A stretch of 54,208 bases of DNA from a virus: positions 1-54,208 of the IMG/VR virus record IMGVR_UViG_3300029787_000063. One strand, 5' to 3'. The position numbers and the translations under genes were made by a program. The notes beneath the pieces are model-generated. The model saw only the letters and a list, made by a program, of their open reading frames with translations. It did no database searches and had not been told where the DNA came from. Shown one piece after another: positions 1 to 54,208 of this stretch. Within the stretch, counting starts at the first letter, position 1, and each line of letters opens with the position of its first letter.

Positions 1-885
1 ATACACAATGCGCGACCTGTACCATTAGAAAATGTATCAACCTTAAAAGATGTAGAAGATGAACTCAGAGACTTTGTTAAAAATGGTTTTAAGCCCGGTT
101 ATCAAATTGGACTTAAAAACTTCGATAAAATATTTTCAACTTACACTGGTCAGTTCATTACTGTTACTGGTATTCCTTCTAGCGGTAAGTCTGACTTCGT
201 TGATCAAATGGTTGTTGGTTACAATAATCTATACGGTTGGAAAACTGCGTATGCTAGCCCTGAAAATCAACCGGTCTACTTACACGCGCACAAATTAATG
301 CGTAAACATTGGCAAGATATGCCAAGAACTGATGATATTGGCAATGATAAATGGCAAAACGTAACTAACCATGTAAACGACAATTATTTCTTTATTGATA
401 TGGACAAATATAGTTTAGAGTCTGTACTGCGTAAAGGCGCAGAGCTTGTTAAACGTAAAGGTATTAAATGTTTAGTTCTTGACCCATTTAATAAGATCAG
501 AGACGTCGATGCTAAGTCAGATGATGTAAACCGTTACACAATGGATTATCTAGCTAAGATCGAAGCTTTTTGTAAAAAGTATGATGTATTAACTTTTATT
601 GTAGCTCACCCTACTAAAATGTATAAAACACAAGATGGTAAAATTGAAGAGCCTACAATGTACAATATAAAAGGTGGTGGTGAATGGTATGATGCTAGTT
701 ACCATGGGTTATTGGTACACAGAGATTACGAAGCAAAAACAACTAAAGTTAAAGTACTTAAAGTTAAGTTTCAAAATCTAGGTGAAAACGGTGCTGAATC
801 ACATTTTACATGGGAGCCACGTTCTGGTAGTTTTATACCACACGAATCTGCAGTTGACGAAGCAGAGCCAATGCCTTGGGAATAA
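1..885 (+). CDS. Replicative DNA helicase, DnaB/Twinkle type (5' truncated)
   Basis: Frame 1 is open from the first base, so the start lies outside the window; 294 residues are visible. A Walker A loop (GIPSSGKSDF) lies near residues 57-66. A Walker B strand ending in LVLDPFNKI follows around bases 465-500, and a later strand ends in FIVAHPTKM, as in RecA-fold hexameric helicases of the DnaB/gp4 group. The region before Walker A (ARPVPLENV, then a Gly-rich turn) resembles the linker that joins primase to helicase in phage gp4-like and Twinkle proteins, so a primase domain may lie upstream. Its role would be unwinding DNA at the phage fork. It opens the visible part of a tightly packed plus-strand operon; the next ATG follows its stop directly. 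The helicase call is firm; the presence of a primase domain is inference. Confidence 0.88.
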   Translation: MHNARPVPLENVSTLKDVEDELRDFVKNGFKPGYQIGLKNFDKIFSTYTGQFITVTGIPSSGKSDFVDQMVVGYNNLYGWKTAYASPENQPVYLHAHKLMRKHWQDMPRTDDIGNDKWQNVTNHVNDNYFFIDMDKYSLESVLRKGAELVKRKGIKCLVLDPFNKIRDVDAKSDDVNRYTMDYLAKIEAFCKKYDVLTFIVAHPTKMYKTQDGKIEEPTMYNIKGGGEWYDASYHGLLVHRDYEAKTTKVKVLKVKFQNLGENGAESHFTWEPRSGSFIPHESAVDEAEPMPWE

Positions 886-1149
886 ATGGTTTGGCAGAAG
901 AAACGTACAGGTAAACAACCTACAGCTAGAACATGGACACCAGAAGAAATGAAAGCTGTTGGTTGGTGTTTATCAAATAATATATTTATAAGCTGTATAC
1001 CAAACTGGAAAGAAAAAGGTATTAATTGGTTTATAGATATTAAGATAAATAAAAACGTGCATAGAGATCCTACCAAGTACGAAGATGAAGAAGTGTTTAA
1101 AAAAATATATGAATATTACAAATACTATTATGACAAACATAAAAAATGA
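886..1149 (+). CDS. Hypothetical protein, 87 aa
   Basis: The ATG starts on the base right after the helicase stop codon, which implies translational coupling. The protein is small and basic, and aromatic residues are concentrated at the C-terminus (several Tyr and Lys in the last 15 residues). No signal peptide, membrane segment or known catalytic motif is visible. Its last 20 bases overlap the start of the hydroxymethylase-like gene. I do not recognise the family. Its place between helicase and nucleotide-metabolism genes suggests an early or replication role, but that is only context. Confidence 0.7.
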   Translation: MVWQKKRTGKQPTARTWTPEEMKAVGWCLSNNIFISCIPNWKEKGINWFIDIKINKNVHRDPTKYEDEEVFKKIYEYYKYYYDKHKK

Positions 1150-1789
1150 TTTTTATACCGCTAATGAAGCTTTTGAGTATTTTTATAAATACATAAGTAA
1201 ATATGGTACAGACTTCAGAGATACTAAAACTTTATTTAATGTAGGATTTTCAATACATAAACCAATGAAAAATGATATAGTAATTAAAGAACGTAAATGG
1301 AGTAAAGAGTATGCTGAGGCTGAATGGCAATGGTATTTATCTGGTGATCGTAATATAAAAAAACTAGGTAAAATATATGGTAAAATACCTGAAATATGGA
1401 AACGTATGGCTGATAAAAATGGTAACGTAAACTCTAATTATGGTTGGCAATGGCAACGTAATGATCAATTAGATAAAGTTATTAACTTACTAAAGCATGA
1501 TAAATATACTAGGCAAGCTGCTATATCAATATATGATGCTAAAGAGTTTGATAGCTACTCATATGATACGCCTTGTACATATGCTGTGCAGTTTACAATT
1601 GTAGATAATAGATTACATATGAGTGTTGTTATGCGTAGTAATGATTTATGGTACGGCTTTTGCAACGATCAATATTGTTTTTCTAAGTTACAAGAACTTG
1701 TAGCTAAAGAAATAAATATGGATGTTGGTATGTATTATCATTTTGCACATAACTTACATATATATAACGATAAACTAAATTTACTATGA
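1130..1789 (+). CDS. Deoxycytidylate 5-hydroxymethylase-like (thymidylate synthase superfamily)
   Basis: The 219-residue protein follows the thymidylate synthase fold and matches T4 gp42 best from memory. Shared blocks are NSNYGW (101-106), the catalytic Cys block TPCTYAVQF (C149) and MRSNDLWYGFCND (168-180). In thymidylate synthases the residue 31 positions after the catalytic Cys is the Asn that reads uracil. Here it is Asp (D180), as in T4 dCMP hydroxymethylase (C148/D179). The predicted reaction is dCMP + methylene-THF giving hydroxymethyl-dCMP. An in-frame upstream ATG exists at 1085, but the ATG at 1130 removes a long overlap and gives a sensible N-terminus. The protein lacks about 25 C-terminal residues relative to T4 gp42. 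The superfamily is certain; dCMP over dUMP specificity is an inference from D180. Confidence 0.85.
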   Translation: MTNIKNDFYTANEAFEYFYKYISKYGTDFRDTKTLFNVGFSIHKPMKNDIVIKERKWSKEYAEAEWQWYLSGDRNIKKLGKIYGKIPEIWKRMADKNGNVNSNYGWQWQRNDQLDKVINLLKHDKYTRQAAISIYDAKEFDSYSYDTPCTYAVQFTIVDNRLHMSVVMRSNDLWYGFCNDQYCFSKLQELVAKEINMDVGMYYHFAHNLHIYNDKLNLL

Positions 1790-2592
1790 CATACTACTTA
1801 TATCACATACCAGGCAAAAAGGTTGGTGTAACAACTAATCTTGAAGAACGTGTTCACAAACAACAAGGTTATTATCCTGGTGAATACGAAATAATAGAAA
1901 CATCTGATGATATAGACTTTATATCTTTAGGTGAGCAGATAATGCAAAGAAACTACGGCTATAAGGTAGATGAAGTACCTTATAATAAACTTAAATTTAA
2001 TAATATGAAAATGAATATAAATGTTACAGAGCAAACAACAACCTTCCCTTGCCCTGTTAACAAGTTAAAAGGAAGGTTAATGGACTGTACAGGTATGACT
2101 TGGAATACTGAGTTTGGTTCTTGTATAATAACAAAAGAGTCTATAAAATGGATTATAGATAATGTTAAAGAGTCTATGTATAATCCAAAAAGATGTTATA
2201 TATATAACAAAGCATTTGCTAGATACTTTGATAATAACGATCCATACAACAATAAAACAATAACTGGTGGTTTATCACCTGAAAATCAAAACGGTAGAGT
2301 TGTGTCTAGATTTGATAAAATAAGATTATGGGCTCTTGAAAGAGGCTTATATGATAAAGGCGATCCTAAAACACAAACATTAAAGTTAATGGAAGAAGCT
2401 GGTGAAATATGTAGAGCTGTGTTAAAAGATGATAGAGAACAAATTATTGATGGTATTGGTGATTGTGTTGTTGTATTAACTAATCTAGCTCGTCTTTCAG
2501 GTACTAATATTGAAGAGTGTATTGATGCTGCGTACGACGAGATAAAAAACAGAACAGGTAAAATGAGTAACGGAACATTTAAAAAAGATTAA
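1786..2592 (+). CDS. GIY-YIG-like / MazG nucleotide pyrophosphohydrolase fusion
   Basis: This 268-residue protein overlaps the previous stop by four bases (ATGA). Residues 1-60 look like a degenerate GIY-YIG nuclease core: YYLYHIPG, then KVGVTTNLEERV with the usual Asn/Arg positions. Residues 176-265 are a MazG-type all-alpha NTP pyrophosphohydrolase: LMEEAGEI supplies metal ligands E203, E204 and E207, and DGIGD supplies D222 and D226. The middle (about 75-170) is unassigned. MazG enzymes hydrolyse non-canonical or alarmone-type (d)NTPs to monophosphates. Next to a hydroxymethylase and a ribonucleotide reductase, it could remove unmodified or damaged nucleotides. The MazG half is secure; the nuclease half is weaker and may have lost activity. 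Confidence 0.82.
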   Translation: MTYYLYHIPGKKVGVTTNLEERVHKQQGYYPGEYEIIETSDDIDFISLGEQIMQRNYGYKVDEVPYNKLKFNNMKMNINVTEQTTTFPCPVNKLKGRLMDCTGMTWNTEFGSCIITKESIKWIIDNVKESMYNPKRCYIYNKAFARYFDNNDPYNNKTITGGLSPENQNGRVVSRFDKIRLWALERGLYDKGDPKTQTLKLMEEAGEICRAVLKDDREQIIDGIGDCVVVLTNLARLSGTNIEECIDAAYDEIKNRTGKMSNGTFKKD

Positions 2593-2593
2593 T

Positions 2594-2872
2594 ATGTCAA
2601 GTAGAGAAATATATGATGCACAAGATGGTATCGCTGTAAGAGAGTCATACGGCTTTCGCGATCCAGTAGTTAAAAACGTAGTTGATAAGTTTGTTAATAG
2701 GTCTAACGTAGGTTATGATAAATATGGCAGAACATTAGATGACGAACGTAGAAATAAACATAAAGATTTATTAGGTTATCTAAACGATATACAAGAAGAG
2801 CTTATGGATGCTATATTATATATACAAGCTGCACGTGAAGAATTAACTGAGTACAATGGCGCGCAGTTATAA
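2594..2872 (+). CDS. Small all-alpha MazG-like protein
   Basis: The 92-residue protein begins two bases after the previous stop. Its C-terminal half, around LNDIQEELMDAILYIQ (about 64-79), has the EE..D pattern and helical periodicity of small phage MazG-like NTP-PPase relatives, in which a 'QEELMDA..Y' helix is typical. The second acidic metal-binding helix is not evident, so it may be a partial or non-catalytic relative. It overlaps the following nuclease gene by 17 bases. The coding call is good; the family assignment is tentative. Confidence 0.65.
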   Translation: MSSREIYDAQDGIAVRESYGFRDPVVKNVVDKFVNRSNVGYDKYGRTLDDERRNKHKDLLGYLNDIQEELMDAILYIQAAREELTEYNGAQL

Positions 2873-3311
2873 GAAAAAGCGTGGTCCCGTTAGAGCAAAA
2901 AAAGTCACATACGACGGGATCAAATTTGCTTCTGGTTTAGAGAAGTATATGTATGTAGCTTTAAAAAAAGCTAAAATAAAAGCTAAATACGAAGGTCAAA
3001 CATATACAATACAAGAAGGTTTTACGTTTAACAACGAGAGTTATGAAAGACAAAGCAACGGTAAAGGTGAGTTAGTTAATAGAGGTTGTAAAAAAATACT
3101 ACCAATTAGATATACTCCTGATTTTATAAGTAGTTCATTTATAATTGAATGTAAAGGTAGAGCTAACGAATCTTTTCCAATGCGTTGGAAATTATTTAAA
3201 AAATATGTAAATATCAACATGAAACATGTAACTTTATATAAACCACAAAACCAGAAGGAATGTGACGAGGTAATTAAATTAATAATCAAAAAATCTAAAA
3301 ATGAAAAATGA
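2856..3311 (+). CDS. PD-(D/E)XK nuclease, DUF1064 / resolvase-like
   Basis: The 151-residue basic protein has the order expected for a small phage Holliday-junction resolvase-like or DUF1064 nuclease. FASGLEKYM carries E29, RYTPDF carries D89 and IIECKG carries E98 and K100, giving the E...D...ExK metal site. The N-terminus is very Lys/Arg rich (residues 4-17), consistent with DNA binding. The likely role is branched-DNA resolution or DNA breakdown during replication and packaging. It overlaps the upstream gene by 17 bases and the following small ORF by 11 bases. The nuclease fold is well supported; the exact substrate is not. Confidence 0.8.
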   Translation: MARSYKKKRGPVRAKKVTYDGIKFASGLEKYMYVALKKAKIKAKYEGQTYTIQEGFTFNNESYERQSNGKGELVNRGCKKILPIRYTPDFISSSFIIECKGRANESFPMRWKLFKKYVNINMKHVTLYKPQNQKECDEVIKLIIKKSKNEK

Positions 3312-3441
3312 TTGGAATTTAAGCCTTGGATTCTTTCCTGGCTTACTATTAGGCGTAAGATCTTATGCCGAAGAATATAGAACAAATCACGTTTTATATT
3401 TAATATTCATAGACATTTGCTTAACAATATATAAAAATTAA
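3301..3441 (+). CDS. Small hydrophobic protein, 46 aa
   Basis: A short reading frame starts with ATG at 3301 inside the end of the nuclease gene and stops with TAA at 3439-3441, four bases before the reductase start. It fills the only gap in this packed operon. The product has two hydrophobic stretches: about residues 8-19 (SLGFFPGLLLGV) and 31-43. This suggests a membrane-associated peptide. I do not recognise it. Coding status rests on packing and composition only. Confidence 0.5.
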   Translation: MKNDWNLSLGFFPGLLLGVRSYAEEYRTNHVLYLIFIDICLTIYKN

Positions 3442-3445
3442 ATTA

Positions 3446-5317
3446 ATGATAGATTTAAACAATAAAATACTGTCTGATATTACAGTTCATATGAAATATG
3501 CTAAATATATACCTGAGCTTAATAGAAGAGAAACATGGGAAGAGTTGGTCACTCGGAATAAAGAAATGCACCAAAAAAGATACCCAGAATTATACAACCA
3601 AATTGAAGAAACCTACAGATATGTCTATAAGAAAAAAGTTTTACCAAGTATGCGATCGCTACAGTTCAGCGGAAAGCCAATTGAAATTAGTCCAAACCGT
3701 TTATACAACTGTAGCTACTTACCTATCGACCACACTGATAGTTTTAGTGAGTGTATGTTCCTTTTGTTATCTGGCTGCGGTGTTGGTTATAGTGTTCAAA
3801 AACATCATACTACCTCTCTTCCACATATAACAAAACCATTTCAAGGTAGAACTAGACGATTTGTTATTGGTGATTCAATTGAAGGTTGGTCTGATTCAAT
3901 AAAAGTTTTAATTAAGTCTTATTTGGGCTCTAAGAGATCGTCTAAGGTCAAGTTTGATTATTCTGATATTAGACCAAAGGGAGCTAGACTCGTAACCTCT
4001 GGTGGAAAAGCTCCAGGACCACAACCACTAAAAGAGTGTTTACTAAAAATTAAAGGAATATTAGATGCAAAAGAAGATGGAACACAATTGTCCACGTTGG
4101 AAGTTCACGACATCGTCTGTCATATTGCAGATGCTGTATTGGCTGGCGGAATACGACGTGCCGCCCTCATATCATTATTTTCAGCGTACGATGAAGAAAT
4201 GATTTCCTGTAAATCAGGAAGTTGGTGGGAGAAAAACCCACAAAGAGGTAGAGCTAATAACTCTGCTGTTTTAATGAGACATAAAATAACAAAGGAATTT
4301 TTCTTAGATCTGTGGAAACGTATTGAATTATCCGGAGCTGGTGAACCTGGTATCTACTTTAACCATGACAAAGATTGGGGAACTAATCCGTGTTGTGAGA
4401 TTGCCTTGCGACCTTATCAGTTCTGTAACTTGTGCGAAGTTAATGTAAGTGACGTCACAAGCCAAGAGGATTTGAATAGTCGGGTGAAAGCTGCGGCCTT
4501 TATTGGCACGCTTCAAGCAGGTTATACGGAATTCCACTATCTAAGAGAAATATGGCAAGAAACAACAGAACGCGACGCGCTTATAGGTGTGTCCATGACA
4601 GGGATCGGGAGTGCCGTTGTGCTCCAGCTGGATATGAAGGCCGCTGCAAGTATCGTAAAACGAGAAAACACCCGGGTTTCAAAATTAATAGGTATAAACA
4701 AAGCGGCGCGTACAACCTGCATCAAGCCAGCAGGGACTACGTCGCTAGTGCTGGGTACGTCATCAGGTATACATGCTTGGCACAACAATTATTATATAAG
4801 AAGATTAAGAGTAGGTAAAAATGAATCTATATATAATTATTTAAAACAAAATCATCCTGAGCTTGTACAAGATGAATATTTTAGACCACACGACACTGCT
4901 GTTATTGAAATACCACAGTCAGCACCAAAAGGTTCTATATTAAGAACTGAGTCTGCTTTTGACTTACTCAAACGAGTTAAAAAAGTTGCTACCGAATGGG
5001 TTAAACCTGGTCACCGTAAAGGATCAAACACCCACAATGTGTCTGCAACAATTAGTCTAAAAGAAGGTGATTGGAAAAAAGCTGGTGAATGGATGTGGGA
5101 TAACAGAGAGTGTTATAATGGTTTATCTGTACTACCTTACGACGGTGGTACGTATACTCAAGCTCCTTTTGAAGATATAACTAAAAAAGAGTTTGATAAG
5201 TTAGTTAAGCATTTACAAGATATAAATTTAGAAAATGTAATTGAAGAAACTGACGAAACTGATCTATCTGGTGAATTAGCTTGTGCCGGTGGATCTTGCG
5301 AAATAACAAGCTTATAA
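3446..5317 (+). CDS. nrdJ: Adenosylcobalamin-dependent (class II) ribonucleotide reductase
   Basis: The 623-residue enzyme makes deoxyribonucleotides for phage DNA synthesis. It matches the monomeric Lactobacillus leichmannii type. LYNCSY supplies the first redox Cys (C89) and NPCCEIAL supplies N314, the radical Cys C316 and E318. The second redox Cys is C327, 11 residues after the radical Cys, the same spacing as C408/C419 in L. leichmannii. A C-terminal CAGGSC pair would accept electrons from thioredoxin. A PAGTTSLVLGTSSGIH loop fits the nucleotide/phosphate region. It is shorter than the 739-residue reference, so regulatory parts may be reduced. The middle third (about 4050-4790) is visibly richer in G+C and uses codons such as CTG, GCC and GGG that are rare around it, which suggests a recombined segment. 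Confidence 0.93.
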   Translation: MIDLNNKILSDITVHMKYAKYIPELNRRETWEELVTRNKEMHQKRYPELYNQIEETYRYVYKKKVLPSMRSLQFSGKPIEISPNRLYNCSYLPIDHTDSFSECMFLLLSGCGVGYSVQKHHTTSLPHITKPFQGRTRRFVIGDSIEGWSDSIKVLIKSYLGSKRSSKVKFDYSDIRPKGARLVTSGGKAPGPQPLKECLLKIKGILDAKEDGTQLSTLEVHDIVCHIADAVLAGGIRRAALISLFSAYDEEMISCKSGSWWEKNPQRGRANNSAVLMRHKITKEFFLDLWKRIELSGAGEPGIYFNHDKDWGTNPCCEIALRPYQFCNLCEVNVSDVTSQEDLNSRVKAAAFIGTLQAGYTEFHYLREIWQETTERDALIGVSMTGIGSAVVLQLDMKAAASIVKRENTRVSKLIGINKAARTTCIKPAGTTSLVLGTSSGIHAWHNNYYIRRLRVGKNESIYNYLKQNHPELVQDEYFRPHDTAVIEIPQSAPKGSILRTESAFDLLKRVKKVATEWVKPGHRKGSNTHNVSATISLKEGDWKKAGEWMWDNRECYNGLSVLPYDGGTYTQAPFEDITKKEFDKLVKHLQDINLENVIEETDETDLSGELACAGGSCEITSL

Positions 5318-5331
5318 CTAAAACAATTATT

Positions 5332-5751
5332 ATGAACAAATTATTTTTAACAATGGCTTTAGCTTTGATTACTACTATTGCTTCAGCTCAGTTTTCTGTA
5401 TTAACTACCTTTAACGAAGGAGTTGATTCAACATGGAATGTTACAGATAAAATAGGTATCGGTTACCAAGTAAACGATAAACTATTAATAGCTGCAACTA
5501 AAGATGGTGACGATGCTTATGAGTTATTAGGACGTTATGATGTATACGAAGGTGTTTGGGCTACGTGTATATATAATAGTTATGAAGACTCAGTAGCTGA
5601 AACAAAAGATAGGTTAGATGTAGGTCTAGGTTATTCTTATTGTTTGTGGAAAGCTCTTTATGTTGAGCCTTACTTTACTATGCCACTCAGCAAAGACGCT
5701 GATGGTAAAAGAGAAGGTGAACTTAAATTAGGAGTATCTTACAAATTTTAA
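5332..5751 (+). CDS. Predicted outer-membrane beta-barrel protein, 139 aa
   Basis: The ATG at 5332 was chosen over an in-frame one at 5281 because it starts a clear signal peptide (MNKLFLTMALALITTIASAQ, cleavage near residue 19-20). The mature part alternates polar and hydrophobic residues in short strands. It ends in LGVSYKF, with the C-terminal Phe typical of proteins inserted by the BAM complex. At about 120 mature residues it would form a small barrel. It lies in the plus-strand operon after the reductase. Possible roles are altering the host surface, blocking superinfection or aiding release; none can be proved from the sequence. Confidence 0.72.
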   Translation: MNKLFLTMALALITTIASAQFSVLTTFNEGVDSTWNVTDKIGIGYQVNDKLLIAATKDGDDAYELLGRYDVYEGVWATCIYNSYEDSVAETKDRLDVGLGYSYCLWKALYVEPYFTMPLSKDADGKREGELKLGVSYKF

Positions 5752-5778
5752 ACTAGTATTAATTAAAACAAAAACAAA

Positions 5779-6021
5779 ATGGAAAAAGTAATGAATTATT
5801 TTACAGGATTTTTTGGTGGATTAGTAACAATTATGATACACATAATACCTGTAACAATTTTATGGAGTCTATTAACAGGAGATGTAATATTCGGTATGGA
5901 TGTTATAGGTAATTTTATGGCGATGATAAACGCTTTAGGTAATGCAGGTTTTGTAGGCCTAGTAGCTTTAGTATTTGCTATGTACTTCTTTATGGACTGT
6001 AAAAAAGACTGCAAAAAATAA
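5779..6021 (+). CDS. Small two-helix membrane protein, 80 aa
   Basis: The 80-residue product has two strongly hydrophobic segments (about residues 8-34 and 55-73) and a short charged tail, CKKDCKK, with two Cys residues. The A-rich leader just before the ATG (AAAACAAAAACAAA) fits Bacteroidetes translation starts. It lies between the outer-membrane protein and the histone-like gene. It could be an early holin-like or exclusion protein. I do not recognise the family. Confidence 0.68.
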   Translation: MEKVMNYFTGFFGGLVTIMIHIIPVTILWSLLTGDVIFGMDVIGNFMAMINALGNAGFVGLVALVFAMYFFMDCKKDCKK

Positions 6022-6053
6022 ATTAAATATAAACAATTAAATAAAATTAAATT

Positions 6054-6248
6054 ATGAGTTTTAATAAATTAGATTCTTTATTCGACGATTTGCAAGACAC
6101 TATTAACGATTGTCAAAGTGATGTTAGTAAATTTGTTGAAGGAAATAATTCCGCAGGAACGCGGGTAAGAAAAGCTATGCAAGCTGTTAAACAGTTAGCA
6201 CAAGCTGTTAGAGTTGAAGTTCAAGATCAAAAGAACGCACAATTCTAG
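6054..6248 (+). CDS. Histone H1/Hc1-like DNA-binding protein
   Basis: The 64-residue protein contains FVEGNNSAGTRVRKAM (residues 27-42), followed by a helix rich in Ala, Lys and Gln ending in VQDQKN. That matches the core pattern of Bacteroidetes Hc1-like histones (roughly 'GNkaAGTRaRKaLqelkkLaqeiRkevQ'). The host proteins usually carry a longer Lys-rich tail, which is missing here. It should bind or compact DNA, or compete with the host homologue. It is the last plus-strand gene before the terminator and forms a cassette with two envelope proteins. Homology is well supported by motif; the phage function is unknown. Confidence 0.8.
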   Translation: MSFNKLDSLFDDLQDTINDCQSDVSKFVEGNNSAGTRVRKAMQAVKQLAQAVRVEVQDQKNAQF

Positions 6249-6267
6249 TTTTATATTATTAAATGAA

Positions 6268-6294
6268 AAAGGGAGCTTATTGCTCCCTTTTTTT
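6268..6294. terminator. Bidirectional rho-independent terminator between convergent operons
   Basis: A perfect 9-bp stem (AAAGGGAGC / GCTCCCTTT) with a 5-base TTATT loop is followed by more T residues on the plus strand and by an A run on the other side, so it can end transcripts from both directions. It lies between the plus-strand stop at 6248 and the minus-strand stop at 6311. Confidence 0.88.
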
Positions 6295-6310
6295 ATATAA
6301 TCGTTTTATT

Positions 6311-6871
6311 TTAAACGCCTATTACTTTTTCTATATTAGCTGTTTGTACGCCGTCAATCTTTGCTATATTAGCAGGTGCTACACCATTTACATTGTTTCC
6401 ATAGCCACTAGGCGCGGCTGTATAGTCTACTGTTACAAATAATTCATATGCAGTTATACCCTGATTGTTAGGTTCTATTTTTACACTACAATCATTTATA
6501 TACCCCCACGTTAAAGCGCTCTCACCATCTTGTTGTTTTGTTGTAGCACTAGTTGTTTGTGTAGATGATGTACCTGTAAAACTTTCATTTTCTTCTGCAA
6601 AAGCATCATCTTCAGCGTGCACTAAAGACATTTGTACTGTTGATGCCCCAGCTCTACCTGCCTGACCAGTTAAAGATATAGTAAAACTATTAATTGTTGC
6701 GCTTTCAAGTGATGAATCTAAATCTGCTAATACACCTGTAAAATTACAAGTTGTGCTATTTTGTGTTACACCAGTACCTTCATCATTATCACCTATAATA
6801 GTATGTATGTTTGAGCTTGGCCAACCTGTTTGACTTGTTGTACTTGTTGGTCTTATTATTGCTGTTGGCAT
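6311..6871 (-). CDS. Tail-associated structural protein, 186 aa
   Basis: The 186-residue protein is rich in Thr, Ser and Ala, as expected for a beta-rich virion appendage. It ends in near-repeats (NVNGVAPANIAKIDGV, then QTANIEKVIGV). This 'NGVA.ANIAKVNGV' pattern is common at the C-termini of marine phage appendage proteins. The start overlaps the previous stop by one base (TAATG), so it is coupled to the upstream fibre gene. It is the last gene of the long minus-strand late operon, directly before the terminator. A role in the tail tip or fibre is likely but not shown. Confidence 0.7.
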   Translation of the reverse strand: MPTAIIRPTSTTSQTGWPSSNIHTIIGDNDEGTGVTQNSTTCNFTGVLADLDSSLESATINSFTISLTGQAGRAGASTVQMSLVHAEDDAFAEENESFTGTSSTQTTSATTKQQDGESALTWGYINDCSVKIEPNNQGITAYELFVTVDYTAAPSGYGNNVNGVAPANIAKIDGVQTANIEKVIGV

Positions 6872-9300
6872 TATGCTACTTCAACAAATGTATTATCTGG
6901 ATTAAACCAAACATTACCGTTAGACGCATGTGATACTTGATAACCTATAATACGAACGCAATCACCACTTGCAGATGGTGCTGTAGCTGTAGCATTTCCA
7001 GGTGTTCCAGCATTATCAGACTGAACATATAAAACATCTCCAATAGCACCTGGATCGTGATCTAAAGTAACCATACCTCTTAATAACATACCGTTTGTAT
7101 CTGATGCCGCTCCTAAAGCTACGGCTAGTAAGCCATCTGCTGTTGATACTGCATCTGCATTTGCTATTTCCCAAGTACCATCAGATTTATAATGATATAT
7201 TTTACCTACAGTCATAGACGTTGTACCACCAAAATAAACAACATCTCCATTGGCATCTCCATCTGTAGAGCTTGTTACAGCTAAAGTTCTAGTTGTACAA
7301 GCAATAGGGCCTGTAAAAGTTGCTAGCTTATCACTATCAAGTGTTAATACAGTCGATGTGCTTGCATTTCCATCAGTAGTACTAAATACTAATCTAGCTC
7401 CATTTTCACTAGCCGACCAAGCAGCTTCACAAAACGCTTCAATTTGAGCTCCAGTAGTTATCGTGTTACTTGCGTTCTCTGCTCCAGTAAACTTTATTAT
7501 TCCTAATCTATGGTCATTAGCCATAGCAGCGCCGTCGTCAGTACGTAGCTCAAGTTCAGCACCGTTAGTAGCGCTACTAGTATCAGTATCTTTACAAACT
7601 ACCCTTGCACCGTCGCCAGTAGTTTGTACTAAACCTTGAAATAAAGCACCGGTATCAAGAAGTCTTGCTATTTCTACTTCGTCAACTTTAAATAAATATC
7701 TACCGTCATGACTTGTGCTTGAAGTTGTATATGTATTAAATTCAGCATAGTCAATAGTTTGACCTCCACTATTGTAAACTGGTTGTATCACAAGCCTGTT
7801 TGTAGCAGAAGAACCTATGCTAAATGTAGGATTACCATTATTTACAGCATTATACATTGTTAGATCTCCAGCCGCTATATCTGTGGTAGCTCCAGCCGCG
7901 CCAAGCGAGGTTAAACCAGCTAGTGTTGTTATGTTTGGTTGAGTAGCTTGTGTTGTCGCTGTGTTTGGAGCTAAGCCAGCTATTGTTGCTACAGTTCCAG
8001 CCTCTCCAGTTGTATCTTGATTTAACGTAGGTATATTAGCGGCGTTTATAGTAGCTGTACCACTTATATCTGTGTCCCAACGATAATGCTCAGCCGCTAC
8101 AAAGTTATTTAAAGAATCATGGTCTATCTCTCCTGGAACAGCAACAGCTGTTATTGTAGTACCACTATTTGTTACACCAACACCACTCGAACCTAGTATA
8201 CTAAAATCAGCACTACCTCCTGTGTCTTCAGCTTTACTACCACCACCACTATCAGTTGTAATACTAACTCCAGTTATATCACCTGTATTTGTTGTATAAC
8301 CAGCACCATTAGTTATAGCATTATTATTTAAAGATATATCAGCTGATCCATCAAAAGCAACTCCTGCAATATTTCTTGCTGTTGTAAGTGTAGCTGCGCT
8401 TCCTGTTGTATCTTGATTAAGAGTTCCAACAGTAAAATCTAAAGTACCATCTGCATCTTGATAAGCTACTGTAATACCACTTTCAGTATTACTACTTACC
8501 ATAGCGCCTACTATATCTTGTACCTGTTCGTCGCTTAACTGTGTGTTAGTATCAGAAACAGTATTTGTAATTGTTACTGTTCCATCTGCTGTAGTTTCAC
8601 AAGTAATACCTGTTCCAGCAGCAAAAAATAAATCATCACCTTGTGTTATAGTAGTTGCATTAGTATCAGTAGTTGCAGATACTGTAAATCCACTTCCCAT
8701 TGTGTTAGTGTCAGTTACAGTTTCCGTTGCCGATGTTAAACCTGTAACATGGCCGTAAGTATCTAGCGTTATATCTTGTATATATGTTCTACCAGAATTA
8801 TTAACACTAGCTTGAGACGATGTGTCATCATGATTAATAGTAACTGTATCTGTTGCTCCAACCGCAGTAGTTATAGCGTTACCACCAGCTATGTCTAAGG
8901 TATTACCATGAGCTATAGTTTGGTTGCTACCACCATCACCAGTTAACGTAAAAGTTGTTAATTGATTTGTATTAGTATCAGAGACTGTATTAGTAAATGT
9001 TATTTTATCACTTGATCTAGCTATACTTAGTCCTGTTCCTGCTTCTAAAACTACATCATCTGTAGATGAATCACTACCTGTTAATCTAATTTTTTCTTCA
9101 TCACTATTATCTCCGTCTACACAAGAAACGCTATACGTAGTGTTTGCATCTGCTGCAATACTAGCTTTTACAATTTTATTATTTGAATCTAATCCTAAAT
9201 TACTACCACTAGCTATAGTACCAGAGTCAACATCTTCTAAGTATACGTCGTTACGAAATCTAGCTATAAAGTCTTGTATAAATTGACCTAGAAACTTCAT
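6871..9300 (-). CDS. Tail fibre protein, 809 aa
   Basis: The long protein of low complexity is dominated by Thr, Ser, Gly, Asp and Asn. It has repeated short units such as TVSDTNT, TGDGGSN, TLNQDTTG and ITTDSGGG, typical of trimeric beta-rich phage fibres. The 'TLNQDTTGSAATLTTARNIAG' style block (about 292-312) recurs later as TLNQDTTGEAGTVATIAG. The C-terminal part (about 560-809) looks like the domain that caps many marine phage fibres, with a hydrophobic VFSTTDGNASTSTVLTLDSD strand set. It should bind host receptors. It is coupled to genes on both sides by one-base overlaps. Confidence 0.78.
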   Translation of the reverse strand: MKFLGQFIQDFIARFRNDVYLEDVDSGTIASGSNLGLDSNNKIVKASIAADANTTYSVSCVDGDNSDEEKIRLTGSDSSTDDVVLEAGTGLSIARSSDKITFTNTVSDTNTNQLTTFTLTGDGGSNQTIAHGNTLDIAGGNAITTAVGATDTVTINHDDTSSQASVNNSGRTYIQDITLDTYGHVTGLTSATETVTDTNTMGSGFTVSATTDTNATTITQGDDLFFAAGTGITCETTADGTVTITNTVSDTNTQLSDEQVQDIVGAMVSSNTESGITVAYQDADGTLDFTVGTLNQDTTGSAATLTTARNIAGVAFDGSADISLNNNAITNGAGYTTNTGDITGVSITTDSGGGSKAEDTGGSADFSILGSSGVGVTNSGTTITAVAVPGEIDHDSLNNFVAAEHYRWDTDISGTATINAANIPTLNQDTTGEAGTVATIAGLAPNTATTQATQPNITTLAGLTSLGAAGATTDIAAGDLTMYNAVNNGNPTFSIGSSATNRLVIQPVYNSGGQTIDYAEFNTYTTSSTSHDGRYLFKVDEVEIARLLDTGALFQGLVQTTGDGARVVCKDTDTSSATNGAELELRTDDGAAMANDHRLGIIKFTGAENASNTITTGAQIEAFCEAAWSASENGARLVFSTTDGNASTSTVLTLDSDKLATFTGPIACTTRTLAVTSSTDGDANGDVVYFGGTTSMTVGKIYHYKSDGTWEIANADAVSTADGLLAVALGAASDTNGMLLRGMVTLDHDPGAIGDVLYVQSDNAGTPGNATATAPSASGDCVRIIGYQVSHASNGNVWFNPDNTFVEVA

Positions 9301-9908
9301 TATAAAATAAATGTAAATGTTAATTTACCACTAGCGTTTCCAGACGTGGCATGTAAAGTGTATGTGTTTAAATCAAATGCTATTTCGTCTCTATCTAGTA
9401 TTAAAGAAACATTAGCAGGAATACTAATAGCATTAAAAAGATGTGTATACGCTGACCCATTATGTAGCTCAAGAGTACATGTAACATCACTTGTATGAGT
9501 ATTTGCTATAAAAAGCTTACTATAATTTCTAGCTAATGGATCTATTTGAGTTCTTGAGTTACCAGTTAAAGACTGTACTAAAGTTTCGTTTGCTACTAAA
9601 CTAACAGAAGTTATGTTACTATCAATCTTTTCACTATTATCTATATCAGCTATAGTTATTATTGATTGTGTAGATTTAACTATAGCGTTGCTTATAGCTC
9701 TTAAAATACTATTGTGCTTACCGCTTGTTATACCTAAATCAATTATTTCTCTACCATTAGATGTTTCAAAAAAAACAGATATAGTTGTAGCATTTTTAGC
9801 TTTTGCGCCTCTAAAGTCTTTTACATTATACATAGCAATTTCACTGCTGTTCACGTTTGATGCGTCAGCAGTAGCACCACCTGTAGTAAATAAAAGAAGC
9901 TTTTCCAT
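9300..9908 (-). CDS. Virion-associated protein with MEK-FT N-terminal domain, 202 aa
   Basis: The 202-residue protein is beta-rich and lacks a signal peptide. Its N-terminal half (MEKLLLFTTGG... to about residue 80) resembles the whole 109-residue protein at 53007-53336, which starts MEKFLMFIDDG. Both have two strands followed by an amphipathic helix (ILRAISNAI versus VMSEIARAI). The C-terminal half adds a second beta domain. It is coupled to the fibre gene by a one-base overlap. A decoration or fibre-adaptor role is inferred. Confidence 0.65.
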   Translation of the reverse strand: MEKLLLFTTGGATADASNVNSSEIAMYNVKDFRGAKAKNATTISVFFETSNGREIIDLGITSGKHNSILRAISNAIVKSTQSIITIADIDNSEKIDSNITSVSLVANETLVQSLTGNSRTQIDPLARNYSKLFIANTHTSDVTCTLELHNGSAYTHLFNAISIPANVSLILDRDEIAFDLNTYTLHATSGNASGKLTFTFIL

Positions 9909-9929
9909 TATAGTATTAATTTGTTTTTT

Positions 9930-10172
9930 TTATACTTTCTTTTTAGTAGAATCATAAATACCCTTAACAAGTTTAATTGTTTTCTTTGCTTTACCAAAAG
10001 GTAATATTTCGCTAACAGCTCCTTTAATAGTTTTAAACTTATCTACATATTTTTTAGTTACACCTTCCATAAAAGTACCTTTACCAGTATAAGGTTTGTA
10101 ATTTGAAAAATTATATTGTTTTTTCATTGGTGAATTTCCAAATCCCGAAAATCCTTTCATTTTATAACTCAT
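9930..10172 (-). CDS. Small basic protein with KMKGFSGF motif, 80 aa
   Basis: The Lys-rich 80-residue protein begins MSYKMKGFSGFGNSP. The octamer KMKGFSGF is also found near the N-terminus of the 79-residue protein at 17063-17302. The C-terminal half (AKKTIKLVKGIYDSTKKKV) is an amphipathic, positively charged helix. The start overlaps the stop of the endolysin gene by four bases. DNA packaging or a virion-interior role is possible; the family is not recognised. Confidence 0.62.
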   Translation of the reverse strand: MSYKMKGFSGFGNSPMKKQYNFSNYKPYTGKGTFMEGVTKKYVDKFKTIKGAVSEILPFGKAKKTIKLVKGIYDSTKKKV

Positions 10173-10624
10173 ATTACTTTGTATTTAGTTTTATTATTTT
10201 CTTTATATGCTTTTAAGCATCTATTTCTATTTTTATCAGGTGATACATAACTAACGTGTACCCAGTCAGGATTATCATTATTACCAAATTCCCATATCAT
10301 TTGATCAAAGTCTAAGTTTTCTTTTACCCACCAATACATTTCAGCGTTTGTAGCTTTACCATATGTATCGTCTATATCAATAGCTTGACCTTTACAATGT
10401 TGTGATTTAGTAGACCCGCCAATAGCTTTATTTAAATCAGGTGATCTAAAAAAGCTATTAACTTTTATTGGTCCATTTATAAATACTCTAAGCGGTTCGA
10501 ACACGTTGTTGGCAACAAGCTTCATATTCGCTAACTGCTCTTCGTTGGGTTCGTTATCTATACCTTTACGTATAGCTGTTATACTGTGTACACCTTCTTT
10601 ATAAGAAATATGTTTGCTTATCAT
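10169..10624 (-). CDS. Endolysin, peptidase M15 family (D-Ala-D-Ala / L,D-peptidase type)
   Basis: The 151-residue protein has the M15 zinc site: SQHCKGQAID (H76, D83) and WVHVSY (H123), with FFRSP (58-62) as the usual substrate-side motif and a possible catalytic Glu at 112. Such enzymes cut peptide bonds in peptidoglycan cross-links. The length fits single-domain phage endolysins. There is no signal peptide, so export would depend on a holin; the 3-TM holin lies far away at 51434-51820. It is the clearest lysis enzyme in the window. Confidence 0.88.
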   Translation of the reverse strand: MISKHISYKEGVHSITAIRKGIDNEPNEEQLANMKLVANNVFEPLRVFINGPIKVNSFFRSPDLNKAIGGSTKSQHCKGQAIDIDDTYGKATNAEMYWWVKENLDFDQMIWEFGNNDNPDWVHVSYVSPDKNRNRCLKAYKENNKTKYKVI

Positions 10625-10625
10625 T

Positions 10626-11060
10626 TTATCCCTTAGCTGCTACTATACCGTCAGCAAATACTATGTACTCTAAAGTTTGAGTTTCTGTTGTACTAGAAGC
10701 TACAGTAATGTTAACATTTCCATCGTAAGGAAATAACATCCAATCACCTCCGTATAATTTACCTATAACTTCTGCTGTTCCAGCTGCAGCTGCACTAGCA
10801 TTATAAGCTACATAAAAGAAATATTCTTTATTAGAACTAGTATTTCTAATATATACTTTGTGTGCTTTATCATCTGTAAGTTCATCGTGTTCAACTATTA
10901 CAGCGTCTGTTGTACTAGTAAATTTTTTAGTTCTTAAACCTGTAGTTTCATCTAGTCCAGTACATAAACCAGCTTTCATCATGGTCATTGAACTATTAAT
11001 ATTAACAGGATAACTTGATATATCACTATTTATACTAACCGTTGCGTTTATTGTTGCCAT
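10626..11060 (-). CDS. Small virion protein, paralogue 1 of a tandem triplet (144 aa)
   Basis: The 144-residue beta-rich protein begins MATINATVSINSD and contains MTMMKAGLCTGL, a central YFFYVAYN strand, YGGDWMLFPYDG and a C-terminal ETQTLEYIVFADG. The same order of blocks occurs in the next two genes upstream (11089-11526 and 11558-11920), showing tandem duplication. No enzyme motif is seen. The fold and neighbours suggest a decoration or appendage subunit. The ATG is preceded by a run of TAAA repeats with no Shine-Dalgarno sequence. Confidence 0.68.
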   Translation of the reverse strand: MATINATVSINSDISSYPVNINSSMTMMKAGLCTGLDETTGLRTKKFTSTTDAVIVEHDELTDDKAHKVYIRNTSSNKEYFFYVAYNASAAAAGTAEVIGKLYGGDWMLFPYDGNVNITVASSTTETQTLEYIVFADGIVAAKG

Positions 11061-11080
11061 ATTTATTTATTTATTTATTT
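11061..11080 (-). promoter_or_regulatory. TAAA-repeat translation leader
   Basis: On the minus strand, 20 bases of AAATAAATAAATAAATAAAT lie directly before the ATG of the 144-residue gene, with no Shine-Dalgarno sequence. Similar leaders precede the other two paralogues (11527-11550 and 11921-11938). Flavobacterial ribosomes are known to rely on A-rich leaders rather than SD pairing, so these probably set translation efficiency. Confidence 0.5.
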
Positions 11081-11088
11081 GTTAATTA

Positions 11089-11526
11089 TTAAGAAGCAGC
11101 TGTTGGTAAAACAAGATCACTAGCAAAAAAAGCGTACTCAATAGTTTGAGTTCCATTTTGTGCTTCTATTTCTATTTCCGCATCATCATCAGATGCGTTC
11201 CAAGGAATAAACATCCAGTCTCCCGCATATAATCTACCTATCATTGTTTCGTGTATACCCCAGTCTATGTAATAAGTATCATCAGTAGCCTTATTACATA
11301 TATATACCCAACTAGCTACATCATGAACACTGCCTGATGTTTCTGTTGCTAGTGGTCCTAATCTAAATTCAGTTCCTGTTGCTATTGACTCATAACCTGT
11401 TCTAAGCTGAGTTAAACCTGTAGTTAAACCTGCTTTCATAAGTGTTGAGCTTGCATTTACAGATAAGTTACTTCCAGGTATTAGGTCTCCACTAGAAATA
11501 CTTATTGTTGCTGTTGTTGTTGCCAT
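11089..11526 (-). CDS. Small virion protein, paralogue 2 of a tandem triplet (145 aa)
   Basis: The 145-residue protein shares its block order with the neighbour at 10626-11060: MATTTATISIS start, STLMKAGLTTGL, a central YYIDWGIH strand, YAGDWMFIPWNA and a final TQTIEYAFFASD. Identity is clearest in 'MKAGL.TGL' and 'GDWM..P'. It is acidic and beta-rich without a signal peptide. A repeated surface or tail subunit is a reasonable inference. An A/T-rich TAAA-type leader precedes the start. Confidence 0.68.
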   Translation of the reverse strand: MATTTATISISSGDLIPGSNLSVNASSTLMKAGLTTGLTQLRTGYESIATGTEFRLGPLATETSGSVHDVASWVYICNKATDDTYYIDWGIHETMIGRLYAGDWMFIPWNASDDDAEIEIEAQNGTQTIEYAFFASDLVLPTAAS

Positions 11527-11557
11527 GTTAATTTATTTATTTATTATTGTTATTAAT

Positions 11558-11920
11558 TTATCCTTTTTTGAAAAAAGCGTACTCTAACTCTATGCTAGCA
11601 GTATCAGCTCTAGCTTCTAATCCATTACCATCATTAACAGGAAAGAAACAAAACTCACCAGGACTTAGCCTAGCATATTGTTCACTAGCTGTAGTTTGAA
11701 GTATAACGAAGTTGCTTGAGTCATTATTTTTTGCATAAAAATAAAACACACCACTAACACCATCGTCTACTAATTCTTGATTATCAGCTGTTGTTATTGT
11801 TTGTTTAGTTAATCCTTGTGACGGAGTACCTGTTGTTAAAGCTTTTGATGCTGAAAAATTTAATACATCACTAAATGTATTTACATCATTTAAAGTTAAA
11901 GTTACTGTTAATGTTCCCAT
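11558..11920 (-). CDS. Small virion protein, paralogue 3 of a tandem triplet (120 aa)
   Basis: The shortest and most diverged of three tandem paralogues has 120 residues. It keeps the MGTLTVTLTLND start, a QGLTKQTITT strand, YFYAKN, SPGEFCFFPVNDG and a C-terminal IELEYAFFKKG, aligning with the blocks of the two genes downstream. No catalytic residues are seen. Its start lies two bases before the stop codon of the type IX secretion cargo gene, so it is translated directly after that gene. Confidence 0.66.
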   Translation of the reverse strand: MGTLTVTLTLNDVNTFSDVLNFSASKALTTGTPSQGLTKQTITTADNQELVDDGVSGVFYFYAKNNDSSNFVILQTTASEQYARLSPGEFCFFPVNDGNGLEARADTASIELEYAFFKKG

Positions 11921-11921
11921 A

Positions 11922-14513
11922 TTATTTATTTATTAATTTTTCTACAGTACCATCATCGTATATGTAGAATAAAAGTTTATTTTTATTTATTATTGCAGGT
12001 CTACCTAATAGATCTGTTATCATTAGTAGTTTTTTATTACCTCTTTTTAATAGTGGTCCTGTCCAACCATCTGCACAATGATTATACGTAGCTTGACATA
12101 TTGTGTCCCACTCGTTTTCACAACAGTAATCATCTACACTTAGCACCCAAGAGTAACACTCATCGTTTAACCAATAAGGATTACCAGGTCCTGTTATACA
12201 ACTCGCTGCATATAAGCAGGAAGCTGAATCATTAACGTTTGCGGTAATATCATAATTGTACGCGCCGTTATCCATACACCCATAAACAACTTCAATACAC
12301 GAACCATTGTCAGTATTAGCCAACGAATCATAGTTAAGAGCAGTGCTATCCATGCAACCATAAATATAATCAATACAGCTAAAATCTTCTGTGTTTGCTT
12401 CCGGGTTATAGTTAAGCATACTAGGGTCAGTACACCCGTAAATATAAGGCACGCAAGAATTATTGTCTGCATTTGCTAGTGGATTAAAGTTAAACATCGT
12501 TGAGTCTGTACAGCCGAATACGTAAGGTATACAACTACCATCATCAGCATTAGCTAACGGGTTATAGTTAAACATTGTCGGGTCAGTACATCCATACAAA
12601 AATGCTATACACGTATCTACTGTATTAGCATTAGGGTTGTAATTATAAGCAAGTGGCTGCATACACCCGTATATAACCGGTATACATCCACCGTTATCAA
12701 CATTAGCCGTGGTATCATAATTAAACGCAGTAGAATCCATGCAACCAAATATAGCTATATCAACACAACTTCCATCATCAATACCAGCGACATATCCTTG
12801 GGTATAATATTGTAGATAACCTGGATTGGTACAACCAGGACTGTAATAACAAGTATCATTAGTATTTGCTAAAGCATTATAATTATAAGCTAGAGTGTCC
12901 ATGCAGCCTAAAACTACAGGTATACATTCAACACCACAATAAGGTTGAGCTTCGTAAATATCTAATGCGCTTCTATAATTTCTTAATTTATTTTCATTAG
13001 GACCAGGCCAAGGATTATTACCCTCATATATTATAGTTCCATAACTATTTTCTACTTTAAAAGAATTTTGTATTGTTTGTATATCTAGTTGTTGTGTATT
13101 CTGTTGAGGTGTAGGTATTTCAAAGTAGTAAAAATAAACCTCATCATTAGAATTAAGAGTTAATTCAAATGTATCAGAATAAATACCATTATCTAGTATT
13201 TTAAATTGCCATAAAGAATCTCCTTGCTCAACGCCTAACCAGCAAGCACCCCATGAATCACCACCATCATCAAATAATATTAAATCATAAGTACAAGGTG
13301 AAGTTCTTAACATACGATCTGCATTAGGATCATAATTAAAAGCAGCAGGATCAGTACAGCCATAAGTAGCAAATGTCATACAACTTCCATCATCAACCGT
13401 AGCTAAAGAATCATATTCTATATAAGCTGGAGTTGTACATCCATATATTATAGTATCATTATTACATTGATCAGATATATAAGGATTAGACGATGCTGTA
13501 TAACCAAAGTTAGGTGGACTTAATAAAAATACAGTATCTTCACAATCTACATTTGTAACTAAACATCCACCAACAACTGATCCACCACCAATACCATCAC
13601 CGTATGTATCGTCAATAGTAAATACTAATGTGTCTCCAATTGGAGCACAAACTTGAGTATGTATTGTTTGTCCTGTTTGTGTGTAGTTATAAGTACCACT
13701 AGGCACAGAATATATAACATTACCGTTAGCTGTTATTTGCCAAGATGTTTCACTTGGCCAGTTGTCTAGTTTTATAGCTACATCAAGTAATGTTTCTATA
13801 GAATCATTACAAGCAACATCCATTATACAAGAACCATCATCAACATTTGCCCAAGGATTATAGTTTGTAGCACTAGGATCAATACAGCCAAAATAATATA
13901 TACAAGTCCCATTATTATGCGTAGCTGCTGGATCATAATTAGAAGATACCGAGTCAGTACATCCGTATATAACTGTATATGGATCACTAATCATTATATC
14001 ATCTATAGATATATCACTAGTATAACTAGGACCTGTAATAGCTTTAAACTTTATTTTAAAAGAAGTCGTAGACATTATTGGATAATAAGCTAGCTTCCAA
14101 TGATTACCTTGATCTCCGGATATAGTATCTAATGCTGTATACCCATTGTTATCTAACACGCCTATTTCTAAATTACCCATTGCAGCACCATACATGTGGT
14201 ACCAAAATGATAATACTTTACCAGGTGTTTGTGACACATCAAATGTAGGCGTATATATTGTAAAAACTTTACCACCATAGTTTTGTCCAGATGACTCTAC
14301 ATAAAAATAAATACCATTACCCGTAGTATGATCTCCATTAGGACCAGTTGCTATTGAACTAGTTGGTCCTTGCGCTAACCACCAATCTCCAAAGTCATTT
14401 GTATCTTGCTCTAGCTCTACAAAATTTTCAAAGTCGTGAATCCAAGGAAAAGTATTAACTTGTCCTAAGCTTAATAATGGTAGTAAAAATAATATTAATA
14501 TAAATTTTTTCAT
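11922..14513 (-). CDS. Secreted MAM-domain protein with 13 Cys-rich repeats and type IX secretion sorting domain
   Basis: The start at 14513 overlaps the upstream stop as ATGA and is preceded by GGAGAA; an ATG four codons further up is less likely. The 863-residue product has a signal peptide (MKKFILILFLLPLLSLGQ). A MAM-like jelly-roll follows (about 25-180; WYHMYG, GNLEIGVLD and DISIDDIMI are hallmark strands). Then come 13 units of the form GC(T/M)D..x(F/Y)NY(D/N)..AN.DDGSC. The last ~38 residues (LLMITDLLGRP ... FYIYDDGTVEK) match the type A C-terminal sorting domain of the Bacteroidetes type IX system. In hosts such proteins are exported and anchored on the cell surface. In the phage it sits among late genes. 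It could coat the infected cell, block adsorption or be part of the virion. Domain assignment is strong; function is unknown. Confidence 0.85.
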   Translation of the reverse strand: MKKFILILFLLPLLSLGQVNTFPWIHDFENFVELEQDTNDFGDWWLAQGPTSSIATGPNGDHTTGNGIYFYVESSGQNYGGKVFTIYTPTFDVSQTPGKVLSFWYHMYGAAMGNLEIGVLDNNGYTALDTISGDQGNHWKLAYYPIMSTTSFKIKFKAITGPSYTSDISIDDIMISDPYTVIYGCTDSVSSNYDPAATHNNGTCIYYFGCIDPSATNYNPWANVDDGSCIMDVACNDSIETLLDVAIKLDNWPSETSWQITANGNVIYSVPSGTYNYTQTGQTIHTQVCAPIGDTLVFTIDDTYGDGIGGGSVVGGCLVTNVDCEDTVFLLSPPNFGYTASSNPYISDQCNNDTIIYGCTTPAYIEYDSLATVDDGSCMTFATYGCTDPAAFNYDPNADRMLRTSPCTYDLILFDDGGDSWGACWLGVEQGDSLWQFKILDNGIYSDTFELTLNSNDEVYFYYFEIPTPQQNTQQLDIQTIQNSFKVENSYGTIIYEGNNPWPGPNENKLRNYRSALDIYEAQPYCGVECIPVVLGCMDTLAYNYNALANTNDTCYYSPGCTNPGYLQYYTQGYVAGIDDGSCVDIAIFGCMDSTAFNYDTTANVDNGGCIPVIYGCMQPLAYNYNPNANTVDTCIAFLYGCTDPTMFNYNPLANADDGSCIPYVFGCTDSTMFNFNPLANADNNSCVPYIYGCTDPSMLNYNPEANTEDFSCIDYIYGCMDSTALNYDSLANTDNGSCIEVVYGCMDNGAYNYDITANVNDSASCLYAASCITGPGNPYWLNDECYSWVLSVDDYCCENEWDTICQATYNHCADGWTGPLLKRGNKKLLMITDLLGRPAIINKNKLLFYIYDDGTVEKLINK
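12205..13975 (-). repeat. Tandem coding repeats, 13 'GCxDx..NYxxxANxDxxSC' units
   Basis: This DNA stretch encodes 13 Cys-rich units of about 22-30 residues, some separated by longer insertions (for example between units 2 and 3 and between units 4 and 5). Each unit has one Cys near the start (YGC) and one near the end (GSC or DTC), plus Asp/Asn-rich loops that look Ca-binding. The eight units between about 12205 and 12745 are the most regular and follow each other directly, which suggests recent tandem expansion. Confidence 0.8.
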
Positions 14514-14884
14514 GCTTCTCCACATTTTTTTGAAGGATTACCTACTTGTCTCCAGTCTTGTTTAACCCAAGTTTTTAAGCTACCACCACTACTAGTACCT
14601 GTAACATTACTTTTACTAGATCTTTTATATTTACCAGCTTTACCAGCAGCACGCTTAGCTCTTATAACTTTTTGTCTTTCAGCTTGACTCATACTAGCTA
14701 TTTTAGCTTTAGGCAGACATACTTTTTTAGTGCCTCCGCCTTTAGCTTTTGTTGGTTTAACTTTTGTTGGAGAAGATTTACGGCAACTACCTTTAGCTCC
14801 TTTAGCTGTACCAGGAACTCGCTCGTAACCTTTCCAACAAGGTAATGGGCTATTTTTAGCAAACTTAGACTTAATATCGTACAC
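14510..14884 (-). CDS. Basic Cys-containing small protein, 124 aa
   Basis: The 124-residue protein is strongly basic. The N-terminal block PCWKGYERVPGTAKGAKGSC (16-35) resembles a short 'PCWKGYe.vG...k.g....C' module common in marine viral small proteins. A Lys/Ala/Gly linker follows. The C-terminus SLKTWVKQDWRQVG...KKCGEA resembles the 'W(V)K..W.d....k.CG' module (DUF5872-like, from memory). This is the first gene of a five-member basic cluster (14510-16416). A DNA-condensing or virion-interior role is inferred from charge. Confidence 0.66.
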   Translation of the reverse strand: MYDIKSKFAKNSPLPCWKGYERVPGTAKGAKGSCRKSSPTKVKPTKAKGGGTKKVCLPKAKIASMSQAERQKVIRAKRAAGKAGKYKRSSKSNVTGTSSGGSLKTWVKQDWRQVGNPSKKCGEA

Positions 14885-14887
14885 TAC

Positions 14888-15277
14888 TTATTTCTTTTTA
14901 GTTTTTGCTTTATACTTTTTCAACATTTCTGCTTTCTGTTTAGCGGTTAATGTCTTAGCAGCAAACTTTTTATTAGCTGTTTTTGGGTTTTCTAATTTTA
15001 GTTTCATAGATGAAGCTTTTTTCATAGTAGCCATAGACTTTTTAAGCATAGCCATAGACTTTTTAAGTTTCATAGCAGACTCTTTTTTAAGCTTCATAGC
15101 AGCTTTTTTCATAGTTGCAGCTGAGTCTTTCATTTTTTTCATTTTCATAGCTGAAGCTTTTTTCATAGCGGCAGGTGATTTATCAACAGCTGCTTTAAAC
15201 TTAGGGTTATTATCTAATTTTCCAGCTGCAGAAGCTGCTTTTAAACCTTTGTTAAATTTAGTTGGTGCTTTTTTCAT
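14888..15277 (-). CDS. Lys/Met/Ala repeat protein, histone-H1-tail-like (129 aa)
   Basis: About one third of the 129 residues are Lys. The middle (about 35-95) is built from short near-repeats such as SAMKMKKM, AATMKKAAMKLKK, SAMKLKKSMAM and LKKSMATMKK. Such Lys-Ala-rich repeats resemble bacterial H1-like or Hc2-like tails and should bind DNA non-specifically. The N- and C-terminal ends are less repetitive but still basic. It may neutralise packaged DNA or be ejected with it. The repeats at DNA level may vary in copy number between relatives. Confidence 0.7.
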   Translation of the reverse strand: MKKAPTKFNKGLKAASAAGKLDNNPKFKAAVDKSPAAMKKASAMKMKKMKDSAATMKKAAMKLKKESAMKLKKSMAMLKKSMATMKKASSMKLKLENPKTANKKFAAKTLTAKQKAEMLKKYKAKTKKK

Positions 15278-15278
15278 T

Positions 15279-15821
15279 TTAAATTTTGTTTTTTATATGT
15301 TTATACATTGAGTTACCTAGTTTCTCGCCCATTTTACTATCAGACTTATAGTGAGCTCGGGCAACTCTACGACTATAAGATATGTTTTCACCTGTTTTAG
15401 TAAAAGCTGATTTAGCTTTAGGATGTTTATCACCTAAAACTTTAGCTATTAATATACCTTGAACAGAGTGTCCTGATGGATATGATGGTGTCTTCATTGA
15501 AGACATTTCATAATCCTTCATTTTTATATTCATTTTTTTAGCTAATACTTTTGGTCTTGGCCTATTAAAATGTTTTTTTAATTCTAATATTATTGGTGCA
15601 GACTCTTTTATAAGTTTAGCAGGTATTGTTTTATCGTAATCTTTTATATTGTTATCTTTAGCTGTCTTAGCAAAAGCAGATTCAATATTATCAAATTTTT
15701 TTACAAACTCTTTTTTTAAAGGTATTTTAGATAAAGCTTTAACTTCTTGCGAGGTGTCAAATGTATTATCACCTGGTGGCTTCATTTTTTTAAAACTTGA
15801 TATGTTAAAATCTTTTAACAC
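15279..15821 (-). CDS. PAP2-superfamily acid phosphatase-like protein
   Basis: The 180-residue protein contains all three PAP2/haloperoxidase motifs: K82..R89-P90 (KX6RP), PSGH (115-118) and SRRVARAHYKSD (S150 R151 ... H157 ... D161). H118 and H157 would be the acid/base and nucleophile. There is no signal peptide or membrane helix, so it resembles soluble class A acid phosphatases rather than the integral lipid phosphatases. It is basic overall, unlike most relatives. Its substrate is unknown; nucleotides, polyphosphate or lipid headgroups are all possible. It lies in the middle of a cluster of DNA-binding-like basic proteins and overlaps the next gene by seven bases. Confidence 0.88.
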   Translation of the reverse strand: MLKDFNISSFKKMKPPGDNTFDTSQEVKALSKIPLKKEFVKKFDNIESAFAKTAKDNNIKDYDKTIPAKLIKESAPIILELKKHFNRPRPKVLAKKMNIKMKDYEMSSMKTPSYPSGHSVQGILIAKVLGDKHPKAKSAFTKTGENISYSRRVARAHYKSDSKMGEKLGNSMYKHIKNKI

Positions 15822-16030
15822 TTTCCTGCTTTTTGTGTTTTAGAAGCCCACATATTTGCGTATGCAGACGGATAAACCTTAAACTTTCTTTTTGCAGCAG
15901 CTTTACAGCTAGCACTAAGCTTAGCTAAAGCAGGGCTTGTTTTTTTTAACATTTTATTTGGATTACCCTTACCGCCGTCAGCTTTACTAGCATGTACAGC
16001 TTTTCTTTGTGCGTCACTTTTATATCCCAT
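15815..16030 (-). CDS. Basic small protein with KFKVYPSAYANMW motif, 71 aa
   Basis: The 71-residue protein has a Lys/Ala/Ser-rich N-terminus (MGYKSDAQRKAVHASKA) and the C-terminal block CKAAAKRKFKVYPSAYANMW followed by ASKTQKAGKC. 'K(F/V).V(Y/W)PSAYA' modules are widespread in small basic proteins of marine phages and large viruses; their function is unknown. Two Cys residues bracket the module. It belongs to the basic cluster 14510-16416. Confidence 0.68.
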   Translation of the reverse strand: MGYKSDAQRKAVHASKADGGKGNPNKMLKKTSPALAKLSASCKAAAKRKFKVYPSAYANMWASKTQKAGKC

Positions 16031-16041
16031 AATTATTTATT

Positions 16042-16416
16042 TTAACATTTCCACCTACGTCTAGCGGCTTTACCTCTTTCACCGGTCCAACCTTTTGATC
16101 TAGCGCAAAATGATTTTCTACGTTTAGCAGCTTTACTTCCTGGTTTTACTTTACCAGTTACTGCTGTTTGTAATTTACTACCTGGATTTTTTCTTTTATA
16201 CTCAGCAACTCCTTTAGATGTCATACCAGCACCTTCTTCTACTGTTCTAAAATTACGACCTTTACCTTTAGTAGTTTTTCTAGGTTCATTGCTTTTTTGT
16301 AATGGTGAGCCACTGTTTCTACGCCTACCACAGCTAGTAACAGGAAAAGGATTATTTTTCTGCACATAACCAGCGGTTTTCTTAAACATACTATTTTGTC
16401 TTTCACTTCCAGGCAT
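16042..16416 (-). CDS. Arg/Lys-rich protein with 'GMTSKGVAEYKRKNPGSKLQTAV' type module, 124 aa
   Basis: The 124-residue very basic protein has a C-terminal module (about 62-124) reading GMTSKGVAEYKRKNPGSKL, KPGSKAAKRRKSFCARSKG and ARRRWKC. This is the DUF6321-like module seen in many marine phages and large DNA viruses (from memory). The conserved Cys/Trp pair at the end suggests a metal- or DNA-binding mini-domain. The N-terminus (PFPVTSCGRRRNSGSPL) is also basic. A DNA-binding or head-interior role is inferred. Confidence 0.7.
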   Translation of the reverse strand: MPGSERQNSMFKKTAGYVQKNNPFPVTSCGRRRNSGSPLQKSNEPRKTTKGKGRNFRTVEEGAGMTSKGVAEYKRKNPGSKLQTAVTGKVKPGSKAAKRRKSFCARSKGWTGERGKAARRRWKC

Positions 16417-16418
16417 AA

Positions 16419-16781
16419 TTAAAAATCACTCATTAATTGATTACTTATTTCTTCTTGTACTTCTTCTCTAGTTGCTATCATTTTAAATGATAAGTCTGCT
16501 TGAAACCTTGCGACTTCTTCTCCGTCTTTAAATATAATAATAGTAGGTACTACAGCTATTTTATGTTCTTTAGCTATATCTGGATTTTTAGCTATATCTG
16601 TTGTGCCTATAGTTTTACAGTCTTCTAAATCCATAATCCATGAAACATCGTTAGCACTATTCCAACCAGCATTAAAATGTTTTACTTCTATTTGACCGTA
16701 AGCTGTGCTAGCAAAAAACACAAATAGCATTACAAATACATAAATAACATATTGTGGCCAAGCTATTTCTTGTTCTTCCAT
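16419..16781 (-). CDS. Membrane-anchored thioredoxin-fold protein lacking CxxC
   Basis: The 120-residue protein has an N-terminal hydrophobic segment (about 9-29, ending STAYGQ), serving as signal or anchor. A thioredoxin-like domain follows, in which W40-N-S-A-N44 stands where WCxxC should be. The cis-Pro strand VVPTIIIFKDGEEVARFQA (P79) is intact. Without the two Cys residues it cannot act as a disulfide reductase. It may instead be a folding or binding module in the periplasm. It is coupled to the next gene by a one-base overlap. Confidence 0.75.
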   Translation of the reverse strand: MEEQEIAWPQYVIYVFVMLFVFFASTAYGQIEVKHFNAGWNSANDVSWIMDLEDCKTIGTTDIAKNPDIAKEHKIAVVPTIIIFKDGEEVARFQADLSFKMIATREEVQEEISNQLMSDF

Positions 16782-17062
16782 TATCTATTATATAATTTAT
16801 CTTCTATTTTTTCTAACGTAACTTTTATTTCTTCTACATCTTTTTGTGTAGTCATAATAGTATTACGTATCATTTGGTCTTTCATATCAAACTCCATGCG
16901 GGTTACTTCTGGATCAGGTGGCGCGGGTAATTCTTTTGCCTCAGCAATATCTGCTTGCAAAACGAACCACATACTTATAATAGTTGCCATTGCAGCACCT
17001 ATTCCTACTAAAGTTTTTATACTGATAGTAAAACCAGTGTCTTCATTTAACTCTTTAGCCAT
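16781..17062 (-). CDS. Single-pass membrane protein with coiled-coil tail, 93 aa
   Basis: The 93-residue protein has one membrane helix (about 14-36: ISIKTLVGIGAAMATIISMWFVL), a short Pro-rich stretch (LPAPPDPE) and a coiled-coil C-terminus (QKDVEEIKVTLEKIEDKLYNR). The topology resembles small holin-like or spanin-like proteins of marine phages, but no diagnostic motif is present. It lies one base from the thioredoxin-like gene. Lysis or membrane-channel roles are speculative. Confidence 0.62.
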   Translation of the reverse strand: MAKELNEDTGFTISIKTLVGIGAAMATIISMWFVLQADIAEAKELPAPPDPEVTRMEFDMKDQMIRNTIMTTQKDVEEIKVTLEKIEDKLYNR

Positions 17063-17302
17063 TTATTTTCTTTTTACTTCTGTTTTATTATATATTTTAT
17101 CTCTATCTTTTGGATTTTCAAAGTCTAAATATTTTTTCATATTATATTCAACAATAGGCTCGTCTCCTTGTGTTTTAGGATCAGAAAAGTGTTTAAATTC
17201 AGAAACACCTTTACGCATACGAGCTTGTTTAGATCTTAGCTTTGACATGTCTACATCTTTAAACCCGCTAAAACCTTTCATTTTAAATGGTCCTTTTTTC
17301 AT
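17063..17302 (-). CDS. Small basic protein with FKMKGFSGF motif, 79 aa
   Basis: The 79-residue Lys-rich protein begins MKKGPFKMKGFSGFKDVD. The octamer KMKGFSGF is identical to residues 4-11 of the 80-residue protein at 9930-10172, while the rest is different. The remainder is charged, with the short elements SKLRSKQARMRKG and KKYLDFENPKDRDK. The start follows a TAAAAAA-type leader. The shared N-terminal tag points to a common sorting or assembly function. The family is unknown. Confidence 0.6.
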   Translation of the reverse strand: MKKGPFKMKGFSGFKDVDMSKLRSKQARMRKGVSEFKHFSDPKTQGDEPIVEYNMKKYLDFENPKDRDKIYNKTEVKRK

Positions 17303-17313
17303 AATTTTTTATT

Positions 17314-18405
17314 TTAAAATATTACGTAGTTAACTCCAAGCTTAAAGTCATACCACTCTCTGTTCCAGTATTTATTGTATTTACCTTCAATAAAATACCC
17401 TAAATTTTTATTTTGTTTTATTCCATATATCAGCCCGCCTGAATAATCGTACCACTGATCATCTTCTATATAATTGTGATAGCTAAATTCACTACCATCA
17501 TTGTAATGCCAAGGCATTAAGTTACCCCAAACATGTAGCCAATTTTTCTTTGTATATTTATAATAATCAAAACCAACAACTATAGAGTGTTGTATTAATT
17601 TTTCTAATTCACTTCTTTTCTTTTGTGTATAATCAGATAACATTTCTGGTATTACAACAGCTTCCCATACCTCAGGACTCGTAGCAACTAAAGTGCCGTT
17701 AGGATCAAAGTATTGATCGTTAGCTACGTCTATAGTATAACCTTCTTGTATTGCTAGATAAGTATAATGTAAATTACCATTTGATAACATTAATTCAGCT
17801 AAAGGATCGTAACCATATGGCTCTGCTAGCCTATGAACCATACCTATATTCCAAGATAAATTTTTATGTTTTCTATATCTATATCTTTCTGATGCTTCAA
17901 AATATTCTACGTCTGCAAAACCATCTTGTAAATACTCAAACTTTAAAGCAAAAAAGTTTATACAAACTTCACTATCACAACCATCATCAGAACTCCAACG
18001 TACAAAATGATGTTGATCCATATAATCAATACCTTCTTGTCTTTTATAATCTACTTCAAATAAATATTCTAAACCTCTAACTTTACCAACTGTAGCGGCA
18101 TCACTATAATTAGTTTCAGTACCATCATAAAATGTATTAGCTTTATTTTCATAACCAAACCTAGCTATTTTACGAAGTCCAATTGTAAAATTATAATCGT
18201 AAGGTGTAGATATAGTTGTAGTTGATAACTTATTATCAACTGAAAATACTTTTACATCAGACAATGATGTACCACCGTTAATAGCAGCATAAAATGTAGA
18301 AAACTTTAATAGTTTTTTAACGTCTAGCTCTTGTGCGCAGCAACCTTTTGGAGCTGAACAAGCTGCTAAAACAACCATTAATAATATTATTATTTTTTTC
18401 ACCAC
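17314..18405 (-). CDS. Predicted outer-membrane protein, 363 aa
   Basis: The signal sequence MVKKIIILLMVVLAACSAPKGCCAQ contains a lipobox-like LAAC (C16) but also a normal cleavage site near residue 25, so lipid attachment is possible. The mature part is a series of amphipathic strands with many aromatic residues. It ends in WYDFKLGVNYVIF, with a C-terminal Phe as in BAM-inserted barrels. It is the second predicted outer-membrane protein of the window, here in the late operon. It might be displayed on the infected cell or released with virions. No enzymatic motif was found. Confidence 0.72.
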   Translation of the reverse strand: MVKKIIILLMVVLAACSAPKGCCAQELDVKKLLKFSTFYAAINGGTSLSDVKVFSVDNKLSTTTISTPYDYNFTIGLRKIARFGYENKANTFYDGTETNYSDAATVGKVRGLEYLFEVDYKRQEGIDYMDQHHFVRWSSDDGCDSEVCINFFALKFEYLQDGFADVEYFEASERYRYRKHKNLSWNIGMVHRLAEPYGYDPLAELMLSNGNLHYTYLAIQEGYTIDVANDQYFDPNGTLVATSPEVWEAVVIPEMLSDYTQKKRSELEKLIQHSIVVGFDYYKYTKKNWLHVWGNLMPWHYNDGSEFSYHNYIEDDQWYDYSGGLIYGIKQNKNLGYFIEGKYNKYWNREWYDFKLGVNYVIF

Positions 18406-18433
18406 GATACTTTTTGTTTATAATCACTTGCTT

Positions 18434-21400
18434 TTACAACGATTTACCATCTAAGGTAACTCCAAAGCTTTTCTTTTTATTTTTCTTTTTTTGTTTTTTA
18501 ATTTTTTCTTTAACAGCTTCAACTTCTTTGTTTTCAATACCAACATCCCATTTGCTCCAACCTAAACCTACAGCTAGTCTTTGCCACCACTCATTTTCAC
18601 TATTTAAAGCAGCTCTAATATTTTCAACTTTTCTATGTAATCTAGCTACAGGTATATTAGTTGCGCCTTCTATTAACTGCGCATACGCGCCCCATATAGG
18701 ATTATCTAAATCAAAAGTGTCCATTTCAGGTATTACTTTTTTATTAAACTCTAAACTTTTTTCAAAACCATCAAGTTTTCTTTTCTTAATACCTATAGGT
18801 GGTGATAATTGTATTAACTCTTCACTTATAGTATCTAATTGTTTGTTCCACTTTTTATCTTGATTTTCATGGTACTTTACTAAACCATTTTTAATAGTAG
18901 CAACTATAGCACCAGCAACACCGCTACCTCTTAATATAGTATCTATAGTACCGTTAATAACTCTATCTCTTTTACTTTTGAAAAACTTTTGTGTTTTTTC
19001 GTCTTCTTCATCGTCTTCGCTAAATAACATTGCAAACAATGCTGTTTGTAAAGCACCAAATATTATATTTTGCACGGCGCCATAATATATTATTCTTGAT
19101 ATATTAGACATATCGCTTTTAACTTGACTAGTATATGGCTTTGATTTTCTTCTATTAATTAAATCTAAGCCAGCTTTTTTAATTAATCTAACATACTGTG
19201 ATGGTGTATTTTGAAAAGCTAGTATTAATCTACCCAGTACAGATGCTTGTTGCTGTGAAATCATATCAGGTCTAGCTGACTGCTGTGTAGCTTCTGATAC
19301 TTCTTGAAAATCAGTAAATGCTTTTGCTTCTGCTTCTTTTTGTGATAAGCCGTGTGACTTATATGTGTTAACTCTATTACGATACATACCAGCACCACCT
19401 AATGATATTGCAAAACTATCAGCCATTTGTGTAGGTAAAAAACCTATTTGTAATAAATATTTTACAGCGGCCCTAACTTTACCAGCTGCTGTTTTTGATC
19501 TACCTACAGCTGAAGCTATTTCGTTAGCATTAATATCAAAAGCAACACCAGCTCTTCTTTGTTTTAATACATCAGAATTAAATATCATGCTAAAGTCTTT
19601 CCAAAACTGTGGTTGATTAGCAAACGCTGCCGACGCTTTAAATATATTGTTATCACCAAAGTTTATAAAGTTAACAGTAGATAACGTCTGTAATACAGCT
19701 GATCTAGCATTAAAAAACATTGTAGCACCAATAGATCCATTTAAATAATCTAAAAAGCCATTTACTATTTTGTTTGGCCCAACAGTTCTATTAGTACCAT
19801 TTTTAGTTCTATATAATATATCTTTTAACGCTTCTTTAAAATCAGCACCATATGCAGCTTCTATTTTATTTAAATTTTCTTTATTAAATATTATATCAGC
19901 GTTTTCTTGAAACTCGTTAAAAAACTTAGCCCTACCAACTCTCCCTGTAGCATCTGCTAAATCTGTTCTTATATCACCAGCTTCCCAATGTTCACCTGGC
20001 TCTATATAACCCTCATCCATTCTAGATATTTTACCAATAGTATCTGCAAAAGCTTGTAACTCAGGATCGTTTTTAACTAAATCAGATAATTCTTTTACAT
20101 CGGTTTTTGAAGTACCAGGTATTTCAAAACCAGCTTTATCCCACAAATAAACTCTAACAGCATCTGAATAATAGTAATCACCATCAGGTGTTTTATTTGT
20201 AAGTTTTTTACGTAAATCAGGAAACTGTTTTATTAAGTTTTTATAATCAGTAGCTATAGCTTGCTTAGCAGCTGTTAATTCTTGATACGCTCTGTTTAAT
20301 GGTTTAAGTAAAGCTTGTTCAAAAAACGCTCTATGTTTATTACCTTTTTCACCTTTACCCATAAAGTTGTAAAGTAAACCAGAAAAGTCTTCGTGTGATG
20401 GTGGTACAAAAAATCTAAACTTACCTTTGCCTTCACCACGTTTTCTAGCTTTTGTTTGTGAGTATCTTTTCTTTGATTCAATACCAGTAACGTCTTGTAA
20501 TATTTTATTAAACTCACTATCCATATCTTTACTAAACTGTACTTTAGCTTGTTGTATTTTTGATTTAACATCAAATTGATCAAGCATGTTTTTAACAGCT
20601 TGTACGTTTTGTAATGCGTCGTCTGCAAAATAAAAGTCATTATAACCTTCAGATACTTTATCAGCCATCCAAAGCGCTTTAGCTTCACTAGTACTATTAC
20701 CTAAACCAGTTATATTTTTTAAAGGTATGTTTAAGCCGTTAGCTTTTAAAAAGTCAAATATAGCTTGTTGAGCAGCAGGTGGTCTAGCAGTTAATACAAA
20801 CATGTTTTCTGGACCAAACTTCTTTTGTAGCTTTAATGCTTTATTAAATAATGGCGCTAATTTACCTTTTACAACTCTATTAAAATCTGAAAAGTCAAAC
20901 GTATAACCTTGATCTTGTAAGTCTTGATACGTGCTAGCAAACTGTTCAGCGTTTAAAGTACCTGTCTCACCATCTGGCGATGTGTATTTAACTAAAGACT
21001 CTGTTGTTGCTAATGTATCATCAAAGTCTAATACTGTAATGCCTTTAGCTTCTTTTGAATAACTTGTAGTTCTAGCTTTCAAAGCGGCATTACTAAGTTT
21101 ATTGTTTTTGTTTATATCTTTACTAAAACTTAATTTAGAAATAAATTCACCATATCTAGGTGCAACTTCACCAGCTAATTGTTTTATGATAATTTCGTTT
21201 TGTAAATCTATATTAGCAGAACCATCTTTGTACTTAATATTGTTTACGCCAAAAAATTCAGCTATAGTTACTCCTTCTTTTGCAAAAACATACATGTTTA
21301 AATCTATACCAGAAGCAGCTAATCTAACAACGGATGCATAACCATTAGGAAGTTTAAGTTCTCCACTTAAAAGTCTAGGAACAATTTTTTCATAATAAAT

Positions 21401-24400
21401 ATCTGGCATAGAACTAGCATAACCAGCTTCTTCAATCATTTTATCATGAGGGTTTAAATCACTATCAAGCAATGCGCCTTGCATATAAGACTTGCCTATC
21501 ACTTTCCAAGAATCATCAACTTTACCAAAAAAAGCAGAAGATAATAAAGACTTTCCAATTAAATTTTGAGGATCAGTGTGTTCTTCTTTTATTTTTTGAT
21601 TAAATATAGGTTTGCCGTTTTTTACAGGGAAAAAAGTAAATGGAGCTAAAATTCTAGTAAATACATTTTGTTGTTTACCAGTGTCTAAAATTATTTCTTC
21701 AAACATCCAAATATCATCTGGAAAATTTTGTAAATGAGCTTCTATTGCTTTAAAAAAATCTAACAACAAAGGTAATCTACCTTCGTTAGACTCGTTAAGT
21801 TTTCCTTTTTTCAAATTATTATAATGAGCGCCAGTACCACTATATTTAGTTCTAGCAATATAAGCTTGTTTTACATCTGTTTTATTAATTAAATTATTAA
21901 AATTTGAAACAGACTGAAAAAATCCACCTTCTAAACCACCAGTAGTAGTTATTTTTATTAAATCTCTAAACTGCGGATGTGAATCAAGAAAAGTATTTAA
22001 AACTCTAATACCAGCGTCTCTATAAGTTTCTGTTTTGTTAAATTTAGCATCTAAATCTCTAGATCTATAAGGAACTCTTTTTCCTTTAGAGTTTATTCTA
22101 TAAAATGTTTTTTTACTACTTAATTTTAAACCAAGAGACTCAGATAATATACCTAGTTTATGCTCATATGTTTGTTGCCAGTTTTCTAAAGGATTTGCTA
22201 AAGCTTCTGATTCTTTACTAAACATAATAGAAGATTTACCATCTTTTATACGAGAAATATTTTCTTTTGCTTTAATATTAAGATCTGCTAGTTCTTGTCT
22301 AACAGCTTGGTTTGTTATCATCTTACCTAAAGTATTAGCTAAAGCTAAAACTCTAGCTGATGTGTTTCTATCAGTACGATTAGGCTTGCCATCAACAATA
22401 CCAAACACTTCTAAAAATTGCTTTCTATTTATATTATTTTTTTGTTGTACAGCTAAACCAGCTTTACTACCAGTTTTAGCCATTTTAGCTCTATCTGTTT
22501 TAGTGTAAAAAGCTTTTAACAAACTATTAGGCACACCTGTAGCTGTTCCACTAGCAGTAGCACCTTCAGGTAACATGTTAATTAATAGATCAGCATTTTT
22601 ACTAATAAACATTTGTGATGACTGTAATTCACCTTTAGTTATATTAGCGTTTGTAATTAATTTTTTTGGAGCTATACCAAATAAATCACCAACTATTTCT
22701 GGTACTTTATTTTTTAATGTTTTAAACGTTAGTTTATCTATGTCTAAACTAGGTATTATTTTTTGTATAGCTTTTGAAACTTTATCGGTAATACCTAACC
22801 TATCAGCTAAAACTATTTTTTTAGGTCTAGGTTTTGCTTTAACTTCTGTAGTGGTTTCTTCAGCAGCTATATCAACTTTTTCTGTAACGTCTTGTGTAAA
22901 CTCTTCACCTAGTACTCTTTTCGATGCTTCTATAGCTCTTGCTGGTAAAAACTTATTTATATACGCAGCTAATGGTACGCCAGACTCAGGGTTATATTCT
23001 CTAATTAAATCAAATATACCACGCTTACCAGTTTCTATTTCATCTGTTAATAGTTGTCTATCAAAATTTGGCGCGTCTTTACGTTTATCTACTATTTTAT
23101 TTACTATAGGTTTAAATTGATCTATAATATCCATAGCGCCAGCTTCTCCTACATCATCGTATATACGTTGAACATTGTCAGAAGCTTCTTTAGACATTTG
23201 TATAGTTGCTTTAGGATCAGCTTTTTTAGGTATTAATTTACCTTTAGCACCTTTTCTAGCTACTTTTAATATAGCTTTATTTATTTTTCCATCTTTAACA
23301 CTTTTAGTATAATCTTTTACAAAATTATAAACATCTCTACCAGTGTCAAACTTAATCTTTTTTAAACCTACAGCTTGAAGACTTCTTCTTATTACATCAC
23401 CTATCTTAGTAAAAAAGTTTTCTTCAAATTTTAAACTACCATCTAAAATAGATTCAGACATAATAGTAATAGTTTCTTCACCAAAGTTAGAATCTCTTAC
23501 AAAAGTTCCATCTTCTAACTCTTTACCGTAAGCTCTTAATCTATTTACTAAAGCTGTTTTATCACCTTTAATATTAGACACATGTTCTACTAAAGCATCA
23601 CCTAAAGAGTCTTGTATTTTTTGCTGACCACGCAATGTCTTAAATAAAACAGCATGCATAAACTCGTGAGCAGCTGTACCAAGAGCAGGCTTATCTTTAT
23701 TTAAAATTATTTCAAAAGTACCATCGTCAGCTTGATCTATAAAACCAAATTGTTTAGCAGCTTCAGTTGCATTAAAATTTTCACGCTCAATACTAGATAT
23801 TTCATCAGAAGTCATTTCAGTAACTTTACCAGGTAAGTTACCTTGTTTTATAAACTTTTCAATATTCTCTCTTGAATCGTCAACAGCCATTTGTTTTTGT
23901 GCTTCAACTACTTCTTCAGCTGATTTTTTTCTAGCTTTAACCTCTGATGTTCTACCATCTATAGCAGTGTATTTACCTACTATTTCGTTAATTTGTTTTT
24001 CAATATTTTCTAATCTTGTTGTAGCTCCTGGAACAGTAAATATACCAGTTTTTTTAGTATTTGCTACGGCATCTATTCTTTGTTTTTCTAAATCAACTAG
24101 TTTTTTTCTATCATTTACATCTTCTACTTTAGCATCAATTTGAGTTTCTAAATAAATATCTTTTAATCTACTATCTATTAAGTTAGCAAACTTAGCGTCA
24201 TTTTTTACGTTAAATTTTATTTTACTTTTTTCTTCATTAGTTAACTTATTGCTTTCTATTAAATCTAATATTTCTTTTTTAGATCTTTTTTCACCGTTTA
24301 TATTATATTGACTTTTTTGAAGTGTTCCTCTAACTATTTCACCTATATTTATAATTTGACCAGGACCAGTTACTTCACCTATTGCTTCTAAAGTAGCCTC

Positions 24401-25336
24401 ACCTAAGTCTATCTCTTGCTCAGCACCTATTTGACCGCTAACTTCACCAACAAATCCACCAGTAGTTTCTACACCTGTTGTAGCCACTGTTGCTCTACGG
24501 AATTTACCGGCTTTTACAAGTTGACTACCAACACCTCTTGATATACCAAGAGTTAAAGCTTCAACAGCGCCTATATTTCTACCTCTTGCAACAGCTCTTT
24601 GTTTTAATTTTTCAAGCTTTTCTGCGTCTTCTAAAACAGCTCTTATGTTTTCATTAGTTAACTCAACACCAACTCCTATTTCTTCTTGTAATAACTGCAT
24701 CAATGTTAAACCGGTCTCCATAGAACCAACAAGACCTCCAATAGCACCAGAAATAGCACCCGTAACAGCACCTGCTCCTACAGTAGCTGCTCCAAGAGGA
24801 CCAAGAGTAAAACCTGTTGAACCAATAGCCGCACCACCAGCAGCTCCAATTCCTGCACTAGCAGCTGTAGCACCACGAACTTCACCTGATTGTAAAGATC
24901 CAGCCATAATAACAGAACTACTAACTAAAAATTGAGGCACAAAACCTGGATTATCATATAAAGCTTTTAAAGTACCAAGAATACCTCCTCCATATTTTTT
25001 TTGATCATTTGCAAAACTAACTTGCTCGTTAGTTGGACCGTATTGATTCATTTTATTAGCAGCCTCTACTATACTTGTTAGCTGTTTATCGCTTAAATCA
25101 TCACCTATTTTATATATATCAAAAGCCTCGTCAATAGTACCAGCCGTAGAAGTTGCTTGATTATAAACTTGTACTATATCTTCTATAAAACCTTTGTCTT
25201 CTGGTAATGGAGTAGTAGCTTCTTTCATACCAGCACCAAGCATGTTAGTCATGTATTGATCAAAGTCTATATTATTTTCACTAGCAAAATCTTGTAGTTG
25301 TTGTAAGCTATATTGTTGTCCTTTATATTCAAACAT
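18434..25336 (-). CDS. Giant multidomain virion/ejection ('polyvalent') protein, 2300 aa
   Basis: Modules in order: an N-terminal region with a Gly/Ala-rich, membrane-like segment (~130-215); a zincin motif HEFMH (557-561); a sigma-region-2-like segment (~740-805; GIFDLIREYNPESG then LAAYINKFLPARAI); an unassigned block (1040-1405); a HAD phosphatase with DFDDT (1437-1441), LTARP and YFADD; and a long C-terminal domain (1602-2300) conserved in marine phages, with a membrane-like stretch near 2080-2105 and a Lys-rich tail. The modules are separated by [FMY]-S-K-[DE] at S715, S1040, S1405, S1427 and S1602. This architecture fits the 'polyvalent protein' class, large proteins thought to be injected with phage DNA. 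It lies next to ejection-type proteins. Individual domains are readable; the overall function is inferred. Confidence 0.82.
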   Translation of the reverse strand: MFEYKGQQYSLQQLQDFASENNIDFDQYMTNMLGAGMKEATTPLPEDKGFIEDIVQVYNQATSTAGTIDEAFDIYKIGDDLSDKQLTSIVEAANKMNQYGPTNEQVSFANDQKKYGGGILGTLKALYDNPGFVPQFLVSSSVIMAGSLQSGEVRGATAASAGIGAAGGAAIGSTGFTLGPLGAATVGAGAVTGAISGAIGGLVGSMETGLTLMQLLQEEIGVGVELTNENIRAVLEDAEKLEKLKQRAVARGRNIGAVEALTLGISRGVGSQLVKAGKFRRATVATTGVETTGGFVGEVSGQIGAEQEIDLGEATLEAIGEVTGPGQIINIGEIVRGTLQKSQYNINGEKRSKKEILDLIESNKLTNEEKSKIKFNVKNDAKFANLIDSRLKDIYLETQIDAKVEDVNDRKKLVDLEKQRIDAVANTKKTGIFTVPGATTRLENIEKQINEIVGKYTAIDGRTSEVKARKKSAEEVVEAQKQMAVDDSRENIEKFIKQGNLPGKVTEMTSDEISSIERENFNATEAAKQFGFIDQADDGTFEIILNKDKPALGTAAHEFMHAVLFKTLRGQQKIQDSLGDALVEHVSNIKGDKTALVNRLRAYGKELEDGTFVRDSNFGEETITIMSESILDGSLKFEENFFTKIGDVIRRSLQAVGLKKIKFDTGRDVYNFVKDYTKSVKDGKINKAILKVARKGAKGKLIPKKADPKATIQMSKEASDNVQRIYDDVGEAGAMDIIDQFKPIVNKIVDKRKDAPNFDRQLLTDEIETGKRGIFDLIREYNPESGVPLAAYINKFLPARAIEASKRVLGEEFTQDVTEKVDIAAEETTTEVKAKPRPKKIVLADRLGITDKVSKAIQKIIPSLDIDKLTFKTLKNKVPEIVGDLFGIAPKKLITNANITKGELQSSQMFISKNADLLINMLPEGATASGTATGVPNSLLKAFYTKTDRAKMAKTGSKAGLAVQQKNNINRKQFLEVFGIVDGKPNRTDRNTSARVLALANTLGKMITNQAVRQELADLNIKAKENISRIKDGKSSIMFSKESEALANPLENWQQTYEHKLGILSESLGLKLSSKKTFYRINSKGKRVPYRSRDLDAKFNKTETYRDAGIRVLNTFLDSHPQFRDLIKITTTGGLEGGFFQSVSNFNNLINKTDVKQAYIARTKYSGTGAHYNNLKKGKLNESNEGRLPLLLDFFKAIEAHLQNFPDDIWMFEEIILDTGKQQNVFTRILAPFTFFPVKNGKPIFNQKIKEEHTDPQNLIGKSLLSSAFFGKVDDSWKVIGKSYMQGALLDSDLNPHDKMIEEAGYASSMPDIYYEKIVPRLLSGELKLPNGYASVVRLAASGIDLNMYVFAKEGVTIAEFFGVNNIKYKDGSANIDLQNEIIIKQLAGEVAPRYGEFISKLSFSKDINKNNKLSNAALKARTTSYSKEAKGITVLDFDDTLATTESLVKYTSPDGETGTLNAEQFASTYQDLQDQGYTFDFSDFNRVVKGKLAPLFNKALKLQKKFGPENMFVLTARPPAAQQAIFDFLKANGLNIPLKNITGLGNSTSEAKALWMADKVSEGYNDFYFADDALQNVQAVKNMLDQFDVKSKIQQAKVQFSKDMDSEFNKILQDVTGIESKKRYSQTKARKRGEGKGKFRFFVPPSHEDFSGLLYNFMGKGEKGNKHRAFFEQALLKPLNRAYQELTAAKQAIATDYKNLIKQFPDLRKKLTNKTPDGDYYYSDAVRVYLWDKAGFEIPGTSKTDVKELSDLVKNDPELQAFADTIGKISRMDEGYIEPGEHWEAGDIRTDLADATGRVGRAKFFNEFQENADIIFNKENLNKIEAAYGADFKEALKDILYRTKNGTNRTVGPNKIVNGFLDYLNGSIGATMFFNARSAVLQTLSTVNFINFGDNNIFKASAAFANQPQFWKDFSMIFNSDVLKQRRAGVAFDINANEIASAVGRSKTAAGKVRAAVKYLLQIGFLPTQMADSFAISLGGAGMYRNRVNTYKSHGLSQKEAEAKAFTDFQEVSEATQQSARPDMISQQQASVLGRLILAFQNTPSQYVRLIKKAGLDLINRRKSKPYTSQVKSDMSNISRIIYYGAVQNIIFGALQTALFAMLFSEDDEEDEKTQKFFKSKRDRVINGTIDTILRGSGVAGAIVATIKNGLVKYHENQDKKWNKQLDTISEELIQLSPPIGIKKRKLDGFEKSLEFNKKVIPEMDTFDLDNPIWGAYAQLIEGATNIPVARLHRKVENIRAALNSENEWWQRLAVGLGWSKWDVGIENKEVEAVKEKIKKQKKKNKKKSFGVTLDGKSL

Positions 25337-25346
25337 TGCTAACTTT

Positions 25347-26720
25347 TTATTTTTTATTTACCATTAAATAATCAGGCACGCCATCATTATCTTGATCTGG
25401 TAAAATCTTTTTTATTGTTTCATCTCCTAAATTTAATCCATCTTGTAATGGATTTGATTCTTCAAACTTATCACCTATGTTTACAGGTATTTCAAGTAAT
25501 TGTCTTAAGTATTCTTTTGTGTATTGTTTTCCATCCTTTGGATTTACATATATATCATTTTCTTTGTGTTCAAACCTTACTAAGTTTTTTCCAGAACCGT
25601 ATGTTATAAGTTCGTTATTTTTTAATTTATTATAAGTTTCTTTAAGCTGCGTAAAAGTTCTATAACCGTAATTAGTGTTTATACCATCTTTTTTATTAAC
25701 ATCTATTTTTGGCTCAACGTATAATAAACCATCTTTACTAGCTTTATTTCTAGCATCAGCAGTTAAAAGATCAGCAATAATTTTTCTACTATTATCTAAA
25801 TTAAAAGCACCGTTTTCAGGATTAAGTATTGCTTCTTTTATCATTAAAGGTTTATCTTCATCATTTGCTTTACCATCATTGTTCATATCAACAAGCTCAA
25901 CATCTTCTAAAAATTGGTTTTCAAGTCCTGTTAATATATCACCACTAGCGTTAAGTATAACGTTTTCTATAGATTGTCCACCAATTGTAGTATCTTTCAT
26001 TTGGTTTGAAAATCCTCTTTCGTCTGTTGAAATACTATTTAACATCATATCATTAAAAGCTCGATCATTAAATGTTTTAGTATTTGTTTCGCTATTATAT
26101 TTAATATATGCAGGTAAATTATTTATTTGTTTAAAATTAACATCGGTAAGCGCTGGATTTTTTATATCTTTTTCAAACTTTTTTATATCTTCGTAAGTAT
26201 AATCCTCATTATCTATTTTATATATTTTTTTACCATCTTCATATCTTAAAACGTAATCGTTGTTTAAATAAGCTTCAAAAGTAGCTATATCTAAATTATC
26301 TGTTAATAAATTATCTTCTTTTAGCTTTGCAAGATTTTTTCTTAATTCTACTTCTTCGTTAGAACTATTAGATAATTTTTGTAAATTATTTAGTGCTTTT
26401 GTTTTTAATACATTACCATCAGAGTTATTCATAGCTACACCTCTCATGTATTCTTCTTTATATTGCTGTGCTTCTTTAGTTGCAAATGAAAAATGCTGAT
26501 CACTTAAAGTTCCACCATCAGCTAAAACTTGAGCAATAGTATTATCTATAGCGTCTTCAGCTTTTTGTCTTCTTTCGCCTTCTTGTTTTAATATACCTGT
26601 TCCTAACTCAGCTATTTTACCTAACGCTGTTTGATCAGCAGGTAATTTACTCAACCCTATAGCTGCAGCGCCTTCTATTAACGCTGTATTAGGACTATAA
26701 CTTAAACTTTTTTTTGCCAT
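25347..26720 (-). CDS. Probable internal virion / ejection protein, 457 aa
   Basis: The 457-residue protein has charged, helical sequence in the first 160 residues and mixed sequence after. Two EF-hand-like calcium loops are visible: DMNNDGKANDED in the middle and DQDNDGVPDYL at the very C-terminus, the latter of the thrombospondin type 3 form. It sits between the giant protein and the Gln-rich ejection-type protein, in the position where T7-like phages keep internal core proteins. I do not recognise the family. The virion role comes from context. Confidence 0.66.
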   Translation of the reverse strand: MAKKSLSYSPNTALIEGAAAIGLSKLPADQTALGKIAELGTGILKQEGERRQKAEDAIDNTIAQVLADGGTLSDQHFSFATKEAQQYKEEYMRGVAMNNSDGNVLKTKALNNLQKLSNSSNEEVELRKNLAKLKEDNLLTDNLDIATFEAYLNNDYVLRYEDGKKIYKIDNEDYTYEDIKKFEKDIKNPALTDVNFKQINNLPAYIKYNSETNTKTFNDRAFNDMMLNSISTDERGFSNQMKDTTIGGQSIENVILNASGDILTGLENQFLEDVELVDMNNDGKANDEDKPLMIKEAILNPENGAFNLDNSRKIIADLLTADARNKASKDGLLYVEPKIDVNKKDGINTNYGYRTFTQLKETYNKLKNNELITYGSGKNLVRFEHKENDIYVNPKDGKQYTKEYLRQLLEIPVNIGDKFEESNPLQDGLNLGDETIKKILPDQDNDGVPDYLMVNKK

Positions 26721-26731
26721 ATTTTTATTTT

Positions 26732-27559
26732 TTATTGTTCTTGTGGACCAAATAATGGATTTTTATCTACTACATCATCATGCCCATATGGTAATGGTGG
26801 TGGAGGCGTAGATGGTGGTGAGTCTAATTGTGGAGGCGTAGATGAGCTTTTAATCTTCATAGCTTCAACACCAACACCAGCTAAACTACCAAACGCTGCC
26901 ATTTGATTTTCACGCGCTTGTTGTCTAGCTAAATTAGCCGCTGCTAATCTTTGTTGTGACATACCTAGCATTGTACCTGTTTTTTGATAATCTAACGCTC
27001 TTGAAGCTTCTTCACCTTGTAGCCTCATTTGTTGAGCTTGAGCAGCGCCTGCCATTTGTGTTTGTAGCGCTTGCTGTTCCATAGCTCTAGTTTGTTGTGC
27101 GCCTTGAGCGGCTAATCTTTGATTTTGTGACTCTTGCATACCAATAGAAGCACTAGCTCTTTGCGCTTGTATTTGACCTTGATTAGCCATAGCTTGTGCT
27201 AAACCAGCAATACCACTACCACCTGCAGCACCTTGTAGGTTTTGCATTACATTAGCTTGTTGTTGTTGAGCCATTTGCTTTTCAAACTGCGCTTGTTGTT
27301 GATTAACAGTTAAATCTTCATAAACATTTTGAAACTCAGTTTCTATATTTTCGTATGGATTTCTAACATTAGCATATATATTACTAGTATCAAGATCTCT
27401 ATACTGATTCATCATTCTTCTATTTTCTGCTTCAGCTGCTTTTTGCTCTCTTATTCTATCGCCTCTACCCATAAAGCTTGATACAGTTTGACCTATAGCC
27501 CCAGCCGCACCTATAGCTAAGCCAACCGCTGGTAATATTTTAAATGGTGATTTACTCAT
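26732..27559 (-). CDS. Gln/Ala-rich internal virion (ejection) protein, 275 aa
   Basis: The N-terminus contains a hydrophobic Gly/Ala segment (ILPAVGLAIGAAGAIGQ, about 8-24). A long Gln/Ala/Met-rich helical region follows (about 85-225), then a Pro-rich tail (STPPQLDSPPSTPPPPLP). This matches the general look of T7 gp14-like ejection proteins, which enter the host envelope with the DNA. The start MSKSPFK resembles KKGPFK of the 17063-17302 protein. The function is inferred from composition and neighbours. Confidence 0.7.
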   Translation of the reverse strand: MSKSPFKILPAVGLAIGAAGAIGQTVSSFMGRGDRIREQKAAEAENRRMMNQYRDLDTSNIYANVRNPYENIETEFQNVYEDLTVNQQQAQFEKQMAQQQQANVMQNLQGAAGGSGIAGLAQAMANQGQIQAQRASASIGMQESQNQRLAAQGAQQTRAMEQQALQTQMAGAAQAQQMRLQGEEASRALDYQKTGTMLGMSQQRLAAANLARQQARENQMAAFGSLAGVGVEAMKIKSSSTPPQLDSPPSTPPPPLPYGHDDVVDKNPLFGPQEQ

Positions 27560-27598
27560 ATTCTTTTATTTTATATTTATAGTTACACTTTTTACCAC

Positions 27599-28060
27599 TT
27601 ATTTACTACTTTCATGTACTTCGATGCCTGTAGCAAACAGTTCTGCTTTATCAGTTGAATTATTTCTATACTCTACAGAAGCATAGTAACCCAGCATATT
27701 AGCCATGTTTGCCTTGTTATCTTTGCTAAACATTATAAAACTATCAGTGTTTAGTTGCGCAAAATATTGATTAAATAAATTTTGCTCCATATTAACAAAT
27801 AATTGTGTCCAAACTCGCTGTTCTCCTGTTGGTACTCCACCTTGAATAACCTGTATAACATCAAAATCTATATCTACAATAGGGCCTATTAAAATTATAT
27901 CTTCTTGATCATTTGTTAAGTGAGGTGTTCTTGTGCCACCACCTTCGTCTGGCCAGTTTCTAGCTGCTCCAACAGATGTTGGATTAGAAAAATAAACTAA
28001 ATCCCCTAGTTGTACAGAAACGTTTAATAGTCTTTCAAATCTTAATCTTATTGTTACCAT
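27599..28060 (-). CDS. Hypothetical virion protein, 153 aa
   Basis: The 153-residue soluble, mostly beta protein begins MVTIRLRFERLLNVSVQLGD. A short Gly/Arg loop (DEGGGTRTPHLTND) interrupts the strands, and a helix near the C-terminus (FIMFSKDNKANMANMLGYYA) is predicted. FSKD in this helix resembles the spacer motif of the giant protein but lies inside a domain. It sits between tail and ejection genes. A tail or collar role is likely from context only. Confidence 0.62.
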   Translation of the reverse strand: MVTIRLRFERLLNVSVQLGDLVYFSNPTSVGAARNWPDEGGGTRTPHLTNDQEDIILIGPIVDIDFDVIQVIQGGVPTGEQRVWTQLFVNMEQNLFNQYFAQLNTDSFIMFSKDNKANMANMLGYYASVEYRNNSTDKAELFATGIEVHESSK

Positions 28061-28078
28061 ATTTATTATTTTATATTA

Positions 28079-29755
28079 TTATCCAAGACTTATTGTATCT
28101 AAAGTGCCAGAACTACCCTCTAAAACTTCTATTAAAACTGTTTTTTCATCACTAGTGTTTGTACCATCACTCATTGTAAACGTAAATGAATCACTACCAA
28201 CAAAATTATTATTAGGTGTATATAAAAAAGCGTCTTGACTAGTGCTATAAATTGACATTGCACCATGACTAGGTGGTCTAACAACAGTACCTGTTTTGCT
28301 AGTTCTGTTAGTATCAGTGTCAAACTTTATCATATCTATACGTATAGCTGTGTTTTTAGCAGTAACAACACTTTGATTATAAGCATTTGGTTTTACAGAA
28401 ATAATTTTACTCATGTCTAGGTTGTAAGTTGTACTATTTTTACTAAACTTTTTAACAGAAATAGTACATGTTAAGTCTACATCATTAGCATCGCCATTAC
28501 CTGTATTACCACTTCCAACTTGTGTTATAATACCTTTAACTATAGAAGCATCACTATCAAAAGTTACTTCTGTTTGTTCTGGTATATCAACAGCTGTATC
28601 AAAAACAACTGTAGTTTTACCAGGCTTATCTTTTTCAAAATCTGCTGTTGAAATTGAATTAACATTTTCCTGCGTAAAAGTTAAAACAGTATTTGGTTTT
28701 ATAATTATTTTATCTTCTAATATAACGTCTTGACCGCACTTACTAATTCTATTAACAAAAGTATTTACATTTTGACCAGTTACCTCCATACCAGACTTTA
28801 TATCGTTTGTGTTATTTAATCTAAACCTATTTGTAGATTTAAATTTGCACGCATCAAAATCAATAATATTTTTATCATCGTCTAAACTAAAAATTACAAA
28901 CTTATCATGCGTTATTGTCCAACTAGCCGTAGATCCTGGAACTATATTTGTTTTTATTAAAGTACCATCTTCAGCTGTTATTTCTGTTCTTGTACTACTT
29001 GTAACAAAATAATATTTACTAGCAACGCCTGTTTGTCCGTCTCTATAGTTTATAGCTTTTATAGTATTAGATTTTATAATATTATTATTATAATCAGTGT
29101 TTTTAACGTATATATTACCAGCAGAATAACTAGTGTATTTTACAGCTATAGATAAAGTTAAATCTGAATAATTTTGTAGTTTTGTTGTTTTGTAAAAAGC
29201 AGCATCTGTTTTGTTAACGTCTGTACTAGTAAACGTTAATGCAGAAACACTAGAGTCTGAAGTATCTTTTCCAAAAGTTAACGTAACATCTGCTTGTTGT
29301 ATTAAAGTAAAAACTAAAGGCACAACGCCATCATAATTAGAAATAAAAGTGTCAGCACTAGGATTTATAGTTACTGTATAAGTTTCGTTTGTTATTTTAC
29401 CAATAGATCCTTTAACAGACTTTATTGAAGGAAACTTTTGAACTAAAGTGTAAATACCACTATTACCTATAGTTGCATTTTTAATTTCTTTTCTTAGTAT
29501 ACTACAACCTGAACTATCAGTTATAGTTATAGAAAACATGGCGTTTGAACTACCAGATATTTTTATAGGTAAGTTTTGTCCACTAGCATTTATACCTTGG
29601 TAAAACCTAGCGTCAACATTATTTATAGAAACACCTCTAATAATTTTTTGGCTACTAGAATATGACGTATTAGCAACTAAACCTTTGTTAATAGCTCTTT
29701 GCCTAATGTTATCAGGACTTCTTGATATACGATCTTCAAAACTATATTCTGTCAT
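28079..29755 (-). CDS. Tail protein with C-terminal cadherin/Ig-like domain, 558 aa
   Basis: The 558-residue protein is mainly beta structure with many Thr, Ser and Asn residues. The last ~80 residues (PPSHGAMSIY..., FLYTPNNNFVGSDSFTFTMSDG) match the bacterial Ig/cadherin-like tandem module ('G....tYtPn.nf.G.DsFty...DG'), usually Ca-stabilised and adhesive. The first ~60 residues look like an attachment region for the tail. It lies just downstream of the 2901-residue tail protein. Binding to host surface glycans is plausible but unproven. Confidence 0.72.
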   Translation of the reverse strand: MTEYSFEDRISRSPDNIRQRAINKGLVANTSYSSSQKIIRGVSINNVDARFYQGINASGQNLPIKISGSSNAMFSITITDSSGCSILRKEIKNATIGNSGIYTLVQKFPSIKSVKGSIGKITNETYTVTINPSADTFISNYDGVVPLVFTLIQQADVTLTFGKDTSDSSVSALTFTSTDVNKTDAAFYKTTKLQNYSDLTLSIAVKYTSYSAGNIYVKNTDYNNNIIKSNTIKAINYRDGQTGVASKYYFVTSSTRTEITAEDGTLIKTNIVPGSTASWTITHDKFVIFSLDDDKNIIDFDACKFKSTNRFRLNNTNDIKSGMEVTGQNVNTFVNRISKCGQDVILEDKIIIKPNTVLTFTQENVNSISTADFEKDKPGKTTVVFDTAVDIPEQTEVTFDSDASIVKGIITQVGSGNTGNGDANDVDLTCTISVKKFSKNSTTYNLDMSKIISVKPNAYNQSVVTAKNTAIRIDMIKFDTDTNRTSKTGTVVRPPSHGAMSIYSTSQDAFLYTPNNNFVGSDSFTFTMSDGTNTSDEKTVLIEVLEGSSGTLDTISLG

Positions 29756-29765
29756 AATTTATTTT

Positions 29766-32700
29766 TTAAGCTAATATATGTGAACAACCAACTGATATTG
29801 GACCATAAGTATACTCACATTCATCAGGATATGTTGTTATTTTTACTTCGTAATAAGTTGGATTACCATGTCCAAAACCGTCTACAGGGTTACCATAATT
29901 ACCGTCTATACCAGCTGTTACGCCACCAGGTAAAGTTTGTTGATTCCAAGTAACACCACCAGGAATATTAAATGTTTGTCCATCGTTAGGAGTACTTAAT
30001 AAAATTTTTCCACTACTAATAAAAGGAGGTGTTATTTGATATATTTCAGCTGTAAAGCTAGTAGCACCAACAGATGAAGATATTACATTAAAATTAACAC
30101 TTCCATTACAACAATTGTTTCCAAGTGTTATATTACAAACAGAAGGTATTGTAGTAACACCGTTAGCGTTTGTACCTTGAGAATCAACTACTAAGTTTGA
30201 CGTATTACAAGGTCCTGGTGGTGGAGGTGGAGCGCCAACGCAAGGAATAGTTACAATTTCTGTTACACCACAACCATCTACAGGATTAGTCATTTCTATT
30301 TCATAATCACCAGCAACTAAATTAGGCGCAGCATAGTTAGTAGAACCGTTATGAGATGATGTTAGTATATTAATACCTGATTGTGTTAAGTTTAAAGGAG
30401 TAGGTGTTAATCTTTTAACTTTAAGTAAAATATCTGATGTTATGTTAGTCCAAAAAATTTGTATCATACCACCATCAAGCGGATTATTTACGCCACAATC
30501 TGGTTGTATAGCTGGAGTTATAACAATATTATGTGAAAATAAGTTTGCAGGATTACAAGGTATTTGTGTACAATCAGATTGGCAATGCGTAAGTGCATCG
30601 CTAAACCCAGCAGATATAGCAGAAGAATTAGTATATTGTCCTAAACCAGTACCAGGATCATAACAAGTATATGGAGGTATATTACCAACGCCTGGTATGT
30701 TTATTCCACTAGCACCTGAACAATCGTAAGTAATAGACGTAGGTGGAACATTATATTCACAACTACAATCAGGTGTATTAGCAGCTGGATAATAATTATT
30801 AGCAGGACCAATCCAAGTTGGAGGTCTAAGTTGTGTTATGTACGGATCTGTTGTATTACCATCATCCATACAACCTGGAATAACAGGTGTAGGTGATGTT
30901 AAGTTTTGACAACCGTAAAGATAAGCTTCACCTTCATCGCAGCATAAGCTAGTAATTACACATTCACAGTACGTTGAGAAGCTACCGCTACCATCACCTG
31001 GATCTAAGCATTGACCATTTATACACTCGTATGTTTCTTCGTTTAATCCGCAAACAGCTTCGCAAGCTGATAAAGTAGGAAACTCACCATCTTGATCTTG
31101 CCTTTCAACACATGAAAAACCAGCACTACTACAAGGAGTTCTATGCATGTGACCAATTGAGAGATAATTACCTAAACCTTCTTGAGTTCCTATAGTTGGC
31201 ATTTCGCCTATAGAATTTACTTCAGATTTAAAATTAGCCCAAGACATACCGTTGTAAAAATTACCATTATACGGTGCAGCACTATAGTGAGTTGAGAAAT
31301 AATCTATTGCTTCTTGTGCTGTTAAAAAATATGTAACATTTCCAGCTGTAAGTGTGCTAGGAGCAGGTGAATAAGGAGTGTGTTTAAGAGGGGCAGGCGT
31401 TGCGTACCAGCCACCTGTAAAATCAACTCCATTTATCTGATAAAAATGGTCTGAGATCGTATCGGTCAAAGATGTAAAACCTTGTATTGCAACACCTTGG
31501 ATTTCATGATAGTCATCCCAAAATTTTAACGTTGGGTTTTGCCAAAAATATTCCCAAATTTGATCTATTACATCATTAAGACCATCTCTGTTTCCAGTAG
31601 GACCTGGGCCTATTGTTCCAGTAAATACTTGTCCACTAGCCTGTTGATAATGTGTCGTTGGATTAGGAGGTGTACCTAAACCAAGACTACTATAAATTTC
31701 TCCCCAAAATATAGAATCATAACCTTGTTCTTTATTATTAAGATCTAATCCATAATAACCATTCCAACCAATGCACTCCGTGCAATCATAAGAAGTATAA
31801 CCACCACTAATTATAGTTACCGCTTCAGTTCTATCTATACCTTGGTATGAAAACTCTCTTGTATCTATATTACCAGCTTTACCATCATCTAACCACTCAG
31901 TAGTTACACCTTTTATTTGTGAAAACCATTTACCTTCTTTTTCTTTAAACTCTTGCATACCACCTTCTTGCAAGTTAGTTAACATATTACTTACGTACCA
32001 GCCAGCATGTAAATAGTTATCCCAATATTCACCAGAGTTTAGCGTGTCAGGTGTTACTCTTGATTGTGTACCTTCATAATTTAAAGTATTAAAACTTTTA
32101 ACTGACTCAGGCGCTTCGTTAAATAACACTTCAATACTAGAATCATACTGATCGCCGTAAAAATTATTTCTTGGTTGAGATTCTACGTGATGTTCGTGTA
32201 AATGTCCTTCTTTAAACGTGTAGTAAGTATTGTTTAAACTAACACCACTTTCTTGTGCCCACGATTTAAAACTTGTCCAACCTTTTGCTCTTTCAGAAAA
32301 GCTTACAGTTGTATCGTAGTTACCACTAATATTAGTGTATGTTGAAACAGGATCAGGTTGAGTACCAAGAGCAACATGAGTTTGCCAAGCGCTAGGACTA
32401 GGACCAAACAAAGATACTACGTCTGTAAAAGCAGGCTCTGGATTAACAGTTAGTATTAGCTGACTAAAGTTAACAGTAACGCTAGTTACTACTGTATTAG
32501 GTGCTAAACCAGGACCGTTTAAAACCATACCTGCAGTAATAGCTTGTTGAGAAGAAGTTATTATACGACCAGTTGGTATATCATAGTTTCCACCACAACC
32601 ACAATTTTGACCTTCTATTTCAACTATAAAGTTATCAATAATATGTACAGGTTGTGCTACAGGATATTCGTTGTAATCTAATGTTAAATTATATTCATCT

Positions 32701-35700
32701 TTCTTTTCATCAAAGCTACCAATTAATCTATTAGCTAGTTTTAAATTATCAGCAAAATAATCACCCATACCAAAGTCTGATATTGGTGTAATACCATCTT
32801 GTGATAATCTTAACACTTGACCTCTAACTTTGTCTGCAAAATAAGATCTATAAGATTCGTTAACAAAAGACTCTGGATTTTTAGATATACCAAAATCACC
32901 AGCATAAGGTATTGTTTGGCCTAATACTCTGTCAGTAGCTGTAACATTAGTATTACCATCAGCATTAAATAAAGCGTCTTTATTAGCTAATATTTTAAAT
33001 ACTTTGTCTTCACAAAGCGTAACTAAATTTGTATTTCTAGCGTATAACTTTTGTATTGTACCATAAGAAGGATTTAAATCTTTTGTAATTTTTTCTGCTT
33101 GTATAAACTGGTTTAAATTATTTATACCAGACATTGAATTATATATACCTGAGTAAATTAAACCACTACCTCTTCTTTCTTCTTCATATGGTTCTTCTAA
33201 TGTGGTAGATGCTTTTGGTCCGTTATCTATAGTAACTTGATTAAAGTCATCACGCACTCTATCAGACTCAACTCCATTACCAAACGAGTAACAGTTATGC
33301 CAAGGTAGTGTAACTTTGTAATTATGTAAATTTCTATCTAACTCTATTTCACCAGTAAAAGCATTTACGTTTAATACGCTAGTTTCTGTTTTACCACCAT
33401 CAGCTCTTACAAAAGTTAGTATATCACCAATTAAAGGTAATAAAGCATTTGGATTATTACCTATGCTTAAAGGTTCGCCGTCAATATTGCACAATGTTAA
33501 TACGTTGTCTACTATACTTTGAACTCTAATATCTATAACAGGTCCTCCAGTAACACTAGCGTCTGTAGATAAAACTCTTAAAGCTCCACTAGGATTAGTA
33601 TTTGGATTAGGGTCATAACAATTAACTTTACTATTATAACGAGCTAAATCAAAAGATCTATGTACAGGCCCTACAAACTGCTCACCTGTTTTTTCGTTTA
33701 ATTCTATTGGATATATTTGTCCAACTTCATAATATATGTTTAAATCTACGTTTTCTTTTGGTTCAGTTTCAAATATAGCTGGATTTGTACTAGAATACTT
33801 TTCAGTATCATCAGTAACATAAGGAGATACAATTTGCCAAGTACAACTACCTGGAAATTTAGCCGCACCAGAAGTACCTTCTTTAGTTGGACCAGCAGGA
33901 ACAACTACACCACCTATAGAATATCCAGAATAAACACCATCAGAACGTATACCAGGAGCAGGTGTTGGTGGTAAGGCTGTGCCAGTTTTTAATACACTAC
34001 TACTATCAAAATGTGGTGTTAAATGCGGATTGTTAGTAGGTAAATACATAGATCCTTTTTCGCCTAAGCCTGACCCATCTTCATAAGCCTCGGCAACAAT
34101 CATGTATCTTCTTCTTCTGTTTATACCTTTCCACCAGTCTTTTACATACATTGGCCAAAAACCATGAGCTCGATTAGTGTCAGTTGGTCGTGTAATAGTG
34201 CTAGGCGCTTGTTCCCAACCACCACAACTATTAGCTTGATTGTTTATCGGATTCATTATTCTTGTAACCCAAGATCCAATAGCACTATTATTTGTTCTAA
34301 AAGACATACCAACATTTGTTATGCTTTTACCTATTTCTTGACTGTATCTCCAGTTTACTTGATCTTGACCTGTACCAGTTGCGTCTGAATAAAAATTATA
34401 TTCTGTAAAATAAACAGGAGCTGTAGAAGCACTATGACTTTTAATACCACCTGAAACCCACCAACCCGTGTCTACGATATTACTAGAAGTAGAATCAAAG
34501 AACAAATAAAGATCATCACACCAATCACCAAGTCTACAATAATTATAAAGACCAATACCTGGTTTAGAATCAATTGTATCAATAGTTCTAAAATTAATAT
34601 CTATTTCTCTTTGTGTTATACCCCAAGCCGTTAAATTTGCAGGATCAGGTGTTATTGTTTTATATAATCTTTGATCAGGATCTTCTGACCATCTCCAAAC
34701 AGTATTAGGCGTAGTTAAAAGATTTATAAATACAATGTCTTCAACGTGTTTAGCTAAAGTAGGATCTACATAATCAAAATGTAAAACTAAATCAGCCATA
34801 GTATCACCTTCGCCTGGCGCATCTTTTCCATTTACATCTGTACCATCAAGATCTTCACCAACTCCAGAATGAGATATTGTTATTATACCAGTGCCTTGAT
34901 AACTATTAACACCACCAACTAAACCACTATGATCTGGATTTACTCCACCAGCATTAGCATGGCCATCAATACCTAAAGACTGTATTATCTCACCACCATT
35001 ACTAGCTAAATTACCAAAATTAGCTTGGTCTTGTAAATAACCATTTAAACCTGTTCTAAGAACCGTTTGGTTTATATAATCTGCAGCTCCATTTATATTA
35101 TTAGCTGCTGCAAAAGCATTAAAATCATCACGATTAGGCGTATCTCTTACGCCAGTTGGAGATATTAAATAGTCTGGCTCTCCATTAGGACCTGTACCTT
35201 TATAAGAAGGGCCATTTATACCCCCAGCGTTTCCTCCTGTATACAAGTAATTACGAGTGTGAGATGTTTGTGAAGTAGCGGTACCCATAACCACAGGCAT
35301 ATCGTATCTGTTCATAGCATTAGTTTGCCCGTTTTGACTAGAAAACCAATTGTGTTTTGGAAACCATCTTAAACTTGCTGATTGATGAAAATGATCATCG
35401 AGTGTACTATTAGCAAAATCTCTTGTTACCCAAGGATCTTGATTTCTTAATTTAAAATAATGCTCTGTAGTTTTAAACCTTCTAAATCCTTCAACTCTAT
35501 CAATAAACCAACCTGAAGAATTAGCATCTCCATCGGCTAAATTATGACTAGCTTTACTCCAAAACTCTTGTCCATTTTCTCTACGCATATCAGCGTCATA
35601 ATTAGATTCACCTTGATTTTCAGAAATACTAATACCTCTTCTGTCTTGACCAAAAAAATGAGCTTCACTACCTTTTGAAAAATTAGAATCAGGATTTATA

Positions 35701-38471
35701 TATTGTACTCGTCTAGATGCTATGACTTGCCAATCAAGCGCGCTTGATATATTTTTTATTAAACTTTGTTCTAGTTGACTATCTCTTTTTATTTTAACAA
35801 AAAATCTACCATCAAACTCTGGTTTGTTTTCAACTATTCTTCTTCTTAGCTCAGCACTACCACCACCAGTATAAGTATTTATAGTACCATCTGCAGAAAG
35901 CACTTGAACGTCTGATTCAAACTTTTTAAATATATCAAACCTATAATCTGCTGTTTGATCTTTAATGCCTTTTATTCTATACCAATTACTAGCAAAATTA
36001 TTACCAGTAGAAGCTGTGCCAATAAATCTAATATCAAAATCTTTTAACGGCGCTGGATCTGATGCTGGAAAAGAAGGGTCAAGATTTAATATTTGAGTCC
36101 AACCAGAAGTTTCTACTAAAGTTTTGTCTATAGTCACAAACTTACCATCTAACTCTGGAAAACCAGTACCACCAGCCCCACCTAAATCAAAAGGCGAAGC
36201 TGTTTTTGTGTCAATTAAAACAGGTTGTTGAAGGTTAGTTGTTTTAATAAATAGTGGAGCTTCATTTTCTATTGCTATAACTTTATATCTAGCTGGAGAA
36301 TCAACAAAAACATCTGTATCGTGTTCTTTTTTAAGTATTAAAAATGTTTCTTCATTTATTTTATTTCTTTCAGACGAAGGAAAACTAATCCATATATTAC
36401 CATCTTCAGCGTTATACCAACGATCCATTGCTAAGTTATAATACTCACTTGATGTTTCTTTAACAAAAAATTTATATGATTTAGCCCACTCAGGATGTGT
36501 GTTGTATAATTGTGCTTCTAATTTATTTTTTTTATCAGCAATTATTTTTTCTAAATATAAAGAAGCCTTGTCTATTGTGCTATTAGAAAATACAGGTGTT
36601 TCTCTACCATACTCATCTATATAAGCAACACCTAGTTGATATGTTCTTAATGTTTTTACAGATCTAGTAGGAGAATAATAATTTTCATTATTATAAAAAG
36701 CATCTATTTGTTCAGGTAATAAATTAGGCGTCATAATATTATTTGAACTAACAGAAACTTTTACATCAACAGATATTTTTGATTCTGGATCTAATTCACC
36801 AAAATTAAACTCACTATAGTGTTGTAATGCTTTTGAGTTAACAGCAAACCTATTAAACATGTTATAGTTTTGCAAATAATTACCATATACTAATCTGTTA
36901 CCTACAACTTCTTGAGCTAAAGCTACTCTTGGTACGTTATCATACGGTCTTAATAATTGATTAGCAGGCAAAATAGCATGTATCATTTCTGATGTTATTC
37001 TAGTCCAGCCTCTAGTAAATTGACTAGATACTAAACCATTAGCAGTACCTGTTGTTCTTGGGCCAACAGCATTCCACTCACTATAATTAGTTGTAGCATC
37101 ATCTAAACTTGTTATATTATTAGACCAAGGTTCAAAACCTGGTACCCAGTCGTTTTCTAAACGCTTTATAGTTTTTACAGTATATATGTTTGGTGAGTTA
37201 GACTCTTTATAAAGTATATCTACAGATATAACGTCGTCTGGTATAGACTGTCCGTGTACAAAATCTTTTATAGCTAAAAATCTTAGATTATTAACCATAC
37301 CTAGATTATAACCTTCTTTTGGTAAATAATCAAACTCTTGAGGTAAAAATGCTACTTGTGAAAAAGGTGAAAAAGAAGAGTACTCACCATCTTCATATTT
37401 ATATCTTATACCAAACCTAGGAAATTTAAATTGAAATAAAGGTTCTGCTTGTTCTAGCTCTACATACCACTCATTATTTGCAGATATTAAATTTTTATCT
37501 CCAGACAATATTTTTAATATAGCCGCACCAGTAACTATATCATAAGTTGTTATTTCTGCTCTAACATATTTTGTTTTTTCTGACTGTAGCAAATATGAAG
37601 TAGAAGCTGAAGATTCATCGCTGTATATATTTATTATATCGCCAATTATAAAGTCTGGAAAACCAACTAAAGCACCAGCTGATATAAAGTTTAAACTATA
37701 GTTTTGTATTGGATCACTATTAGTGTCAAAAAAAGCATCTGTAGAATTAAAACTACCAGTTATATTTAAAGCGTAGCTAGCTCCAAATTGAGTTGGTAAT
37801 TGCCCTTGTTCTTCTCTAAGTTTATTACGCATTTCTAAAACAGGTGGAGCTGGTGGGCTTTTCTTTATAACAGTTACATGCTCATGAGTTAAATCACCTT
37901 TAGGATAATATTCTATATTAGCGTTGTTAGTTGATATATCTCTTACATATAATTGCGTTTGGCTTGTAAAATTAGGTGTACCTAATTTACATCTATCAAT
38001 ATGTATTCTTTTTGGTTCTGAATAGTTATCAGTCCAAAACAACATATTTTCTATTATGTTAATACCTGTAATTGTAAATGCTCTATCGAAATTTAATACT
38101 CTACCGCTTTCATTTCCCGGTATAGTTCCTGCAGGAAACAGGTCTACAACAACGGGTGTTGTTGTTTGTGTTTTGTAATCATATTCAGCTATTATATCAG
38201 AAGTACTACCAGCTAGCATCCAATATATTTTATCATGCTGTTCATTAACTATGCTACCAACACAATAAAAATCACCATTATTATTAGGATCAATTGTTAT
38301 TAGCGACATATTTAAATTACCCATAACTGTTTGCACAGTACCCATATCAGAAGTATCTGACGTAGCAACTTCTATGTTTAACGCATCTCTATATTCACCG
38401 TTAGGTACTAGTCTCTCATCAAGGTCTTTGTTCATACGACCTGATGAAAATCTATGATTCAGATTTGGCAT
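29766..38471 (-). CDS. Giant tail protein (tail-tubular-B-like N-terminus; Cys-rich and SprB-like C-terminus), 2901 aa
   Basis: The N-terminus (GRMNKDLDERLVPNGEYRDA, then NVEV-like strands) is typical of phage tail-tube or stabilisation proteins. A propeller-like region is visible at about 1815-1905 (LVTLCEDKVFKILANKDA ... YFADKVRGQVLRLSQDGI). Residues ~2430-2640 are Cys-rich, with three diverged 'C...C.DPG.G.G.y...C...C' units and one 'GCMDDG...AAN..DCSC' unit like the repeats of the type IX cargo. The last ~250 residues contain Ig-like modules ending in LVAGDYEIEMTNPVDGCG, which resembles SprB adhesin repeats of gliding Flavobacteria. It is very long for a podovirus tail protein and probably forms the tail knob or receptor-binding part. 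The N-terminal assignment is moderate; the C-terminal modules are clear by motif. Confidence 0.78.
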   Translation of the reverse strand: MPNLNHRFSSGRMNKDLDERLVPNGEYRDALNIEVATSDTSDMGTVQTVMGNLNMSLITIDPNNNGDFYCVGSIVNEQHDKIYWMLAGSTSDIIAEYDYKTQTTTPVVVDLFPAGTIPGNESGRVLNFDRAFTITGINIIENMLFWTDNYSEPKRIHIDRCKLGTPNFTSQTQLYVRDISTNNANIEYYPKGDLTHEHVTVIKKSPPAPPVLEMRNKLREEQGQLPTQFGASYALNITGSFNSTDAFFDTNSDPIQNYSLNFISAGALVGFPDFIIGDIINIYSDESSASTSYLLQSEKTKYVRAEITTYDIVTGAAILKILSGDKNLISANNEWYVELEQAEPLFQFKFPRFGIRYKYEDGEYSSFSPFSQVAFLPQEFDYLPKEGYNLGMVNNLRFLAIKDFVHGQSIPDDVISVDILYKESNSPNIYTVKTIKRLENDWVPGFEPWSNNITSLDDATTNYSEWNAVGPRTTGTANGLVSSQFTRGWTRITSEMIHAILPANQLLRPYDNVPRVALAQEVVGNRLVYGNYLQNYNMFNRFAVNSKALQHYSEFNFGELDPESKISVDVKVSVSSNNIMTPNLLPEQIDAFYNNENYYSPTRSVKTLRTYQLGVAYIDEYGRETPVFSNSTIDKASLYLEKIIADKKNKLEAQLYNTHPEWAKSYKFFVKETSSEYYNLAMDRWYNAEDGNIWISFPSSERNKINEETFLILKKEHDTDVFVDSPARYKVIAIENEAPLFIKTTNLQQPVLIDTKTASPFDLGGAGGTGFPELDGKFVTIDKTLVETSGWTQILNLDPSFPASDPAPLKDFDIRFIGTASTGNNFASNWYRIKGIKDQTADYRFDIFKKFESDVQVLSADGTINTYTGGGSAELRRRIVENKPEFDGRFFVKIKRDSQLEQSLIKNISSALDWQVIASRRVQYINPDSNFSKGSEAHFFGQDRRGISISENQGESNYDADMRRENGQEFWSKASHNLADGDANSSGWFIDRVEGFRRFKTTEHYFKLRNQDPWVTRDFANSTLDDHFHQSASLRWFPKHNWFSSQNGQTNAMNRYDMPVVMGTATSQTSHTRNYLYTGGNAGGINGPSYKGTGPNGEPDYLISPTGVRDTPNRDDFNAFAAANNINGAADYINQTVLRTGLNGYLQDQANFGNLASNGGEIIQSLGIDGHANAGGVNPDHSGLVGGVNSYQGTGIITISHSGVGEDLDGTDVNGKDAPGEGDTMADLVLHFDYVDPTLAKHVEDIVFINLLTTPNTVWRWSEDPDQRLYKTITPDPANLTAWGITQREIDINFRTIDTIDSKPGIGLYNYCRLGDWCDDLYLFFDSTSSNIVDTGWWVSGGIKSHSASTAPVYFTEYNFYSDATGTGQDQVNWRYSQEIGKSITNVGMSFRTNNSAIGSWVTRIMNPINNQANSCGGWEQAPSTITRPTDTNRAHGFWPMYVKDWWKGINRRRRYMIVAEAYEDGSGLGEKGSMYLPTNNPHLTPHFDSSSVLKTGTALPPTPAPGIRSDGVYSGYSIGGVVVPAGPTKEGTSGAAKFPGSCTWQIVSPYVTDDTEKYSSTNPAIFETEPKENVDLNIYYEVGQIYPIELNEKTGEQFVGPVHRSFDLARYNSKVNCYDPNPNTNPSGALRVLSTDASVTGGPVIDIRVQSIVDNVLTLCNIDGEPLSIGNNPNALLPLIGDILTFVRADGGKTETSVLNVNAFTGEIELDRNLHNYKVTLPWHNCYSFGNGVESDRVRDDFNQVTIDNGPKASTTLEEPYEEERRGSGLIYSGIYNSMSGINNLNQFIQAEKITKDLNPSYGTIQKLYARNTNLVTLCEDKVFKILANKDALFNADGNTNVTATDRVLGQTIPYAGDFGISKNPESFVNESYRSYFADKVRGQVLRLSQDGITPISDFGMGDYFADNLKLANRLIGSFDEKKDEYNLTLDYNEYPVAQPVHIIDNFIVEIEGQNCGCGGNYDIPTGRIITSSQQAITAGMVLNGPGLAPNTVVTSVTVNFSQLILTVNPEPAFTDVVSLFGPSPSAWQTHVALGTQPDPVSTYTNISGNYDTTVSFSERAKGWTSFKSWAQESGVSLNNTYYTFKEGHLHEHHVESQPRNNFYGDQYDSSIEVLFNEAPESVKSFNTLNYEGTQSRVTPDTLNSGEYWDNYLHAGWYVSNMLTNLQEGGMQEFKEKEGKWFSQIKGVTTEWLDDGKAGNIDTREFSYQGIDRTEAVTIISGGYTSYDCTECIGWNGYYGLDLNNKEQGYDSIFWGEIYSSLGLGTPPNPTTHYQQASGQVFTGTIGPGPTGNRDGLNDVIDQIWEYFWQNPTLKFWDDYHEIQGVAIQGFTSLTDTISDHFYQINGVDFTGGWYATPAPLKHTPYSPAPSTLTAGNVTYFLTAQEAIDYFSTHYSAAPYNGNFYNGMSWANFKSEVNSIGEMPTIGTQEGLGNYLSIGHMHRTPCSSAGFSCVERQDQDGEFPTLSACEAVCGLNEETYECINGQCLDPGDGSGSFSTYCECVITSLCCDEGEAYLYGCQNLTSPTPVIPGCMDDGNTTDPYITQLRPPTWIGPANNYYPAANTPDCSCEYNVPPTSITYDCSGASGINIPGVGNIPPYTCYDPGTGLGQYTNSSAISAGFSDALTHCQSDCTQIPCNPANLFSHNIVITPAIQPDCGVNNPLDGGMIQIFWTNITSDILLKVKRLTPTPLNLTQSGINILTSSHNGSTNYAAPNLVAGDYEIEMTNPVDGCGVTEIVTIPCVGAPPPPPGPCNTSNLVVDSQGTNANGVTTIPSVCNITLGNNCCNGSVNFNVISSSVGATSFTAEIYQITPPFISSGKILLSTPNDGQTFNIPGGVTWNQQTLPGGVTAGIDGNYGNPVDGFGHGNPTYYEVKITTYPDECEYTYGPISVGCSHILA

Positions 38472-38477
38472 ATTATA

Positions 38478-39716
38478 TTAATGTTTAATTTGTTTCGACT
38501 TACCTCTAAATATTTGAGTAATCTCTTCTAATTTAATATTAGATAATCTTAATTTTGCTTTTCTTGTTTCAGCAAATCTTTCTTTTTTATATCTTTGTAT
38601 TACATACTCTGGTATATTTCTTCTAGTAGACAATAAACCGTACATAATCCATTTGTACAAAGCTTCTTCAGCTAACTTATGTACTTGCATTTCATGATCT
38701 GTTCCTAAGCTGTCACTTATATATTTTAATATCACAGTTTTTCCTGAAATATTAGAACTAAAATGAATTTTTCCTGCATGACAGTCTATATAATAAGAAC
38801 CATTTACTTGTGCATGCTTCGGATCTAAACCAAATCTTCTACCTTCGTTTGGCCAATATATATCGTTTTGATAATCTTGATAATCATTAGAGTTATTTTC
38901 TGAAGGCTCGTGATTTTTGTAATTATTCCAAGCAGTTGAATTTTCATTATAAATTAAATCTTCAGAGTCTGGTATTCCATCTCCGTTTGTATCACTACTA
39001 TAAGTACCGTCAGCATCTTGTTTTATAGATCTTGGATTACTAGTTTTAGTGGCAGGATATAATACATGCTCTATACCAGCGTCATCAACACTTGTAAGCT
39101 TTACGTAGTTAACATAATCATGAGGTAAAGGCATTGTTAAATATGGTGGCACAATTATTTCTTGTGATTTGCAAGACTTAAAAGTATCAAAGCTTAATTC
39201 TGCTAAAGCTCTTTGTGCGTGAAAAGCAATATCTGTTCTTTGCGCTTTTGGTATAAGCTTATCTTCACCAATGTGAGTAAACATAAAGTTATTTATTATT
39301 TCACTTAATGGCATGAACTGATAACTACCTAATTTAGTATTTGGATCATCTTGATTAAAAGTTAATGTTACGGTTGCTCCAATAACTGAAGGTCCACTAT
39401 AAAAAGTATTATCAAACTCAACATACCAAACAGGTATTTGTGCACCAGCATTCCATTTTATAACATAATTATTATAAAAAACATTACCTACGTCTTGGTA
39501 TGTAGGTGAAACAAAAGTTCCATCAATATATAGTTTGTAAGATCCAGGTAAAGCTAGGTTTGGATCACTTGGATCAGGCGCTACATCATTATAAACCGCT
39601 GAAAAAGCGTGATTAGCAACCTGTATTGCAGTGCTAGCTCCTGAACTTACACCAGTAAAAGTGTACTTACCTCCATAATATCTTGCTTGTGAATATTGAT
39701 GTTCTAATAATGCCAT
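38478..39716 (-). CDS. Head-tail connector / tail tubular A-like protein, 412 aa
   Basis: The 412-residue protein contains PLSEIINNFMFTHIGEDKLI, MPLPHDYVNYVKLTSVDD and a C-terminal helical part (EMQVHKLAEEALYKWIMYG). This pattern is seen in marine phage connector or tail-tube proteins. Residues around 240-250 form a calcium-type loop, DTNGDGIPDSEDL. It lies between the giant tail protein and the 250-residue adaptor, as expected for the neck. The structural role is inferred from order and motif style. Confidence 0.7.
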   Translation of the reverse strand: MALLEHQYSQARYYGGKYTFTGVSSGASTAIQVANHAFSAVYNDVAPDPSDPNLALPGSYKLYIDGTFVSPTYQDVGNVFYNNYVIKWNAGAQIPVWYVEFDNTFYSGPSVIGATVTLTFNQDDPNTKLGSYQFMPLSEIINNFMFTHIGEDKLIPKAQRTDIAFHAQRALAELSFDTFKSCKSQEIIVPPYLTMPLPHDYVNYVKLTSVDDAGIEHVLYPATKTSNPRSIKQDADGTYSSDTNGDGIPDSEDLIYNENSTAWNNYKNHEPSENNSNDYQDYQNDIYWPNEGRRFGLDPKHAQVNGSYYIDCHAGKIHFSSNISGKTVILKYISDSLGTDHEMQVHKLAEEALYKWIMYGLLSTRRNIPEYVIQRYKKERFAETRKAKLRLSNIKLEEITQIFRGKSKQIKH

Positions 39717-39719
39717 TTA

Positions 39720-40472
39720 TTACATTTTTTGTTGTTGTATTCTTTTTATATCTTCTTGATCTGCTATTTGTACTAAACCTGGTTTATTTAATATTATACC
39801 TGCTAGCTCTAATATTTTATTAACAAGGTTTGTTTCTTCGCTAATGTGAAGTTCAAAATCATTAGCTCTACCAGCGTTGTATAAAGCTTTTTCGTTTACT
39901 ACTACATAACCCCACTCTGCTTTACTAGGCACTCTAATAAGATTAGCAGATACTACACCTTCTTCTGGAGGTGTGTTAACATCTAAAAGAGTAGGTGTAA
40001 ATACATTTATTTCAAACTGTCTACCAAAAGAAGATAATGTATAAACAGGTCTATCTATAGTAGGATGTAATATTCTTGAACTCATTATTACTTGTAAATC
40101 TTTTTGTGATACTTTTTCACAATTAATAGATTTTTCACCTATAGTTAAGTATACGTTTTGTACCCTATATACATCTCTTGGGTTAAAAGTATTTGGTGGA
40201 ATAAGCAATGGAGTTATTTGATTATTAAGTAATTCTTCTGTACTACTAAATACATTAATTTTTTCATCTAATATATCATCTGGATCAGAGTGACCAAGAT
40301 CATTACCAGCAGCTCTTTCAGTTTGGCCTCTGTCATAAAAATATTGTTCGAATATAGCCATTTGAGCTTGATTAGCCATTAAGTTAAACTCTATAGGTGT
40401 TATATAACCTCTTTGTTCTTTATTAGCCGCGGCTAAAACTCTTTGATATACCGTATCTACACTTACTGCCAT
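39720..40472 (-). CDS. Head-tail adaptor-like structural protein, 250 aa
   Basis: The 250-residue protein starts with a helical part (VDTVYQRVLAAANKEQRGYI, then FNLMANQAQMAIFEQYFYD), as in phage adaptor proteins that bind the portal. It continues with mixed strands (VYRVQNVYLTIG) and a C-terminal helix (EETNLVNKILELAGIIL). It lies four bases from the connector gene. No enzyme motif is seen. The assignment rests on gene order between capsid and tail genes. Confidence 0.66.
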   Translation of the reverse strand: MAVSVDTVYQRVLAAANKEQRGYITPIEFNLMANQAQMAIFEQYFYDRGQTERAAGNDLGHSDPDDILDEKINVFSSTEELLNNQITPLLIPPNTFNPRDVYRVQNVYLTIGEKSINCEKVSQKDLQVIMSSRILHPTIDRPVYTLSSFGRQFEINVFTPTLLDVNTPPEEGVVSANLIRVPSKAEWGYVVVNEKALYNAGRANDFELHISEETNLVNKILELAGIILNKPGLVQIADQEDIKRIQQQKM

Positions 40473-40474
40473 AA

Positions 40475-40663
40475 TTATTTTGTTTTATAAGGAAACGCTT
40501 TATTTAAAGCTTGTTGTCTTTTATTACATCCACAATCTTTTTTACCCATAGCTTTTGCACCTATTTGTGCTAAATTATGAATACCAGTAGCATGAGTAAA
40601 CTTTGCTATGGTATCTCCTAAACCTCTTGATGGTTGTCCGTAGTTTCTTAATGTTCTACTCAT
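40475..40663 (-). CDS. Small 'DCGCNKRQQALNKAFPYK' protein, 62 aa
   Basis: The 62-residue basic protein ends with KKDCGCNKRQQALNKAFPY. This CGC..R...LN..FPY motif recurs in small proteins encoded near head or neck genes of many phages. The two Cys residues could bind a metal or form a disulfide. The first 40 residues are an amphipathic basic region. It lies three bases from the adaptor gene and directly downstream of a terminator. Its function is unknown. Confidence 0.66.
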   Translation of the reverse strand: MSRTLRNYGQPSRGLGDTIAKFTHATGIHNLAQIGAKAMGKKDCGCNKRQQALNKAFPYKTK

Positions 40664-40675
40664 ATTATGTTTTTT

Positions 40676-40700
40676 AAAAAGGTTACCCCGAAGGGTAACC
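40676..40700 (-). terminator. Rho-independent terminator with TTCG loop
   Basis: Read on the minus strand, a perfect 8-bp stem GGTTACCC / GGGTAACC closes a TTCG tetraloop and is followed by five T residues. It lies directly after the 283-residue head protein gene. It should cut down late transcription into the neck and tail genes, or separate transcription units. Confidence 0.88.
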
Positions 40701-40707
40701 GTTTTGA

Positions 40708-41559
40708 TTAGCTTAATTGTTTTTCTATATTTGTATATATTTCCATACCTTCATCAGTCTTAAACCAAGCGGCTAAAGCAGAATAAGGATGTTCATCAAA
40801 AGGAACGTTCATTAACTTTCTACCATTAGAACCCCATAAAAAAGTTCTTTGATCAGAAGATAATTTTAATATACCCATTTCAGTTGCTCTAATACCAAAG
40901 TTTCTAAGCATTACGTTTTCATCATTCACTAGCTCTAAGAACAATTCTGGATTTCTTTTAGCATATAGTAATAAATCTCTTTTAAGCTCCTTAGAACTCA
41001 TATCTGATACTTTAGAACCAATCTCAACTCTCATGATAGCTTCTGCCATATCAATATCAATATTCTTAGCAGCATTTAAAGCTTCTATTTCCATTTCTAA
41101 CCACGCTATTTCATTTGTAGCAACAGCAACTGGTTTTTCTTCATAAAATATTTTTTCTCTATCAGGATGATATAAAGAAAGTAATTTTTGTAAAACTGTT
41201 TTTTCTTTTTCAACAATTAACATACCGTTTCTAAAAATAATATGTTCTAGTCTTTGATCACCTTTCATCTCATCAACAAAAACTGTTTTTTGATTTTGAC
41301 AATACTTAAGTTCTCTTTCATAACCTAATTCTTCGTCAAACCAATGTATATTAGCAGATCTAACAGATCTTGATATAGGTTTTTTATTACCTTTTAATCT
41401 GTATATCCTATCTTTTAATTCCCAACCGTCTTTTAGTATTGTATTTTTCTTTTCAACTCTTTTTGGTTTTGGAGTTTCCATTACCGGTGTTTCAACTTTT
41501 GGTTGTTCTACAACCTGTGGAGTTGGTTCCACTTCTGTGTTTTTTGTTTTTTTTGCCAT
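40708..41559 (-). CDS. Head-associated protein, 283 aa
   Basis: The 283-residue protein starts with a Pro/Glu/Lys-rich disordered region (about 1-40), like a cargo or packaging tail. A globular part follows, containing GWELKDRIYRLKGNKKPIS and, later, EEKPVAVATNEIAWLEMEIEAL. It lies between the capsid gene and the neck genes and is flanked by terminators on both sides, so it forms its own short transcription unit. Head completion or decoration is a contextual guess; no known family is recognised. Confidence 0.62.
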   Translation of the reverse strand: MAKKTKNTEVEPTPQVVEQPKVETPVMETPKPKRVEKKNTILKDGWELKDRIYRLKGNKKPISRSVRSANIHWFDEELGYERELKYCQNQKTVFVDEMKGDQRLEHIIFRNGMLIVEKEKTVLQKLLSLYHPDREKIFYEEKPVAVATNEIAWLEMEIEALNAAKNIDIDMAEAIMRVEIGSKVSDMSSKELKRDLLLYAKRNPELFLELVNDENVMLRNFGIRATEMGILKLSSDQRTFLWGSNGRKLMNVPFDEHPYSALAAWFKTDEGMEIYTNIEKQLS

Positions 41560-41582
41560 AATATAATATATAATAAAATTAA

Positions 41583-41615
41583 TAAAAAGAAAAGGCCGAG
41601 GCCAAAGCCCCGGTC
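41583..41615 (-). terminator. Rho-independent terminator after the capsid gene
   Basis: Minus-strand reading gives GACCGGGGC, a TTTG loop and GCCTCGGCC, with one mismatch near the base and one G-T pair, followed by TTTTCTTTTT. It lies 16 bases after the major capsid stop codon. Such a terminator would raise the share of transcripts ending at the capsid gene relative to downstream genes. Confidence 0.82.
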
Positions 41616-41631
41616 TTTTAAAATAATGTGC

Positions 41632-43131
41632 TTAGTTCATTAACATAAAGTTATTAGCACCTTGTACAATTAAACATCTTTCAGATAAATAGTGTACTTG
41701 CATCGCATCTAACGCAGATGTAGCAGCACCAACAGAACCAGTAACCCAAGTTTTCATTCTTCGGTCATCAGTTTGTGAAGCTCTATATCTAACATGTAAA
41801 AATGGACGCTTTAGGTTTTTACCTAAGTTTTGATCATAAACAGAAGATACACCTGCTGGAATAATAACACCACGGATAGCTGCGCTACCTGCTGCATCAT
41901 TAATACCACCTCTTGTAGCTTTGTCATTTAAGTATCTGAAGTCAGACTTGTAGAAGTCATAAGAACCTCTTCTGAAACCAGAAAAACCTAAATTTAATGC
42001 CATATCTTCAGAGTTGTTAAATACTCCATAAGAAGTACCACCAGCTCCGTAAGAATTCATTGAAGCTAACATGTCATCAATAGCTAAACTAGTAGATCTA
42101 TTTACAAACATCATGTTTTCTTCAATAGCACCATTTTTATCAAACTCAGCTAAAATAGCATCAAACTCAGCTAAATCAGTAGCAGGGTTAACACCAGTAA
42201 CACCAGAAGTTAAATTACCTCTAGCTTCAATAGCAGCAAATAAACCTTCAGTACCAGCACCGTTAGCACCAGCATCAGCACTACCTCTAATTTGCTTGTT
42301 AGCAAAACCAATAACAGATGCAGCAGCTGTTTTTTCAGCTTCAATCATACTCATTTCTAAGTAATCAGTGAAACGTGCTCTTGTATCACCCGCAGCTTTT
42401 AAATACCACATATAACCAGATTGACCTTCTTCACCAGAAACTTCAACCCAACCTACTTGAGAAGCGTCAGATCCTGAAACCTCGTAGTAGTCTTTCATTA
42501 TAATTGGTTTGTTATCAAAATGCTTGAAAGTTGGCTCAATAGCTTCTCTTCTATCAGAGTTGTGAGTACCAGTAACATCAGAATAAGACTGACCTTTACC
42601 ATACTCAGAACCAATAACTAATACAGTAGCAGTACCATCAGATAAAGTTGATAAAGCAGCTGTTGCATAAGGCTCAACTGATACAACATTTGAGTCTGGA
42701 GTTTCAACAACTAATGCTTTAACTACAACACCAGCTTGTGCTATTAATACTGTATCATTAACTCTAATAGCATGAGTTCTACTTGTTGTAGTACCTACTG
42801 TAGTATCACCATCTATATCAGCAGTAATTGCTAACGTACCATTTGTATCACCATCTGCATCTACTGTAGCAGTATATGATAAATGTAACCTTCCTTGTTC
42901 AGACCATACAACTTGATCAGCTGTCATAGCCTCTTCAGCTCCTACTTGCGAAAGAAATCCTGAGATAGTTCTGTTTCCAAAAATCTCAGATTCTTTTTCC
43001 ATAAGATCTGGTAAATATTGTTGTGCCCAACCCGCTGTTGCTTCCGCTGTAAAATCGATATAATTCGATGCTAACGTCTGCTGCGCTGGAGCTGGAGCAA
43101 TAGTTCCCGAAGGAACGCTTGTAATTGCCAT
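41632..43131 (-). CDS. Major capsid protein (HK97-fold type)
   Basis: The 499-residue protein directly follows the scaffold gene, the position expected for the major capsid protein. Features that fit are an N-terminal arm (NYIDFTAEATAGWAQQYLPDLM), a central helix (YLEMSMIEAEKTAAASVIGFA) and a beta P-domain-like C-terminus. Residues ~85-165 form a Thr/Asp-rich beta insertion (TVDADGDTNGTLAITADIDG ... SVEPYATAALSTLSDGT), seen in several marine podovirus capsids and possibly surface-exposed. The HK97 fold is inferred, since no single signature residue proves it. Confidence 0.85.
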   Translation of the reverse strand: MAITSVPSGTIAPAPAQQTLASNYIDFTAEATAGWAQQYLPDLMEKESEIFGNRTISGFLSQVGAEEAMTADQVVWSEQGRLHLSYTATVDADGDTNGTLAITADIDGDTTVGTTTSRTHAIRVNDTVLIAQAGVVVKALVVETPDSNVVSVEPYATAALSTLSDGTATVLVIGSEYGKGQSYSDVTGTHNSDRREAIEPTFKHFDNKPIIMKDYYEVSGSDASQVGWVEVSGEEGQSGYMWYLKAAGDTRARFTDYLEMSMIEAEKTAAASVIGFANKQIRGSADAGANGAGTEGLFAAIEARGNLTSGVTGVNPATDLAEFDAILAEFDKNGAIEENMMFVNRSTSLAIDDMLASMNSYGAGGTSYGVFNNSEDMALNLGFSGFRRGSYDFYKSDFRYLNDKATRGGINDAAGSAAIRGVIIPAGVSSVYDQNLGKNLKRPFLHVRYRASQTDDRRMKTWVTGSVGAATSALDAMQVHYLSERCLIVQGANNFMLMN

Positions 43132-43151
43132 AATTTTAAATTTTTAAATTG

Positions 43152-44339
43152 TTATTTGTTTTTATTTTTAATTTTAAACTTAAAATCAGAAGAATTATCA
43201 CCTAAAACTTTAAACTTAGTACCACCTACTTCAATATTTCCATGGCTTTGCCTTGGAGTCATATCTACGTTTTTAGCCTTAGCAACACTAGTTTTCATAG
43301 CATCAGCCTTGCCTTGCTCGTAAAAATGTTTAGCAATGGTATCAGCGTTCATAGCCGTATACAATGCTTTGTGATATCCAGCTGCGTCTGACATTTGATT
43401 GTTTTCATCAAGAAACTTTCCTATGAATTTACCAATATCGTCTTGACTGCTCTTTACCTTGTTTGCATCTTTAATATTAAACCTATATTTTTTATCTCCA
43501 ACACTATAATCAAAGCCTTTAAACTTATCGTTAAAAACTTGATTTGTTTTCTTTAAAAAATTAGATTTAGTTGCTTCTAAAGTTTTTTGTTGTTCTTCAG
43601 ATTCTTTGTTGTATCTATTAAAAAAATTAACAGCTTTTTGTTGTTCCGGAGTCAACTTTGACCCAGCTTTAATTTCTTCATAGTATCTGGACTTTTGCCC
43701 GTCCAAGTGGCTTCTAGCGCTGGCAACTTGCTCTTTAAACGCTAGTTTTTTTCTTCGTATATCTCGATCAGTATCTTCTTCTTCGTCTACTTTAAAAGTA
43801 TCTTCCATTAAGAAGTTTATTTCATCGTTAGTTAGATGAGGTTTTGTTTGCTTGTAATATTCAAACACAATATCGTTATCATCTAATTTACTGTAATCTT
43901 GATTAAGTTTTACGTAATCATTTATATCACCACCAGTTTCTTCCATAAAGTCAACTAACTTTTGAATATTTTCTGGTAGTGGTTTACCAGTAGCTTCTGC
44001 TTCAGCTATAGCTTCTTCAACTTTTTCTTCTACTTCAGCAACTTCTTCTTCAGTTGAATCTTCAGTTACTTCTTCTAATACTGCTGTTTCTTCTTGTGCT
44101 TCAGCTTCCGGTTGTATTTCTTTTTGTTCTTGTATGGGCTCGGCATTTTCAGGCTCTGCAACCACTCCGCTGTCGTCAGCGTTATCTTCTTTAGTTTCAT
44201 TTTCTTCTTGGTTTATTGGTTTGTCTAAATCTATTTTTATAACTTCTGGGTCGTCAGCTGACATAAATTTATTTTCATCAACCTGTTCAGTCGTTTCTTG
44301 TGTAGTTTCTTCAACTACGTTGTCTTTGTTTTCTTCCAT
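43152..44339 (-). CDS. Scaffolding protein, 395 aa
   Basis: The first ~115 residues are very acidic (runs of Glu with Pro, Ala and Val) and probably disordered. The C-terminal part is helical and basic, ending in FKFKIKNKNK, as expected for a capsid-binding end. Position between portal and capsid genes, acidic N-terminus and helical C-terminus are the usual signs of a scaffolding protein. It should guide prohead assembly and then leave the head. Confidence 0.85.
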   Translation of the reverse strand: MEENKDNVVEETTQETTEQVDENKFMSADDPEVIKIDLDKPINQEENETKEDNADDSGVVAEPENAEPIQEQKEIQPEAEAQEETAVLEEVTEDSTEEEVAEVEEKVEEAIAEAEATGKPLPENIQKLVDFMEETGGDINDYVKLNQDYSKLDDNDIVFEYYKQTKPHLTNDEINFLMEDTFKVDEEEDTDRDIRRKKLAFKEQVASARSHLDGQKSRYYEEIKAGSKLTPEQQKAVNFFNRYNKESEEQQKTLEATKSNFLKKTNQVFNDKFKGFDYSVGDKKYRFNIKDANKVKSSQDDIGKFIGKFLDENNQMSDAAGYHKALYTAMNADTIAKHFYEQGKADAMKTSVAKAKNVDMTPRQSHGNIEVGGTKFKVLGDNSSDFKFKIKNKNK

Positions 44340-44366
44340 AATATAATATAATAATAATTAATAATT

Positions 44367-46784
44367 TTATCTAGGGTCAAATGCACCTAAATCAAAACCA
44401 CCTCCTAGTATATCATTACCTGCAGACTCAAAGTTTTTAGGTGGTTTATCTGTTTTTCTTTGATCAATCATCTCGCTTTGCTGAGTTGCTTGAATTTTTG
44501 TTCTTTCATCTTTACGGTCTTCTTTTTCTTTGTCTCTTGTTTTTTGACCTTCAACTTCTAAGTTTTTTAATTGCATGTTCATTTCAAACTCTAATTGCAT
44601 TAACTCTTTTTTATGCTCAACTTCTTGCATCATTTTTTGCGAATCTAGCTGTGCTTTCATTTGCTCTAGCTGCGCTTGGTTTTGTGTTATAGCTTGATTT
44701 TTTTGAACTTCTGCTTGAGCAGCTACTTGTTGTGACTGTGCATTAGCTTGTGCTTGTGCTTGAATATTTTGTTGTTGTAATACTTGATCTCTTACAATTT
44801 TCTTTTTTCTACGTATTTTAAGCATTTCATTTGCTAGCTTAACGTTCTTTATATTTCTAAGATCAATAGCATCTTCAAGCTCTATATTTTGTTGTTGTAG
44901 TGCCATTTGAATATTATTCTCAAGCATAGCTTTTTCTTCTTCATCAGGTGATAATTCTAAAAATATACCAAAGTCATACAAGTGTAAGCTTGACATTTCT
45001 TCAAGTGTAGCAACATTATGTACACCTATAGCTTGAATAAAAGCTTCTTTAGTTGGTGAATATTCTATAATATCAGATATTCTAAGCGATAAACACTCTG
45101 CTATTTCAGAAGTTATAAATAAGCCAGCTTGCAATATATGTCTTGTAGCTGTATTACTATTTGCAGCTGCTAATTTTTGTACACCTACTAAAGCATTTTT
45201 ATCTGGCATACTACCGTCTCTTGCTTCATTAAGACCAGTTACATCTCTTATCATTTGTAAGTAATAGTTGTAATTACCTATAAGTGCTTGCATTTTTTGT
45301 CCACCAGCCGCGGATGTTATTTCTTGTATTGGTACTTTACCAGGATTCATATCACCATCTTGTGTAAACGATCTACCAATAACACTACCTGTTTGGAAGA
45401 ACATGTTTAAAGCTTCTTGTGGATTATAGTTTGTACCATTACCTAAATCTATTTCAGCTAAACCATCAGCATCTAAATAAACACCATCAGGCACCATACG
45501 TGACATTACTTGTTGTAGTTTTAAATGAGTAAGTTGTATCATGTCTGCAAAACCAGTTATACGTTTTACTAACGAATCTATTTTGCCTTCGTACATACGT
45601 GGAGCTACAATACTGTAATTCATTTTAACTTTAGTAAAATCACTTTTAGGTCTCATCATGTTTTTAGACATTTCCCACTTAAGTAATTTATTTGTACCTA
45701 ATATTAAAGCACCTTCATAAAGAGTTTCTATAGATCTTAATAGCTTACTAAAACCACCTTCCATATTTTCTGGTGGATCAAACTGATCATCTTTAGGTAT
45801 TATTTTATCTGCACCAGTACCTGTTTCTTTTATTTTATAAACTTCATTCATATAAGTTTTATAATTAAAATATAAAACTTGAATTGTGTTATTATCTTCT
45901 TTTTTCTTATCGTAACGGGTGTTATAATTACCTCTATTATAATTTTTATTATTCATTATATCCTCAAGATCTTCATGTTCTAAATGAGGAAATTGTTTTG
46001 CAAGCTCGTTAACAGGTATTGACTTAACTTCACCAACATAATATATATCATCAAAATACGGTGAGTCTGTGTATGAATAAACTAAATCAGCTGGATCAAC
46101 GTAATCTATAGTAACACCTTCAGAAGTTGTAAAATTAGTTTTAGCTGCACCTATACCTAATACAGTTAAATCATAATAGAAACGTTTTTTAGTTAATTCG
46201 TATTTATTACCTTCCATTAAAACATTCAAAGCTTGCTCTTCTGCTATTTCAACAGCTTGTTTATAATTAAGCTGCATGTGTAAATCTAGTTCTTGCTGTG
46301 TTACAGGCAGAGTGTTTGGATCATTTTCATAAAGATCAATACCCATTGTTTCCTGTGCAGTGTCATTAAACTCTCTACTTTGCATGTCTCTCATTATAGA
46401 TTCCATGTATTCTGTTCTTTTAGCAATACCGTGTGGATCTTGAGAATAAGCTTTTATATCATAAGTTCTTTCAGCAATACCATTAACTACTATATCTACA
46501 AACTTTGCTATTATAGGTACTGGCGTCCAGTCTAAATTTAAATAAGACAAATCACCATTAATAGATAATTCATCTTTGTATTTTTGTATTGATTGTTCAC
46601 CTCTAGCGTAAAGCCTTAGTTTATGAAAATCATTGCGAGTGTTCATGTATCTATTTAGACTAGTATCGTCGTTAAACCACTCATGCTCTATAGCTTTAGC
46701 AACTTTTAAACCATAGTCATAACTTAACTTTTCAGCATCACTTACAACTTGACTAGGAAAATAACTTTTGTTAGAATATGCCAT
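44367..46784 (-). CDS. Portal protein, 805 aa
   Basis: The 805-residue protein contains the typical 'RDVTGLNEARDG' motif (YYLQMIRDVTGLNEARDGS), then ALVGVQKLAAANSNTATRHI. The N-terminal part has DWTPVPIIAKFVDIVVNGI. The last 160 residues are a long Gln/Lys/Glu-rich coiled coil (QQNIQAQAQANAQ, MQLEFEMNMQLKNLEVEG). It forms the ring through which DNA enters and leaves. Its place directly after the terminase gene supports the call. It is longer than many portals because of the extended helical tail, which may act inside the head. Confidence 0.88.
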   Translation of the reverse strand: MAYSNKSYFPSQVVSDAEKLSYDYGLKVAKAIEHEWFNDDTSLNRYMNTRNDFHKLRLYARGEQSIQKYKDELSINGDLSYLNLDWTPVPIIAKFVDIVVNGIAERTYDIKAYSQDPHGIAKRTEYMESIMRDMQSREFNDTAQETMGIDLYENDPNTLPVTQQELDLHMQLNYKQAVEIAEEQALNVLMEGNKYELTKKRFYYDLTVLGIGAAKTNFTTSEGVTIDYVDPADLVYSYTDSPYFDDIYYVGEVKSIPVNELAKQFPHLEHEDLEDIMNNKNYNRGNYNTRYDKKKEDNNTIQVLYFNYKTYMNEVYKIKETGTGADKIIPKDDQFDPPENMEGGFSKLLRSIETLYEGALILGTNKLLKWEMSKNMMRPKSDFTKVKMNYSIVAPRMYEGKIDSLVKRITGFADMIQLTHLKLQQVMSRMVPDGVYLDADGLAEIDLGNGTNYNPQEALNMFFQTGSVIGRSFTQDGDMNPGKVPIQEITSAAGGQKMQALIGNYNYYLQMIRDVTGLNEARDGSMPDKNALVGVQKLAAANSNTATRHILQAGLFITSEIAECLSLRISDIIEYSPTKEAFIQAIGVHNVATLEEMSSLHLYDFGIFLELSPDEEEKAMLENNIQMALQQQNIELEDAIDLRNIKNVKLANEMLKIRRKKKIVRDQVLQQQNIQAQAQANAQSQQVAAQAEVQKNQAITQNQAQLEQMKAQLDSQKMMQEVEHKKELMQLEFEMNMQLKNLEVEGQKTRDKEKEDRKDERTKIQATQQSEMIDQRKTDKPPKNFESAGNDILGGGFDLGAFDPR

Positions 46785-46786
46785 AT

Positions 46787-49003
46787 TTATTCTTTGATTA
46801 TTTTAGACATATTTCCATTGTTTAAAAACTTAGAAATATGTATATTTAATTTTGGTTTTTCAATTTTAGCGTTTGGTGCATACAAGTGCCTATTACAAGC
46901 CATTATAGCTAATCCACTACTTATTGTAGCATCAAACTTTGTTCTTTTGTTTATATCAAACTTAGCCCAGTCATTTAATAACATATTAAAATAAATATTA
47001 CCAAATGTACCATCTTGCTTCATGCCTACATGCTCTTGTATGTACATTTCAATTGCCGCAGCGTGAGCTTGTTTTATATCTTCACTAGAGTTTGGTATAC
47101 CACCTATTTCTTTTTCAGCAACAGATAATTTGTTCCAAACTTTATCTGGTCGGTTCATACTAAAGCCTCTGTAACCTCTACGTCTTAAATAGTATAACAA
47201 TCTAGGTTTATTGTTTTCTGCTAGTATTGGCATGCCATAAAAAACTAACGCCATCAATACATCTTCAAAAAATATTTCAGCCGTAGGTGGTCTTGATAAG
47301 TATTCTAAAAAGAAGCTGTTAGCTGGAGCGTCCTCCATACTGAACTTAGTAAGTCCGTGAAGTGCTCCTTTCGAACCTTCACCATCTACGGTCCCGGATA
47401 TATCATATGAGTCACATCCAAAAGCACCCATATGTTCATTACCAGGATATTTAATACCATTTTTAATTACCACTCTATTTTGTAATTGCTGAGGTGGAAC
47501 CCAGCTAAGTTTAAACCTACCTTTTGGATCTGGATAAAATATAACACTACTATCTTTAATACCACCAACCCAAGCAAAATTTCCTTGTGTTACACCTAAG
47601 CTACTACTTAGCTCTTCGTTGTAATCTATTTGTTCGTATATTTTTACTAAATTAAATATACTATTTTTTGTTTCATCTCTAAATGCATGTTCAGTTGTTC
47701 TAGGGAACTGGCGATAAAATTCATTTAAAGCATCTTGATCGTCTTTTAAACCATCAGCTTCGTTTTGCCAGTTATCTATTACGCCTACATCTATTAGTTC
47801 ACCGTCTGGGGCAAAGACATCTGCGTCAGGTGTAGTAAATACTGGAACTCCGTACTCATCAATAAATCCTTCGTAGTTCCATTCCATTGGGATAAACAAA
47901 GAGTATAAACCAGACTTTGTCTGGCCATTTCTATTTCTCTTAGTGACATCTGATGCATTATATAGTTTTTTAAAATTGTCTCCACCTTTATCTAGCGCGT
48001 TTGAAGTCGAGCCCATCATACATTTACCAACTATTCTACTACCTAATCGCAAACATGTTTTTGTTACTCGCCAGTTATTTAATATATTATCAGGTCTTTC
48101 CCATTTACCACTCTCATCGTGTACTAACAAGTTTAGCTTTTCACCGTCATAACTATTATCACCTGTATTCTTCCAGTCAATAGTTGTATCTAAACCTTCT
48201 AAGTGTTCAACTTGTTCGTTAGCTGTTATCTTTTTTCTTGTAAACTTACTAGCTGGTACTCTATACGCAAGCTCTGACTTTGGCCTGTCCATACCATCTT
48301 GTATTGGTTTAAAGAAAAACGGGTAGTTAATACTAATCGGTACTACTTTATCTGTAAACATTTTTTTAGCATCACTACCTGTTTTAGATAATATCCCAAA
48401 TCTACTATCACTTGCTAATGTAGCTAAATTAACTGCTTCAGCAGATGACATAAACGAAAAACCGCTACGACGATTTTTAAGGTAACACATACCATAACAT
48501 CTTTTATCTGCTTTACAAGCTTCCCAGAATATATAAAATAATCTATTAGCTTCTCTAAAGTCTGGTGCACCTACATCTATTTTACTCCATTGTAAATACA
48601 TATAATGTGTACCCGTTATATATGTTGGTTTATTATTATTCATAAACCAAAAGCCTTCGTCTCTACGTTTAAACTCTTCGTCTATATAATCAAACCATTT
48701 ATCTTTTTGTTCTTCTGGATACGCTCTCCAGTCAAAAATATTTTTAAGCCTTGATAATTCTTTTGGCTGTTCTTGTTTTACCCACTTTTTTAATCCGTGT
48801 ATGTGCAGTCGCACTGGTCGTCTTGGCAATGCGATTTGCAAATTTTGTATTTCAAGTATTTCACCAATTTGCCCAGTTTTTGAGATAACAACGAGATCAT
48901 GTTCTTTATTATATCCATATTTCCATTTTTTAGATTTATTAAGTCTATTAATTGTAGTTTTTTTTACAGGCTCTATAACCTTAACTAAATTTTGCTCGTA
49001 CAT
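46787..49003 (-). CDS. terL: Terminase large subunit, 738 aa
   Basis: The protein has an ATPase with a variant Walker A-like loop KNRRSGFSFMSS (176-187), Walker B LNLLVHDE (290-297) and a downstream MGSTSN coupling motif. A C-terminal RNase H-like nuclease follows, with the first acidic strand FGCDSYDISG (about 527-536). It packages DNA into proheads using ATP and cuts concatemers. It lies between the small subunit candidate and the portal, the canonical order. An N-terminal extension (about 1-120) is longer than usual. The start overlaps the preceding stop by one base. Confidence 0.9.
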   Translation of the reverse strand: MYEQNLVKVIEPVKKTTINRLNKSKKWKYGYNKEHDLVVISKTGQIGEILEIQNLQIALPRRPVRLHIHGLKKWVKQEQPKELSRLKNIFDWRAYPEEQKDKWFDYIDEEFKRRDEGFWFMNNNKPTYITGTHYMYLQWSKIDVGAPDFREANRLFYIFWEACKADKRCYGMCYLKNRRSGFSFMSSAEAVNLATLASDSRFGILSKTGSDAKKMFTDKVVPISINYPFFFKPIQDGMDRPKSELAYRVPASKFTRKKITANEQVEHLEGLDTTIDWKNTGDNSYDGEKLNLLVHDESGKWERPDNILNNWRVTKTCLRLGSRIVGKCMMGSTSNALDKGGDNFKKLYNASDVTKRNRNGQTKSGLYSLFIPMEWNYEGFIDEYGVPVFTTPDADVFAPDGELIDVGVIDNWQNEADGLKDDQDALNEFYRQFPRTTEHAFRDETKNSIFNLVKIYEQIDYNEELSSSLGVTQGNFAWVGGIKDSSVIFYPDPKGRFKLSWVPPQQLQNRVVIKNGIKYPGNEHMGAFGCDSYDISGTVDGEGSKGALHGLTKFSMEDAPANSFFLEYLSRPPTAEIFFEDVLMALVFYGMPILAENNKPRLLYYLRRRGYRGFSMNRPDKVWNKLSVAEKEIGGIPNSSEDIKQAHAAAIEMYIQEHVGMKQDGTFGNIYFNMLLNDWAKFDINKRTKFDATISSGLAIMACNRHLYAPNAKIEKPKLNIHISKFLNNGNMSKIIKE

Positions 49004-49281
49004 TACTTAGATCTACCTTCTGCGAATCCTTTAAAGACTTTTTCCTCTCTCTTTTCAGGTGCTTTGCCCTCAAGCAAGTTTTCTTCTTCTTGGATTCTGT
49101 TAAGTATTTCAAACGCGTCAAATATAGCTAGTTTTTTAGTAGCTGCAGCATTTTTTAATCTATCAGCAGAGACATCATCTTCTGTATTAGTAATAATCTT
49201 TTCTCTAGCTACATTGATAAGTTCTTCAACCGCTCTGTGCCCAGCTTGGATTATAAGTTTCTTCGTGTCCTTGATATTCAT
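49003..49281 (-). CDS. Probable terminase small subunit, 92 aa
   Basis: The 92-residue helical protein directly precedes the large terminase gene, overlapping by one base. Its middle (VSADRLKNAAATKKLAIFDAFEI) reads like a helix pair that could bind DNA or oligomerise. The Lys/Glu-rich end is flexible. Small subunits vary widely, so the assignment rests mainly on position. Its first 56 bases overlap the gene upstream, which is unusual in this compact operon. Confidence 0.62.
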   Translation of the reverse strand: MNIKDTKKLIIQAGHRAVEELINVAREKIITNTEDDVSADRLKNAAATKKLAIFDAFEILNRIQEEENLLEGKAPEKREEKVFKGFAEGRSK

Positions 49282-49813
49282 ATTTAATTGTAATAAATTT
49301 AGATAAAACTCTATATAATTTTTGTCCGTCTATTACGAACTCATATTCGCTGTTAGGCGTAAAGCCAACTAAGTCACCTTTATTAAAACCTTTGTCAGCA
49401 TATTCTATAACACCTATCAATGGTTGCTCTTGATTAATATTAAAGTTATCTGTGTTTTTAATTGGTTTTACAAAACAATAACCAGGCATTGGCTTCCATC
49501 GTTCGTTATAGTGTGCAAATATTTGATCTTGTGATATAATGTATATATCTTCGTTAAAATAACTTTTACTATTTCTTTCAATACCTTTTACATCGTGCCA
49601 TCTGCGAAACACGTTATGATGTACTATAACCGTATTACCAGGCTTTATATTATTATAACCAATTATAGGTGTAGATATAACTTCTGCTTGTCTATTAGTG
49701 TATTGATGATTATAAACTTCAGTATTAAGTATTAAATCTTTATCACTAACTTTTTTACTATTATTATATCTACTACCTTTTGGTTTTACAACGTAGTTGT
49801 AAACACTTTTCAT
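49226..49813 (-). CDS. GroES-like / beta-rich protein, 195 aa
   Basis: The 195-residue protein alternates short strands with motifs such as IKPGNTVIVHHNVF, PMPGYCFVKPI, GVIEYADKGFNKGDLVGFTP and EYEFVIDGQKLYRV. These resemble the GroES pattern 'G.V...G......vk.GD.V.f....' and seem to occur twice, so it may be a tandem co-chaperonin-like protein. It lies upstream of the terminase genes in the head-assembly region, where a chaperonin partner would be useful. The similarity is moderate, and an unrelated beta protein cannot be excluded. Confidence 0.55.
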   Translation of the reverse strand: MKSVYNYVVKPKGSRYNNSKKVSDKDLILNTEVYNHQYTNRQAEVISTPIIGYNNIKPGNTVIVHHNVFRRWHDVKGIERNSKSYFNEDIYIISQDQIFAHYNERWKPMPGYCFVKPIKNTDNFNINQEQPLIGVIEYADKGFNKGDLVGFTPNSEYEFVIDGQKLYRVLSKFITIKYEYQGHEETYNPSWAQSG

Positions 49814-50034
49814 TAGTACTCTAGGTTATATTCTACAGATACAGCCATGTTTTTATTAAAGTCTTTCCAAGGTAATACATCTTTTTTCTTTTTAATATAA
49901 ATAGAAAATTTATCTTCTTCTTCTAATATATCACAAATAGTATGACCTCCATATACTTCTTGACCAACAGCATAGTGCATAGCATCGTTCTTATAGTCTT
50001 TACCTATACTAATCTTTCTTATCAGCTTTGCCAT
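49813..50034 (-). CDS. Hypothetical protein, 73 aa
   Basis: The 73-residue protein contains DAMHYAVGQEVYGGHTICDIL, followed by strands and a basic KKKKDVLPWKDF segment. Similar 'Y.vGq.v.gg..I..I' elements occur in small marine phage proteins of unknown role. It overlaps the preceding gene by 26 bases and the following by one base. No enzymatic or membrane feature is visible. The coding call is based on packing and conserved-looking motifs. Confidence 0.6.
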   Translation of the reverse strand: MAKLIRKISIGKDYKNDAMHYAVGQEVYGGHTICDILEEEDKFSIYIKKKKDVLPWKDFNKNMAVSVEYNLEY

Positions 50035-50320
50035 TTTCTTCTGCTTTTGTTTCAGGATAATTTATCGTACCATCTTGTATACTAATGTTATCAGTGCCGT
50101 AATCGTTTCTTAATTGAACTCTTAACTGTTCTATTCTTTGTTGAACTGATTCCATAGCTTTCATTAAAGCGTGTTTTCTAACTTCTATAGTACCAACTTC
50201 TGCTGTTAACTGATCTACAGTTCTAACAGAAGCTTGTAACGTAGCTAGCTCTTGTTCTTTAATTTTCTCAGGTTTAATACCTTTTAATTCTTTAATTTTT
50301 TTACTTGTGTTTTTTGCCAT
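50009..50320 (-). CDS. Coiled-coil protein, 103 aa
   Basis: The 103-residue protein is mostly helical. A heptad-like region runs through residues 15-75 (KIKEQELATLQASVRTVDQL, then RKHALMKAMESVQQRIEQL), with short Lys-rich ends. It resembles small phage coiled-coil proteins with prefoldin-like heptads. A role in head assembly is possible from position. An A-rich leader precedes the start. Confidence 0.62.
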   Translation of the reverse strand: MAKNTSKKIKELKGIKPEKIKEQELATLQASVRTVDQLTAEVGTIEVRKHALMKAMESVQQRIEQLRVQLRNDYGTDNISIQDGTINYPETKAEENGKADKKD

Positions 50321-50340
50321 TTTATTTAATTTAATTGTTA

Positions 50341-51045
50341 TTATATGTTGTTTAAATACGAGTTTATATTTGATCTCTCTGACGAGCTTAATCCGTCATT
50401 ACATATTATAAGCTCGTATATATTCATTGTTTGTGCTGGAGCACCTACTCTATCTAAATCAAGAGTATTTGATATAGCAGTATTAGCACTAGTTGTAGAG
50501 CTTGATCCGTTGGCTGAAGCGAAAAAGTCACCATCACCATCTCTTTCAAATCCAGCTGTAAACTTAGTAGCATTAGCTAAACCAGCACCTCCTGGTATAG
50601 CCATATCATGTCTAGTACCACTTACTGGTTGTATTCTAAATTCTGTAGTTGTTTGAAATTTTATAAATTCTGAATCATTTGATTTTTCTAGTAATACATC
50701 GTTAAAATTACTACTTTTAACTCTACAGTATACTGCAAATTTACCTAAAGTCAACCCTGTTCCAAACTCTAAAGTATCTCCTGATTGTTGAAAAAATACA
50801 GATCCATCCGCGTGATGATGAGGCATTACATCTGTATCATCAGTAGCAGAAGGTGTTAAATTATTACTATTACCAGATTGATCAGCCCACACTGTTATTG
50901 CAGTAGTTACATCACCTACAGTAGTAGTAGTAATACCTGTATTATATTTATACCAAGCTATTAACTTGTCACCAAGCTCTGTTGGTTCCCATGCAATATA
51001 TTCATTACCACCTATCTTATAAAATCCTACGCCTAGTCCTAACAT
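50341..51045 (-). CDS. LamG/concanavalin-like lectin-fold virion protein, 234 aa
   Basis: The 234-residue protein has the strand pattern of a LamG-like (concanavalin A-like) jelly-roll: LIAWYKYNTG, VWADQSGNSNNLTPSA, VFFQQSGDTLEFG, FTAGFERDGDGDFFASANG and the C-terminal IYELIICNDGLSSSERSNI. Such domains bind carbohydrates or act as virion decorations. There is no signal peptide, so it is probably assembled on the virion. Coupling by one-base overlap to the next gene suggests the two work together. Confidence 0.76.
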   Translation of the reverse strand: MLGLGVGFYKIGGNEYIAWEPTELGDKLIAWYKYNTGITTTTVGDVTTAITVWADQSGNSNNLTPSATDDTDVMPHHHADGSVFFQQSGDTLEFGTGLTLGKFAVYCRVKSSNFNDVLLEKSNDSEFIKFQTTTEFRIQPVSGTRHDMAIPGGAGLANATKFTAGFERDGDGDFFASANGSSSTTSANTAISNTLDLDRVGAPAQTMNIYELIICNDGLSSSERSNINSYLNNI

Positions 51046-51434
51046 TATATACCTATGTAAGCTATAAAAGTACCTGAAGCCGGATTAATACTTGTCCACC
51101 TACCGTAAATAGTAAGTCCTTTTGGAAAAGTATTGCTAACATCAACTACAACACCTCCAGAACCAAGTGTAGCTGTTGACGAAGATTCGTCATGAGCTGC
51201 GTCATCAGCAGTTCCATCTGTATCTCTAGCAAATACAGTACCTATATATTCTAAACCATTACCACTATCATTATCCGCTACTAAACCAGCTGATGTGTCA
51301 AAAGTTACATCTGTTAACATTGTTATAGCTACAAATACTTTTCCAGTTGGAGGAGCCATAGCAGCTGTACCGTCGTTAAATGCAGAGCCTAATTGACCAA
51401 AGCCATATGCTACTTCTGTTGAATTTTGTCCCAT
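51045..51434 (-). CDS. Small virion decoration protein, 129 aa
   Basis: The 129-residue acidic, Gly/Thr/Asp-rich beta protein begins MGQNSTEVAYGFGQLGSAF, a start seen in many small marine phage virion proteins (from memory). The end, GLTIYGRWTSINPASGTFIAYIG, is a beta-hairpin likely to close a barrel. It is coupled to both neighbours. A decoration role is inferred. No catalytic residues are seen. Confidence 0.66.
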   Translation of the reverse strand: MGQNSTEVAYGFGQLGSAFNDGTAAMAPPTGKVFVAITMLTDVTFDTSAGLVADNDSGNGLEYIGTVFARDTDGTADDAAHDESSSTATLGSGGVVVDVSNTFPKGLTIYGRWTSINPASGTFIAYIGI

Positions 51435-51820
51435 TATTTTTTTACTTTTTCTAGTGATCTACCGCCAAAATAAGCACCAATCACTGTTATTAATACTAAT
51501 TGTAATAAGTCTGTCCATTTGTCTTGTACTTGAAATGTAATAACGCCAGCATCAATAAATATCAATAATACTGTTGCTACTACTAAAAATACTAAGACTA
51601 ACGGCCTTATATTTTTACTTAACCATGAATCACTGTTCATGTCTAACTTCCATCTCTCTGTTACTTGCTTTTGCATCTCAGCCTCGTAACCCATAATCAT
51701 ATCTTTAATTTTTCTTTCAGCATCTAGCTTTTCTTCTGCAGATGTATGTAGATTATCTATAACTCCACCTACGTTTTTAACTAGTTCTGCTGTACCTTTT
51801 GATAATAAATTTCCTAACAT
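51434..51820 (-). CDS. Holin-like protein, 3-TM type (128 aa)
   Basis: The first ~65 residues are amphipathic and charged (AEEKLDAERKIKDMIMGYEA). WLSKNIRPLVLVFLVVATVL then starts two strong membrane segments up to LQLVLITVIGAYFGGRS, and a basic tail ends KVKK. This is the layout of the GTA/3-TM holin family, in which the 'W..R...RP' motif precedes the helices. It would form lesions that let the endolysin act, although the M15 endolysin is 41 kb away in the same operon direction. Confidence 0.78.
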   Translation of the reverse strand: MLGNLLSKGTAELVKNVGGVIDNLHTSAEEKLDAERKIKDMIMGYEAEMQKQVTERWKLDMNSDSWLSKNIRPLVLVFLVVATVLLIFIDAGVITFQVQDKWTDLLQLVLITVIGAYFGGRSLEKVKK

Positions 51821-51830
51821 ATTTTAATTT

Positions 51831-52133
51831 TTAATATCCACCGCCTCCAGTAGAAGGTGGTGTATAAGTTGGTTGTTGCTGTATTGGTTGTTGTACAGGT
51901 TGTGAAACTTGTATTGGTTGAGCAACTGATTGAACTTGTTGTGTAGGTTGAGCAGCTATTAAACTACCAGAGCTTTGTCTTGATTTTTCATGAGTAACAC
52001 CACCCATATAACCTACTATGTTTTTATATCTATGCGTATGGTAACCTTGCAGTCCTTCTGCCTCTGCATAAGCTAAAGCTTCGTTAACTGTGGAGTATAA
52101 TGGTATACCGTTTATTCTTGTTAATAATGCCAT
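51831..52133 (-). CDS. Small protein with YHTHRY motif and Gln/Pro-rich tail, 100 aa
   Basis: The ATG at 52133 is used because an upstream in-frame start would overlap the next gene. The product begins MALLTRINGIPLYSTVNEAL and contains GYHTHRYKNIVGYMGGVTH, a motif shared by many short marine phage proteins. The rest is a Gln/Pro/Val-rich low-complexity tail ending GGGGY. The two His-rich patches could bind metal. The role is unknown; its position suggests a virion or assembly part. Confidence 0.68.
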   Translation of the reverse strand: MALLTRINGIPLYSTVNEALAYAEAEGLQGYHTHRYKNIVGYMGGVTHEKSRQSSGSLIAAQPTQQVQSVAQPIQVSQPVQQPIQQQPTYTPPSTGGGGY

Positions 52134-52134
52134 A

Positions 52135-52563
52135 CTATATATTTCCGTTACCTGTGTTAGCTTCTTGTTCCCAAGGAAAATCATGCGCCCCAGCTTCTTT
52201 TGCTACGCCATCTACTATAATCATATCTTTACCATTAATAGTTCTTCTTGGATATGTGTTACCGTTCCATTTAACAAAATTATCACCATATGCTAGCTTA
52301 CCTATTTTCATATCTGTAGCATGACGCATCTCATGATTTATAACTTGTTTTTCTTCTTTACTACCTGGTACTATTTGATCACTAATAAATATACTACCAT
52401 CCATATTAGCTTCACCCATAATACCTTCACCTAACGGTTTTCTTATAACAGGTGTACCAGGTACAGATGCATCGCCACCAGCTTCTTTACCGAAGCGTAG
52501 TTTTGTTTTTATTACACCGTTAACAGCGTAATTACCTATACTTTTACCTAGTTTAAATCCCAT
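52135..52563 (-). CDS. HExxH metallopeptidase-like protein, 142 aa
   Basis: The 142-residue protein contains a zincin-type motif, INHEMRHATD (H77, E78, H81), preceded by a helix with SKEEKQV. This resembles M48/DUF4157-like small peptidases found in marine phages. A third metal ligand is not certain. It could be an assembly protease or a surface protein. Its neighbours are decoration proteins and a winged-helix protein; it overlaps the next gene by one base. Activity is unproven, since one HExxH motif can be non-catalytic. Confidence 0.65.
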   Translation of the reverse strand: MGFKLGKSIGNYAVNGVIKTKLRFGKEAGGDASVPGTPVIRKPLGEGIMGEANMDGSIFISDQIVPGSKEEKQVINHEMRHATDMKIGKLAYGDNFVKWNGNTYPRRTINGKDMIIVDGVAKEAGAHDFPWEQEANTGNGNI

Positions 52564-53003
52564 TATCTATCTTTATCTTTTATCATATCATCTATAGATT
52601 TATTATAAACCTTGTCTGTATATGATTTGTTATTGTAAAAAATACTTCGCTCAGACGTAGGCATATCTTCTTCGCCTAAAAGTATTCTGTATATTCTACT
52701 TATCATTTGACTACATTTAAAAGATGTTTTAAATACAGAGTATTTTATAGTTGTTCTGTTTCTATGTCTCCATACTTCTATCCAACCATCTCTTCGCAAT
52801 CTCTCCCAACGGTTTTTGTCCCATGAATATGTGTAAGTACCGTCTAAAAACTCGTTTCGTGTAAATCTTTTTTTACAATCTAAATAAATTAATAATTCTA
52901 AATCTGCATCTTTTAACCCGTAAGTTTTACAGACCCACTTTCTAGTGAGCCTGTAATACTTAAGGATATTCATATCACGCAGATCCTGCGCGGTTAATCT
53001 CAT
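52563..53003 (-). CDS. Winged-helix (MarR-like) DNA-binding protein, 146 aa
   Basis: The 146-residue protein has helices followed by a winged-helix pattern. YYRLTRKWVCKTYGLKDADL supplies the first helices, LLIYLDCKKRFTRNEFLD the recognition region, and WERLRRDGWIEVWRHRNRTT the wing. A C-terminal helix (CSQMISRIYRILLGEED) completes a MarR-like shape. It could be a late regulator, a host-gene repressor or a terminase accessory protein. It sits between the metallopeptidase-like gene and a decoration gene. The fold assignment is moderate. Confidence 0.7.
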   Translation of the reverse strand: MRLTAQDLRDMNILKYYRLTRKWVCKTYGLKDADLELLIYLDCKKRFTRNEFLDGTYTYSWDKNRWERLRRDGWIEVWRHRNRTTIKYSVFKTSFKCSQMISRIYRILLGEEDMPTSERSIFYNNKSYTDKVYNKSIDDMIKDKDR

Positions 53004-53006
53004 CTA

Positions 53007-53336
53007 TTACGCATCAAGCGTTATAGTACAAGATAAAATGTTTGGATGTAAGAACACAGAGTTTACATCATCACAAACAACTAAAAGTCCGTCGTCAGTG
53101 TTTCTTTGACCATTAATTGCTCTTGCAATTTCTGACATAACAGCTTTTTCAGTGTCAGCAGTAATAGTTAGCGTAATTAAATCGATGTTGTCTTCTTCAA
53201 CCGTAGTGTCCATTGCAGAACCTTCAAATTTCAAAAGTAACGCACCATCACCAGCACAAGTCATACCTAATAATCTTGAAGCTGGATACGTAGCCGCATC
53301 ATCACCGTCGTCGATAAACATTAAAAATTTTTCCAT
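53007..53336 (-). CDS. Small virion protein with MEK-F start, 109 aa
   Basis: The 109-residue acidic beta protein begins MEKFLMFIDDGDDAATY and ends LHPNILSCTITLDA. It resembles the first half of the 202-residue protein at 9300-9908, which also starts MEK-L-F and has the same strand-helix order. A decoration or adaptor role is inferred. An unusual leader of direct repeats (53382-53412) lies just upstream. Confidence 0.66.
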   Translation of the reverse strand: MEKFLMFIDDGDDAATYPASRLLGMTCAGDGALLLKFEGSAMDTTVEEDNIDLITLTITADTEKAVMSEIARAINGQRNTDDGLLVVCDDVNSVFLHPNILSCTITLDA

Positions 53337-53381
53337 TTTGTTTTGTTTTGTTTGATTAATAATTCGTTTTAATTTTTAAGT

Positions 53382-53412
53382 TTTAGGTTTAAGGTTTTTA
53401 GTTTAGGTTTAA
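53382..53412. repeat. Two 11-bp direct repeats, TTTAGGTTTAA, 20 bp apart
   Basis: Copies lie at 53382-53392 and 53402-53412, both in the noncoding gap between two minus-strand decoration genes. The 20-bp centre distance is close to two helical turns, a spacing often seen for operator sites bound by a dimer or two adjacent proteins. It may instead be an A/T-rich leader that forms no structure. No promoter consensus was clearly seen nearby. Confidence 0.45.
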
Positions 53413-53424
53413 TCTGTTAATTTA

Positions 53425-53832
53425 CTATGATACTGTAATATGTGCTACATCAGCAGCGTAACCAGTTACACAGAAATTTGTACCGTTAAATAAAACAGTA
53501 CACGTGTCTCCTAGTACTGCTCCAGAGATAAATACTATTTCATCAACTGCAGTTTCTGCATGAGTAGCAGCACCACCATCAGCACCAGCTATACCACCAA
53601 CTATTAAGTCTTCAGCAGTGTTGTTTGCGATTGTTACCGCGTTTGCAGCTACAGTTCCTATAACAAACGTTGCGTTCCATCCATCTGAAATTGTACTTGC
53701 TAAAGGCAATGTAATTTCATATGCAGATGCTTGATTAATGTTAAACACAGTGCCAGAATCACTAGCTTTTAAAACCTTAGCAGCAGCAACGTCTACTACG
53801 TTTTTTCTTGTATTAAAAAATACTCTTCCCAT
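53425..53832 (-). CDS. Capsid decoration-like protein, 135 aa
   Basis: The 135-residue protein has the sequence style of small phage capsid decoration domains: KVLKASDSGTVFNINQASAY, then ITLPLASTISDGWNATFVIG, followed by paired strands rich in Ala, Thr and Gly. It is acidic and lacks a signal peptide. It lies just after the co-chaperonin gene in the late operon. Binding to the capsid or fibre base is inferred by similarity of pattern, not by a fold prediction. Confidence 0.7.
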   Translation of the reverse strand: MGRVFFNTRKNVVDVAAAKVLKASDSGTVFNINQASAYEITLPLASTISDGWNATFVIGTVAANAVTIANNTAEDLIVGGIAGADGGAATHAETAVDEIVFISGAVLGDTCTVLFNGTNFCVTGYAADVAHITVS

Positions 53833-53891
53833 TTTTAATTGTTTTTAGTTAATAATTTGTTTTAATCGCTATCACCGGGTTGTAGTGATAA

Positions 53892-54149
53892 CTAGCACAC
53901 TAAAACAACATCACCATCACGAATAACTCTATAAAGAGCGTCTTTCCATGATATGTCGTGTCCAGCATGTTTATCGTAATATATCACATCTTCATCTTTT
54001 AAACCTTCTACAAGATTTCCACACGATATTATTTTTGCTTTTATATAACGGTTGTCTTTATCAGTTTCATCTGTCATGATCAATCCAGCAACCTTTTTAG
54101 GCTCTGTCTTTATTTTATCTACTATTATATACCTATTGATTGCTTTCAT
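53892..54149 (-). CDS. GroES-like co-chaperonin, 85 aa
   Basis: The 85-residue protein follows the GroES pattern. AINRYIIVDKIK is the first strand. The mobile loop is TEPKKVAGLIMTDETDKD, in which LIM stands where GroES has IVL and would contact GroEL. AKIISCGNLVEGLKDEDVIYYD is the second barrel strand set, and DALYRVIRDGDVVLV closes the fold. Its size is close to the ~95-residue bacterial GroES. Like T4 gp31, it could replace host GroES for capsid folding. It is the first gene of the long late minus-strand operon. Confidence 0.82.
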   Translation of the reverse strand: MKAINRYIIVDKIKTEPKKVAGLIMTDETDKDNRYIKAKIISCGNLVEGLKDEDVIYYDKHAGHDISWKDALYRVIRDGDVVLVC

Positions 54150-54157
54150 TTGTTCTC

Positions 54158-54208
54158 ATGTTTGAAATTACACAATCAGCGGATATTATAGTAGTCACAA
54201 CAGAAACC
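54158..54208 (+). CDS. Possible divergent ORF start (3' truncated)
   Basis: An ATG at 54158 opens 17 codons (MFEITQSADIIVVTTET) to the window edge on the plus strand, only eight bases from the divergent co-chaperonin start. Base 54208 ends a codon and base 1 begins one, so a circular join would be in frame with the helicase fragment. The joined product would be a helicase with no primase or linker, so this may be coincidence. The next gene of the plus operon could also start here. Support is weak. Confidence 0.3.
   Translation, partial: MFEITQSADIIVVTTET

What the first reader, a model, noticed from the sequence alone, without database searches (positions are those of the whole stretch)
29766..31100. 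Tail protein C-terminus with Cys-rich units and SprB-like adhesin module
The last ~450 residues contain three diverged 'C..C.DPG.G.G.Y..C..C' units, one GCMD/DCSC unit shared in style with the type IX cargo, and an Ig-like region ending LVAGDYEIEMTNPVDGCG, like SprB repeats of Flavobacterium gliding adhesins. Disulfide-rich modules are unusual in a phage protein assembled in the reducing cytoplasm. They may be host-derived modules used for receptor binding or mimicry.
Basis: partly seen in the sequence, partly recalled or inferred. Interest (0 to 1): 0.68.

Follow-up and report, generated by a model that had tools for sequence, protein, structure and literature searches.

The report
Host-like cysteine modules on phage muzzle
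A marine crAss-like phage ends its tail-tip "muzzle" protein with a fast-changing string of cysteine-rich and immunoglobulin-like modules, some of which are the kind that marine Flavobacteria build into their own secreted surface proteins, most likely so that the phage can grip its host.

Summary
The 2901-aa protein is the muzzle (tail-tip gate protein) of a crAss-like phage. Evidence: Pfam crAss_MUZ_C (E 8.7e-12), and a fold match of its core to the phicrAss001 muzzle, top of the PDB (Z 14.7, 2.2 A over 132 residues). The cysteine-rich C-terminus is real: 28 of 42 Cys lie in the last 455 residues, and Cys columns are 82% conserved against 29% for other columns in 12 relatives. It is an appended tail, not part of the conserved muzzle. 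Of 63 muzzle ORFs with complete ends, 22 have a tail with at least 10 Cys and 27 have no Cys after the core. The trait changed about 9 times on the core tree. Between the window and L001, identity is 91% in the body, 32% in the last 264 residues and 88% in the next gene. A model built only from units of host type IX secretion (T9SS) cargo recognises two of the three 'DPG' units. These units occur in 64 of 296 genomes of one Flavobacteriales order and in none of 394 other sampled Bacteroidota genomes. The window has no SprB repeat, but two relatives' muzzles end in a true one. Best reading: an exchangeable, probably disulfide-stabilised, adhesin-like stalk for host contact. Disulfides and binding are inferred.

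The parts
29766..38471 (-). Muzzle (tail-tip gate) protein, 2901 aa
   Evidence: PF25729 crAss_MUZ_C E 8.7e-12; PHROG 14478 E 1.9e-133; tblastn to 87 phage records, rows shown ending at query residue 2135-2192
32127..32891 (-). Propeller part of the muzzle core, residues 1861-2115, matching phicrAss001 muzzle chain residues 1120-1260
   Evidence: VIA-align Z 14.7, rmsd 2.2 A, 132 aligned, 22% identity, rank 1 (7qol_P)
31911..32174 (-). crAss_MUZ_C domain, residues 2100-2187
   Evidence: Pfam
31140..31811 (-). Linker from the conserved QGI core end (about residue 2220) to the first Cys unit, residues 2221-2444
   Evidence: 71% identical to L001 (148 of 209) against 91% in the body; conserved QG end
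31050..31133 (-). A0: weak first Cys unit, residues 2447-2474
   Evidence: host-only HMM 3.9 bits, within shuffle range; C2454, C2470, C2474 kept in 12 of 12 tails
30939..31034 (-). A1: 'C..C.DPG.G.G.F..C.C' unit, residues 2480-2511
   Evidence: host-only HMM 27.8 bits; Cys invariant in 5 phages
30750..31034 (-). M1: composite module A1 + CCDEG stretch + B unit, residues 2480-2574
   Evidence: 10 Cys invariant in 5 phages; in 11 viral loci, 10 of them in muzzle ORFs
30759..30875 (-). B: diverged GCTDP-type unit GCMDDGN...DCSC, residues 2533-2571
   Evidence: C2534 in 12 of 12 tails, C2571 in 11 of 11
30570..30722 (-). A2: third 'DPG' unit with an insertion, residues 2584-2634
   Evidence: host-only HMM 15.2 bits at 2602-2617
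30240..30557 (-). Ig/Fn3-like domain with four conserved Cys (2639, 2659, 2734, 2744)
   Evidence: AF2 pLDDT about 60-85, seven strands; Fn3/Ig matches; Cys in 9 of 10 to 10 of 10 rows
29769..30209 (-). C-terminal variable domain, residues 2755-2901, after a proline-rich linker
   Evidence: no family; not confidently modelled (pLDDT about 22-43); 73 of 228 aligned residues identical to L001 over 2638-2901, lengths 264 and 601
11922..14525 (-). Separate phage gene P0002: signal-peptide-like start, MAM domain, GCTDP (B) array, short C-terminus like those of T9SS-cargo relatives; shares B units with other muzzles, not part of the muzzle
   Evidence: PF00629 E 2.4e-23; its B array matches muzzle ORFs of relatives

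Best explanation
The C-terminal ~680 residues are a modular, adhesin-like stalk added to the end of a crAss-like phage muzzle protein. The core (propeller, ring-joining, gate) is conserved; the stalk is exchanged between phages. It is built from small Cys-rich modules and Ig/Fn3 sandwiches of the kinds that marine Flavobacteriales put on T9SS-exported surface proteins. Inferred mechanism: six copies per virion surround the tail tip; the Cys pairs oxidise when the lysed cell releases the virion into seawater, giving rigid protease-resistant modules; the variable outer domains touch the host envelope, help dock the muzzle and so help set host range before the gate opens. Shown by computation: muzzle identity, modular and hypervariable tail, host-type units, conserved Cys. 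Taken from the phicrAss001 paper: hexamer, tail-tip position and gate role of the muzzle. Inferred: disulfide state, binding, effect on host range.
For: Muzzle identity. Location and gate role of the muzzle in phicrAss001, and existing tail disulfides: PMC10172136 passages. Tail absent from the four cultured relatives examined (3-6 Cys each, ends align before the Cys region). Cys-rich tail in 22 of 63 complete muzzle ORFs; Cys 5.5% of tail against 0.69% of body, medians. About 9 changes on the core tree, 3 forced by starred branches. Identity 1653/1822 in the body, 73/228 in the last part, 487/556 in the next gene. Host-type units. True SprB repeats in two relatives, Fn3 in 4 and Big_9 in 2 of 55 tails.
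Against: No binding, structure or virion proteomics exists for this phage. The tail model is poor overall (mean pLDDT 50.6), so pairing of the Cys is not shown. Cys number is even in only 14 of 22 rich tails. The place of the C-terminus on the muzzle surface was not determined; it follows the propeller, not the 'crass' tip domain, so it might point sideways. Other phages of the same group do without the tail (27 of 63 have no Cys there), so it is not essential to the muzzle.
Confidence: 0.62

Rival explanations
1. Spacer only: the Cys modules are rigid spacers or stabilisers with no ligand of their own, and only the outermost domain (Ig, SprB, Hint or other) matters.
For: Inner part (A0-A1-B) is better conserved than the outer part (100/134 against 73/228 identical to L001); tails end in different domains: SprB in L019 and L023, Hint in L016 (by content, from the family list and the sequence; L092 ends alike by eye), others unlike. 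In hosts the A unit often sits between the body and the sorting domain, a spacer position.
Against: Units vary in number between close relatives (L019 against L023) and occur in tandem, which can also suit ligand binding.
Confidence: 0.25
2. Homotypic docking or mimicry: because the muzzle bears modules like those of host surface proteins, it binds the partners of those proteins (or the same modules on the host surface).
For: A units restricted to one order among the Bacteroidota sampled (63 of 296 at E<=1e-6, counted from the list; 0 of 394 other phylum genomes); B arrays in hosts, muzzles and phage-encoded cargo.
Against: No evidence that these units bind each other; phage-encoded cargo genes are not tied to Cys-rich muzzles (6 of 20 Cys-poor records against 5 of 29 Cys-rich ones).
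Confidence: 0.12
3. The Cys bind metal (zinc or iron) in the reduced cytoplasm rather than forming disulfides.
For: Close pairs such as CEC, CC and CSC (sequence); assembly in the cytoplasm (general knowledge).
Against: The same units occur in host proteins with signal-peptide-like starts and T9SS sorting domains, where disulfides are the usual state (general knowledge); no zinc-binding family found in the window's tail.
Confidence: 0.1
4. Chimeric assembly: the tail was joined to the muzzle by misassembly.
For: The window is a virus record without a named isolate.
Against: Separate contigs L087, L001, L089, L093 and L095 carry the same module in the same frame after the same core.
Confidence: 0.01

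Closest known systems
phicrAss001 muzzle protein gp44 (PDB 7qol, 7qok; PMC10172136)
   Same: Propeller core superposes at Z 14.7, 2.2 A over 132 residues; same place in a crAss-type gene block.
   Different: The window protein has an added ~680-residue Cys-rich tail. The paper's passages mention length variation by insertions into the crass and IG2 domains, not such a tail.
Muzzle proteins of cultured flavobacterial phages (phi38:1 gp097, Gundel_1 gp060, elemoC gp24, Panino CDS0075)
   Same: Same gene order and core; 35-36% identity in the core for the first three.
   Different: 946-1493 aa with 3-6 Cys, no Cys-rich tail.
[quoted passage not shown]
   Same: Tandem domains of a Bacteroidetes type in phage tail proteins, suggested by the authors to serve host binding; partly spread by horizontal transfer.
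   Different: No BACON match in the window's tail; here the carrier is the muzzle itself and the modules are Cys-rich T9SS-cargo units.
SprB repeat (PF13573) of Flavobacterium gliding adhesins
   Same: Present above cut-off at the C-terminus of two relatives' muzzles; similar 'G.Y...D..GC' look in the window.
   Different: No match in the window.
T9SS-exported cargo of marine Flavobacteriales
   Same: Share A and B units.
   Different: Cargo has a signal peptide and a sorting domain; the muzzle has neither by sequence and no NCBIfam match.
Zeta crAss-like tail fibre proteins with Ig-like domains and a DGR-mutated lectin (PMC12386605, passages)
   Same: Ig-like adhesin-type stalk in a crAss-like tail protein.
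   Different: A fibre protein rather than the muzzle, varied by a retroelement rather than by module exchange.

Membership tests
Crassvirus muzzle protein | crAss_MUZ_C domain (PF25729) | tested here: met
   E 8.7e-12, 45.8 bits against cut-off 27
Crassvirus muzzle protein | Propeller fold like phicrAss001 gp44 | tested here: met
   Rank 1 and 2 by VIA-align, Z 14.7 and 13.8; Foldseek rank 1 and 2 but weak E, 7.3e-3
Crassvirus muzzle protein | Place after portal, coat and small structural genes | tested here: met
   Portal PHROG 6547 and virion protein PHROGs upstream; same order as phi38:1
Crassvirus muzzle protein | Hexamer at the tail end | not testable with these tools
   no virion data for this phage
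SprB repeat (PF13573) | Profile match over the curated cut-off | tested here: not met
   0 matches in the window at E<=10; met in relatives L019 and L023 (40.2 and 43.7 bits, cut-off 28)
T9SS cargo | C-terminal sorting domain (TIGR04183 or similar) | tested here: not met
   No NCBIfam match for muzzle or tail
T9SS cargo | Sec signal peptide | tested here: not met
   N-terminus MPNLNHRFSSGRMNKD by eye; no signal-peptide program was run
Host-type A ('DPG') unit | Match to a model of host units only, above shuffles | tested here: met
   27.8 and 15.2 bits for two units; the third, 3.9 bits, is within shuffle range
B (GCTDP) unit | GC.D..A.NY.P.A...DGSC pattern | tested here: inconclusive
   Strict pattern not met in the window; diverged form with conserved Cys present
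Ig/Fn3-like sandwich (residues 2639-2744) | Fold match | tested here: inconclusive
   AF2 pLDDT about 60-85; best Z 8.7 (RbmA), many Fn3 rows at Z about 7; no Pfam match
BACON domain | Pfam match | tested here: not met
   No Pfam family for the last 524 residues at E<=1

The most novel reading that the evidence does not exclude
Marine crAss-like phages dress the tail-tip gate with modules taken from the host's own T9SS surface coat, so that docking uses the contacts that hold that coat together. Some of the same phages also export, through the host's T9SS, their own cargo proteins carrying B modules, which could occupy those contacts in an infected cell and block later phages.
Probability: 0.1. 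Interest if true: 0.85.

Novelty: new variant of a known kind. Interest (0 to 1): 0.6.

Why it matters
The muzzle is the conserved gate of crAss-like phages and is thought to contact the cell surface, but its partner is unknown. A tail built from lineage-specific T9SS-cargo modules gives a clue to the host (small-genome marine Flavobacteriales) and a concrete receptor hypothesis. It also shows the muzzle as a site of module exchange in marine relatives, alongside the tail-fibre and BACON variation known from the gut.

Tried and rejected
SprB membership of the window: rejected. The whole-tail Pfam scan missed the SprB repeats of L019 and L023 that short-segment scans found, presumably through HMMER's composition filters, so its negatives are weak.

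M1 in bacterial genomes: none by back-translated pattern plus tblastn, but a profile search of 8 genomes found the A part in some. The first negative was a limit of method and is not used as evidence of absence.

Coupling of the phage-encoded T9SS cargo (P0002-like) with Cys-rich muzzles: not supported. Separate cargo ORFs were found in 5 of 29 Cys-rich records and 6 of 20 records chosen as Cys-poor. Two of those 20 (L017, L055) have split muzzle ORFs and uncertain labels. Two short B-unit-only ORFs (G328, G344) were not counted. Records are fragments.

Prevalence counts: of 80 muzzle loci, 9 were dropped because the core profile stopped early (split or cut ORFs) and 8 more because the ORF ran off the contig, leaving 63. 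An earlier count of 67 still held split ORFs and gave the same 22 rich tails. The 80 loci are the best by score of 558, so they lean to near relatives.

phicrAss001 muzzle by sequence in the PDB: not found with A1, A2 or phi38:1; found only by fold. PDB phmmer match to PIT54 (E 1.1): chance.

Literature: four papers hold both 'muzzle protein' and 'phage'. I saw passages of all four and none of those passages speaks of a Cys-rich muzzle tail. Searches (listings only) showed none in their titles or abstract starts either. Subscription papers are not held, so this is no proof that it is unpublished.

Full report
What the protein is. The finding lies at the end of the ORF 29766-38471(-), 2901 aa. 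The ORF matches Pfam crAss_MUZ_C at residues 2100-2187 (E 8.7e-12) and PHROG 14478 (E 1.9e-133). tblastn finds 87 phage records: 86 are named after flavobacterial hosts (Flavobacterium, Cellulophaga, Tenacibaculum, Maribacter) and one is labelled only Caudoviricetes. In the 30 rows shown the match ends at query residue 2135-2192. Gene order (terminase, portal, virion proteins, then the muzzle) is that of phi38:1. A model of residues 1722-2230 (mean pLDDT 60.2) has the phicrAss001 muzzle as its two best PDB matches. Foldseek is weak (E 7.3e-3); the second alignment is clear: Z 14.7, rmsd 2.2 A, 132 residues, chain residues 1120-1260. Tail proteins of phages GP4, Pa223 and VP1 come next. So the 'tail protein' is a crAss-like muzzle. 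In phicrAss001 it forms a hexamer at the tail end that gates the channel and probably touches the cell (PMC10172136, passages).

The observation. Residues 2458-2901 hold 26 of 42 Cys; 28 lie between 2447 and 2896. Ten structural ORFs around the muzzle (25347-46784) have 0-4 Cys each. Twelve relatives with alignable tails (the window included) keep the Cys: mean identity to the window 82% in 27 Cys columns against 29% in 358 others. In the M1 module (residues 2480-2574) all 10 Cys are invariant in five phages. An HMM made from 14 host units only gives the window 27.8 bits (2480-2505), 15.2 bits (2602-2617) and 3.9 bits (2459-2474); the best of 300 shuffles of the tail gives 5.2. Across the tails collected, 57 strict B units are found against none in 50 shuffles, and 21 A units against a mean of 0.26. 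The window's own B unit is too diverged for the strict pattern.

An appended, exchanged tail. The core ends at a conserved 'QGI'; cultured relatives have 946-1493 residues, 3-6 Cys and no such region. Of 80 IMG/VR muzzle loci (best of 558), 63 have a full core and a complete end: 22 tails hold at least 10 Cys, 14 hold 1-9 and 27 none. Rich tails are 280-1124 aa, with Cys at 5.5% against 0.69% in the body, medians. On a tree of 65 cores the trait needs about 9 changes; branches with strong support force 3; shuffled labels need about 21. So it is clustered but has switched several times; for example L065 (24 Cys) is sister to L086 (none). Between the window and L001, identity is 1653/1822 in the body, 148/209 in the linker, 100/134 in A0-A1-B, 29/59 in A2 and 73/228 in the remainder (264 against 601 residues), and returns to 487/556 in the next gene. 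M1 was found in 11 viral loci, 10 of them in muzzle ORFs (four of the 11 are contigs already held as L001, L016, L019 and L023). L087, from another contig, has it at 92% identity in the same frame, so misassembly is excluded.

Host-type modules. B arrays: 439 of 501 pattern matches in the 84,980-species collection encode them; most of the 77 loci kept are named Flavobacteriales. A units: in 64 of 296 genomes of the order of one such host (E<=1e-3; three of the 64 supplied the host units of the model), up to 21 copies per genome. They are in none of 394 other genomes sampled across the phylum (E<=1e-6; the centre genome itself matches). Of 30 host loci, 26 gave ORFs with an A unit and a complete 3' end. 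In 12 of the 26 the C-terminus matches the T9SS sorting domain TIGR04183; by eye 10 more share a short 'LGR...LFYIYDDGTVEKRIVIE' type of ending. That this short ending is a sorting signal is inferred: a phage protein related to P0002 (L226) has a canonical-looking domain instead. The A unit often lies 50-90 residues from the end, directly before the sorting domain. The muzzle carries the unit without that domain. Host to phage is the simpler direction, since hosts use it in many proteins, but no tree of so short a unit was attempted.

Ig and SprB. AF2 of the tail is poor overall (50.6) but gives residues 2639-2744 as a seven-stranded sandwich at pLDDT about 60-85. PDB matches are Fn3/Ig-like (Vibrio RbmA Z 8.7; many Fn3 at Z about 7), which shows a common fold only. 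The SprB model does not match the window, but true SprB repeats end the muzzles of L019 and L023 (40.2 and 43.7 bits, cut-off 28). Other tails carry Fn3 (4 of 55), Big_9 (2 of 55) or a Hint domain (1 of 55), the last evidently L016 by its sequence.

How it works. Shown by computation: muzzle identity, conserved Cys, host-type units, variable tail. Taken from the phicrAss001 paper: six copies, tail-tip location, gating, and disulfides already present in crAss tails. Inferred: the Cys oxidise after lysis and the stalk contacts the envelope. The rivals are a pure spacer, homotypic docking on T9SS coat proteins, and metal binding. The C-terminus follows the propeller rather than the distal 'crass' domain, so the stalk may leave from the side; this was not resolved.

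Phage-encoded cargo. But having such a cargo gene is not tied to having a Cys-rich muzzle (5 of 29 against 6 of 20), which weakens any joint mechanism.

Novelty. Host-type repeats in crAss tails are known (BACON, PMC6949934 abstract; Ig and lectin fibres, PMC12386605 passages). What appears new is the carrier (the muzzle), the modules (T9SS-cargo Cys units, SprB) and the recurrent exchange. I found no description in the searches listed under Tried and rejected.

Noticed in passing
window 11922-14525 (-); L238-L317: Phage-encoded T9SS-type cargo with GCTDP arrays is common in marine viral contigs: of the 80 best B-array loci (of 586), 50 ORFs end in a long sorting-domain-like stretch and 15 in the short LGR...YDDGT ending by regular expression, 3 are muzzles and 12 other.
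   Followed up: partly
L016:7590-10961 and L092 (C-terminal ends): One of 55 scanned tails matches Hint (intein-like) families, evidently L016 by its C-terminal sequence, and L092 ends alike by eye; it could self-cleave or attach the tail covalently.
   Followed up: no
L017, L055, L042, L040; L004 (Panino): In several relatives the muzzle ORF stops inside the core (near profile position 212-235) and may go on in the next ORF: a split gene or a frameshift (Panino).
   Followed up: no
window 28079-29755 (-) and 27599-28060 (-): The genes downstream of the muzzle (one with a Big_9 domain) resemble the C-terminal tails of muzzles in other phages (L024; L010, L054, L075 and others), so muzzle tails and neighbouring genes seem to exchange or fuse parts.
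   Followed up: partly
L097:6001-6159: A GCMDDGN unit like the one in M1 lies in a non-muzzle ORF of another phage contig.
   Followed up: no
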